The notes beneath the pieces were generated by a model that saw only the letters and a list, made by a program, of their open reading frames with translations, was not told where the DNA came from and searched no databases. From the IMG/VR virus record IMGVR_UViG_3300025840_000182, positions 1 to 28,543 of that record: a stretch of 28,543 bases of DNA; one strand, given 5' to 3'. This stretch comes from a virus. Of this stretch, positions 1-28,543 are shown piece by piece (the first letter of the stretch is position 1; the number at the start of each line of letters is the position of its first letter). A program made the translations under genes and the position numbers.

Positions 1-405
1 GCGCAAGCTAGCGGCCAGATGGGTCAAGGGCTTGGCTCTTTGGCACAGGCTGGCGGTCAGTTGGGAAGTCAGCTTAGTCAGTTTGGTATTCAGCAAGCAG
101 GCCTTGGTCAATTGCAACAGCAACTTAACCTTGGCGATGTCAAGACGATTGAGGCGCTGGGTGCGCGGGATCAGGCACTACAGCAGGCGGCTCTGGATGC
201 CCAGCGTCAAAGCAACATGCAACTATATCAAATGCCTTATCAGCAATATTCGTTCTTGAGCGACATCTACAAAGGCACACCTTCTTCACAGCAGGTGACA
301 CAGATCAGCCAAACGCAAGACCCGTCCACCTTCCAGCAGATCGCCGGATTGGGTATTGCAGGACTTAGCGCCGCAGGCGGTGCCAAAGCAATGGGAATGT
401 TTTAA
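1..405 (+). CDS. Gln/Gly-rich phage structural protein, 5' end missing
   Basis: The frame is open from base 1, so the true start lies upstream. An internal ATG at 19 would give 128 aa. The visible part is rich in Gln, Gly, Ala and Leu (for example LGQLQQQLNLGD), followed by a helical stretch around residues 45-80 and a Gly/Ala-rich hydrophobic tail (AGLGIAGLSAAGGAKAMGMF). Small Gln-rich proteins with this layout commonly lie just before the internal virion or DNA-ejection proteins of phages. A minor virion component is therefore inferred from composition and position, not from a catalytic motif. Its TAA overlaps the ATG of the next gene (TAATG), which suggests translational coupling. Confidence 0.7.
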   Translation, partial: AQASGQMGQGLGSLAQAGGQLGSQLSQFGIQQAGLGQLQQQLNLGDVKTIEALGARDQALQQAALDAQRQSNMQLYQMPYQQYSFLSDIYKGTPSSQQVTQISQTQDPSTFQQIAGLGIAGLSAAGGAKAMGMF

Positions 406-2648
406 TGAGCGTATTAAGTAGACCGTTATTCCGACAGGTGGGTGGCCCCGCGCAACCCATGCCGCAGGACATGGCTCCTCCACCGCCACAGATGGACCCA
501 GAAATGGCTCGTCAGGCAGGGGTGCTGGAGAAAGCTGAGATGGAAGCGCGGGCCACGGGCGAACAGCTTGGGGCCGAATACGCGCAGAACATGATGGCGG
601 GGATTGACGGCGCTCAGTCCACGGAAGATCTTATCAACGCGTTGCGTGGCAACGACAAGCCCTTGGATGCTCGACGCGAAGAGCTTGCGGGGTATGTCGG
701 CCAATCTGACGCAAACCAGACACCAGAGTCCGTTCTCGCGATGGTTCAGCCGGTCATTATGATGACGGAAGAGGGGATGATGGACAGCGGGATCGGCGCT
801 CTGGTTCAACAGATTGCGGGCGACGTGGAAATGACCACGGCTGACGGCGCTCCTACCGATATGGGCATGGGCGTAGGTAGCTTGATGATGGCAGGGGCAC
901 CGGAGGCCCCTGCTCCACAAAATTTTAGACAAGGCGGTGAGGTAGCTTATCTTTCAAACGGGAGTCTTCCCGTCAGCACAGCGCCGCCAACTTTTTTTGA
1001 GACATATTCAAACCTCTTGAGCAATTATGATTACGGTTCCGAGGTAAAGAACAAATACGAAGGCTTACGTGATGTTTTTTCCGACATTTTTTCGGAAGAA
1101 GACCGCGCTCAACAACAGGCAGAGCGAGAAGAATTTGACAGAGCGCAGGCGCTTTTATCTGTAGCGAGAGGTGGCCTACGTCTAGCGGCGGGTGACCCTA
1201 AATCCGGAGGCTCTTTGGCGTCTCAAATAGGGTCAGCGTTTGAGCCTACTGCGGCAGAGATCGCGGCCCTCGGGGCACAGGCGCAGGATCGTAGAGACGA
1301 AAGAAGACAAGAAGATCAGCGATTGCGTTTAGCTCGTTTGCAAGCCGGAATATCCGCCGCTGACAGGGACAGAGCCTCTCAGGAGTCGCTTGCTATAGCC
1401 GCCGCAAAGGCCGAACAGCCTAGTTCGGCTACAACCGTTCTTTATTCGCCTACGGGCAAAGCGTTTGAATTCTCAGATGCCGAAGGTAATACGCAAACAT
1501 TGCCCGCTGAAATTGCCCTTCCTGCAAATGATAGATCCACTCAAAATCAATTGTTAAAAATAGGTTATTCAACAACAGCACCTAAAGGAGAGTTTTCTCC
1601 AGAGGCAATTAAGGCGCGTTTAAGCCAACCGGAAACCTTGATGCTTTTGAAGCAAGGTTTAGTCATGGGCATAGAGGGGCCAGAACAGCTAAGAGCGCAA
1701 AATGATTTGGCCTCTGAATTAAAGTCAAACCCAATTACGGGTGCGATAGACCCCATAGGGTCACAATTTTATGAGTATGCCAAGTTGCTTCAAAATCCAG
1801 AATTGCGAGATCGAACGCAAACACATTTCAAAAATATGTTTAATGCATTTAAAGCTCAAGGTGAAGATGAAGCACAAAGTGCTGAAAAAGCTTCAGAAAC
1901 GGCGCAAGAAGAAGTTCAAGCCACTGCTGATCTTTTAGCAAATGCACAAAACGTGGCGCGTGACAACAGCCAAGATTTGCTGGTACAGCAATTTAATGAG
2001 TTTATGAACAACCCTTCTTTGGTAAGCGGAAACCTTCCCAAGTATAACTCTCCCCTAAAAGATTATGTTGACTCTCGTCTTGCCAAAATAGATAGGCTAA
2101 ACATGTCTGCCGCTACGGGCCTACTTAGTTTACCGTTATCTATAATTGAATACAGTGTTACTCAAGTGGCCAATGAATTTGGCGGTTTGTTAGATAGTAA
2201 TGCCGTGTCTGATTCTATAGCCGCTAGAAGACTTTTTGACAGTATCATGGCTGACACCCGACGTTATTTTTATAGCGCACCCGGACAAGATCGTCCTTTA
2301 CAGCAAGAATTTGCCAAAGATGAAGAAAACTTCCCGAAAATGAGCGCGTTTGAAACCGACAGTAATGCTCGGGAAAAGGTAGACAATCTTGCCGCACGTA
2401 TTAGAACAGACGTAAAACTTTATCAAGATATTATTGATAATCGTGAAACCAGAAGGGGCGTTACTGTAGATACGGCACTAACGCGCTTACCTGAAGCGAT
2501 AGCTATTGAAACAATACTTAATAGAATTTATCAAAACTACCGGTTTGGTCGTCAAAGGGACATTGTGACTACTGACAACCAAGGTCAAGGCGGCGATGAC
2601 AATTTATTATCTCCATTTTATGATCAATTTCCCTCCAGCGTAGACTGA
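405..2648 (+). CDS. Large hypothetical virion-associated protein (747 aa)
   Basis: I do not recognise a named family. The N-terminus opens with a short basic stretch, then a Pro/Met/Gln-rich segment (PMPQDMAPPPPQMDPEM) and an acidic helical region. Residues 170-195 are low-complexity Ala/Pro followed by RQGGEV, a junction often seen in marine phage structural proteins. From about residue 225 the chain is strongly helical and charged, with Gln/Glu/Arg-rich coiled-coil-like segments near 225-345 and 490-520. It lies between a small Gln-rich protein and the 1451-aa internal-virion-type protein, so an internal or tail-tube-associated virion role is likely. It starts by TAATG overlap with the upstream gene. 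Confidence 0.65.
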   Translation: MSVLSRPLFRQVGGPAQPMPQDMAPPPPQMDPEMARQAGVLEKAEMEARATGEQLGAEYAQNMMAGIDGAQSTEDLINALRGNDKPLDARREELAGYVGQSDANQTPESVLAMVQPVIMMTEEGMMDSGIGALVQQIAGDVEMTTADGAPTDMGMGVGSLMMAGAPEAPAPQNFRQGGEVAYLSNGSLPVSTAPPTFFETYSNLLSNYDYGSEVKNKYEGLRDVFSDIFSEEDRAQQQAEREEFDRAQALLSVARGGLRLAAGDPKSGGSLASQIGSAFEPTAAEIAALGAQAQDRRDERRQEDQRLRLARLQAGISAADRDRASQESLAIAAAKAEQPSSATTVLYSPTGKAFEFSDAEGNTQTLPAEIALPANDRSTQNQLLKIGYSTTAPKGEFSPEAIKARLSQPETLMLLKQGLVMGIEGPEQLRAQNDLASELKSNPITGAIDPIGSQFYEYAKLLQNPELRDRTQTHFKNMFNAFKAQGEDEAQSAEKASETAQEEVQATADLLANAQNVARDNSQDLLVQQFNEFMNNPSLVSGNLPKYNSPLKDYVDSRLAKIDRLNMSAATGLLSLPLSIIEYSVTQVANEFGGLLDSNAVSDSIAARRLFDSIMADTRRYFYSAPGQDRPLQQEFAKDEENFPKMSAFETDSNAREKVDNLAARIRTDVKLYQDIIDNRETRRGVTVDTALTRLPEAIAIETILNRIYQNYRFGRQRDIVTTDNQGQGGDDNLLSPFYDQFPSSVD

Positions 2649-2668
2649 TACGAGCATAGGTAAAGGAC

Positions 2669-5600
2669 GTGGCGACGGACACAGAAAAAACTCAAAGTGT
2701 TGTTGATGTATTGCAGGGTATGGAACAGCCTCCTGTAACTACGGGCACGTATGACATTCAACAAAAGTTAGAAGATCAAGTCCCTTTATCTACGATCAAT
2801 CAAGACTTGGCTCAATTAAAAGGTTTTAATTATCCCGCCGCATTTGAGTTTTTAAAAAATCGTCGCAGACAAGCTTTAATAAACGAAGGTCTAACTGCCG
2901 ACAGTATTGTTGACGAAGACCTAAACACGTTTGCAGATGAAAGCATCCTTATAGAACTAAGCGGCGGCCAATTTGAGCGGTTTAGTAAAAGAGGTCAAGT
3001 TCAAAAGGGGATGGAAAAAGCCGCTTTAGACGTTGTTCCCAGTGTTGCTTTTGCAAAAGGCGCACAACAAGGATTTATGGCAACTCCCGGTCCTTTGCCC
3101 GCAAAATTATTAGGCGGCGCAGGATTAGGTACTTTGTACGCCACTGCCGCATATGTTCCCGGTCAATATATTTTTAAAAAAATATCGCCTACTGAAGAAG
3201 TTCCGTCACAACGCCCTTTTGTAGAAGCTACACGAACTTTTAGCGGTAACTTAGCCACCCTGATGGCTCTTCCCATGGTTTTAAAACAAGGGACGGTTGA
3301 TTTTTTAAGCGACAGAATAGCTCGTAACATAGACGGTATGGCTCCCGGCTTCAAAAGAAAGTTAGCCACGGCGGGTCAAAAAATAGTTTCTGGGTTAGAG
3401 CGGGTCGTTGAAGGCGTTGCCAAACCAATGTCTCCGGTAACATCAAGGAAAGATGCGGCGGCAAAACTGGCTGTGGCCGGTGCTACCTCGGCTTTACCCG
3501 CAGTAGGCGCAAAAGTGGCCGAAGAAGTAGACCCGTATGATCCGTTAACAAGGATTGGGGCTGAAGTAGGGTTTTCTTCATTGCCTGTCCTTAGAGTAGG
3601 TGCATATTTAACGCAAAAGACGGCTAACAGCGTCATGTCAGCTTTAAGAAACATTGTGTCTAAATCAGGTCGAGAAGATCAGGTTAAACGGGATATGATT
3701 CAAGCTTTAAACACGCTTAGTCAAAAATATGATCAAAAACCGTTTAAGACAGAAGATTTTGTTGCTGACATTGAATTGGCTTTGGAGTCCTCTCCCCTAA
3801 GAGAATTGGTCGATACCTTAAATGAATCAAAAGCGCAGGCCGCGCAAGCGATAGGAAGGCCTTTTACGGAAGAACAAAAATTAATGTTACCGCCATTAAC
3901 GTTGGCGCAATCTGTGGCCGGGTTTGAAAAAATGGTGGATGGCAAAAAAATTAACCCGCTTCAAATTTTAGAAGCATTAGACCGTGGCCAACGGCGCTTA
4001 AACACAAAACCCGGCGGGTATGCCGAAGAAGCGCAACGACGGTACGATGATTACAAAATATTTGCTGAAACAATAATGCGCGAATTGGTTAATGACGCGG
4101 GCAATGATCCCATTGCTTTGTCTGAATTAGCCGAAGTGCAAGCGGATTTATTTGCAGGAGGCATAGCCGAGCGATTAGATGCGGCTAAAAACATTGCGCT
4201 TGATCAAACAAAAAATTTAAGGCCCGAGGAAAAACGCACGGTCTTCAGCACCTTTTTGTTTAAAAACATTATTTCTAGCTTGGATGATACGAATGAAGCT
4301 ACAGATTTAATGTATGCCAATGCCAAAGAACGGTTGTCCAACCTTAATCATAGACCCGGAAGGGCGCTTGCAAAAATACGTGAAATACAACAAGTAGATG
4401 GGCGAACACAACTTCATCCGCTTCTATCCGAAATGCAAAGCGTATTTAGCCCGGATCAAAGTGCTTTGCAGGCAGATGTTGCGAGTTTAATAAATAGACG
4501 AGACGAAGCCGCACGTGTTCTTCTTAACAAAGAAATGGAAGCCGAAGAATACCGCTTAAAACAAGGCACACGTTTTGATGAACCAAGTGAATTCGGTGAA
4601 TTTGGCGTAGCCAGAATATTACAACAAAACCAAGATCAGCCGATTGACAACCAGATTTTGGCCCTTCGTCAGGAGTTGGATAATTTAACTGGTGCCGGTG
4701 GACGTTTTCAAACTCAAGCGACTCGGACTGAAGCGGCATACATTAGAAAAATAATCCCGGTGCTTAACGCTCAAAAAACCCTTGATATGCGGCAAGCGGA
4801 GGTGGACAACGCTAATGCTCTGTTGGCGGGGGAAGAAGCTAACGAACTTTCTGTTTCACAATTATTGGACTTTAGAAGTCGTTTGGCAAAACAACAACGT
4901 CAAGCCATTAACGTAAACGATGCTCAAGCAGTGCGTGATTTGGGTGTTGTCGAGGAGGCTTTGCTAGAAGACTTAGAAGTTTTGTCTGGAGGAAGTGCTT
5001 TATCTACTGCGGGCAATGACGAAATACGTTCTTTTGAGCAGTTGTTGGAAAGTTTACCGCCGGGCGAAAGTCCTGCGGCTTTAGGTCTTGCCATGTTGCG
5101 GCAAGCAAACGCCTTTAATAGAGCAAAACACGACGTTTTCACACGAACTTTTATTGGCGATGTCTTGAAAAAATCTCCTAAAGGCGGTTTGGCAAAAAAT
5201 CCAAAAACTTTATTAATGCAACTTATCCGTGGAGACGCAGATGAAGTTGGTATAAAGGTAGCAGAGTTAGAGGACGCAATTAACTGGCTTAACAGTGAGC
5301 GTTTTCAAGGTCCGAGAGAATTTTTACCCGAAGAAAAATTAGCTGAACTCAGTGAGTCCGCGATAAATCGGTTTGGTACATATCGTGCCGCAAAGGACGA
5401 CATTGCTCGCGCGTTAATTAGACGAAAAAATCTGATTGAAAAAGATACAACCTCGGAGACATTTGGTCAGATTAACAAAAGAACCGCACAATCGTTTTTA
5501 GCGGATTACAAAGAAGCTTTAGGGGATTTATTCCCAGACGTTTTCCGCGATATAGAACGTGCTTTAGACGGCAGGATCACCTTAGACGATGTGATTGAGT

Positions 5601-7024
5601 CTTTAAAATTGGAGCAAAATGACTTTGCAAAATTAAGTCAACTGCAACGATTTGCTGGAGTGTCCGATAATGCGGCCAGTGAAGTTAGAAAAATTTTAGG
5701 AAATCCCAGCAACTGGAAACAAAATGCCGCGAAAAACTTTGAAAATTTACTCAAAGAAATAAATAACTTTGCCGTTAAAAATAAAGAAGAGGCTCGTTTA
5801 GCCAGAGAAGCCTTAACCAATGTTGTGGTGGACGATGCATATAGGTATGCCGGCGGATCTTCTTTAAAAGAAATTGACTTTCAAAAATTCAGAGAATATT
5901 TGTATAAACCGCTGGAATCTGACGGAAAATCAGTTGCTCAATTACTAGAAGAATACGGGTTTGTCCAAAAGGATGCTTTCAATAACTACAACAAATTAAT
6001 TAACCACGCCGCTTCGGTAGCGCAATTAATGCGTAGAGAAGGCCCCGTTTCTACAGAAAAATTGTCGGACAAAGGAGCCTTGCTTACTAACCTTCTTTTA
6101 GGCGCTAGTGGCGCAATGTCCGGTAACTGGTTGTTTGAAAAATTAAGACCATTAATTGGTAACCTGCCCGGAGCAAGCTTTTCGGTAGCTCAAAGCACTG
6201 CATCCGCTACTAGAAAATTGGGCGGAGAAATGCCCGAAGCGAAAGTTCAAGACGTTCTTTCTCGGGCATTGTTGTACCCGGAAGAAGCTGTGGCGCTATT
6301 GAAAAAAGCGCCTAAAACAGAAAAAGAGTTGATTGAATATTTCGGTAGTATCCCGGCAATTTTTTACTCATCCGTAGCTAGACAGGCGACACCGGATATT
6401 TCTAGAGACGTTGATTATGTAGAAGAAGTTTACCGCGACGTTGTGCCGCAAGCTCAACCAGAGCCTACGCCCACCGAACCACGGCCCACGGGTCCGCTGT
6501 CTATTCAAAACAACAACCCCGGCAACTTGCGGTTGGCAGGACAGCCCGGTGCAACGGAAGGACAGGGCGGTTTTGCGGCGTTTTCTTCTCCCGGTCAAGG
6601 TTTGCGAGCATTAACCCGACAAGTTGTTTTGGACACTCAAACACGCGGCATGAATCTTGAAGATTTTTTAAATAAGTACGCGCCGCCATCTGAAAACCAG
6701 ACAAATCAATACATTTCGTTTGTGGAGCGGCAGACGGGCCTAGACGCTAAAAGCAAAGTGCCTGAGTCAAAAATTCCTCAACTTGTTCGCGCCATTGTAC
6801 GGATGGAGGGCGGCCAAGAAGCTGTGGACTATTTCTATGGCCAGCAACGTGCCGAAGCGGCTCCTGCACCACAGCCTCCGATAGCACAAGCCGCGCCCCC
6901 CGCACCACCGACCCCGGCTCCCGTCAGCCCTCAGTCGTTACAGCGGGCGGCACAGGTTTTGGGGCCGCAGGATGAGATCGGGATGCTGGCGTCAGAAATG
7001 CTGATGAGGCAAAGACCGGCTTAG
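2669..7024 (+). CDS. Giant internal virion protein with C-terminal muralytic (NPGN) domain, 1451 aa
   Basis: This is probably a DNA-ejection protein that also cuts peptidoglycan during entry. Most of the chain is helical and charged with Gln/Ala-rich repeats. Gly/Ala-rich hydrophobic stretches near residues 130-170, 265-280 and 1145-1180 could insert in membrane. The C-terminal part, about residues 1277-1400, has the signature NNNPGNLR (NPGN at 1283-1286), a GFAAFSSPGQGLRAL segment and YAPPSEN, typical of the lytic domain annotated in phages as P5-like or virion-associated muralytic. A Pro/Ala linker and a short helical tail follow. The start is GTG with AAAGGA only one base upstream; an in-frame ATG at 2720 is the alternative. 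The T7 gp16 analogue carries its lytic domain at the N-terminus, so the order here is reversed. The stop overlaps that of the convergent helicase gene. Confidence 0.75.
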   Translation: MATDTEKTQSVVDVLQGMEQPPVTTGTYDIQQKLEDQVPLSTINQDLAQLKGFNYPAAFEFLKNRRRQALINEGLTADSIVDEDLNTFADESILIELSGGQFERFSKRGQVQKGMEKAALDVVPSVAFAKGAQQGFMATPGPLPAKLLGGAGLGTLYATAAYVPGQYIFKKISPTEEVPSQRPFVEATRTFSGNLATLMALPMVLKQGTVDFLSDRIARNIDGMAPGFKRKLATAGQKIVSGLERVVEGVAKPMSPVTSRKDAAAKLAVAGATSALPAVGAKVAEEVDPYDPLTRIGAEVGFSSLPVLRVGAYLTQKTANSVMSALRNIVSKSGREDQVKRDMIQALNTLSQKYDQKPFKTEDFVADIELALESSPLRELVDTLNESKAQAAQAIGRPFTEEQKLMLPPLTLAQSVAGFEKMVDGKKINPLQILEALDRGQRRLNTKPGGYAEEAQRRYDDYKIFAETIMRELVNDAGNDPIALSELAEVQADLFAGGIAERLDAAKNIALDQTKNLRPEEKRTVFSTFLFKNIISSLDDTNEATDLMYANAKERLSNLNHRPGRALAKIREIQQVDGRTQLHPLLSEMQSVFSPDQSALQADVASLINRRDEAARVLLNKEMEAEEYRLKQGTRFDEPSEFGEFGVARILQQNQDQPIDNQILALRQELDNLTGAGGRFQTQATRTEAAYIRKIIPVLNAQKTLDMRQAEVDNANALLAGEEANELSVSQLLDFRSRLAKQQRQAINVNDAQAVRDLGVVEEALLEDLEVLSGGSALSTAGNDEIRSFEQLLESLPPGESPAALGLAMLRQANAFNRAKHDVFTRTFIGDVLKKSPKGGLAKNPKTLLMQLIRGDADEVGIKVAELEDAINWLNSERFQGPREFLPEEKLAELSESAINRFGTYRAAKDDIARALIRRKNLIEKDTTSETFGQINKRTAQSFLADYKEALGDLFPDVFRDIERALDGRITLDDVIESLKLEQNDFAKLSQLQRFAGVSDNAASEVRKILGNPSNWKQNAAKNFENLLKEINNFAVKNKEEARLAREALTNVVVDDAYRYAGGSSLKEIDFQKFREYLYKPLESDGKSVAQLLEEYGFVQKDAFNNYNKLINHAASVAQLMRREGPVSTEKLSDKGALLTNLLLGASGAMSGNWLFEKLRPLIGNLPGASFSVAQSTASATRKLGGEMPEAKVQDVLSRALLYPEEAVALLKKAPKTEKELIEYFGSIPAIFYSSVARQATPDISRDVDYVEEVYRDVVPQAQPEPTPTEPRPTGPLSIQNNNPGNLRLAGQPGATEGQGGFAAFSSPGQGLRALTRQVVLDTQTRGMNLEDFLNKYAPPSENQTNQYISFVERQTGLDAKSKVPESKIPQLVRAIVRMEGGQEAVDYFYGQQRAEAAPAPQPPIAQAAPPAPPTPAPVSPQSLQRAAQVLGPQDEIGMLASEMLMRQRPA
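6481..6494 (+). repeat. ACGGRCC-type pair in internal virion gene
   Basis: ACGGCCC then ACGGGTC, placed just before the muralytic domain, in its Pro/Thr linker. Confidence 0.55.
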
Positions 7025-8472
7025 ATCAGCCAGTTCTTTGCCGATTCGCCTAAAACGTCGCCTGCGATATTTATTTTGTCGCGCAGAGCGGTTAAAATCT
7101 TCTCATCAATTGTTCCCGGACTGACCAGATCAACGTAAGTCACGTTGTCCTTCTGGCCAATCCTGTGTGCGCGGTCTTCTGATTGCAGACGTATTTCTAA
7201 ATCGTAGCTATTGCTGAAGTAAATCACTGTATTTGCTTCAGTTAATGTAATTCCGTAACCACCCGTCCGGGGCTGTCCAACAAAGAAACGCAACTCGGAG
7301 TCAGGGTCTTGAAAACGGTCGATAATGTTCTGTCTATCATCTTGGTGAGTCTCACCGTAATAGGATGCTACCACGCCACTGCCCCACTTTTTCTTTAGGG
7401 CCTTTTCTATTCGGTGGATATCATAAGTCCACGTAGCCCAGATGATGGCTTTACCATTGACCTCTTCCACGACGTTCATTAGTTCGTCAAGGCGGTTGTT
7501 TTTTACTTCTTGAATCGGCCCTTCATCAGGTTGAAGGTGGCCGCAGCAAATTTGCTGTAGCCGCATAATTTGCGTCAGTACAGATGCTGTCGTTGCCAGC
7601 TTCCCCTGCTCCAGTTGTGCTAACGCTAAGTCCTTCATTTGCTTATATAAAACCATTTGCTCACGGGTCAGGCTGACTTCGCGGCGCTGGTAGACTTTGT
7701 CCGGCAAATCCAGACAATCTTCTTTAAGCACCCGTGTGCTGAACCTATCCAGCTTCTCTCCAAGCTCGTCTAAGCGACGATAGCCAGTAACCTCGTTGAA
7801 ACTGTGCGGCCCCATGCTCCTGCGCTGTACGACGGCATAGCGGCCCTGAAACGAGTAAAAGCTAGCGAATCCCAATGCTTCCTGATCCAAAAACATACAT
7901 TGACTAAACAAATCCATAGGACTTTTTGTGATGGGCGAGCCGGTCAGAATGCGTCTGAATTTTGACGCCTGTCCAATTTTTATTAGGTTCTTAGTCCGCT
8001 GTGCGCCCTTATTCTTGATGCTGGTACTTTCATCCAAAATGGTCATGCAATTAGGGTTCAGCTTGACAAATTTCTGGGCGGCAGACGCCCCTTTTTGCGT
8101 GGAAAACGCTTCTGTGTTCATAACCAATATGTGCAAGAACCCCGGCTCACGCTTCTGTGGGTCAGCTATCTCTTGTATTTGATCACGGAACTTCTGAGTG
8201 AAATTGGGCTGCCATTTGACCAACTTGGTCTGAACGCGGTCAGGAAGATGCACGGGTATTTCTTTTTTGACCCAGTTATCAAACACACCTTTAGGCGCGA
8301 TGATTAACGCGGTGTCAATCTCTCCTTGCTCATACAACGCGCCCATCGTGTCGATGGCCACTTTTGATTTTCCCGTGCCCATCTCCATAAACAACCCGAA
8401 ATACGGTCGTTCCCAAGATTCATTGAAGGTTGTGCGCTGGTGATCGTAGGGCGTTGTTTTAAATTCGTACAT
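7021..8472 (-). CDS. SNF2-type superfamily 2 DNA helicase/ATPase
   Basis: This is an ATP-dependent DNA translocase or helicase of 483 aa. From the chosen start the Walker A motif is MEMGTGKS at residues 29-36, and the DEAH-position motif is DEST. LTGSPITKSP follows as motif III, and the C-terminal RecA lobe carries the SNF2 hallmark DRAHRIGQ. The start at 8472 gives MYEFKTTPYDHQ, the usual Q-motif region, and has GGGGA seven bases upstream. A longer open frame reaches 8550 but adds an unlikely leader. Phages place such helicases near replication genes for replication or recombination. It is the only minus-strand gene in the first 17 kb and lies between virion and replication blocks. Its TAA overlaps the 1451-aa gene's TAG by four bases. 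Confidence 0.9.
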   Translation of the reverse strand: MYEFKTTPYDHQRTTFNESWERPYFGLFMEMGTGKSKVAIDTMGALYEQGEIDTALIIAPKGVFDNWVKKEIPVHLPDRVQTKLVKWQPNFTQKFRDQIQEIADPQKREPGFLHILVMNTEAFSTQKGASAAQKFVKLNPNCMTILDESTSIKNKGAQRTKNLIKIGQASKFRRILTGSPITKSPMDLFSQCMFLDQEALGFASFYSFQGRYAVVQRRSMGPHSFNEVTGYRRLDELGEKLDRFSTRVLKEDCLDLPDKVYQRREVSLTREQMVLYKQMKDLALAQLEQGKLATTASVLTQIMRLQQICCGHLQPDEGPIQEVKNNRLDELMNVVEEVNGKAIIWATWTYDIHRIEKALKKKWGSGVVASYYGETHQDDRQNIIDRFQDPDSELRFFVGQPRTGGYGITLTEANTVIYFSNSYDLEIRLQSEDRAHRIGQKDNVTYVDLVSPGTIDEKILTALRDKINIAGDVLGESAKNWLI

Positions 8473-8507
8473 CGTTTGTCCCCGTGCTTGACATAGGAGG
8501 ATATAGG

Positions 8508-8546
8508 ATGAGAGACTGCGCGTCCAGCCCCCGAAAAGGGCTTTAA
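8508..8546 (+). CDS. Possible 12-aa leader peptide upstream of the replication block
   Basis: A perfect AGGAGG (8495-8500) lies seven bases before an ATG that opens a 12-codon frame, MRDCASSPRKGL, ending at TAA 8544-8546. Six bases later the Shine-Dalgarno AAAGGAGA of the next gene begins. Codons 7-12 sit in a small hairpin (AGCCC 8526-8530 with GGGCT 8538-8542). It could be a leader peptide controlling the downstream gene, or a chance ribosome site in the divergent intergenic region. Only the spacing and the strong ribosome site support it. Confidence 0.3.
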   Translation: MRDCASSPRKGL

Positions 8547-8564
8547 CCACGAAAGGAGAAATAG

Positions 8565-9137
8565 ATGAGCGAGTTGCTCTTTGACATGGAGGCAGACCAA
8601 GCCAACGCCTCCAACATCGAAACGATGGATAATACCGGCTTGAAAAGCATTGCAGAAATTGCTCGCGCAGTACGCAATCAAGAAGACTTGGTCAACAAAC
8701 TTGAGGACCAGTTGAAGACGGCGAAGCGAGAACTGCTACGACTCACCGACGAAGACCTACCCGCCATGTTGCTTGAACTCGGACTCAATTCGTTTGAACT
8801 TGAGGACGGTTCAAAGGTAACTGTGCGCCCCACCTACGGGGCACACATCAAGGCGGAAAACCGCGAAACTGCGTTCGATTGGCTACGGCAGAATGGTTTT
8901 GATGACATCATCAAAAACACTGTCAGTTGCAACTTCGGGCGTGGCGAAGACCGAGAGGCGGCGGAGTTTATCGACTACGCTCAAGGGCTCGGTTACGCGG
9001 CAGAGCAAAAGACCGAGGTGCATCCAAGCACTCTCAAGGCTTGGGTGAAGGAGCGGGTACAAACCGGGGACACATTCCCCATGGAACTTTTCGGGGCCTA
9101 CGTCGGCCAACGTGCTAACATTGTGAGGAAAAAATAA
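8565..9137 (+). CDS. Conserved-type phage replication-block protein with N-terminal coiled coil
   Basis: This 190-aa soluble protein has no motif I can name. Residues about 25-65 form a heptad-rich helix (EDLVNKLEDQLKTAKRELLR), followed by a compact alpha/beta part with SFELEDGSKVTVRPTYGAHI. A conserved-looking C-terminus follows: FGRGED near residue 125 and LKAWVKERV near 160. The layout suggests an oligomeric accessory factor. It precedes the SSB-like gene with a one-base TAATG overlap, so the two are probably translated together and act in replication or recombination. The start is supported by AAAGGAGA (8552-8559). Confidence 0.7.
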   Translation: MSELLFDMEADQANASNIETMDNTGLKSIAEIARAVRNQEDLVNKLEDQLKTAKRELLRLTDEDLPAMLLELGLNSFELEDGSKVTVRPTYGAHIKAENRETAFDWLRQNGFDDIIKNTVSCNFGRGEDREAAEFIDYAQGLGYAAEQKTEVHPSTLKAWVKERVQTGDTFPMELFGAYVGQRANIVRKK

Positions 9138-9910
9138 TGAGTGGTGCAGTCGCAAAAAAAGGTGAAAAAAATGAAATCGTTGCATTCGATGCAAGTCTTT
9201 TTGAACAAGATGCTGGAATGGGAATGGGTGACCTCAGTCAAGACGACATGGCAATCCCTTTCCTTAAAGTTCTCAGCCGCCAAGACCCGATTTTGGATGA
9301 TCTTGATAACGCAAAAGCGGGCGATATCCTCAATACCGTTTCAAATCAAGTGTATGCTGGGAAGACAGGTATTCGTGTCATACCTTGTGCTTATCAGCGG
9401 CGGTATATTGAGTGGGCTCCTCGGGGCTCTGGTAACGGCGCTCCTTTAAACATTTACACGCCAGAGGACCAGCGTCCTCGAACCGAGCGTGGGGATGACA
9501 ACAAGGACTACGTTGCTAACGGGAACGGCAGTTATCTCGAAGAAACCCACCAGCATTACGTGTTAATCATCAACAAAGACGGCACAACGACTCCCGCCGT
9601 TATTGCGATGAAGTCCACGCAGATGAAGAAAAGTAGGAAGTGGAATTCCACAATCGCTTCTCTTTCTCTAATGGGTAAGAACGGGCCGTTTACGCCGCCT
9701 CGTTTCAGTCACGTTTATCTTCTTCGTACAGTGTCCGAAGAGAACTCTAAGGGATCGTGGCACGGCTGGGACATCACGCTCGAAGGATTGGTAGAAGACG
9801 CCGGGCAATACGGTCAGGCGAAGTCTTTCTCAGAGTCCATTCAAAAGGGCGATGTGGAAGCAAAACACACCGCAGAGGGTGACGACTCGTCCAACGACGC
9901 GCCGTTTTAA
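9137..9910 (+). CDS. Single-stranded DNA-binding-like protein
   Basis: The 257-aa product has a beta-rich centre and an acidic tail ending DDSSNDAPF. That tail resembles the C-terminal tip of bacterial SSB (DDDIPF) and the acidic tail of T7 gp2.5, which recruit replication partners. Aromatic and basic residues in the core (YQRRYIEWAP near 85-95; KKSRKWNS near 155) could bind ssDNA. The gene lies directly before the primase and helicase genes, where phage SSBs usually sit. No strict OB-fold signature can be read by eye, so the family is inferred from tail and context. A strong terminator follows the stop. Confidence 0.65.
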   Translation: MSGAVAKKGEKNEIVAFDASLFEQDAGMGMGDLSQDDMAIPFLKVLSRQDPILDDLDNAKAGDILNTVSNQVYAGKTGIRVIPCAYQRRYIEWAPRGSGNGAPLNIYTPEDQRPRTERGDDNKDYVANGNGSYLEETHQHYVLIINKDGTTTPAVIAMKSTQMKKSRKWNSTIASLSLMGKNGPFTPPRFSHVYLLRTVSEENSKGSWHGWDITLEGLVEDAGQYGQAKSFSESIQKGDVEAKHTAEGDDSSNDAPF

Positions 9911-9918
9911 GTGTTACC

Positions 9919-9940
9919 GGGGGCCTTGCGCCCCCTTTTT
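9919..9940 (+). terminator. Rho-independent terminator after SSB-like gene
   Basis: GGGGGC (9919-9924) pairs with GCCCCC (9930-9935) across a five-base loop and is followed by five T. It lies nine bases after the SSB-like stop and 12 bases before the primase ATG. Either the primase has a promoter overlapping it, or the terminator is partial and sets a lower level of downstream transcription. Confidence 0.85.
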
Positions 9941-9952
9941 GGTCTATAAAAA

Positions 9953-11491
9953 ATGTCAGATGCGAAAAGATTTGCGGCTATCTTTGATGGCCTAAAGCAA
10001 GCCTACGGCACGTTTGAAGTCGATAGCACCAAATCAAACGGCAAGAACACCGGTAAAGCTCGCGTCGTCCGCGAACCACGGACCACGGGCCATTTTGAGC
10101 AACATCTAGCCGGAGACGGGGCGGGCATAGGGATAATCCCAATTAATGAAAACGACTCCTGTAAATGGGGTTGTATCGATATCGATGAATACCCGTTGGA
10201 TCACGGGAAATTGGTAGAAAAAATACGCCGGGGCAACATGCCTCTGGTAATATGTCGATCCAAATCGGGGGGCGCTCACTGCTTTATCTTTTGTAAAGAG
10301 TGGGTGACAGCAAAGACAATGCAATCCACGCTGCAACACTTAGCAAGCGGGCTAGGGTATGGCGGCAGTGAAATCTTCCCGAAGCAGATAAAGTTGTTTT
10401 TAGACCGGGGGGATATCGGAAACTTCTTGAATATGCCGTACTTCAATGCGGAAGACGGCCTGCGGTACGCGTTTAACGACGACGGCACTGCCGCAACGCT
10501 TCAAGAATTTTTCGAGTTGTATGAGGCGCACGTCCAAACGCCAGAACAACTGGAAGCACTTACGCAAGCCAAAATTGAAAACACAGCAATTGTGGACGGT
10601 CCGCCCTGTCTCCAAACCCTATGCGCCCAAAAAATTAGCGAAGGGGGACGAAACAACGGACTCTTCAGCATAGGTGTTTACCTGCGTAAGGCGTACCCGG
10701 ACACATGGCAGGATGAGATCCTGCATCACAACATGGCCTACATAGACCCGCCGTTACCTCTCAACGAGGTCAATCTGGTAGTCAAACAGCTTGAGAAAAA
10801 AGATTACGCCTATCGGTGTAGTGACGCGCCTATCCAGCCCTATTGCAATCGTGAGCTATGTCAAACCCGAAAATTCGGCATTGGGGCGGCAGTCAGCGAC
10901 ATGGCCGTGGCTAATCTGCGGAAGTACAACTCTATTCCGCCCGTGTGGTTTTTGGACGTGAACGGCGTTCCGTTAGAACTGGACACTGATGCACTTCAAA
11001 ACCAAACAGTGTTTCAAAAAGCCTGTATAGAGCAGCTTAACTTTATGCCGCAGACAATGCCTCGGCGCGGGTGGGAAGCTCGGATCAATCAGTTGATGAA
11101 GGAAATGGCGGAAACGGATGGGTCCATAATGGAGGTGTCCGAAGACGCCAGCATTAACGGGCAGTTTTACGAGTATCTTGATGAGTTTTGTACGTCCACC
11201 CAAAAAGCGGAAGACCGAGAAGAAATACTGTTGCGTCGTCCATGGGTAGATGAAGAAACGAACGCTGTGCATTTCCGCCTTAAAGATTTTGAGGGGTTCC
11301 TACGGAAGAATCGGTTTAGTGAATTCAAGACACACAAGGTGGCACAACGGTTGCGCGATATTAACGGTGAGGCCGTTCAAATAAAAATAAAGGGGAAAGC
11401 CATTCGGGTTTGGAAGATACCTGTGCAAGACATCCCTCACGACCAGTTAGAGTCCAAAGCGTTTGAAACACGGACCACGGACCCGTTCTAA
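9953..11491 (+). CDS. Archaeo-eukaryotic-type DNA primase (AEP)
   Basis: This primase makes RNA or DNA primers for phage replication. The N-terminal catalytic domain has WGCIDIDEY, with metal-binding D76 and D78, and SKSGGAHCF with H109. These are the DxD and sHt motifs of the AEP superfamily and resemble the AEP-TOTE branch. Around residues 225-310 lies a PriCT-like helical region ending in a Cys-containing segment (YRCSDAPIQPYCNRELC) common in phage AEP primases. The remainder is unassigned. No DnaG/TOPRIM or fused DnaB helicase is seen. The ATG lacks a clear Shine-Dalgarno. The TAA overlaps the ATG of the UvrD-like gene. Confidence 0.85.
   Translation: MSDAKRFAAIFDGLKQAYGTFEVDSTKSNGKNTGKARVVREPRTTGHFEQHLAGDGAGIGIIPINENDSCKWGCIDIDEYPLDHGKLVEKIRRGNMPLVICRSKSGGAHCFIFCKEWVTAKTMQSTLQHLASGLGYGGSEIFPKQIKLFLDRGDIGNFLNMPYFNAEDGLRYAFNDDGTAATLQEFFELYEAHVQTPEQLEALTQAKIENTAIVDGPPCLQTLCAQKISEGGRNNGLFSIGVYLRKAYPDTWQDEILHHNMAYIDPPLPLNEVNLVVKQLEKKDYAYRCSDAPIQPYCNRELCQTRKFGIGAAVSDMAVANLRKYNSIPPVWFLDVNGVPLELDTDALQNQTVFQKACIEQLNFMPQTMPRRGWEARINQLMKEMAETDGSIMEVSEDASINGQFYEYLDEFCTSTQKAEDREEILLRRPWVDEETNAVHFRLKDFEGFLRKNRFSEFKTHKVAQRLRDINGEAVQIKIKGKAIRVWKIPVQDIPHDQLESKAFETRTTDPF
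10078..10091 (+). repeat. ACGGACC-ACGGGCC pair in primase gene
   Basis: A tandem heptamer pair encoding P-R-T-T-G-H, near residue 42 of the primase. Confidence 0.65.
11470..11483 (+). repeat. Perfect ACGGACC pair at the primase C-terminus
   Basis: Two perfect units encoding T-R-T-T-D-P, just before the primase stop. Confidence 0.7.
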
Positions 11492-12993
11492 TGTTTCGTA
11501 TCTTTGGGCCGCCCGGTACAGGAAAGACGACCACTTTGTTAAACATGGTGGAAAAGTCATTAGAGCGTGGAATAACCCCATCACAAGTGGGGTTTTTTGC
11601 ATTCACTAAAAAAGCGGCCAACGAAGCACGAGAACGTGCCGCACAACGGTTTGATTTAGATCCAGACAAAGACCTGCCGTATTTTCGCACCATTCACTCG
11701 TTGGCTTATCGACTAATGGGCGTAAAAGAAAGCCAGATGATGGGGCCGCAGAACTACAAAGACTTATCGCAAGCGATAGGCTTCACTTTACATAGCTCTA
11801 TAAGTGATGACGAAGATGTGTCGTTTAAAGCGACAGATCATCCAATCTTGCAACTAATTAATTTGTCCAAAACAAAGAAGACGGATCTTCGCCGGGAGTA
11901 TAACCACAGCGACATTAACTTTACTTGGTTAGAAGTGAAGTATGTTGCGGATTCTTATGAAAATTATAAGAAAGCGTTTGGCCTGATTGACTTTACGGAC
12001 ATGTTGCTACAGTTCGTGGAGCAGGCAGAAATAGTCATGCCAACCTTAAAAATATGTTTCTTAGATGAGGCACAAGACTTGTCTCCATTGCAATGGGACA
12101 TAGCTCACAAGTTAGACCAGAAGTCAGAGCGGATGTTTGTGGCGGGGGACGATGATCAGGCGATTTACCGGTGGGCTGGGGCAGACGTAGACCACTTCAT
12201 CAACCTCCCCGGCGGTGCCGAGGTGTTGGAGCAGAGTTATCGCGTCCCCGCTGCAATCCATTCCTTGGCAGAAAAAATCGCATCCCGCATCCAAAATCGT
12301 TTTCCAAAAGTTTATCGCCCAAGACAAGAAAAGGGTCAGATATTACGTGTGCCGGATATACGGTCAATTGATATGACGCAAGGCCAGTGGCTTGTTATGG
12401 CACAAGCTCGGTACATGCTTTATCCAATAGAGCAGGAATTAAAGAACGGCGGGTATTTGTTTGAGCGTCAAAACGGCGGTCGTTCAATTCCTCAAAAAAT
12501 GTCTCTCGCGATTAACGGTTGGGAAAGCTTACGTAAAGGACGGGCAGTAACCACGGGCACCGCGCAAGCCATCTATTCCTATATGTCTGGGAACGGCGCT
12601 CGCATAAAACGCGGGCACAAAACCATCAACGCTGACGATAACGAAATGTTTGAATTGGGCGATTTACAAGAACATTTTGGTCTATTGGCAACGGATGAGA
12701 TGATCTGGCACGAGGCTATGGATAAAATACCCGATGGGGATCGGGCGTACATTACGGCCCTTCTCCGGCGAGGCGAGAAGTTTAACGCCAAGCCCCGCAT
12801 CAGATTGTCCACGATCCACGGCACAAAGGGTGGTGAAGCCGAAAACGTTGTAATTCTTCCAGATTTGACGGCGGCAGCAATGGACGCACATGGGGATGAT
12901 CTTCACCGCGTGTTTTACGTGGGGGTAACGCGGACGCTTCAAAACCTCTATATCCTAGAACCAGAAGACTATTTAAGGGCTTACGCTTTATGA
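11491..12993 (+). CDS. UvrD/Rep-like superfamily 1 DNA helicase
   Basis: This is an ATP-dependent 3'-5' type helicase of 500 aa. Walker A is GPPGTGKTT at residues 6-14, motif Ia follows as FFAFTKKAANEA, and motif II is DEAQD at 192-196. GDDDQAIYRWAGAD is motif III, LEQSYR is motif IV, STIHGTKGGEAENVVIL is motif V and YVGVTR is motif VI, so all core motifs are present. At 500 aa it is shorter than cellular UvrD (about 720 aa) because insertion domains are reduced. It follows the primase by one-base overlap and is the likely replication-fork helicase, since no DnaB-type helicase occurs in the window. Confidence 0.92.
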   Translation: MFRIFGPPGTGKTTTLLNMVEKSLERGITPSQVGFFAFTKKAANEARERAAQRFDLDPDKDLPYFRTIHSLAYRLMGVKESQMMGPQNYKDLSQAIGFTLHSSISDDEDVSFKATDHPILQLINLSKTKKTDLRREYNHSDINFTWLEVKYVADSYENYKKAFGLIDFTDMLLQFVEQAEIVMPTLKICFLDEAQDLSPLQWDIAHKLDQKSERMFVAGDDDQAIYRWAGADVDHFINLPGGAEVLEQSYRVPAAIHSLAEKIASRIQNRFPKVYRPRQEKGQILRVPDIRSIDMTQGQWLVMAQARYMLYPIEQELKNGGYLFERQNGGRSIPQKMSLAINGWESLRKGRAVTTGTAQAIYSYMSGNGARIKRGHKTINADDNEMFELGDLQEHFGLLATDEMIWHEAMDKIPDGDRAYITALLRRGEKFNAKPRIRLSTIHGTKGGEAENVVILPDLTAAAMDAHGDDLHRVFYVGVTRTLQNLYILEPEDYLRAYAL

Positions 12994-13007
12994 AAGAGGA
13001 AACAGAA

Positions 13008-13148
13008 ATGAGTCAAATACCTTGTCCAAACTGCGATAAACAGGCGCAGGAAATTATTCATGCCGAACAAAACATCCGAGTAGGATGGTGGTGCCAAGCC
13101 TGTAATTACTTTCATAAAGCAATTTTGCGCGAACGTAAGGTAGCCTAA
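13008..13148 (+). CDS. 46-aa zinc-ribbon microprotein
   Basis: The start has AGAGGA about five bases upstream. The peptide begins MSQIPCPNCDKQ and later has WWCQACNYF, giving two CxxC pairs (C6/C9 and C29/C32) typical of a zinc ribbon. It lies between the SF1 helicase and DNA polymerase genes, and its TAA overlaps the polymerase ATG, so it is part of the replication operon. A DNA- or protein-binding adaptor role is possible but not shown. Confidence 0.75.
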   Translation: MSQIPCPNCDKQAQEIIHAEQNIRVGWWCQACNYFHKAILRERKVA

Positions 13149-15055
13149 TGACGACCGGCAAACTGCAAATGGCCATGTTCCCGCCAAAAAGCGATTGGGT
13201 TCCCCCAATGGAGCTTCCAGACATTTTTGACTGTGAAGAAATCGCCATCGACGTAGAGACTCGCGACCCTCATTTGAAAGAAAAAGGACCGGGTTGGCCT
13301 ACGGGTGACGGCGAAGTGGTGGGCTACGCCATCGCAGTGCCGGGTTGGAAATGTTACATCCCCGTTGGCCATGCTGGCGGGGGTAATCTTGACAAGCGCA
13401 TTGTGAGCAAATGGCTCAAAAAAGTCTTTGAATGCCCTGCTGATAAGATCATGCACAACGCCCAATACGACCTTGGCTGGATACGCGCCATGGGGTTTGA
13501 GGTAAAAGGCCGGGTGATTGACACCATGATTACGGCCAGCTTAATCGATGAAAATCGGTTTAGTTACAGCCTCAACGCGCTCTGTTACGACCATCTGGGC
13601 AAAACAAAATCCGAAAAGACCTTGGTTGAGGCCGCAAAAGAATTTGGCGTAGACCCGAAAGGCGAAATGTGGAAGTTGCCCGCCATGTATGTCGGGCCAT
13701 ATGCTGAGACTGACGCAGAGATTACGCTGGAGCTTTGGGGACACTTTAAGACGTTGTTGAACCGTGAGGAATTGTGGGACGTTTGGCGGTTAGAAATTGC
13801 CTTGTTACCTAATCTGGTAGACATGACGATGCGGGGTATCCGCGTAGACTTGGATCGGGCTGAAAAAACAAAGCAGATCATCCTCAAGCGAGAAAAAGAA
13901 GTTCTCAAGCAGATAAAGAGTATGACCGGGCAAAACGTAGAGATATGGGCCGCGCAGTCTATAGCTAAAGCGTTTGATGGTTTAGGGCTGGGTTACCCAC
14001 AAACCGAAAAAGGTGCGCCCAGCTTTACCAAAAGCTTCTTGGCAGAACACGGCCATGAACTGCCAAAACTAATCGTAGAAGCACGAAACCTCAACAAGAC
14101 CAGCGGCTCTTTTATCGACGGCATATTGAAGTATGTCCACAACGGGCGCATCCACAGCCACATTAACCAGTTGCGCTCCGATGACGGCGGCACCGTGTCT
14201 GGCCGTATCTCCATGAACTCCCCCAACCTACAACAGATCCCGGCCCGCGACCCTGTGCTGGGGCCTATGATACGCTCGTTATTCTTACCGGAAGAAGGGC
14301 AGCAGTGGGCGGCTATAGACTTCTCTCAGCAGGAACCACGGATCTTGGTCCACTTTGCCAAGAACTACGGAGACTACAAAAACATGCCCATGGAAGGCGT
14401 AGAAAGTTTTGTTGACGGCTATCGTAACGATCCCAACATGGACTTCCATAGCATGGTTAGCGAGATGGCAGGGATTCCACGCAAACAAGCCAAGGTCATC
14501 AACCTCGGCATGATGTATGGCATGGGCGTCAACAAACTATCTGAGCAACTGGACCTTAGCGTAGATGAAGCCAAAGCCCTGACCCAGCAATACCACAAGC
14601 GCGTTCCTTTTGTCCGGGGACTAATGAAGGGCGTACAGCGTAAGCTAGAAGACCCACGATCCTCGGGCAGCTTACGATCTCTTCGGGGCCGTAAATGCCG
14701 GTTCGATCTTTGGGAACCCGACACGTTTGAAATGCACAAAGCCATGCCCCGCGAGGAAGCACTCGCGACCCACGGACCAACGACCAGACTTCGGCGGGCG
14801 TACACTTACAAGGCCCTGAACCGGTTGATTCAAGCCTCTGCGGCAGACATGACTAAGCAAGCAATGGTCAACGTGTGTGAGGCCGGTTTCACTCCCATGC
14901 TCCAAGTTCACGATGAACTGGCTTTTTCGGTTACCGGGCCTGAGCAAGCTAAAGAGTTGGCTGAGATTATGGAACAGGCTGTACCGCTACAGGTTCCAAA
15001 CAAGTGTGATGTTGAGATTGGCCCTAGCTGGGGCGAATGTGAGGAACAATCATGA
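13148..15055 (+). CDS. polA: Family A DNA polymerase with 3'-5' exonuclease domain
   Basis: This is the replicative polymerase (635 aa). The N-terminal DnaQ-like exonuclease has D35 and E37 (AIDVETRD), a second motif MHNAQYDLGW and a third motif YAETDAEITL. The polymerase domain has motif A AIDFSQQEPR (D391), motif B RKQAKVINLGMMYGMG (R445, K449, Y457) and motif C VHDE (H588, D589). The position equal to E. coli Phe762 is Leu453. There is no 5'-3' exonuclease domain, which is normal for phage enzymes. It is expressed with the upstream primase, helicase and zinc-ribbon genes; its stop overlaps the next ATG (ATGA). Confidence 0.96.
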   Translation: MTTGKLQMAMFPPKSDWVPPMELPDIFDCEEIAIDVETRDPHLKEKGPGWPTGDGEVVGYAIAVPGWKCYIPVGHAGGGNLDKRIVSKWLKKVFECPADKIMHNAQYDLGWIRAMGFEVKGRVIDTMITASLIDENRFSYSLNALCYDHLGKTKSEKTLVEAAKEFGVDPKGEMWKLPAMYVGPYAETDAEITLELWGHFKTLLNREELWDVWRLEIALLPNLVDMTMRGIRVDLDRAEKTKQIILKREKEVLKQIKSMTGQNVEIWAAQSIAKAFDGLGLGYPQTEKGAPSFTKSFLAEHGHELPKLIVEARNLNKTSGSFIDGILKYVHNGRIHSHINQLRSDDGGTVSGRISMNSPNLQQIPARDPVLGPMIRSLFLPEEGQQWAAIDFSQQEPRILVHFAKNYGDYKNMPMEGVESFVDGYRNDPNMDFHSMVSEMAGIPRKQAKVINLGMMYGMGVNKLSEQLDLSVDEAKALTQQYHKRVPFVRGLMKGVQRKLEDPRSSGSLRSLRGRKCRFDLWEPDTFEMHKAMPREEALATHGPTTRLRRAYTYKALNRLIQASAADMTKQAMVNVCEAGFTPMLQVHDELAFSVTGPEQAKELAEIMEQAVPLQVPNKCDVEIGPSWGECEEQS

Positions 15056-15255
15056 GTGACGCGGTAAAGACTGCGGCCAAGGTGGGCCACATTTATTACG
15101 ACCTGCATAACGGGGAAGGCTTTGTTGTGCTGAATGAGCGTTGGTATTGTCTTTTAGAAGATGTTTGTGAACTTGACGTAATTCAAGATGTCATCGCGGA
15201 CATGACCGAGCTATATGAAGATCGACATTCCGTGGTTTTTCCGAAGGTTGATTGA
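15052..15255 (+). CDS. Small hypothetical protein after DNA polymerase
   Basis: The 67-aa protein is acidic, with a beta-type middle (IYYDLHNGEGFVVLNERWY) and an acidic helix toward the end. It has no known motif that I recognise. ATGA overlap with the polymerase gene implies coupled translation and co-expression. It is the last gene before an internal promoter, so it probably ends the main replication operon. Confidence 0.65.
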   Translation: MSDAVKTAAKVGHIYYDLHNGEGFVVLNERWYCLLEDVCELDVIQDVIADMTELYEDRHSVVFPKVD

Positions 15256-15276
15256 TGCTACGACCCTGCGTATACT
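15248..15276 (+). promoter_or_regulatory. Sigma70-type promoter for the 15305 operon
   Basis: TTGATT (15248-15253) and TATACT (15271-15276) are exactly 17 bases apart. The predicted start near 15283 gives a leader of about 22 bases with TAGGAGA before the ATG at 15305. The -35 lies inside the last codons of the 67-aa gene. Confidence 0.65.
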
Positions 15277-15304
15277 TTCCCATACCTAACGTAGGAGACG
15301 TGTA

Positions 15305-15535
15305 ATGGACACGACCAAATGGAAATCTGTGCTACTTCCTCGCGATGTTTATGAGGAGTTGGTGGTGATTGCGCGGGTAGAAGGGCGTACAATTAGTGGA
15401 CAACTTCGGTATATACATGAAGGCTGGAAACAAGAAAATCTTTCCAACCGAGATCAGGAGTATATTGCCGAACAAGTGGATTCATTTAAGAAGGAGAACG
15501 GCGTAGACCTTACGTCAAAAAGCTTTTCAATATGA
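15305..15535 (+). CDS. Ribbon-helix-helix (CopG-like) small DNA-binding protein
   Basis: The 76-aa product opens MDTTKWKSVLLPRDVYEELV, a short beta strand followed by a helix, then VEGRTISGQLRYIHEGW, a second helix. This is the ribbon-helix-helix pattern of CopG/Arc-type repressors, with a charged C-terminal helix. It is the first gene after its own promoter. It may repress its own promoter or act on the operator-like dyad at 18294-18311, but no target is shown. TAGGAGA upstream supports the ATG; the stop overlaps the next ATG. Confidence 0.65.
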   Translation: MDTTKWKSVLLPRDVYEELVVIARVEGRTISGQLRYIHEGWKQENLSNRDQEYIAEQVDSFKKENGVDLTSKSFSI

Positions 15536-15708
15536 GTCAATTTACAACAATGCAGAACGAATTCAGCAAAGCTTTGAAAAAGCTGGAAGACAGCTATGAA
15601 AAGGGCAACGTTGACCGCGCTGATTTTGACAAACTGCACGTATGGCATGAATTCCTCAAATCCAAAATAGAAGCGGATAGAGAAAAAGATGCCCGAGAAG
15701 TCAGATAA
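15532..15708 (+). CDS. 58-aa helical hypothetical protein
   Basis: The peptide begins MSQFTTMQNEFSKALKKLED and is almost wholly charged helix, likely a small coiled coil. It starts by ATGA overlap with the RHH gene and overlaps the DUF3310 gene by 20 bases, so it belongs to the same operon. It has no recognisable family or membrane segment. Confidence 0.6.
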   Translation: MSQFTTMQNEFSKALKKLEDSYEKGNVDRADFDKLHVWHEFLKSKIEADREKDAREVR

Positions 15709-15928
15709 CGTTAATTGTCCTGCCCACTATAATCAAGGTGGGATTGAGTGCATTGACGCGATTAAAGCCAGCTTGACCTCGGAGGGGTTTCAGGCGTACC
15801 TCAAAGCGTCTTCAATGAAATACCTTTGGCGGTACGAGCATAAAAACGCTCCGATAGAGGATTTAAGGAAAGCCCGATGGTTTCTGGATCGTTTGATCAA
15901 AGAACTGGCAAATGGTGGTTTGGATTAG
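15689..15928 (+). CDS. DUF3310 family protein
   Basis: The 79-aa product has the DUF3310 signature: NCPAHYNQGGIECIDAI near residues 9-25, a YLKASSMKYLWRY helix and a basic DLRKARWFLDRLI helix. DUF3310 proteins are very common in phages, are often annotated as nucleotide-kinase-like, and lie among nucleotide and replication genes; their biochemical role is not settled. It overlaps the genes on both sides. Confidence 0.85.
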   Translation: MPEKSDNVNCPAHYNQGGIECIDAIKASLTSEGFQAYLKASSMKYLWRYEHKNAPIEDLRKARWFLDRLIKELANGGLD

Positions 15929-16086
15929 CGTCGGAAGACGTGAAGATCGCCATACAAGCCGCGCACCAGACTGCCGACCGGTTAAACAAACCGGTTGCTT
16001 TACAAAGCGATCTTTCGGTTGTACCGGCAGATGAAGCAACGATAGAAGTTCTTGAAGTGGTGAAACCTGTCGGGTATTATGAATAG
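15877..16086 (+). CDS. Small phage protein overlapping DUF3310 gene
   Basis: The recognisable part is VKIAIQAAHQTADRLNKPVA then LSVVPADEA, a pattern I have seen in small conserved phage proteins next to DUF3310, though I cannot name the family. The ATG at 15877 has AAGGA upstream and overlaps DUF3310 by 52 bases. A GTG at 15940 with GGAAG would give a 48-aa core form and avoid the overlap. It ends the operon; a strong terminator follows 86 bases on. Confidence 0.55.
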   Translation: MVSGSFDQRTGKWWFGLASEDVKIAIQAAHQTADRLNKPVALQSDLSVVPADEATIEVLEVVKPVGYYE

Positions 16087-16171
16087 TGCGTGGTTTGATG
16101 GAACCATGCGATTACTCCTAAAAGTAATTAGGGTTTGTAGTTTTCTCCCAAAGTGAACAACATTAAACCCG

Positions 16172-16198
16172 AGCCCCGCGCAATGCGGGGCTTTTTTT
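16172..16198 (+). terminator. Strong rho-independent terminator
   Basis: AGCCCCGC (16172-16179) pairs with GCGGGGCT (16185-16192) across the loop GCAAT, followed by a T run to 16198. It ends the 15305-16086 operon. The last T bases also form the -35 box of the next promoter. Confidence 0.93.
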
Positions 16199-16225
16199 GC
16201 CACTATCCTTTATATATGTTATGGT
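16197..16225 (+). promoter_or_regulatory. Sigma70-type promoter giving a probably leaderless mRNA
   Basis: TTGCCA (16197-16202) and TATGGT (16220-16225) are exactly 17 bases apart. The predicted +1 at about 16232 is one base before the ATG at 16233. That ATG has no Shine-Dalgarno, so a leaderless transcript is likely. The -35 is fused to the terminator T run. Confidence 0.55.
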
Positions 16226-16232
16226 ATCAGAC

Positions 16233-17048
16233 ATGGATCTGATAAATGCAATTGACCTCGGCACAGCCAAGGCATACAAAAACGAAAGGCGTTGCTACAT
16301 TGGAGCAAGTAACGTGGGCAACCCATGTCACGCCTTCTTGCAATATAGCCTTCGGGGTTATCCCCAGAGCAACCCCCCGCCCGCCGTCATACGCATCTTT
16401 AACCTTGGCCACCATTTGGAGGATGTTGTTGTCGAAGACCTAAAGTCCGCCGGGGTGGCTGTTTCTGAAGTAAATCCAAAGACCGGCAAACAGTGGACCT
16501 ACACCGCCCTCGGCGGTCATGTGCGAGGCCACGCTGACGGCGTTGTTTACACCGGGGCAAAAGAAAGCCCTAAAATCCTTGAAATTAAATCCATGAACGA
16601 TAAGAAATGGAACAGCTTTAAAAATCAAGGAATCGCCCGGAGCCACCCCATCTACTACGATCAGATGCAACTGCTTATGGGGCTCTCCGGTTTTTCTTCT
16701 GCGTGGATGGTTGCCTACAACAAAAACACATCCGCGTATCACACAGAACACGTGGCGTTTAACGCGCCGCGTTACAAAGACCTTCTGCGTAAATCAGTAT
16801 CCGTGGTCCGTGGCTCGTCCGCCGCCCGCATTGCAGATACCCCTGACTGCTTTGAATGCCGGTATTGTAACTACAGACCACACTGCTGGCCCAACGGTAT
16901 CCAACCACCACCGATTGCCGTTGAGTGTATAACTTGTCGCCACAGTAAGCCGACAGGCAAACGCAAGTGGCGTTGTACGTTACACGGGTCACGGGCCACG
17001 GAGCCTTGCTCACAATGGAGTAAACTTCAACCCACGGAGAAACTGTAA
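16233..17048 (+). CDS. PD-(D/E)XK nuclease, RecB/Cas4-like, with Cys clusters
   Basis: The nuclease core reads GGHVRGHADGVV (D102), then LEIKS (E117, K119) and YYDQMQLLMG, the RecB-family order. A Cys-rich segment CFECRYCNYRPHCW near residue 208 recalls the iron-sulphur or zinc cluster of Cas4-like phage exonucleases. A second cluster (CITCRHS, C-terminal WRCTLHG) may bind another metal. Likely a DNA exonuclease for recombination or host DNA breakdown. The start at 16233 fits the promoter; ATGs at 16197 and 16221 lie in the terminator or promoter. It contains ACGGRCC repeats near its end. The TAA overlaps the next ATG. Confidence 0.85.
   Translation: MDLINAIDLGTAKAYKNERRCYIGASNVGNPCHAFLQYSLRGYPQSNPPPAVIRIFNLGHHLEDVVVEDLKSAGVAVSEVNPKTGKQWTYTALGGHVRGHADGVVYTGAKESPKILEIKSMNDKKWNSFKNQGIARSHPIYYDQMQLLMGLSGFSSAWMVAYNKNTSAYHTEHVAFNAPRYKDLLRKSVSVVRGSSAARIADTPDCFECRYCNYRPHCWPNGIQPPPIAVECITCRHSKPTGKRKWRCTLHGSRATEPCSQWSKLQPTEKL
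16801..16813 (-). repeat. Inverted heptamer pair in nuclease gene
   Basis: CCGTGGTCCGTGG is the reverse complement of CCACGGACCACGG, so the repeat can sit in either orientation. Confidence 0.55.
16984..17004 (+). repeat. Three ACGGRCC-type units at the nuclease C-terminus
   Basis: ACGGGTC, ACGGGCC and ACGGAGC run in tandem inside the coding region, close to its 3' end. Confidence 0.6.
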
Positions 17049-17218
17049 TGAACCGAGCTATATGCTGGTGGTGCGGGGGAGAACTTATCTGGGGAGGCGA
17101 CCACGACCTGTCTGAAGAAGACGATCATTTTGACATGTCCTCAAACCTGACCTGCGCCGAGTGTGGCGCACACGTTGTTTATTACAGGCCAAAAGATGAA
17201 GAAACTGTGGAAGATTAG
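17048..17218 (+). CDS. 56-aa zinc-ribbon protein
   Basis: The peptide starts MNRAICWWCGGELIWGG and later has LTCAECGAHVVYY, giving CxxC at 6/9 and 36/39. An acidic spacer (LSEEDDHFD) lies between. The ATG overlaps the nuclease stop (TAATG). It is probably a small zinc-ribbon adaptor co-expressed with the nuclease; no further function can be read. Confidence 0.7.
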   Translation: MNRAICWWCGGELIWGGDHDLSEEDDHFDMSSNLTCAECGAHVVYYRPKDEETVED

Positions 17219-17300
17219 CGAGCCGAAAAAAGAACTAGGCGGCTGGAAGCAATATGCAATAATGTTTGTGATCTTCCTGATCATCGCCTTGCTTGCTTGA
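17196..17300 (+). CDS. 34-aa single-span membrane microprotein
   Basis: The frame starts inside the previous gene and runs 34 codons. A basic N-terminus (MKKLWKISEPKKEL) precedes one clear membrane helix (MFVIFLIIALLA) ending at the C-terminus. The upstream AAAAGATGAA context gives only a weak ribosome site, so translation may depend on the overlapping gene. No lysis partner is nearby, so a holin role is not supported. Confidence 0.5.
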   Translation: MKKLWKISEPKKELGGWKQYAIMFVIFLIIALLA

Positions 17301-17317
17301 CCGTTATCTAGTATACA
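17289..17317 (+). promoter_or_regulatory. Weak sigma70-type promoter upstream of HNH gene
   Basis: TTGCTT (17289-17294) and TATACA (17312-17317) are 17 bases apart, and the predicted start is near 17324. It lies at the end of the 34-aa gene and would serve the HNH gene at 17354. Confidence 0.4.
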
Positions 17318-17353
17318 TAGCCCCTAAGATTAATCGCATGTGGGGGCAGGCGG

Positions 17354-17860
17354 TTGGATCGGCTTACTTGCAGAGAGTGCAAGAAAAGAAAACCAAAAAA
17401 AGAATTCGGCAAACGTTTTCACCAAACCGGTAAATACCAGCGCGGTAAAGCACTTTGTAACGATTGCTGCCGCGACCGCCAAATAAACAGTATCTACAAA
17501 AATCCTCGTAACTACGTCGCCGCCAGACACCACGACATGCGCCAACGCGCCAAAAAATACAACATAGAGCTAAGTGACGACGTTGATTCCGATTTTTTAT
17601 ACGATTTGTTTAAACACCAAAATGGACTCTGCGCTTTGTCTAAATTGCCCATGACATGGATGCACGAAGGACTAGCCTCGAACCACGGCTCACGGCGCGG
17701 GACAAACATATCCATTGACAGAATCGACCCAGAACGGGGTTACCTACCTGAGAACGTCCGGTTGGTGTGTGACCGGGTCAATAAATTGAAATCCAGCATG
17801 GTGGACGGAGATTTATACTTCTGGTGTGCAATATTGGCGAAAGGTTTTAACGACGCTTAA
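17354..17860 (+). CDS. HNH-type endonuclease
   Basis: The 168-aa product has an N-terminal Cys pair (LTCRECKKRKP) and CNDCC near 35-39, a likely zinc site. The core has NGLCALSKLPMTW, NISIDRIDPERGYLPEN and VRLVCDRVNKLKS, the pattern of phage HNH endonucleases related to the endonuclease VII fold. The catalytic His is less obvious than usual. The frame has no ATG near its start. TTG at 17354 with GGCGG just upstream is the best start; the ATG at 17338 is in another frame. Likely a nicking or homing-type nuclease. Its end overlaps the convergent minus gene by 14 bases. Confidence 0.7.
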   Translation: MDRLTCRECKKRKPKKEFGKRFHQTGKYQRGKALCNDCCRDRQINSIYKNPRNYVAARHHDMRQRAKKYNIELSDDVDSDFLYDLFKHQNGLCALSKLPMTWMHEGLASNHGSRRGTNISIDRIDPERGYLPENVRLVCDRVNKLKSSMVDGDLYFWCAILAKGFNDA

Positions 17861-18014
17861 CGCGTTTTGCCGCCTCTTCTATCAACTGTAAGCGGCTGGC
17901 ATAAAACGACGGGTCTTTCTTTTCAAAGTCTTCGTCGTTATCTTCCTCAAAATCCAACTCGCTCTCATCTTCTAAATTATCAAGAAACTCTTGCCACTCT
18001 TCTTCTTTATTCAT
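17847..18014 (-). CDS. 55-aa acidic hypothetical protein
   Basis: The peptide begins MNKEEEWQEFLDNLEDESEL, is highly acidic in the first 30 residues and ends in a basic helix (AAKRVKRR). GAGGAG (18019-18024 on the minus strand) gives an excellent ribosome site five bases before the ATG. It is the second gene of a minus-strand pair and overlaps the upstream gene by eight bases. No family is recognised. The acidic character could fit a DNA-mimic or adaptor protein, but that is only a guess. Confidence 0.6.
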   Translation of the reverse strand: MNKEEEWQEFLDNLEDESELDFEEDNDEDFEKKDPSFYASRLQLIEEAAKRVKRR

Positions 18015-18270
18015 GACTCCTCAACTCCTGAATGCTGGTCACCCAATCCATGGGTATTGCAAGTTCCGCGTCCCCTTCTTCCACCAGCCCCTTGTCATTT
18101 AACAAAACGTGCGGGCATATCAAAATACGCTGTTCGTCCTGATGCAAAATCACGCCGCACGACAGCACCGCCGCCTCCTTCGTATCCCGCATCTCCTCAA
18201 CCGAACGCCAACCTACACGGCCCCCGCCACACGCGTCACGCCATCTAATTAAAAACAATTTTGGCTCCAT
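18007..18270 (-). CDS. 87-aa conserved-type small phage protein
   Basis: The product begins MEPKLFLIRWRDACGGGRVG, then a W-S-V-E helix, then VLSCGVILHQDEQRILICPH with beta-strand character, then IPMDWVTSIQEL. This layout (Trp-rich strand, central Gly/Val/Ile beta hairpin, IP-helix end) is common in small uncharacterised phage proteins whose role is unknown. GGGGGGA upstream on the minus strand supports the start. It is the first gene of a two-gene minus operon, divergent from the gene at 18328. Confidence 0.65.
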   Translation of the reverse strand: MEPKLFLIRWRDACGGGRVGWRSVEEMRDTKEAAVLSCGVILHQDEQRILICPHVLLNDKGLVEEGDAELAIPMDWVTSIQELRSHE

Positions 18271-18291
18271 AACGTCCCCCCAGACATCCGC

Positions 18292-18320
18292 TTGTTTAGC
18301 GTACTACAAACTGGGACAAT
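18292..18320 (+). promoter_or_regulatory. Promoter with operator-like dyad, divergent from the minus operon
   Basis: TTGTTT (18292-18297) and GACAAT (18315-18320) are 17 bases apart and point at a near-leaderless transcript starting at about 18327. Inside the promoter, GTTTAGCGTACTACAAAC (18294-18311) is a dyad of form GTTT-N3-GTAC-N3-AAAC overlapping the -35 and spacer. This position would let a dimeric repressor block the plus promoter and influence the divergent minus operon. Confidence 0.5.
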
Positions 18321-18327
18321 AGTCGGC

Positions 18328-18588
18328 ATGGGACTACCTATCGACTCGGAAGAACGAAGCTTCGTTGCTAAGTTATTGGAAGATAACGAAGATTTTCGGC
18401 AATACGTTGTGCAAAGTATGGAACTGCGAATGATGGCAGGAGATGAAAGCTCCAAGCACTTCATGGAAACCCTCATGGCCGAGGACGAACATGAGTTCAT
18501 CCTGTCCTTGTGCCAAATCGGCTTCATCGTATACACTGACTACTTAATAAACACCAAAGCCTCCTTCAACAAACAGAAGCTGCACTAA
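18328..18588 (+). CDS. Hypothetical helical protein with leaderless start
   Basis: From ATG 18328 the product is 86 aa (MGLPIDSEERSFVAKLLEDN...), acidic and helical, with a Met-rich middle (SMELRMMAGDE) and a hydrophobic segment near residues 60-75 (FILSLCQIGFIVYTDYL). A TTG at 18292 would extend the frame but falls on the promoter. The ATG lies one base after the predicted transcription start and has no Shine-Dalgarno. The stop overlaps the next ATG. No family is recognised. Confidence 0.6.
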   Translation: MGLPIDSEERSFVAKLLEDNEDFRQYVVQSMELRMMAGDESSKHFMETLMAEDEHEFILSLCQIGFIVYTDYLINTKASFNKQKLH

Positions 18589-18770
18589 TGAGACACTGCT
18601 ACGTCTGCAACCGCTGTGGAGTACCCATCACCAACGCACTGTGCGAACAGTGCCACGGCAAGAACAAAAAGAAAGAAGTGAAAATGGAAATAGCTGAACA
18701 CTTCCTAGCCCTCGCCTTTATCTCCGGCCTAACCCTCTACTTCATGTTCTTCGTCACCCCTCCGGCATAA
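18588..18770 (+). CDS. Zinc-ribbon plus membrane helix, 60 aa
   Basis: The peptide begins MRHCYVCNRCGVPITNALCE with four or five Cys (C4, C7, C10, C19, C22) that could bind one zinc. A Lys-rich linker (GKNKKKEVK) follows, then a membrane helix (FLALAFISGLTLYFMFFV) ending in TPPA. It is likely a membrane-anchored zinc-ribbon protein with the ribbon in the cytoplasm. It is coupled to the previous gene by TAATG. Its function is unknown. Confidence 0.65.
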   Translation: MRHCYVCNRCGVPITNALCEQCHGKNKKKEVKMEIAEHFLALAFISGLTLYFMFFVTPPA

Positions 18771-18810
18771 GCTTATTCCAAAAAAGAATTAGACCGCTTT
18801 ATCCCATATA

Positions 18811-18858
18811 TGCGATAGTCGCGGGTGTTCCATGTGGAACATCATTTGGGAGAAAATC
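18811..18858 (+). promoter_or_regulatory. Shared promoter-hairpin leader, copy 1
   Basis: Extended -10 TGCGATAGT (18811-18819) places +1 near 18826, exactly where the palindrome TGTTCCATGTGGAACA (18826-18841) begins, so the mRNA would start with a stem-loop with AUG (18832) at its centre. TTTGGGAGAAAATC follows and ends at the ATG 18859. The same order recurs before the genes at 22721, 23963 and 24436 and, without the TTTGGGA block, at 21252. Confidence 0.6.
18826..18841 (+). repeat. 16-bp palindrome, one base from parS
   Basis: TGTTCCA-TG-TGGAACA is a perfect 7+2+7 inverted repeat. It differs by one central base from the parS sequence at 25684. In copy 1 of the shared leader it also forms the 5' hairpin, so RNA structure alone may explain it. 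Confidence 0.8.
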
Positions 18859-19281
18859 ATGACAACTCTAGAAGAAACCGGTATCCAAATCCGTACCGCC
18901 GTCCTTGACCTGCAAAAACTGGCTAACACTACACGGATCACGGACCCCGAAACCGCATCCAAAATAGATGGCATCGCCAACAACATCACCGAAATCGTTG
19001 ACGGCAAAAACACCATCATGAAAAATCAAGAAATAAACCACACCCCCATCTACGAGGGGCATCACGACGCCGTCATCCTCGCTTTCACGGAAAAAGACGG
19101 CACAAACTCCGCCGAAATCATTTCCCAAACCCCCTTCATCCGCGAACTAAAAGATCAAGAAGAATTTGAACAGGATGTAATGGCCGCATTCAACGGCCTA
19201 GAAAAAGCCTACTCACACTGGCCCGGCGAATACGTCGGACTACAACTCATCATCCGACGTGACTACGTCAACATGACCTGA
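18859..19281 (+). CDS. 140-aa hypothetical protein
   Basis: The start at 18859 is chosen because GGGAG lies about seven bases upstream; an in-frame ATG at 18832 sits in the leader hairpin. Residues 1-55 are helical with heptad spacing (TAVLDLQKLAN... KIDGIANNITEIV). The C-terminal half is alpha/beta (DAVILAFTEKDG... YVGLQLIIRRDYV). No family is recognised. It is one of five genes with the shared promoter-hairpin leader. A TRITDP segment is encoded by an ACGGATC-ACGGACC repeat pair. A small membrane gene follows. Confidence 0.65.
   Translation: MTTLEETGIQIRTAVLDLQKLANTTRITDPETASKIDGIANNITEIVDGKNTIMKNQEINHTPIYEGHHDAVILAFTEKDGTNSAEIISQTPFIRELKDQEEFEQDVMAAFNGLEKAYSHWPGEYVGLQLIIRRDYVNMT
18933..18946 (+). 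repeat. ACGGRCC heptamer pair inside a gene
   Basis: ACGGATC then ACGGACC in tandem, encoding T-R-I-T-D-P. It belongs to the dispersed 7-bp repeat family. Confidence 0.7.
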
Positions 19282-19293
19282 AGGAGAAGGCGC

Positions 19294-19437
19294 ATGAGCG
19301 ACCGCACAGGTGAACTGCTCGTCGGGGCGGCGAAAGTCATGGCAGGGATACTCATTATCCTTACAGCATCATGCACCATCGTTACCTCACACGACCCGCA
19401 ATGGGAATGGCCCCGAGACTTAGAGCAGGGAGAATAG
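19294..19437 (+). CDS. 47-aa small membrane protein
   Basis: AAGGAGA lies about seven bases before the ATG. The peptide is MSDRTGELLVGAAKVMAGIL, then the rest of one membrane helix (IILTASCTIVT), then a short acidic tail (HDPQWEWPRDLEQGE). A Cys at residue 27 sits in a Leu-Thr-Ala-Ser-Cys context, close to but not matching a standard lipobox. It follows the 140-aa gene by 12 bases in the same unit. Holin-like or spanin-like roles are possible but unproven. Confidence 0.6.
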   Translation: MSDRTGELLVGAAKVMAGILIILTASCTIVTSHDPQWEWPRDLEQGE

Positions 19438-19498
19438 ACCACGGCCCATTCTTACCGTGAGCCGTGGCCCATTAGCCCCATGTCGGGAGACAGCAGGC

Positions 19499-19526
19499 AC
19501 GGGCCACGTATCACGGACCACGGATA
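19499..19526 (+). repeat. Four tandem ACGGRCC-type heptamers
   Basis: ACGGGCC, ACGTATC, ACGGACC and ACGGATA run head to tail, the longest run of the 7-bp family in the window. The run merges into the palindrome that begins at 19525. Confidence 0.75.
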
Positions 19527-19541
19527 TATACATTGTATATA
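19525..19541 (+). repeat. 17-bp AT-rich palindrome
   Basis: TATATACAT-TGTATATA is an inverted repeat (ATATACA, one central T, TGTATAT, plus flanking T/A). It could extrude as a cruciform or bind a dimeric protein. Confidence 0.75.
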
Positions 19542-19555
19542 CAAGGTACATACAC

Positions 19556-19572
19556 AAGGTCATTTGTGGCCA
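19556..19572 (+). repeat. 17-bp repeat AAGGTCATTTGTGGCCA, copy A
   Basis: An exact copy is at 25734-25750, and a variant AGTCAAATGTGGCCA at 25776-25790. One copy lies upstream of the terminase small subunit gene and two upstream of the large subunit gene. Confidence 0.75.
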
Positions 19573-19585
19573 CGGACCACGGACC
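19572..19585 (+). repeat. Tandem ACGGACC pair
   Basis: Two perfect ACGGACC units directly follow the TGTGGCC end of the 17-bp repeat, in the non-coding region. Confidence 0.75.
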
Positions 19586-19693
19586 TTTGTGTAGAAGTGC
19601 AGCAAGAAAGGGGCTACCTTTTATATCTACACCCCATCTGTACTTCGAATAATCTATTTTTAAGAAAAATACCTACACTTCTACACTACACCA

Positions 19694-19714
19694 GCGGACC
19701 ACGGACCACGGTGC
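19694..19714 (+). repeat. Three ACGGRCC-type heptamers
   Basis: GCGGACC, ACGGACC and ACGGTGC run in tandem in the non-coding region. Confidence 0.7.
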
Positions 19715-19779
19715 TTAATTTCGCTATCTATATAGTGTTTTCCAGAGAAATAAAAAAATAAAAAAATAAATTCCAAATA

Positions 19780-19812
19780 GGCGGGACCGGCGGGACGGCG
19801 GGACCACGGGCC
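19780..19812 (+). repeat. GGCGGGAC repeats ending in ACGGGCC
   Basis: GGCGGGACC, GGCGGGAC and GGCGGGACC run together, followed by ACGGGCC, beside the TAAAAAAA tract (19751-19766). The sharp change from A-tract to GC-rich repeats is unusual. Confidence 0.7.
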
Positions 19813-19911
19813 TACAGGGCGCATAAACGCTCAATTTTACGGGTCACGTTAGGGTCCCGTTGGATACACCACTTTGTACCAAGCTTGTTAATCAAGCTAT
19901 TGCTATTGAGG

Positions 19912-19953
19912 TTTTCCAGTTTTCAAAAAAATTATTTTTAATTCTCTGGAAAA
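19912..19953 (+). repeat. Long AT-rich hairpin upstream of terminase small subunit
   Basis: TTTTCCAG (19912-19919) pairs with CTGGAAAA (19946-19953), and the interior A and T runs can pair further. The 3' arm is also the partner of TTTTCCAGAGAA at 19738-19749, so two alternative structures compete. Confidence 0.6.
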
Positions 19954-20017
19954 TATATATACAGGGGGCAAAAATAAGGTATGGTTAGCCGGACTTACTC
20001 ACATACAGGGTCTTCGC

Positions 20018-20632
20018 ATGACCAAGAAGAAAAGCCGGTACGCTAAGGTGCTGGACACCAAAGCGGCCTCACTTCCCGAAGCAAAGCAACAGACAAGAAC
20101 ACGACCGCCATTGGCCCAAAAGCGCCTGACGCGTAAGCAAGAACTTTTTGTGCGAGAACTGGTGGCAAAAGATGGGCAAATCACTATGCGGGAGGCGGCG
20201 ATCAATGCCGGGTATCCTGAACGCTCCGCTCATGTTCGCGCTTCCGAACTGACCAACCCCCGCATCAGCCCCCATGTTTGTCGAGCTATCCGCGAATATC
20301 GACAGGAGCTTGATCAGAAGTATGGCGTGGAATACCAACGGCACCTGCGGGATCTGCAAGTGATTCGGGACGCTGCTCTTGAAAACGGCGCATTTAGTGC
20401 GGCGGTTCAGGCAGAGTATCGTCGTGGTCAGGCGCAAGGCGACATCTACGTGAACAAGACAGAGATCCGTCACGGTACGATTGATCAGATGAGCAAGGAA
20501 GAAGTGTTGAAGGCTTTGAATGAGTTGAAGCAAGCATATGCTCCGATAACGCACGATGCCGGAGCAGGGGACGGAGGTAATCGGTCCAAGGCGCGTGAGC
20601 GGTTAGCGGAGGACATAGATGTTTCTGATTAA
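20018..20632 (+). CDS. terS: Terminase small subunit
   Basis: This protein recognises the phage DNA packaging site and loads the large terminase. After a basic N-terminus, LTRKQELFVRELV begins at residue 37, followed by ITMREAAINAGYPERSA, the helix-turn-helix pattern of Terminase_2 proteins. A helical oligomerisation region (residues 90-140) and a C-terminal region (KEEVLKALNELKQAY) follow; 204 aa is typical. It is about 5.2 kb from the large subunit gene, whereas the two are usually adjacent; accessory genes fill the gap. The start follows a candidate TATGGT -10 at 19980 with no clear -35. CAGGG is a weak ribosome site. Confidence 0.88.
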   Translation: MTKKKSRYAKVLDTKAASLPEAKQQTRTRPPLAQKRLTRKQELFVRELVAKDGQITMREAAINAGYPERSAHVRASELTNPRISPHVCRAIREYRQELDQKYGVEYQRHLRDLQVIRDAALENGAFSAAVQAEYRRGQAQGDIYVNKTEIRHGTIDQMSKEEVLKALNELKQAYAPITHDAGAGDGGNRSKARERLAEDIDVSD

Positions 20633-20810
20633 TTTCTTGGGACGACTCTGGTTTGGTTCAGATCGGTGGGATTTGGTTAACGAGAATAAGACTCCAGTGA
20701 TTTACACCAAGCGCGCATATATGACTTCACTACAACGGTTGGATTTTGAAGAGTTGACGGGTAATGACCGATATTTTGGAAGTAAAAGCAAAGCCAAAGA
20801 AACAGCGTGA
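20619..20810 (+). CDS. 63-aa hypothetical protein
   Basis: The peptide begins MFLINFLGRLWFGSDRWDLV, with an amphipathic hydrophobic start, then a soluble region ending GSKSKAKETA. GGAGG lies about eight bases upstream of the ATG. It overlaps terS by 14 bases and the next nuclease gene by 47, so it is co-expressed in the same operon. No family is recognised. Confidence 0.55.
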   Translation: MFLINFLGRLWFGSDRWDLVNENKTPVIYTKRAYMTSLQRLDFEELTGNDRYFGSKSKAKETA

Positions 20811-21198
20811 AGCCAGCTTCTGGCAGGCGTTGAAGAAAGCTATCCGGGATAACTGTCCGGATTGGTCAGCCACGCGGCTGGAGTCGAGGGCTACCTTGGG
20901 TGTGCCAGATGTCTTGATCATGGATGGCAAGGGCGATTGGCATATGGTGGAGTTGAAGACCACACACAATATGTCCGTAGACATTTCGCCGCATCAGGTG
21001 GCGTTTGCTACTAAACACGCGCGGGGTAGCTGTTGGATTGCAGTAAAGCTGTGCGGTGCCACGGGCAGTGAGATATTCCTGTATCGCGGTGACCGTGCGG
21101 TGGATTTGAAAATGGACGGTTTAAACGCGAAGCCGACTAAACATTTCAGCCATCCTGTTTCGTACCGGAGTGTTCTTCACGCTATTGCAACTATGTGA
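20764..21198 (+). CDS. PD-(D/E)XK endonuclease, VRR-NUC/Holliday-resolvase-like
   Basis: The core has GVPDVL (D49), then HMVELKTT (E63, K65) and a helix SPHQVAFATKHA, the arrangement of small PD-(D/E)XK resolvases and VRR-NUC nucleases. At 144 aa it is single-domain. A role in resolving branched DNA before packaging would fit its place directly after the terminase small subunit, but host-DNA degradation is equally possible. The ATG lies in a GGGTAATG context. No terminator follows before the next promoter. Confidence 0.8.
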   Translation: MTDILEVKAKPKKQREASFWQALKKAIRDNCPDWSATRLESRATLGVPDVLIMDGKGDWHMVELKTTHNMSVDISPHQVAFATKHARGSCWIAVKLCGATGSEIFLYRGDRAVDLKMDGLNAKPTKHFSHPVSYRSVLHAIATM

Positions 21199-21231
21199 TG
21201 TATCCCATACTATGGTGATGGGCATATGCCC
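21185..21231 (+). promoter_or_regulatory. Promoter and 5' hairpin for the 21252 operon (shared leader design, copy 2)
   Basis: TTGCAA (21185-21190) and TACTAT (21208-21213) are 17 bases apart; +1 is predicted at 21220, the first base of the palindrome GGGCATATGCCC (21220-21231). The loop holds an AUG (21226) 26 bases before the gene's ATG, and ACGGGAGACG follows as ribosome site. It keeps the 5'-hairpin layout but lacks the TTTGGGA block. Confidence 0.55.
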
Positions 21232-21251
21232 TGACCAACGGGAGACGAACC

Positions 21252-21539
21252 ATGAGACTTGAATTTGCATTGGCGCTTTTAACAGAAGAGATGGCGTGGT
21301 GTTTGAAACGCTACGATCAAGGATCGGAGATTTATCAAGACATTTCTGAAGCTCTTAGGGCCGTTAAAGAGGAAACTACTTCACGGTTGATAGAAGAACT
21401 GATTGAGCATGAAGAGCAGAATGATGACCCCCATCATTTAGAAAGCTTGAAGATACATTGGGGCGTAATGAGTTTTGCTGATTTGGTGGCGGAGTATTGC
21501 GACACTTTCCCAGCCGCAAATCGGGAGGCCGTGTCATGA
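21252..21539 (+). CDS. 95-aa acidic hypothetical protein
   Basis: The product is helical and acidic (MRLEFALALLTEEMAWCLKR at the start; LIEELIEHEEQNDD in the middle). GGGAG supports the ATG. It opens a four-gene operon with ATGA overlaps between the first three genes, under a promoter with a 5' hairpin. No known family. Confidence 0.6.
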   Translation: MRLEFALALLTEEMAWCLKRYDQGSEIYQDISEALRAVKEETTSRLIEELIEHEEQNDDPHHLESLKIHWGVMSFADLVAEYCDTFPAANREAVS

Positions 21540-22012
21540 CAGCGATTGAACAATACGGGCAGGACCCTGCCACCGTTACCAATCCTGCTTATTGGGACTG
21601 CGAATGTGAAAAGGATTACATCCGCCCAAAAAGCAAACCTGAGTGCTTTACCTGCAACACCTGTGAAGACGATCAACCGGACAGCCGCGCCGACGAAGTG
21701 GCGGCGGCGTTAACGGATGTTGAGCTTTGGCCCTCAATCGAAACGCGAGATCACTACCAGATCCACGGCTGGGTTTCGATGGACACAAAGATTGATGTCT
21801 TGGCGCGCAGTGAAGAGGAAGCTATTGAAATCGCCCACATCGTTTTTAATCAGCGCGTATACGAGATGTATCATGCCAACATTGGGGCCGACAACACGGT
21901 GGAAAATGAATGGTACGAACCCCATTGCGATCAAATGGAAATTGTGGACGTTCGCGAATATGACGGTGACACCTGCTACACCCTTGAGTCTACGGCGGAG
22001 GATGAGTCATGA
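21536..22012 (+). CDS. 158-aa hypothetical protein with Cys motif
   Basis: The start at ATG 21536 overlaps the previous stop and has GGGAGG upstream. Near residues 22-45 there are four Cys (CECEKDY... CFTCNTC) that may bind zinc. The C-terminal part (HYQIHGWVSMDTKIDVLARS... AIEIAHIVF) is alpha/beta. It may be a zinc-binding accessory protein; the family is not recognised. Confidence 0.6.
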   Translation: MTAIEQYGQDPATVTNPAYWDCECEKDYIRPKSKPECFTCNTCEDDQPDSRADEVAAALTDVELWPSIETRDHYQIHGWVSMDTKIDVLARSEEEAIEIAHIVFNQRVYEMYHANIGADNTVENEWYEPHCDQMEIVDVREYDGDTCYTLESTAEDES

Positions 22013-22254
22013 GCGAACTAAGATTACCGGTGTGGACCGTGGTGTGCGGCGAGCGGTGCAGGTGGTTTCCTGACCATGCCTCTGCAAAGGAATTTGCAAA
22101 CAATGAATGGGACAAAGAAGCGGACGGTGTGCCCTTTGTCGAATCTCACACCATATGGGATGTGGAAGAGGTCTGCGAGATTCTGAACAACATTGAATCG
22201 TTTGCGGACAATGCGCCTGCTCCCGGCGAAATAAAAACGGGGGCGTGGAGGTGA
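22009..22254 (+). CDS. 81-aa hypothetical protein
   Basis: The start overlaps the previous stop (ATGA). The sequence LPVWTVVCGERCRWFPDHAS suggests a beta hairpin with two Cys, followed by an acidic helix (WDVEEVCEILNNIESF). It is co-expressed with its neighbours in the 21252 operon. No known family. Confidence 0.6.
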   Translation: MSELRLPVWTVVCGERCRWFPDHASAKEFANNEWDKEADGVPFVESHTIWDVEEVCEILNNIESFADNAPAPGEIKTGAWR

Positions 22255-22255
22255 G

Positions 22256-22582
22256 GTGTTTTCTCTTTTTTGGAGATACGAAGAAAGCCTTAAAAAGCGC
22301 AAACAAAAAATCGTTTTGGCAAAAGCATTTCGCAAGCCGATACCTCGGCCATATTTTTATTGGGAGGAAAACGCTATGACAAGAGGCGAAGCCGCCGAGG
22401 CTAGATACGCGGGCCTGACTTACGACCATGCCCTGCCGCAGGGTTGGGTGGACGCGTGTTGTGAAAAGGGCCTTGATCCTAGAGGTCATTTTGTTTGGCT
22501 TTACGACGATTACGTCGGACGGCCTGCCCCCATCACTGGCGAGGGGGATCGGATTGTATCCTTGCTCGCCCGTGATCCGTAG
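22256..22582 (+). CDS. Hypothetical protein with two possible starts
   Basis: GTG at 22256 with GGAGG upstream gives 108 aa beginning with a basic segment (VFSLFWRYEESLKKRKQKIV). ATG at 22376 with GGGAGG eight bases upstream gives a 68-aa form (MTRGEAAEARYAGLTYDHAL). The long form avoids a 120-base gap in a packed operon; the short form has the better ribosome site, so both may be made. It ends the operon at a UUCG-loop terminator. Confidence 0.5.
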   Translation: MFSLFWRYEESLKKRKQKIVLAKAFRKPIPRPYFYWEENAMTRGEAAEARYAGLTYDHALPQGWVDACCEKGLDPRGHFVWLYDDYVGRPAPITGEGDRIVSLLARDP

Positions 22583-22600
22583 GTGCTAGCGCCTACGCCA

Positions 22601-22623
22601 AGCCGCCTTCGGGCGGCTTTTTT
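22601..22623 (+). terminator. Rho-independent terminator with UUCG tetraloop
   Basis: AGCCGCC (22601-22607) pairs with GGCGGCT (22612-22618) around TTCG, then a T run. A second hairpin (GTAGG 22579-22583 with CCTAC 22592-22596, plus inner pairs) lies just before it. It ends the 21252 operon. Confidence 0.93.
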
Positions 22624-22649
22624 ATGCTAAAGAAATTTTAAAAAGAGCA

Positions 22650-22720
22650 TTGCGGAGCGGGGGCCGGTATGCGATAGTTCGGTTGCGGCAATGTCGCCGC
22701 GTACTTTGGGAGAAGTAACC
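22650..22720 (+). promoter_or_regulatory. Shared promoter-hairpin leader, copy 3
   Basis: TTGCGG (22650-22655), a 17-base spacer and GATAGT (22673-22678) with extended TGC put +1 at 22685. There, GCGGC-AATGTC-GCCGC (22685-22700) forms a 5' stem-loop. ACTTTGGGA (22703-22711) then leads to the ATG at 22721. The stem is inverted relative to copy 4, with the same loop. Confidence 0.6.
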
Positions 22721-23854
22721 ATGCAACACTCGATTGAAAATTCAGACCACACCCTGACCCGCTTGCTTCAACAGGTGCAGGACCAAGCCGCTAGATCTCA
22801 GGACTTTCTGGCCCCCACTAACCAGCTTCAACTTATGACCGGTGATCGGGGTGACGGTAGCAAGGTCAGCCAAATCATTATGGAACAGTCTGGCGGGGCA
22901 CCGACTCAGATCCTCGCCGCCAATGACGTGGCGTTTGACCAGATCAGCCAGCGGGCCGGTATCGATGTCCGGACTGCCCGCCGCCTTCAGCAGGATTACT
23001 CTGCTGAATTCGATGGACTGATTAATGCTATCTGGCAGAAAGAACCGGCGGTGCGGATGATCCGTTCGTTCCAGCATTCTGACCGCGCAGGGACTGCTCG
23101 CGCCTTTGTCTCAGACAAGTTTAAGACCTTCGACAATGTTCACCTGCTCAACTCCGCACTGCCTGAACTGCTGGAAAGCGATGCCCAGTGGCAAGTGGTA
23201 AACGGGACGGTGACTGACAAGCGCCTATACCTTCGCCTAAAGTCAGCGGTCATCACTGGCGAGGGCGCGGCGGTTGGCGACATCATGGCGCTGGGCATAG
23301 GTATGTCTAACAGCGAAGTCGGTTGCGGTAGCGTTAATGTTTACCAAATGTTCTGGACGCTGGCCTGCCTGAACGGGATGCAAACCGAAAAGCGTACTCG
23401 CAAGTCGCACATCACTGGGGCGCGGGGCGATGCCGATACTTGGGGCCTGCTGACAGATGAGGCAAAGGATGCTGACAATCATGCGCTGGCGCTTCAAATG
23501 CGGGATGTCACTGCCGCATATGCTAGCCGCGAATCATTCGATGAAGTGCTAGAAAAGATGAAAACCGCGCATCAGGACAAAGTCGAGGGCTCGCCGCAGT
23601 CGGCAGTCGAGGCCATGGGCAAAGTGTTGGCGCTGACTAAGAAAGATACCGCTAGCCTGATGGACGGCTTGCTCGCCACCATCGGGCAGGCGGGCTATGC
23701 CGGTCAGCCAGTAACCCGCGCCACTATGGTGAACGCGGTGACGGCGGTAGCGCATCGGGCGGACGCGGATAGCGTGGACGATTGGCAGAAACTGGGCGGG
23801 CGCGTGTTGGATTTGCCCCGCTCCGATTGGCAACGCGTGGCGATGGCCGCATAA
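22721..23854 (+). CDS. DUF932 family phage/plasmid protein
   Basis: The 377-aa product matches the general pattern of DUF932 (phage/plasmid-like) proteins: VRTARRLQQDY, VNGTVTDKRLYLRLKS, a central segment GIGMSNSEVGCGSVNVYQMF and a W-x-L-x-CLNGM stretch. The family is widespread on plasmids and phages and its role is unsettled. The chosen start has GGGAGAA upstream; the in-frame ATG at 22691 lies inside the 5' hairpin. It is a stand-alone gene with its own promoter and terminator, GC-richer than the virion genes, like a moron. Confidence 0.82.
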   Translation: MQHSIENSDHTLTRLLQQVQDQAARSQDFLAPTNQLQLMTGDRGDGSKVSQIIMEQSGGAPTQILAANDVAFDQISQRAGIDVRTARRLQQDYSAEFDGLINAIWQKEPAVRMIRSFQHSDRAGTARAFVSDKFKTFDNVHLLNSALPELLESDAQWQVVNGTVTDKRLYLRLKSAVITGEGAAVGDIMALGIGMSNSEVGCGSVNVYQMFWTLACLNGMQTEKRTRKSHITGARGDADTWGLLTDEAKDADNHALALQMRDVTAAYASRESFDEVLEKMKTAHQDKVEGSPQSAVEAMGKVLALTKKDTASLMDGLLATIGQAGYAGQPVTRATMVNAVTAVAHRADADSVDDWQKLGGRVLDLPRSDWQRVAMAA

Positions 23855-23873
23855 CCTACACTCCCCAAAGTGT

Positions 23874-23899
23874 GCCCCGCTCCGGCGGGGCTTTTTTTT
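23874..23899 (+). terminator. Rho-independent terminator after DUF932 gene
   Basis: GCCCCGC (23874-23880) pairs with GCGGGGC (23885-23891) around TCCG, then eight T. Just upstream, CTCCCCAAAGT (23861-23871) contains the reverse complement of the shared leader block ACTTTGGG. Confidence 0.93.
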
Positions 23900-23962
23900 G
23901 CCCGCGAGGTATGCGATAGTCCGACTGCCGCAATGTCGCGGCTAACTTTGGGATAATTTGTT
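23892..23962 (+). promoter_or_regulatory. Shared promoter-hairpin leader, copy 4
   Basis: The terminator T run (23892-23897) sits at the -35 distance from TGC-GATAGT (-10 at 23915-23920). +1 falls at 23927, the first base of GCCGC-AATGTC-GCGGC (23927-23942). ACTTTGGGA (23945-23953) follows. The AUG in the loop (23933) opens a seven-codon frame, MSRLTLG, that stops before the gene's ATG 30 bases on. Confidence 0.6.
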
Positions 23963-24331
23963 ATGGGAACTACAGTCACAATTGAAGATGTCGAATTGGA
24001 TAGCGGAACCGTTTATTGCGACCGCGCATATGACATTGTCGAAATCATGAGTAACAGCGGCATTACGTTAGATGATGTGATTCATGAGGCGGTAAGCTCG
24101 GGATGGGAATCACCGGAATTGGATTTTGATGCCATTGCCGATTGGATTCCGGCAGGCCATGCAACCGACACGCAACTGAGCGATTTGGCGTACCGTATCG
24201 CTCGCGAATTAGTGAGCCGATTGGATAACGTCCGCCAGTGTGCGGACCGGCATCTAGAAACCAACCGCCAAAATGTGGAGCGCATCCGCGAACTGGAGCG
24301 CGCCGCCGGACCGGAGGCCGTGACCGCGTAG
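23963..24331 (+). CDS. 122-aa hypothetical protein
   Basis: The product begins MGTTVTIEDVELDSGTVYCD and is acidic and mostly helical. LDDVIHEAVSSGWE lies in the middle, and a C-terminal coiled-coil-like segment (RHLETNRQNVERIRELERAA) follows. It is a stand-alone transcription unit between two terminators, with the shared leader. No family is recognised; a small regulatory or anti-host role is only a guess based on the moron-like arrangement. Confidence 0.65.
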   Translation: MGTTVTIEDVELDSGTVYCDRAYDIVEIMSNSGITLDDVIHEAVSSGWESPELDFDAIADWIPAGHATDTQLSDLAYRIARELVSRLDNVRQCADRHLETNRQNVERIRELERAAGPEAVTA

Positions 24332-24347
24332 GCAATCCCGCCTCAGT

Positions 24348-24374
24348 AGCCCGCCATCCGGCGGGCTTTTTTTT
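24348..24374 (+). terminator. Rho-independent terminator after 122-aa gene
   Basis: AGCCCGCC (24348-24355) pairs with GGCGGGCT (24360-24367) around ATCC, then a T run. As in the unit before it, a leader with the TATGCGATA block begins within 20 bases. Confidence 0.93.
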
Positions 24375-24382
24375 GCCTAGCG

Positions 24383-24435
24383 TATGCGATACCCTAAGCG
24401 GGCCGCGATGGGCGGCGACACTTTGGGAACTGATT
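24383..24435 (+). promoter_or_regulatory. Shared promoter-hairpin leader, copy 5
   Basis: TATGCGATACC (24383-24393) is followed by GCCGC-GATGG-GCGGC (24402-24416), with AUG in the loop, and ACTTTGGGA (24420-24428). The gene's ATG is at 24436. The -10 is one or two bases weaker than the other copies. Confidence 0.55.
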
Positions 24436-25143
24436 ATGCAATTACTCGACACGCGGGGTGCAAACCCCAAATTGAAAAAGACGGCGGAACTCGGGAACGT
24501 GTTCGGTTCATTTCGTTACGCGGGCTTGTCACTTTATCCCGATGCGGAATTGTGCCCGGCATCTAAGGCGGCGGGGTGCGCTGATACTTGTCTGGCAGAT
24601 CAAGGGCGCGGGCGGTTTGATAACGTGCGCGAAGCGCGCCAGCGCAAGGCGGCATTCTTCCGCGACAATCGCGCGGCTTTTCTTGATCAACTCCACCGCG
24701 AGCTATCCAACTTCGGAAAGCTTTGTGACCGCACTGGGGAGCGCGGCGTTGTCCGGCTTAACGTTCTGTCCGATGTCCGTTGGGAAATGCTCGGCATACC
24801 GCAAGCGCATCCCAATCTTTTTATGCTGGACTATACAAAGCGCGCGGATCGGCTTTGCAAAACGCCCGATAATTACCGGCTAATTTTCAGCTATAGCGGG
24901 CGGCCCCAGTACCGCCGGCAAAATGAAAAAGCATTAGCGACCGGCTTACCGATTGCGGTTGTATTTCGCGGCGGCTTGCCTGCTAAGTTTCTCGGGCGGC
25001 GCGTGATAGACGGGGATCGCTCCGACTATTTGAACGCAACCGAGGGAACCGGGTGCATTGTCGGACTAACCGCGAAGGGTAGCGCGCGTCGGGATCGGTC
25101 CGGCTTTGTGATCGATAACCCCGACTTGATCGGGACCGACTGA
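24436..25143 (+). CDS. GP88-like family protein
   Basis: From ATG 24436 the product is 235 aa. It opens with KLKKTAELGNVFGSFRYAGL and the Cys cluster CPASKAAGCADTC (C40, C48, C52). The motifs GRGRFDNVREARQRKAAFF and VRLNVLSDVRWEM match the layout of the GP88-type phage family, whose biochemical role is unclear; the clustered Cys suggest a metal or iron-sulphur site. A much longer frame from 24238 would read through the terminator and is rejected. Composition is GC-rich. It has its own leader and terminator. Confidence 0.75.
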   Translation: MQLLDTRGANPKLKKTAELGNVFGSFRYAGLSLYPDAELCPASKAAGCADTCLADQGRGRFDNVREARQRKAAFFRDNRAAFLDQLHRELSNFGKLCDRTGERGVVRLNVLSDVRWEMLGIPQAHPNLFMLDYTKRADRLCKTPDNYRLIFSYSGRPQYRRQNEKALATGLPIAVVFRGGLPAKFLGRRVIDGDRSDYLNATEGTGCIVGLTAKGSARRDRSGFVIDNPDLIGTD

Positions 25144-25149
25144 AACCAG

Positions 25150-25173
25150 ACCCCGCCCCGAGCGGGGTTTTTT
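25150..25173 (+). terminator. Rho-independent terminator after GP88-like gene
   Basis: ACCCCGC (25150-25156) pairs with GCGGGGT (25162-25168) around CCCGA, then a T run. It ends the moron-like series. Confidence 0.92.
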
Positions 25174-25640
25174 GTGCCCGCTGTTTGTCCGTTTTCACTT
25201 CCCACAGTTTGTAGGGTTATTCACTCCGCCGCCGACAGTTTTTGGTTTTTGGCACGGGGGGCATTTAAGCTGCCGATTCGCCCAGGCATCGCACACGCCC
25301 CCCAGTGTTTACGCGGCTTTCCGAGCGGTTCGCGGGAGAGCGCCGAAAAACGCCCCCTAGAATTTACTTCAAGTGTTTGCCGCAACCGGTAACACGTGGC
25401 GCGGGGGCCGCGCCCCCTGCACCGAGCAAAACGCACCGGGGGCACTGGGCCGGGGTCCGGGCACCGGGGGCCAGTGCCCGCGTTGCTTTTGTCATGACGT
25501 TTTGACCGGTCAACTGACGTAAAGACACATTTAAGGAAGTTAGCGGGGCCCGTGGGCGGATCGCGTCAAACGGCCCAGCGGCGCGGGATCGCGGCGCATC
25601 GCCCGCGCGGCGCGGCGGCGGCCCGGCGAGCGGCATCAAG
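25174..25640 (+). other. GC-rich non-coding island upstream of terminase large subunit
   Basis: I see no convincing gene: several short frames have no ribosome site and odd composition. Parts are extremely GC-rich with strong inverted repeats: GGGGGC 25403-25408 with GCCCCC 25412-25417, and GGGCACTGG 25440-25448 with CCAGTGCCC 25471-25479. The composition breaks sharply at about 25640 into AT-rich DNA. It might be a packaging or cos/pac region, a recent insertion, or a remnant; nothing settles it. Confidence 0.55.
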
Positions 25641-25683
25641 GTGCATGTTTCTTACAAACAACACAGCGGTGAAACCATATCGA

Positions 25684-25699
25684 TGTTCCACGTGGAACA
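25684..25699 (+). other. parS: Perfect chromosomal-type parS site
   Basis: TGTTCCACGTGGAACA is a perfect 16-bp palindrome. It is the canonical ParB-binding parS form known from bacterial chromosomes (consensus TGTTNCACGTGNAACA). It lies 169 bases upstream of the terminase large subunit ATG, in AT-rich DNA. No ParA or ParB gene is in the window. If functional, it would bind host ParB or a phage ParB encoded elsewhere. Confidence 0.75.
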
Positions 25700-25733
25700 A
25701 AAAAATTGTTAAAAAAAGGTAAGCCGCAACAAA

Positions 25734-25750
25734 AAGGTCATTTGTGGCCA
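25734..25750 (+). repeat. 17-bp repeat AAGGTCATTTGTGGCCA, copy B
   Basis: Identical to the copy at 19556-19572, and 118 bases upstream of the terminase large subunit gene. Confidence 0.75.
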
Positions 25751-25775
25751 AGCAAATAAAAAAAGAGTTTAAAAT

Positions 25776-25790
25776 AGTCAAATGTGGCCA
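25776..25790 (+). repeat. TGGCCA-type repeat, variant copy C
   Basis: AGTCAAATGTGGCCA matches copy B at 12 of 15 positions and lies 26 bases after it. Together they could be tandem protein-binding sites before the terminase large subunit gene. Confidence 0.65.
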
Positions 25791-25829
25791 AAAATTTTAT
25801 AAAAAATTTCAAACCTACCGTGTCTTATA

Positions 25830-25838
25830 TGCTTTAAT
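25830..25838 (+). promoter_or_regulatory. Extended -10 promoter for terminase large subunit
   Basis: TGC-TTTAAT has the extended -10 TGn element and a hexamer one base from TATAAT. No good -35 is seen, which is usual for extended -10 promoters. The gene's ATG is 30 bases downstream; AAAGG gives a weak ribosome site. Confidence 0.45.
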
Positions 25839-25867
25839 AGTTTTAGGTAATTAAAAGGCTGTCTCAT

Positions 25868-27337
25868 ATGTCCATTGAACGCATTACAGATGAGGAAGCG
25901 GAAGAGAAGATTCTGAAGCTTGAGTACCGTCTGGCGCAGATTGAGCAGGTCGAAGCTTGCCAAAACGAGTTTTTAAGCTTTGTTCGCAGCATGTGGCCGG
26001 AGTTCATTGCGGGCAGGCACCACCGAATCATGGCGGAGAAGCTTGAGAGGGTGGCTAAAGGCGAGTTAAAGCGCCTGATCATCAACATGCCGCCGCGCCA
26101 CACCAAATCTGAATTTGCCAGTTTCTTGTTTCCGGCGTGGATGATCGGGAAAAACCCGGCGATGAAGATCATTCAGGCCACTCACACCACGGAGCTTGCG
26201 GTCAATTTTGGCCGAAAAGTCAAAAACCTTTTGGAACGCGAGGATTATCTTGAGATATTCCCGGACGCGGCCCTTTCAGCGGATTCCAAGGCTTCCGGAC
26301 GTTGGGACACGGCCCGTGGTGGCATGTACTACGGCGTGGGTGTTGGCTCAAACTTGGCGGGTCGTGGTGGTGATTTGATCATTATTGACGATCCGCACTC
26401 TGAGCAGACGGCGATGTCGTTAAATGGGTTTGATGACGCGTGGGAGTGGTATACGGGTGGTCCTCGCCAGCGTTTGCAGCCCGGTGGAGCCATTATTGTG
26501 GTGATGACCCGGTGGTCTGAGAAGGATTTGACGGGCCAATTGATTCGGGCGCAGGCGCGGGATAGTTTGGCGGACAACTGGGAAGTCATTGAATTTCCTA
26601 TGGAAATGCCGTCTGGCAAGCCTTTGTGGCCGCAATTTTGGTCATTTGAGGAGATGCAGGCGGTAAAGGCGTCGATTCCGTTGCCCAAATGGAACGCGCA
26701 GTACCAACAAAACCCGACCGGCGACGAAAACGCGATTATCAAGCGGGAGTGGTGGAATGTTTGGGACAAGCAGAACATTCCGCAATTGCAATATGTTATT
26801 CAGAGCTATGACACGGCGTTTTCCAAAAGCACTAGGGCTGACTATAGTGCGATTACGACGTGGGGGGTGTTTTATCCGGAAGAAGGAACGGTAGCGGCGT
26901 TGATTTTGCTGGACGCTAAAAAAGGTCGCTGGGATTTCCCGGAGTTAAAACAGATGGCGATGGAGGCGTACAAGTTTTGGGAGCCTGAAACGGTCATTAT
27001 TGAGGCCAAGGCGAGCGGTATGCCTTTGACCCATGAGCTACGAAACATGGGAATTCCTGTGGTAAACTTTACCCCTAGCCGAGGAAATGACAAGGTGTCA
27101 AGGGTTCACAGTGTTTCTACTTTGTTTGAGAGTGGGATGATTTGGGCACCGGACGAGTCGTGGGCACACGAAGTTATTGAGGAGTGTGCGGCGTTTCCTA
27201 ACGGGGAGCATGATGATTTAGTTGATAGCACGACGCAGGCGTTGATGCGTTATCGACAAGGCAACTTTATTCAGTTGCCTTCTGACTACTGGGAAGATGA
27301 GGGCGCTTCATTGAAGGTCCAACAATATTACGGGTAA
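25868..27337 (+). CDS. terL: Terminase large subunit
   Basis: This is the packaging motor: an N-terminal ATPase and a C-terminal nuclease. Walker A is PPRHTKS (residues 75-81), Walker B is LIIIDDPH (D174, D175) and the coupling region is VMTRWSEKDL. The nuclease domain has SYDTAFSK (D315), IIEAKASG (E379) and HDDLVDS (D450, D453), the acidic metal-binding set. At 489 aa it is full length. A sharp composition change and parS/TGGCCA repeats lie upstream. The next gene follows after five bases. Confidence 0.95.
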   Translation: MSIERITDEEAEEKILKLEYRLAQIEQVEACQNEFLSFVRSMWPEFIAGRHHRIMAEKLERVAKGELKRLIINMPPRHTKSEFASFLFPAWMIGKNPAMKIIQATHTTELAVNFGRKVKNLLEREDYLEIFPDAALSADSKASGRWDTARGGMYYGVGVGSNLAGRGGDLIIIDDPHSEQTAMSLNGFDDAWEWYTGGPRQRLQPGGAIIVVMTRWSEKDLTGQLIRAQARDSLADNWEVIEFPMEMPSGKPLWPQFWSFEEMQAVKASIPLPKWNAQYQQNPTGDENAIIKREWWNVWDKQNIPQLQYVIQSYDTAFSKSTRADYSAITTWGVFYPEEGTVAALILLDAKKGRWDFPELKQMAMEAYKFWEPETVIIEAKASGMPLTHELRNMGIPVVNFTPSRGNDKVSRVHSVSTLFESGMIWAPDESWAHEVIEECAAFPNGEHDDLVDSTTQALMRYRQGNFIQLPSDYWEDEGASLKVQQYYG

Positions 27338-27342
27338 ATAAG

Positions 27343-28543
27343 ATGGCATTAACTTCAGGTATTGGCAGTCTTGCTGGGTATAACACGGGCGGTAGTGTTC
27401 CTCAAGTAGGCGGTTCTGGTGGCACGAGTGCCCCCATGACACTTGAAGAATTTTTGGAGGCCTTTGGTCGTAGTGGCAATGGTCTTATTGGGGGATTAAC
27501 GGGAGATGTTGCTTACAAGGCTTATTTGCAAGCTTTGGCCGCATCTGGTGGAAATGTCGATGTTACTAATGGGAATATTACCGTTAAACCTCGAACTTTG
27601 CCGTCGTACATGAGTGTTAACGATGACGGTAAAATTCTTTTTGCGGAGGGGACGACTAACCGCCAGTTTATAGAGGCCATGAATTTGTTAGGTCTTCTTG
27701 GTACAAAGCGCCCGGATGGCCAGACAGATTATCAGTGGTTGCTTGCATGGTTAGGAGACAGTCCCGAAAGCGGCTCTGAAACGTGGTTATCGCATTTTTA
27801 TGGCAGACCCGATGAGGCTCCGGATAGGGGGTTTTTAAGTAACACGGGCGAGGGCGCTTTAAATTCAGAAAACAAAGCTACAATGACGCGTTTGTTAGAT
27901 TTATTAGATAATGCGAGTGTGGCGGGTGGTTTTACGCCGAACCAAAGTTTCATAAACACGTATTTGCCCCCTGTAGTACCCGGACAAAGTTTTACTGGCG
28001 AATCGGTTACCCGCCCTGTTTTTATTGGACAACCGCCTACCGGCGGAGAAGCAGAAGCACCGTACTATCAAGCATCTGACGTTTTGGTGTCTTCTGCCGA
28101 GCAGCCTTCGCTGTATGACTACAACGTAGATCCTGAAACGGGGCTGGGCCAATTTGACCCTTATGCGCCTTTTGAAAGGAAGGACCCGTACACCGGAAAG
28201 GTGGATCTGCTATATCCGTATAAGCCGCCCCCGGAAGTGACAATACTACCGGTTCCACCAGAGGAGCCGGTAACGCCAATAGAGCCTTTTGCCCCGCCTT
28301 CGACACCGGTTTCTACGGCTCCTACAACTACGTCTTTAACGCCAACAGTCCCCGAGGCTACCACGCCGATATCAACAACTCCTACAACTACGCCTGTAAC
28401 GCCAACAGTCCCCGAGGCTACCACGCCTGTTTCTACGGCCCCGACAACTACGTCTTTAACGCCAACGGTCCCCGAGGCTACCACGCCCTCCGGCATTGTT
28501 CAGGGTCCCCCTCCCGGACCCACGGAAACCTCCGACCCCGTTC
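27343..28543 (+). CDS. Thr/Pro-repeat protein, 3' end missing
   Basis: From ATG 27343 the frame stays open for 400 codons to the window edge. Residues 1-30 are Gly/Ser-rich (LAGYNTGGSVPQVGGSGG), residues 30-200 look globular, and from about 240 the chain becomes Pro-rich. Residues 321-380 form three tandem 20-residue units such as TPVSTAPTTTSLTPTVPEAT. It follows terL by five bases, where a portal or head-joining protein often sits, but no portal motif is visible. The repeat resembles an extended linker or surface-exposed region. Confidence 0.7.
   Translation, partial: MALTSGIGSLAGYNTGGSVPQVGGSGGTSAPMTLEEFLEAFGRSGNGLIGGLTGDVAYKAYLQALAASGGNVDVTNGNITVKPRTLPSYMSVNDDGKILFAEGTTNRQFIEAMNLLGLLGTKRPDGQTDYQWLLAWLGDSPESGSETWLSHFYGRPDEAPDRGFLSNTGEGALNSENKATMTRLLDLLDNASVAGGFTPNQSFINTYLPPVVPGQSFTGESVTRPVFIGQPPTGGEAEAPYYQASDVLVSSAEQPSLYDYNVDPETGLGQFDPYAPFERKDPYTGKVDLLYPYKPPPEVTILPVPPEEPVTPIEPFAPPSTPVSTAPTTTSLTPTVPEATTPISTTPTTTPVTPTVPEATTPVSTAPTTTSLTPTVPEATTPSGIVQGPPPGPTETSDPV
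28303..28482 (+). repeat. Three tandem 60-bp coding repeats
   Basis: Units at 28303-28362, 28363-28422 and 28423-28482 each encode a 20-residue Thr/Pro unit; a fourth, diverged start (ACG CCC TCC) follows. Units 1 and 3 are more alike than either is to unit 2, which suggests a two-unit copy or gene conversion. Confidence 0.85.

What the first reader, a model, noticed from the sequence alone, without database searches (positions are those of the whole stretch)
18805..24438. Five genes share a promoter plus 5'-terminal hairpin leader with compensatory stem changes
At 18811, 22670, 23912 and 24383 the same order recurs: TATGCGATA(GT), six to eight bases, a hairpin with AUG in or at its loop, TTTGGGA, and the gene's ATG. 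A fifth unit (21208) has the same layout without TTTGGGA. Predicted +1 falls on or within two bases of the first hairpin base each time. Copies 3 and 4 swap the stem (GCGGC/GCCGC against GCCGC/GCGGC) around an identical AATGTC loop, which is covariation. Known 5'-terminal stem-loops protect mRNA from RppH and RNase E; this may be a portable stabiliser and expression module, or a protein-binding operator.
Basis: partly seen in the sequence, partly recalled or inferred. Interest (0 to 1): 0.8.

Follow-up and report, generated by a model that had tools for sequence, protein, structure and literature searches.

The report
Plug-in phage gene leader with hairpin
A group of uncultivated, mostly marine phages puts the same small control segment (promoter, an RNA hairpin at the very start of the message, a ribosome site) in front of many unrelated small genes, and base changes in the hairpin arms compensate each other, so the hairpin is real and probably protects or tags the message.

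Summary
The layout is real. Four exact TATGCGATA copies (0.14 expected) sit at one spacing before genes. In all five units the predicted +1 is the first base of the hairpin. However, the five are not one hairpin family: a covariance model recovers only the copies at 22685, 23927 and 24402. The 18826 copy is a parS-type palindrome (TGTTCCATGTGGAACA). The 21220 copy (GGGCATATGCCC) shares only the layout. The quoted 'stem swap' is a flip of one middle base pair.

Relatives in IMG/VR give 174 distinct leaders before about 20-30 unrelated protein families. All 5 stem pairs show changes on both sides (0/500 shuffles). One-sided changes are all G·U (27), none A·C, which points to RNA. The loop RAUnn(n), CUUUGGGAG and the spacings are also conserved. 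Stem start follows the -10 register (106/114 within 2 nt).

Best reading: a lineage-specific, exchangeable one-gene cassette: host-sigma-type promoter overlapped by an operator-like palindrome, a 5'-terminal hairpin shielding the mRNA 5' end, and a conserved ribosome site. Stabilisation is inferred; the conserved loop leaves room for an RNA-binding protein. Closest known: 5'-terminal stabilising stem-loops, and SAS/ESAS of cluster K mycobacteriophages.

The parts
18809..18819 (+). Unit 1: TATGCGATA operator-like site merging into extended -10 (TGC GATAGT)
   Evidence: no -35 at 17 bp (AGACCG)
18826..18841 (+). Unit 1 hairpin TGTTCCATGTGGAACA; parS-type palindrome, one base from consensus; predicted +1 = 18826
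   Evidence: orthologous leaders in L018, L041, L122 carry perfect parS; not matched by model R1
18845..18851 (+). Unit 1 TTTGGGA ribosome-site element; gene 18859-19281
21185..21213 (+). Unit 5 promoter TTGCAA-17-TACTAT; TATCCCATA (21201-21209) is a one-mismatch flipped operator
   Evidence: promoter, TATCCCATA and hairpin kept in orthologues L070, L116
21220..21231 (+). Unit 5 hairpin GGGCATATGCCC; predicted +1 = 21220; GGGAG at 21240-21244; gene 21252-21539
   Evidence: not matched by model R1
22650..22678 (+). Unit 2 promoter TTGCGG-17-GATAGT, with TATGCGATA at 22668-22676
22685..22700 (+). Unit 2 5'-terminal hairpin GCGGC-AATGTC-GCCGC; predicted +1 = 22685
   Evidence: R1 match E 1.7e-8
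22705..22711 (+). Unit 2 TTTGGGA; 377-aa gene 22721-23854 (phrog_1362, function unknown)
23874..23899 (+). Intrinsic terminator between units 2 and 3
23910..23920 (+). Unit 3 TATGCGATAGT operator/extended -10
   Evidence: no -35 (T-run of terminator at 17 bp)
23927..23942 (+). Unit 3 hairpin GCCGC-AATGTC-GCGGC; predicted +1 = 23927
   Evidence: R1 match E 1.5e-6
23947..23953 (+). Unit 3 TTTGGGA; gene 23963-24331
24348..24375 (+). Intrinsic terminator between units 3 and 4
24383..24395 (+). Unit 4 TATGCGATA overlapping -10 TACCCT (24390-24395)
24402..24416 (+). Unit 4 hairpin GCCGC-GATGG-GCGGC; predicted +1 = 24402
   Evidence: R1 match E 3.4e-7
24422..24428 (+). Unit 4 TTTGGGA; GP88-family gene 24436-25143 (PF17338)
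15305..15535 (+). Candidate regulator: ribbon-helix-helix-like protein conserved in relatives
   Evidence: RHH_5 24.6 bits, just under the 26-bit cut-off; in 16 of 23 records; link to TATGCGATA is inference only
25684..25699 (.). Perfect parS TGTTCCACGTGGAACA upstream of terminase large subunit

Best explanation
It is a lineage-specific, exchangeable one-gene expression cassette, lying in the region between the small and large terminase genes. In order: the intrinsic terminator of the previous gene, a host-sigma70-type promoter (often extended -10) overlapped by a short palindromic operator-like site TATGCGATA, a transcript that starts on the first base of a 5-bp GC-rich hairpin with loop RAUnn(n), then 3-6 nt, CUUUGGGAG as ribosome site, 6-9 nt, and AUG. 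Shown by sequence: the layout, its reuse before unrelated genes, conservation of pairing through compensating and G.U changes, and the tie between hairpin start and predicted +1. Inferred: that the hairpin works in RNA mainly by leaving no unpaired 5' nucleotides, so that RppH and 5'-end-dependent RNase E act poorly and the mRNA lives longer; that TATGCGATA binds a regulator that switches the genes together; that common leaders let cassettes be exchanged. The parS-like and GGGCATATGCCC hairpins are then alternative stems in the same 5'-terminal position.
For: Covariation: 61 leaders, 5 of 5 pairs with changes on both sides, 92.8% of cells paired versus 78.2% shuffled (0/500), slid partners far worse; RNAalifold independently finds the same stem. 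One-sided changes are 27 G.U and 0 A.C, a strand asymmetry expected for RNA. Position: predicted +1 equals the first stem base in 80 of 114 distinct units and lies within 2 nt in 106 of 114; GATAGT gives offset 17 and TACCCT offset 19, so the hairpin moves with the -10. Portability: 30 protein clusters, 21 with several members; between the 377-aa gene and GP88 the slot holds families F6, F2, F13, F24 or F26 in different phages. Restricted to this lineage: the operator-hairpin pattern gave 4 scattered hits without TTTGGGA in 257 Gb of prokaryote contigs. 5' structure blocks RppH/RNase E in E. coli (PMC3997798).
Against: No 5' ends or half-lives are known. The stem is only 5 bp and single folds are no stabler than shuffles. 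A pure stabiliser would not need a conserved loop (AAU or GAU in 144 of 170) or conserved CUUUGGGAG. In E. coli RppH affects only about 10% of mRNAs (PMC3997798), and the host is unknown. Several units lack a recognisable -35. 14 units lacked a -10 by the rule used.
Confidence: 0.55

Rival explanations
1. The hairpin is an RNA operator: a phage or host RNA-binding protein reads the RAU loop on a structural stem next to the ribosome site and represses or activates translation of the whole set, as coat-protein or RegA-type operators do.
For: Loop begins AAU or GAU in 144 of 170 leaders while the stem varies by compensation; the hairpin ends 3-6 nt before CUUUGGGAG; one set of genes shares it.
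Against: No candidate RNA-binding protein identified. The parS-type and GGGCATATGCCC hairpins in the same position lack the loop. The ribosome site itself is not in the stem.
Confidence: 0.27
2. The inverted repeat acts in DNA as a dimer binding site at +1 to +16.
For: Palindromic; the 18826 copy is nearly a parS DNA site; relatives of ESAS were read as DNA sites by their authors.
Against: Stem letters change while pairing is kept, the asymmetric loop is conserved, loop length varies 5-6, and one-sided changes are only G.U: the opposite of a DNA site, where arm letters are fixed.
Confidence: 0.1
3. TATGCGATA is only an unusual extended -10 element, not an operator, and its conservation needs no regulator.
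For: TGC-GATAGT fits an extended -10, and 377-aa leaders have TTGCnn at 17 bp.
Against: Relatives carry it flipped (TATCGCATA) at the same place, doubled (TATCGCATATGCGATA), or replaced by another palindrome around the spacer (CGGGTAACAACCCG) while hairpin and ribosome site stay.
Confidence: 0.3

Closest known systems
SAS/ESAS of cluster K mycobacteriophages (Pope et al. 2011, PMC3203893; Adephagia 2024, PMC11373665)
   Same: Short conserved sequence just before many start codons of unrelated small phage genes, extended upstream in a subset by an inverted repeat and a sigma-type promoter; lineage-specific; unknown function.
   Different: Different sequences (GGGATAGGAGCCC versus CUUUGGGAG). 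Their 17-bp repeats do not support RNA pairing, according to the authors, and overlap the promoter. Here a 5-bp stem starting at the predicted +1 shows strong compensation.
5'-terminal stabilising stem-loops of E. coli mRNAs (ompA, papA type; reviewed in PMC3997798)
   Same: Stem at or next to the 5' end, with a ribosome site downstream in single strand.
   Different: Here one class is reused before about 20-30 unrelated gene families of a phage lineage with a conserved loop; effect on decay is untested.
Leaders in phage DSL-LC04 (OR003939) and pelagiphages HTVC023P/HTVC027P
   Same: Same genome region between terminase genes; single-gene units with own promoter and a repeated ribosome-site phrase (ACATACAGGAG in DSL-LC04, AACTAACAAAGCGAG in HTVC023P). 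DSL-LC04 16079 has TATAAT-TCAC-GGGCGGGAATCCTCCCGC.
   Different: No TATGCGATA and no CTTTGGGA leaders; only weak R1 matches (best 11.4 bits, E 1.7).
Chromosomal parS (Pseudomonas type, PMC7022226) and parS mimicry by SGI1 (PMC10954446)
   Same: The 16-bp palindrome itself; a mobile element with parS copies but, as far as tested, no ParB of its own.
   Different: Here in phages, with copies before the terminase gene, inside a virion-gene reading frame and in one leader; function unknown.

Membership tests
5'-terminal stabilising mRNA stem-loop | Stem begins at the transcript's first nucleotides | tested here: inconclusive
   Predicted +1 equals first stem base in all five units and in 80/114 relatives; 5' ends not mapped
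5'-terminal stabilising mRNA stem-loop | Base pairing maintained by selection | tested here: met
   5/5 pairs with changes on both sides, 0/500 shuffles
5'-terminal stabilising mRNA stem-loop | Lengthens mRNA half-life | not testable with these tools
   Needs an RNA decay assay
SAS/ESAS of cluster K phages | 13-bp GGGATAGGAGCCC before start codons | tested here: not met
   The element here is CTTTGGGAG
SAS/ESAS of cluster K phages | Conserved sequence before starts of genes of many families | tested here: met
   30 protein clusters
Sigma70-type promoter | -35 and -10 hexamers 16-18 bp apart | tested here: inconclusive
   Good for units at 21185 and 22650; the others rely on an extended -10 or a weak -10; the consensus scan did not list them
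Intrinsic terminator or attenuator | Hairpin followed by a T-run | tested here: not met
   Hairpins are followed by 3-6 nt and TTTGGGA; terminators lie upstream of units 3 and 4
Known Rfam RNA family | Match at gathering score | tested here: not met
   No match in window and five loci
parS centromere site (18826 and 25684) | TGTTCCACGTGGAACA | tested here: met
   Perfect at 25684; one base off at 18826
parS centromere site (18826 and 25684) | Bound by a ParB | not testable with these tools
   No ParB_N domain in 17 phage records, several of them fragments; a host ParB would be needed

The most novel reading that the evidence does not exclude
A phage lineage runs a post-transcriptional regulon: one RNA-binding protein reads the RAU-loop hairpin at the 5' end of every cassette mRNA, so any newly acquired gene becomes co-regulated by plugging in behind the leader. 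In the variant leader the RNA hairpin doubles as a parS DNA site for the host's ParB.
Probability: 0.22. Interest if true: 0.8.

Novelty: new variant of a known kind. Interest (0 to 1): 0.56.

Why it matters
Repeated start-linked sequences in phages (SAS/ESAS) have been known since 2011 without a proven role; there RNA pairing was judged unsupported. Here the RNA hairpin has clear compensatory support and is tied to the predicted start of transcription, so a defined test is possible: reporter plus stem and loop mutants. It also offers a marker for finding exchangeable accessory genes in an uncultivated marine phage group, and a compact, insulated single-gene expression part.

Tried and rejected
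DNA-only palindrome for the RAU class: rejected on compensation, G.U-only one-sided changes and the conserved asymmetric loop. AUG in the loop as upstream start or leaderless start: rejected, 79 of 170 loops lack ATG. Attenuator/terminator: no T-run after the hairpin. Folding energy as evidence: rejected. Known RNA family: none (one sub-threshold snoRNA match judged chance). Origin from host genomes: pattern absent from prokaryote contigs apart from 4 hits with no TTTGGGA behind them. Named phages: no DNA match in the phage collection; R1 finds nothing strong in HTVC023P, HTVC027P, 023Pt_psg01 or DSL-LC04 (only the first 50 kb of each was held). Regulator search: no HTH_3, no ParB_N; an RHH-like protein is the only candidate found. 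Host: not identified. A first loose pattern scan of viral contigs includes chance hits in unrelated contigs; nine such loci were left out by eye. Literature: no paper found on phages carrying chromosomal parS without ParB; the library is partial. A first attempt to hand in this report failed for missing fields.
Full report
WHAT THE WINDOW IS. The window is a 28,543-base IMG/VR phage record. It holds a family-A DNA polymerase, helicases, a primase, a Cas4-like exonuclease and both terminase subunits. The nearest named phages by polymerase are DSL-LC04 (55.5%), 023Pt_psg01 (54.9%), and the SAR11 phages HTVC023P and HTVC027P (49.7% and 48.6%). The five units lie in 18.8-24.4 kb, four of them between the small (20018-20632) and large (25868-27337) terminase genes and one just before the small one. 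No DNA match exists in the phage collection. Close relatives come from IMG/VR, including records of about 57.7 kb.

CHECK OF THE OBSERVATION. Four exact TATGCGATA copies are present where 0.14 are expected. Taking the best -10 in each unit, the predicted +1 (seven bases past the -10) is 18826, 21220, 22685, 23927 and 24402, in every case the first base of the hairpin. Units at 22650 and 21185 have a -35 at 17 bp (TTGCGG, TTGCAA); the others do not. Intrinsic terminators lie just upstream of the units at 23910 and 24383, and one about 50 bp upstream of the unit at 22668. A covariance model made from relatives finds three window copies and rejects the hairpins at 18826 and 21220. So the five share a layout, and three share a hairpin family. 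Note that the model was built from leaders of close relatives; copies nearly identical to the window's three were among them, so their scores are high partly by construction.

RELATIVES. 174 distinct leaders were collected. The stem starts 17-19 nt after the operator in most, is 5 bp, has a loop beginning AAT or GAT in 144 of 170, ends 3-6 nt before TTTGG in most, and the ATG follows 14-17 nt after the first T of TTTGGGA in most. On a plain MAFFT alignment of 61 of them all five pairs have changes on both sides; 92.8% of cells pair against 78.2% in shuffles, covariation score 0.413 against 0.184, 0 of 500 shuffles reaching it; sliding the partners drops pairing to 27-72%. RNAalifold gives the same stem unprompted. 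The strongest contribution is the middle pair (28 G-C, 26 C-G), and the sequences are related, so the counts are not independent events; however both orientations occur inside single gene families (families 4, 6, 7, 14). One-sided changes are G.U in 27 cells and A.C in none. In DNA the two would be equally likely; in RNA only G.U keeps the pair. The leaders were gathered by an operator and ribosome-site search, and a 5-bp stem was then required for the alignment, which favours paired cells; only 4 of 174 lacked such a stem, so the effect of that filter is small.

TIE TO TRANSCRIPTION. In 114 distinct units with a recognisable -10 the stem starts exactly at predicted +1 in 80 and within 2 nt in 106. 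Where the operator runs on as GATAGT the stem starts 17 nt after the operator start (55 of 69); where it runs on as GATACCCT, so that TACCCT is the better -10 two bases later, the stem starts at 19 (34 of 36).

PORTABILITY. The leaders precede 30 protein clusters (a few of the single-member ones are probably mis-called frames, so about 20-30 is the honest range). Gene order along 16 records shows fixed genes (377-aa, GP88) with different cassettes in the slots between and after them. Parts mix: some relatives keep hairpin and ribosome site but replace the operator by TAATAT behind CGGGTAACAACCCG (L012, L039), some carry the operator flipped (L050, L054), and unit 18809 keeps the operator with a parS-type hairpin.

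DISTRIBUTION. A strict hairpin-plus-ribosome-site pattern gives 66 stretches in viral contigs, most of which are contigs already known as relatives. The operator-hairpin pattern gives four scattered hits in 257 Gb of prokaryote contigs, none followed by TTTGGGA. More distant phages show the same idea with other sequences: DSL-LC04 has several leaders ending ACATACAGGAG, one with TATAAT, four bases, and a GCGGGAATCCTCCCGC hairpin; HTVC023P repeats AACTAACAAAGCGAG before starts (read by eye). In HTVC027P, two genes of the same genome region (gp33, gp34) have their own early-to-middle expression pattern (PMC12753301).

MECHANISM. Shown: conserved RNA-type pairing, position, reuse. Inferred: the blunt 5' stem hinders RppH and RNase E, both of which need a single-stranded 5' end in E. 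coli (PMC3997798). The conserved loop is not explained by that, hence the rival of an RNA-binding protein. TATGCGATA behaves like a regulator site (flipped, doubled, replaced). An RHH-like protein (15305-15535), kept in 16 of 23 records, is the only candidate found; its own promoter carries GTATAC...CATAC-type repeats. That link is a lead only.

PARS. The 18826 hairpin matches parS with one mismatch, and perfect parS sites occur 23 times in 641 kb of this lineage (tiles overlap slightly) against none for 200 shuffled palindromes. No ParB_N domain was found in 17 records. The position of parS before the large terminase gene recurs in many relatives. In the orthologous leaders the parS centre is sometimes broken (ATGT, ACAT) while the arms still pair, so an RNA role there is possible too. 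SGI1 shows that an element can live on another replicon's ParB (PMC10954446).

COMPARISON. The nearest described thing is SAS/ESAS of cluster K mycobacteriophages, where repeats precede starts, and ESAS contain sigma-type promoters, but RNA pairing was judged unsupported. The present leader is not a member (sequence differs) but is the same kind of organisation, with a better-supported RNA element.

VERDICT. Real, new to the searched literature, moderately surprising; function unproven.

Noticed in passing
window 25684-25699 and 18826-18841; L118:9383, L119:1552, L122:5935, L124:2836, L150:9325 and 9353: Chromosomal-type parS palindromes recur at conserved places in this phage lineage (before the large terminase gene, inside a virion-gene frame, after a terminator, in one leader) while no ParB_N domain was found in 17 records. 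May exploit host ParB.
   Followed up: partly
L008:119-300, L012, L014, L042, L048, L050, L056, L278 and others (not in window): A longer conserved leader contains an rRNA-type boxA-like phrase (TGYTCTTTAACA) followed by GCTGGCCTAGCACCGAGACGCGAGTCCGCTATCGGATGGCA and CACTTTGGGAG before different small genes; no Rfam match. May be an antitermination or other structured leader.
   Followed up: partly
L153:10085-10200, L146:6249 (minus strand), L057, L058, L062: In a more distant subgroup, TTGACA-17-GATAGT is followed by two larger hairpins, GCTCTTTAACA and CACTTTGGGAGG before the gene: another leader class with a boxA-like phrase.
   Followed up: no
window 15245-15304: Promoter of the RHH-like gene carries GTATACTTTCCCATACC, conserved in close relatives (CCGTATACTCTCYTATACC), similar in part to TATCCCATAC of the 21208 unit: possible self-regulation.
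   Followed up: partly
window 19450-20010 and 25150-25860: Two long non-coding stretches flank the cassette region; both contain GGTCATTTGTGGCCA, and the first has many GGACCACGGA-type repeats. Possible origin or packaging region.
   Followed up: no
window 16100-16175, minus strand: TTCACTTTGGGAGAAAAC downstream of a terminator on the minus strand, a weak R1 match (15.7 bits, E 0.14); may be a remnant or divergent leader.
   Followed up: no

Follow-up and report, generated by a model that had tools for sequence, protein, structure and literature searches.

A conserved block of about 235 bp upstream of the small terminase gene (terS), at positions 19727-19961, is quite probably the replication origin of the phage studied here, and comparison with related sequences points to recognition by the phage's own AEP-TOTE primase. 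The window is the whole stretch of DNA that was analyzed, a 28.5-kb phage fragment, and all positions are window coordinates. The element combines an outer inverted repeat and A/T arms with three direct repeats of 8-9 bp (GGCGGGAC) and two to three inverted copies. The spelling of these iterons tracks one or two primase residues, which suggests that the primase finds the start site itself. We consider an origin read by the primase the best explanation, since the site tracks the primase wing, is present in a single copy and combines AT-rich arms with opposed iterons. A first-pass annotation had proposed an origin with iterons and an AT-rich unwinding region across 19438-20017. This role is still the best-supported reading and all repeats named there exist in the sequence, but the functional unit is narrower (19727-19961) and some parts had been misassigned.

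Genome context

Genes in the window encode two helicases, one SNF2-like and one UvrD-like, together with an AEP-TOTE primase, a family-A polymerase, an exonuclease and the terminase proteins TerS and TerL. Among named phages, the closest are HTVC023P and HTVC027P, both of Pelagibacter, as well as 023Pt_psg01 and DSL-LC04, with TerL values of 53-61% to these four. The phage belongs with the HTVC023P-type marine podoviruses, with which it has TerL, the primase, the UvrD-like helicase, PolA and the gene order in common. The primase gene, the product of which (512 aa) is the proposed origin reader, lies at 9953-11491 on the plus strand (PHROG 21866 primase, E 8e-102). The AEP-TOTE domain is recognized by Pfam PF22548 (E 1.8e-11; 44.5 bits against a cut-off of 27) and is the sole Pfam match, so that no helicase domain was found in the protein.

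A small open reading frame ends at 19437 and terS (20018-20632, plus strand; Pfam PF03592), the next gene downstream of the element, starts at 20018; no convincing gene was found in this gap (19438-20017). Searches for Rfam families and for tRNAs gave no match. The terS gene is reversed in HTVC027P and 023Pt_psg01, where the element is not located at its start, and two small genes separate the element from terS in DSL-LC04. In the window, the element directly precedes the gene run from terS to terL. It could on this ground be an operator or promoter that controls terS and the late genes through binding of the primase or of some other factor, and not an origin; a promoter-like match at 19626-19653 also speaks for this, albeit at a level no higher than shuffled sequences give. 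We regard such a role as quite unlikely. The position relative to terS varies in the three phages just mentioned, the size and symmetry of the element exceed those of a usual operator, and a site read by a primase is expected at an origin.

Organization of the conserved element

A TerS search yielded 80 marine contig loci, of which the terS-upstream DNA was compared by eye. The conserved block follows a fixed order. With TCTATATAG, the outer inverted repeat and the A/T arms come the three direct repeats, then a near-constant center, which usually contains GCATAAA; the inverted repeat copies follow, and after them a small palindrome and the other A/T arm. The element is present as a single copy in each of 34 relative contigs (G001-G034) and in the window. 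Conservation of the terS-upstream DNA, named in the first-pass annotation as a check, thus holds for 19727-19961, whereas the DNA outside this block, including the heptamers and the 17-bp palindrome described below, is not kept.

The outer inverted repeat was identified by a repeat search. Its left arm (TTTTCCAGAGAAATAAAAA; 19738-19756, plus strand) is preceded by TCTATATAG and is 95% complementary (18 of 19 positions) to the right arm (19935-19953, plus strand), which is followed by TATATATA. What had been described as a 12-bp inverted repeat spanning 200 bases is present, but is part of this longer pair. When the whole 28.5-kb window was searched for inverted repeats 110-320 bp apart, the pair of the element was the sole match (score 16.5). 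The left AT-rich arm is a period-8 A tract at 19748-19773 (plus strand; Tandem Repeats Finder), kept in relatives; the period-8 tracts noted earlier were indeed found at 19748-19770. The right AT-rich arm runs from about 19923 to 19961. Both arms adjoin the iterons and are candidate unwinding regions.

The three GGCGGGAC repeats occupy 19780-19805. Each carries the core GGGAC on the plus strand, at 19783-19787 (within GGCGGGACC), 19792-19796 and 19800-19804, and together they form a direct-repeat family. Their inverted partners on the minus strand, at about 19843-19867, were assigned from the sequence and the relatives. The first (19843-19847) is degenerate in the window (GTCAC) and is an exact GTCCC in relatives with GGGAC, e.g., L053 and L077. 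The second (19854-19858) is GTCCC, and a possible third (19863-19867) is degenerate (GATAC) and exact in L239, L240 and L342. These direct and inverted copies are the actual iterons, and the inverted ones were absent from the first-pass annotation. A small palindrome (AGCTTGTTAATCAAGCT; 19882-19898) is largely kept in relatives. A detector for three tandem pentamers with an inverted copy beside AT-rich DNA gave four matches in 177,758 control bases taken from relatives, all of them homologous elements.

Concerted change of the iterons

Of 117 loci scored, several of which are repeated views of the same contig, 106 have the same core in each of the three left copies: GTAAC in 42, GTTAC in 28, GGGAC in 18, GGTAC in 12 and GGGAT in 6. 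The remaining 11 comprise loci truncated by a contig end (L004, L008, L039, L049, L057, L079, L081), locus L082 with another unit (GTAGAAAG) and the named phage records (L117-L119). Collapsing near-duplicate loci leaves 46 distinct elements, and in 44 of them two or more of the right copies read as the left core in reverse complement. The other two are the window type, with one exact right copy, and L045, with none. In L045, at about 4.1 kb, the left iterons are GGGAC and the right ones GGTAC; at the iterons, this element is either recombinant or a chimera of assembly. GTAAC reads GTTAC on the opposite strand, and the switch between both could represent a flip of orientation.

The design is kept in distant relatives with other units, namely TGT(T/G)ACAA in HTVC027P and TGGCACA in 023Pt_psg01. 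It is also kept in HTVC023P, where the copies of the unit CTAGGAAA are mostly direct. Phage DSL-LC04 retains the outer inverted repeat, and iterons could not be assigned in its element.

The reverse complementarity of left and right copies in most relatives would also fit a structural DNA or RNA hairpin, the copies of which covary by base-pairing and are homogenized by slippage and template switching, with no protein reader. We consider this very unlikely. A hairpin does not predict that the core is tracked by a single wing residue encoded 8 kb away; the mostly direct copies of HTVC023P do not suit it, and the third left copy changes as well, though two would suffice for pairing.

Covariation of the iteron core with the primase

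The TerS proteins of G009 (GTTAC) and of G017, G019, G028 and G034 (GTAAC) are identical (0 of 205 residues differ), and L115 (GGGAC), L116 (GGGAT) and L075 (GGTAC) encode the same TerS over the aligned part, bar one residue near the end. TerS is therefore an unlikely reader of the iterons and was rejected in this role, since it stays constant where the cores differ. Binding close to their own gene is common among small terminases, and the element adjoins terS in the window lineage. Both points would suit a packaging start (pac- or cos-like) site recognized by TerS, a reading that we deem unlikely given the constancy of TerS across differing cores and the two phages with a reversed terS, where the element is not at its start. 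TerS could bind the constant parts of the element.

No alignment column perfectly split GTAAC from GTTAC contigs in the helicase, primase, UvrD, PolA, TerS, VRR-type nuclease or TerL. This strict test is misleading, as it demands a perfect split and hinges on one contig (G014). The columns that did turn out disjoint lay in proteins that are small or change fast and have few rows (e.g., the structural ORF at 405 and r27343), and were taken as chance.

The change V476L in the primase accompanies eight of nine close-pair comparisons from GTAAC to GTTAC in separate lineages, although these pairs share members and are not eight events. Between L193 (GTAAC) and G002 (GTTAC), only 4 of the 512 primase residues are changed, including T475M, V476L and L499V. 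Residue 476 has a normalized mutual information of 0.89 with iteron class (20 rows, G014 left out), and no other column in nine proteins exceeds 0.65 (cas4-like exonuclease, 11 rows), followed by 0.62 for the helicase (16 rows). When G014 is included, 20 of 21 contigs combine Q476 with GG.AC, V476 with GTAAC or L476 with GTTAC. The exception is G014, where V476 goes with GTTAC; the element is located at the end of this contig, which is possibly a chimera. This agreement was never reached in 100,000 simple permutations, which ignore relatedness. A primase tree built without the wing (27 rows) requires a minimum of 10 changes of iteron class and of nine changes at residue 476. An independent-pairs test, which has low power, gave three pairs per contrast, nearly all agreeing (p 0.25). 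In the window, the codon of the covarying residue 476 (Q) is located at 11378-11380 and that of a second covarying residue, 478 (K), at 11384-11386, both on the plus strand.

The association was followed in further contigs, none of which had been used to find the rule and in which primase identity is 58-75% where measured. Residue 476 agreed with the core in all eight. Contigs L372 and L379 (Q476, R478; primase 60% identical to that of the window) have GGTAC, as does G004 (Q, R). The near-identical L342 and L350 (V476) have GTAAC, G039 (V476) has three GTAAC copies and L340 (V476, N478) has GTAAT. In G036 (Q476, K478), three of five copies are GGGAC, the others being GGTAC and GGGGC. L401 (Q476, N478) has two GGGAT and three GGGGT copies, thus G-G-G and the final T in five of five and the exact core in two of five. 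The cores of G036, G039 and L401 (GGGAC, GTAAC and GGGAT, respectively) were expected before the elements were seen; in the other contigs, wing and element appeared together. Contigs carrying GGGAT-class elements are too short to include the primase, and this class was tested through L401 alone. Three contigs with S476 (L351, L355, L356) have mostly GTAAC; as a new letter, they were not counted as a test.

No element was found in the available parts of a number of contigs with a wing (L337-L339, L346-L348, L204, L361, L387, L395, L399, L409, L414). Several of them span 4-9 kb downstream and most may stop short of the site; they count neither way. One of them, L387 (wing V-R), contains a strong inverted repeat (score 22.5) flanking about 160 bp at 17954-18117, which may be the counterpart of the element in that phage or some other feature.

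Predicted fold of the primase C-terminal part

The C-terminal part of the primase (residues 375-512; 11075-11488, plus strand) was modeled with AlphaFold (model m1dbe8b1623bf) and used in a fold search. A winged helix is predicted at about residues 431-490, and blocks 61-120 of this 138-residue model have a mean pLDDT of 82-91. The full-length model is weak (pTM 0.43), with residues 300-400 poorly modeled. In the C-terminal model, residues 473-479 form the first wing strand, with 476 and 478 two positions apart on this same strand. The C-terminal domain gave nothing credible in sequence searches of Pfam and the PDB.

The best fold match is TcpK (5vfy), with a weak Foldseek E-value of 0.018, a Z of 8.8 and an rmsd of 3.3 over 93 residues. 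Further matches are C-terminal domains, that of SCCmec Cch (5dgk) with a Z of 6.2 and an rmsd of 3.1 and that of SaPIBov1 Rep (8tch) with a Z of 6.0 and an rmsd of 3.6; such Z values can reflect no more than a common fold. The coincidence of the covarying strand with the element by which TcpK reads DNA is no more than suggestive.

GC skew

In G001-G005 and G039, only 0.4-4.2% of positions have a detrended cumulative GC skew as low as that of the element (G002 being an incomplete genome). The element is thus at or near the minimum in six of 10 genomes, as the first-pass annotation had anticipated for an origin, but the skew fails in the four more distant ones. It lies off the minimum in HTVC023P, HTVC027P and DSL-LC04, and in 023Pt_psg01 the skew at the element is opposite in sign to that of the window lineage. 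In the latter phage (L120 and L175), the skew maximum, at about 13,657, is no more than 93 bases away from the midpoint taken for the element. GC skew may follow gene content and gives weak support at best for an origin; given the mixed results, it was dropped as proof.

Repeats outside the element

The heptamers CCACGGA/ACCACGG (19498-19524, 19570-19585 and 19690-19711) had been taken as iterons and the 17-bp palindrome TATATACATTGTATATA (19525-19541) as a further origin part. Both were rejected as origin parts, not being conserved with the element. The palindrome is confined to the nearest relatives of the window (loci L001-L003 and L005-L007). CCACGG/CCGTGG occurs 38 times in the whole window (e.g., 6479-6492, 10076-10089, 16801-16814, 19439-19711), compared to 13.7 ± 3.8 in block shuffles, and this window-wide scatter means that the heptamers are not the iterons. 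Such units also occur inside genes and are frequent in relatives, with 45-52 per genome. Near terS, HTVC027P carries a heptamer-like run of another kind (CAAGCYN).

An insert of about 110 bp (19586-19697) lies between CCACGGACC heptamers and has its own inverted repeat (GTGTAGAAGTG ... CACTTCTACAC). It is present in the window lineage, L017, L022, L027, L036, L066-L068, L073 and L074, and is entirely lacking in L005. Its repeated CTACAC units resemble the GTAGAAAG iterons of L082, and it is possibly a captured remnant of a foreign origin. Elsewhere in the window, a 60-bp tandem repeat (28319-28487; 2.8 copies) encodes Pro/Thr-rich repeats in a gene that runs off the window end.

Proposed mechanism and comparison with known systems

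Computation shows that the element is conserved and single-copy, that its iterons change in concert and that they covary with the primase wing; primase binding, melting, priming and origin firing we infer. The predicted C-terminal winged helix of the primase would bind the iterons, with the five-base core read mainly by the beta-wing (residues 476 and 478). Primase copies on the three direct and two or three inverted sites would be loaded facing both ways, and the A/T arms on either side, enclosed by the outer inverted repeat, would open. The N-terminal AEP domain would then lay the first primers, to be extended by the family-A polymerase of the phage together with the phage helicases.

Phage P4 alpha is a primase with a C-terminal origin-binding domain that reads iterons, and it carries its own helicase. 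The system proposed here would share the combination of a primase and C-terminal iteron reading, but the helicase is fused in alpha and none was found here. When compared to the group of P4 alpha, SaPI Rep and D5-type proteins, the primase has a C-terminal winged helix in the model, and no helicase domain was found in the same protein. Its proposed mode of action resembles that of P4 alpha or SaPI Rep, but as it shows no helicase domain, it was not grouped with them.

In SaPI Rep and SCCmec Cch and Cch2, the C-terminal domain recognizes short origin iterons (PMC7581432). Their C-terminal fold resembles that of the window primase (8tch, 5dgk), but their reader is an initiator helicase with the origin beside its gene, whereas the proposed reader here is a primase without a detected helicase domain and the origin is located about 8 kb away. 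TcpK of plasmid pCW3 (5vfx/5vfy) binds tandem 9-nt repeats in oriT with its beta-wing in the major groove (PMC6137059). It is alike in being a winged helix that reads mainly by the beta-wing, and is the best fold match, but it acts in conjugative transfer, is a separate small protein and has no sequence similarity. For AEP primases of the PrimPol-PV1 supergroup, which have a C-terminal winged helix, origin recognition was suggested by the authors (PMC5862659); in the available part of that text, the suggestion concerns other AEP families and comes without a site or residue-level link. In geminiviruses, close relatives differ in their short iterons, which are matched to the cognate Rep (PMC12548392), but this is an unrelated rolling-circle Rep of plant ssDNA viruses.

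The consulted parts of the literature searched, including PMC9599517 and PMC12753301, do not describe the element or the link between wing and iteron, nor was the replication start of these very abundant ocean phages found there. More tentatively, and with somewhat less than even confidence, we propose that a two-residue wing code (476/478) marks the origin for a helicase-less primase in widespread marine phages. This code may read Q-K for GGGAC, Q-R for GGTAC, Q-N for GGGRT, V-K and S-K for GTAAC, V-N for GTAAT and L-K for GTTAC. It may have been switched repeatedly, like incompatibility groups, barring co-infecting phages or parasites from each other's replication machinery. An origin read by the primase names a reader protein, a site and the matching residues for the start of replication, and would give residue-level support to the idea that winged-helix AEP primases recognize origins. 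It would also provide a natural series of closely related pairs of site and reader, which bears on why origin specificity diversifies.
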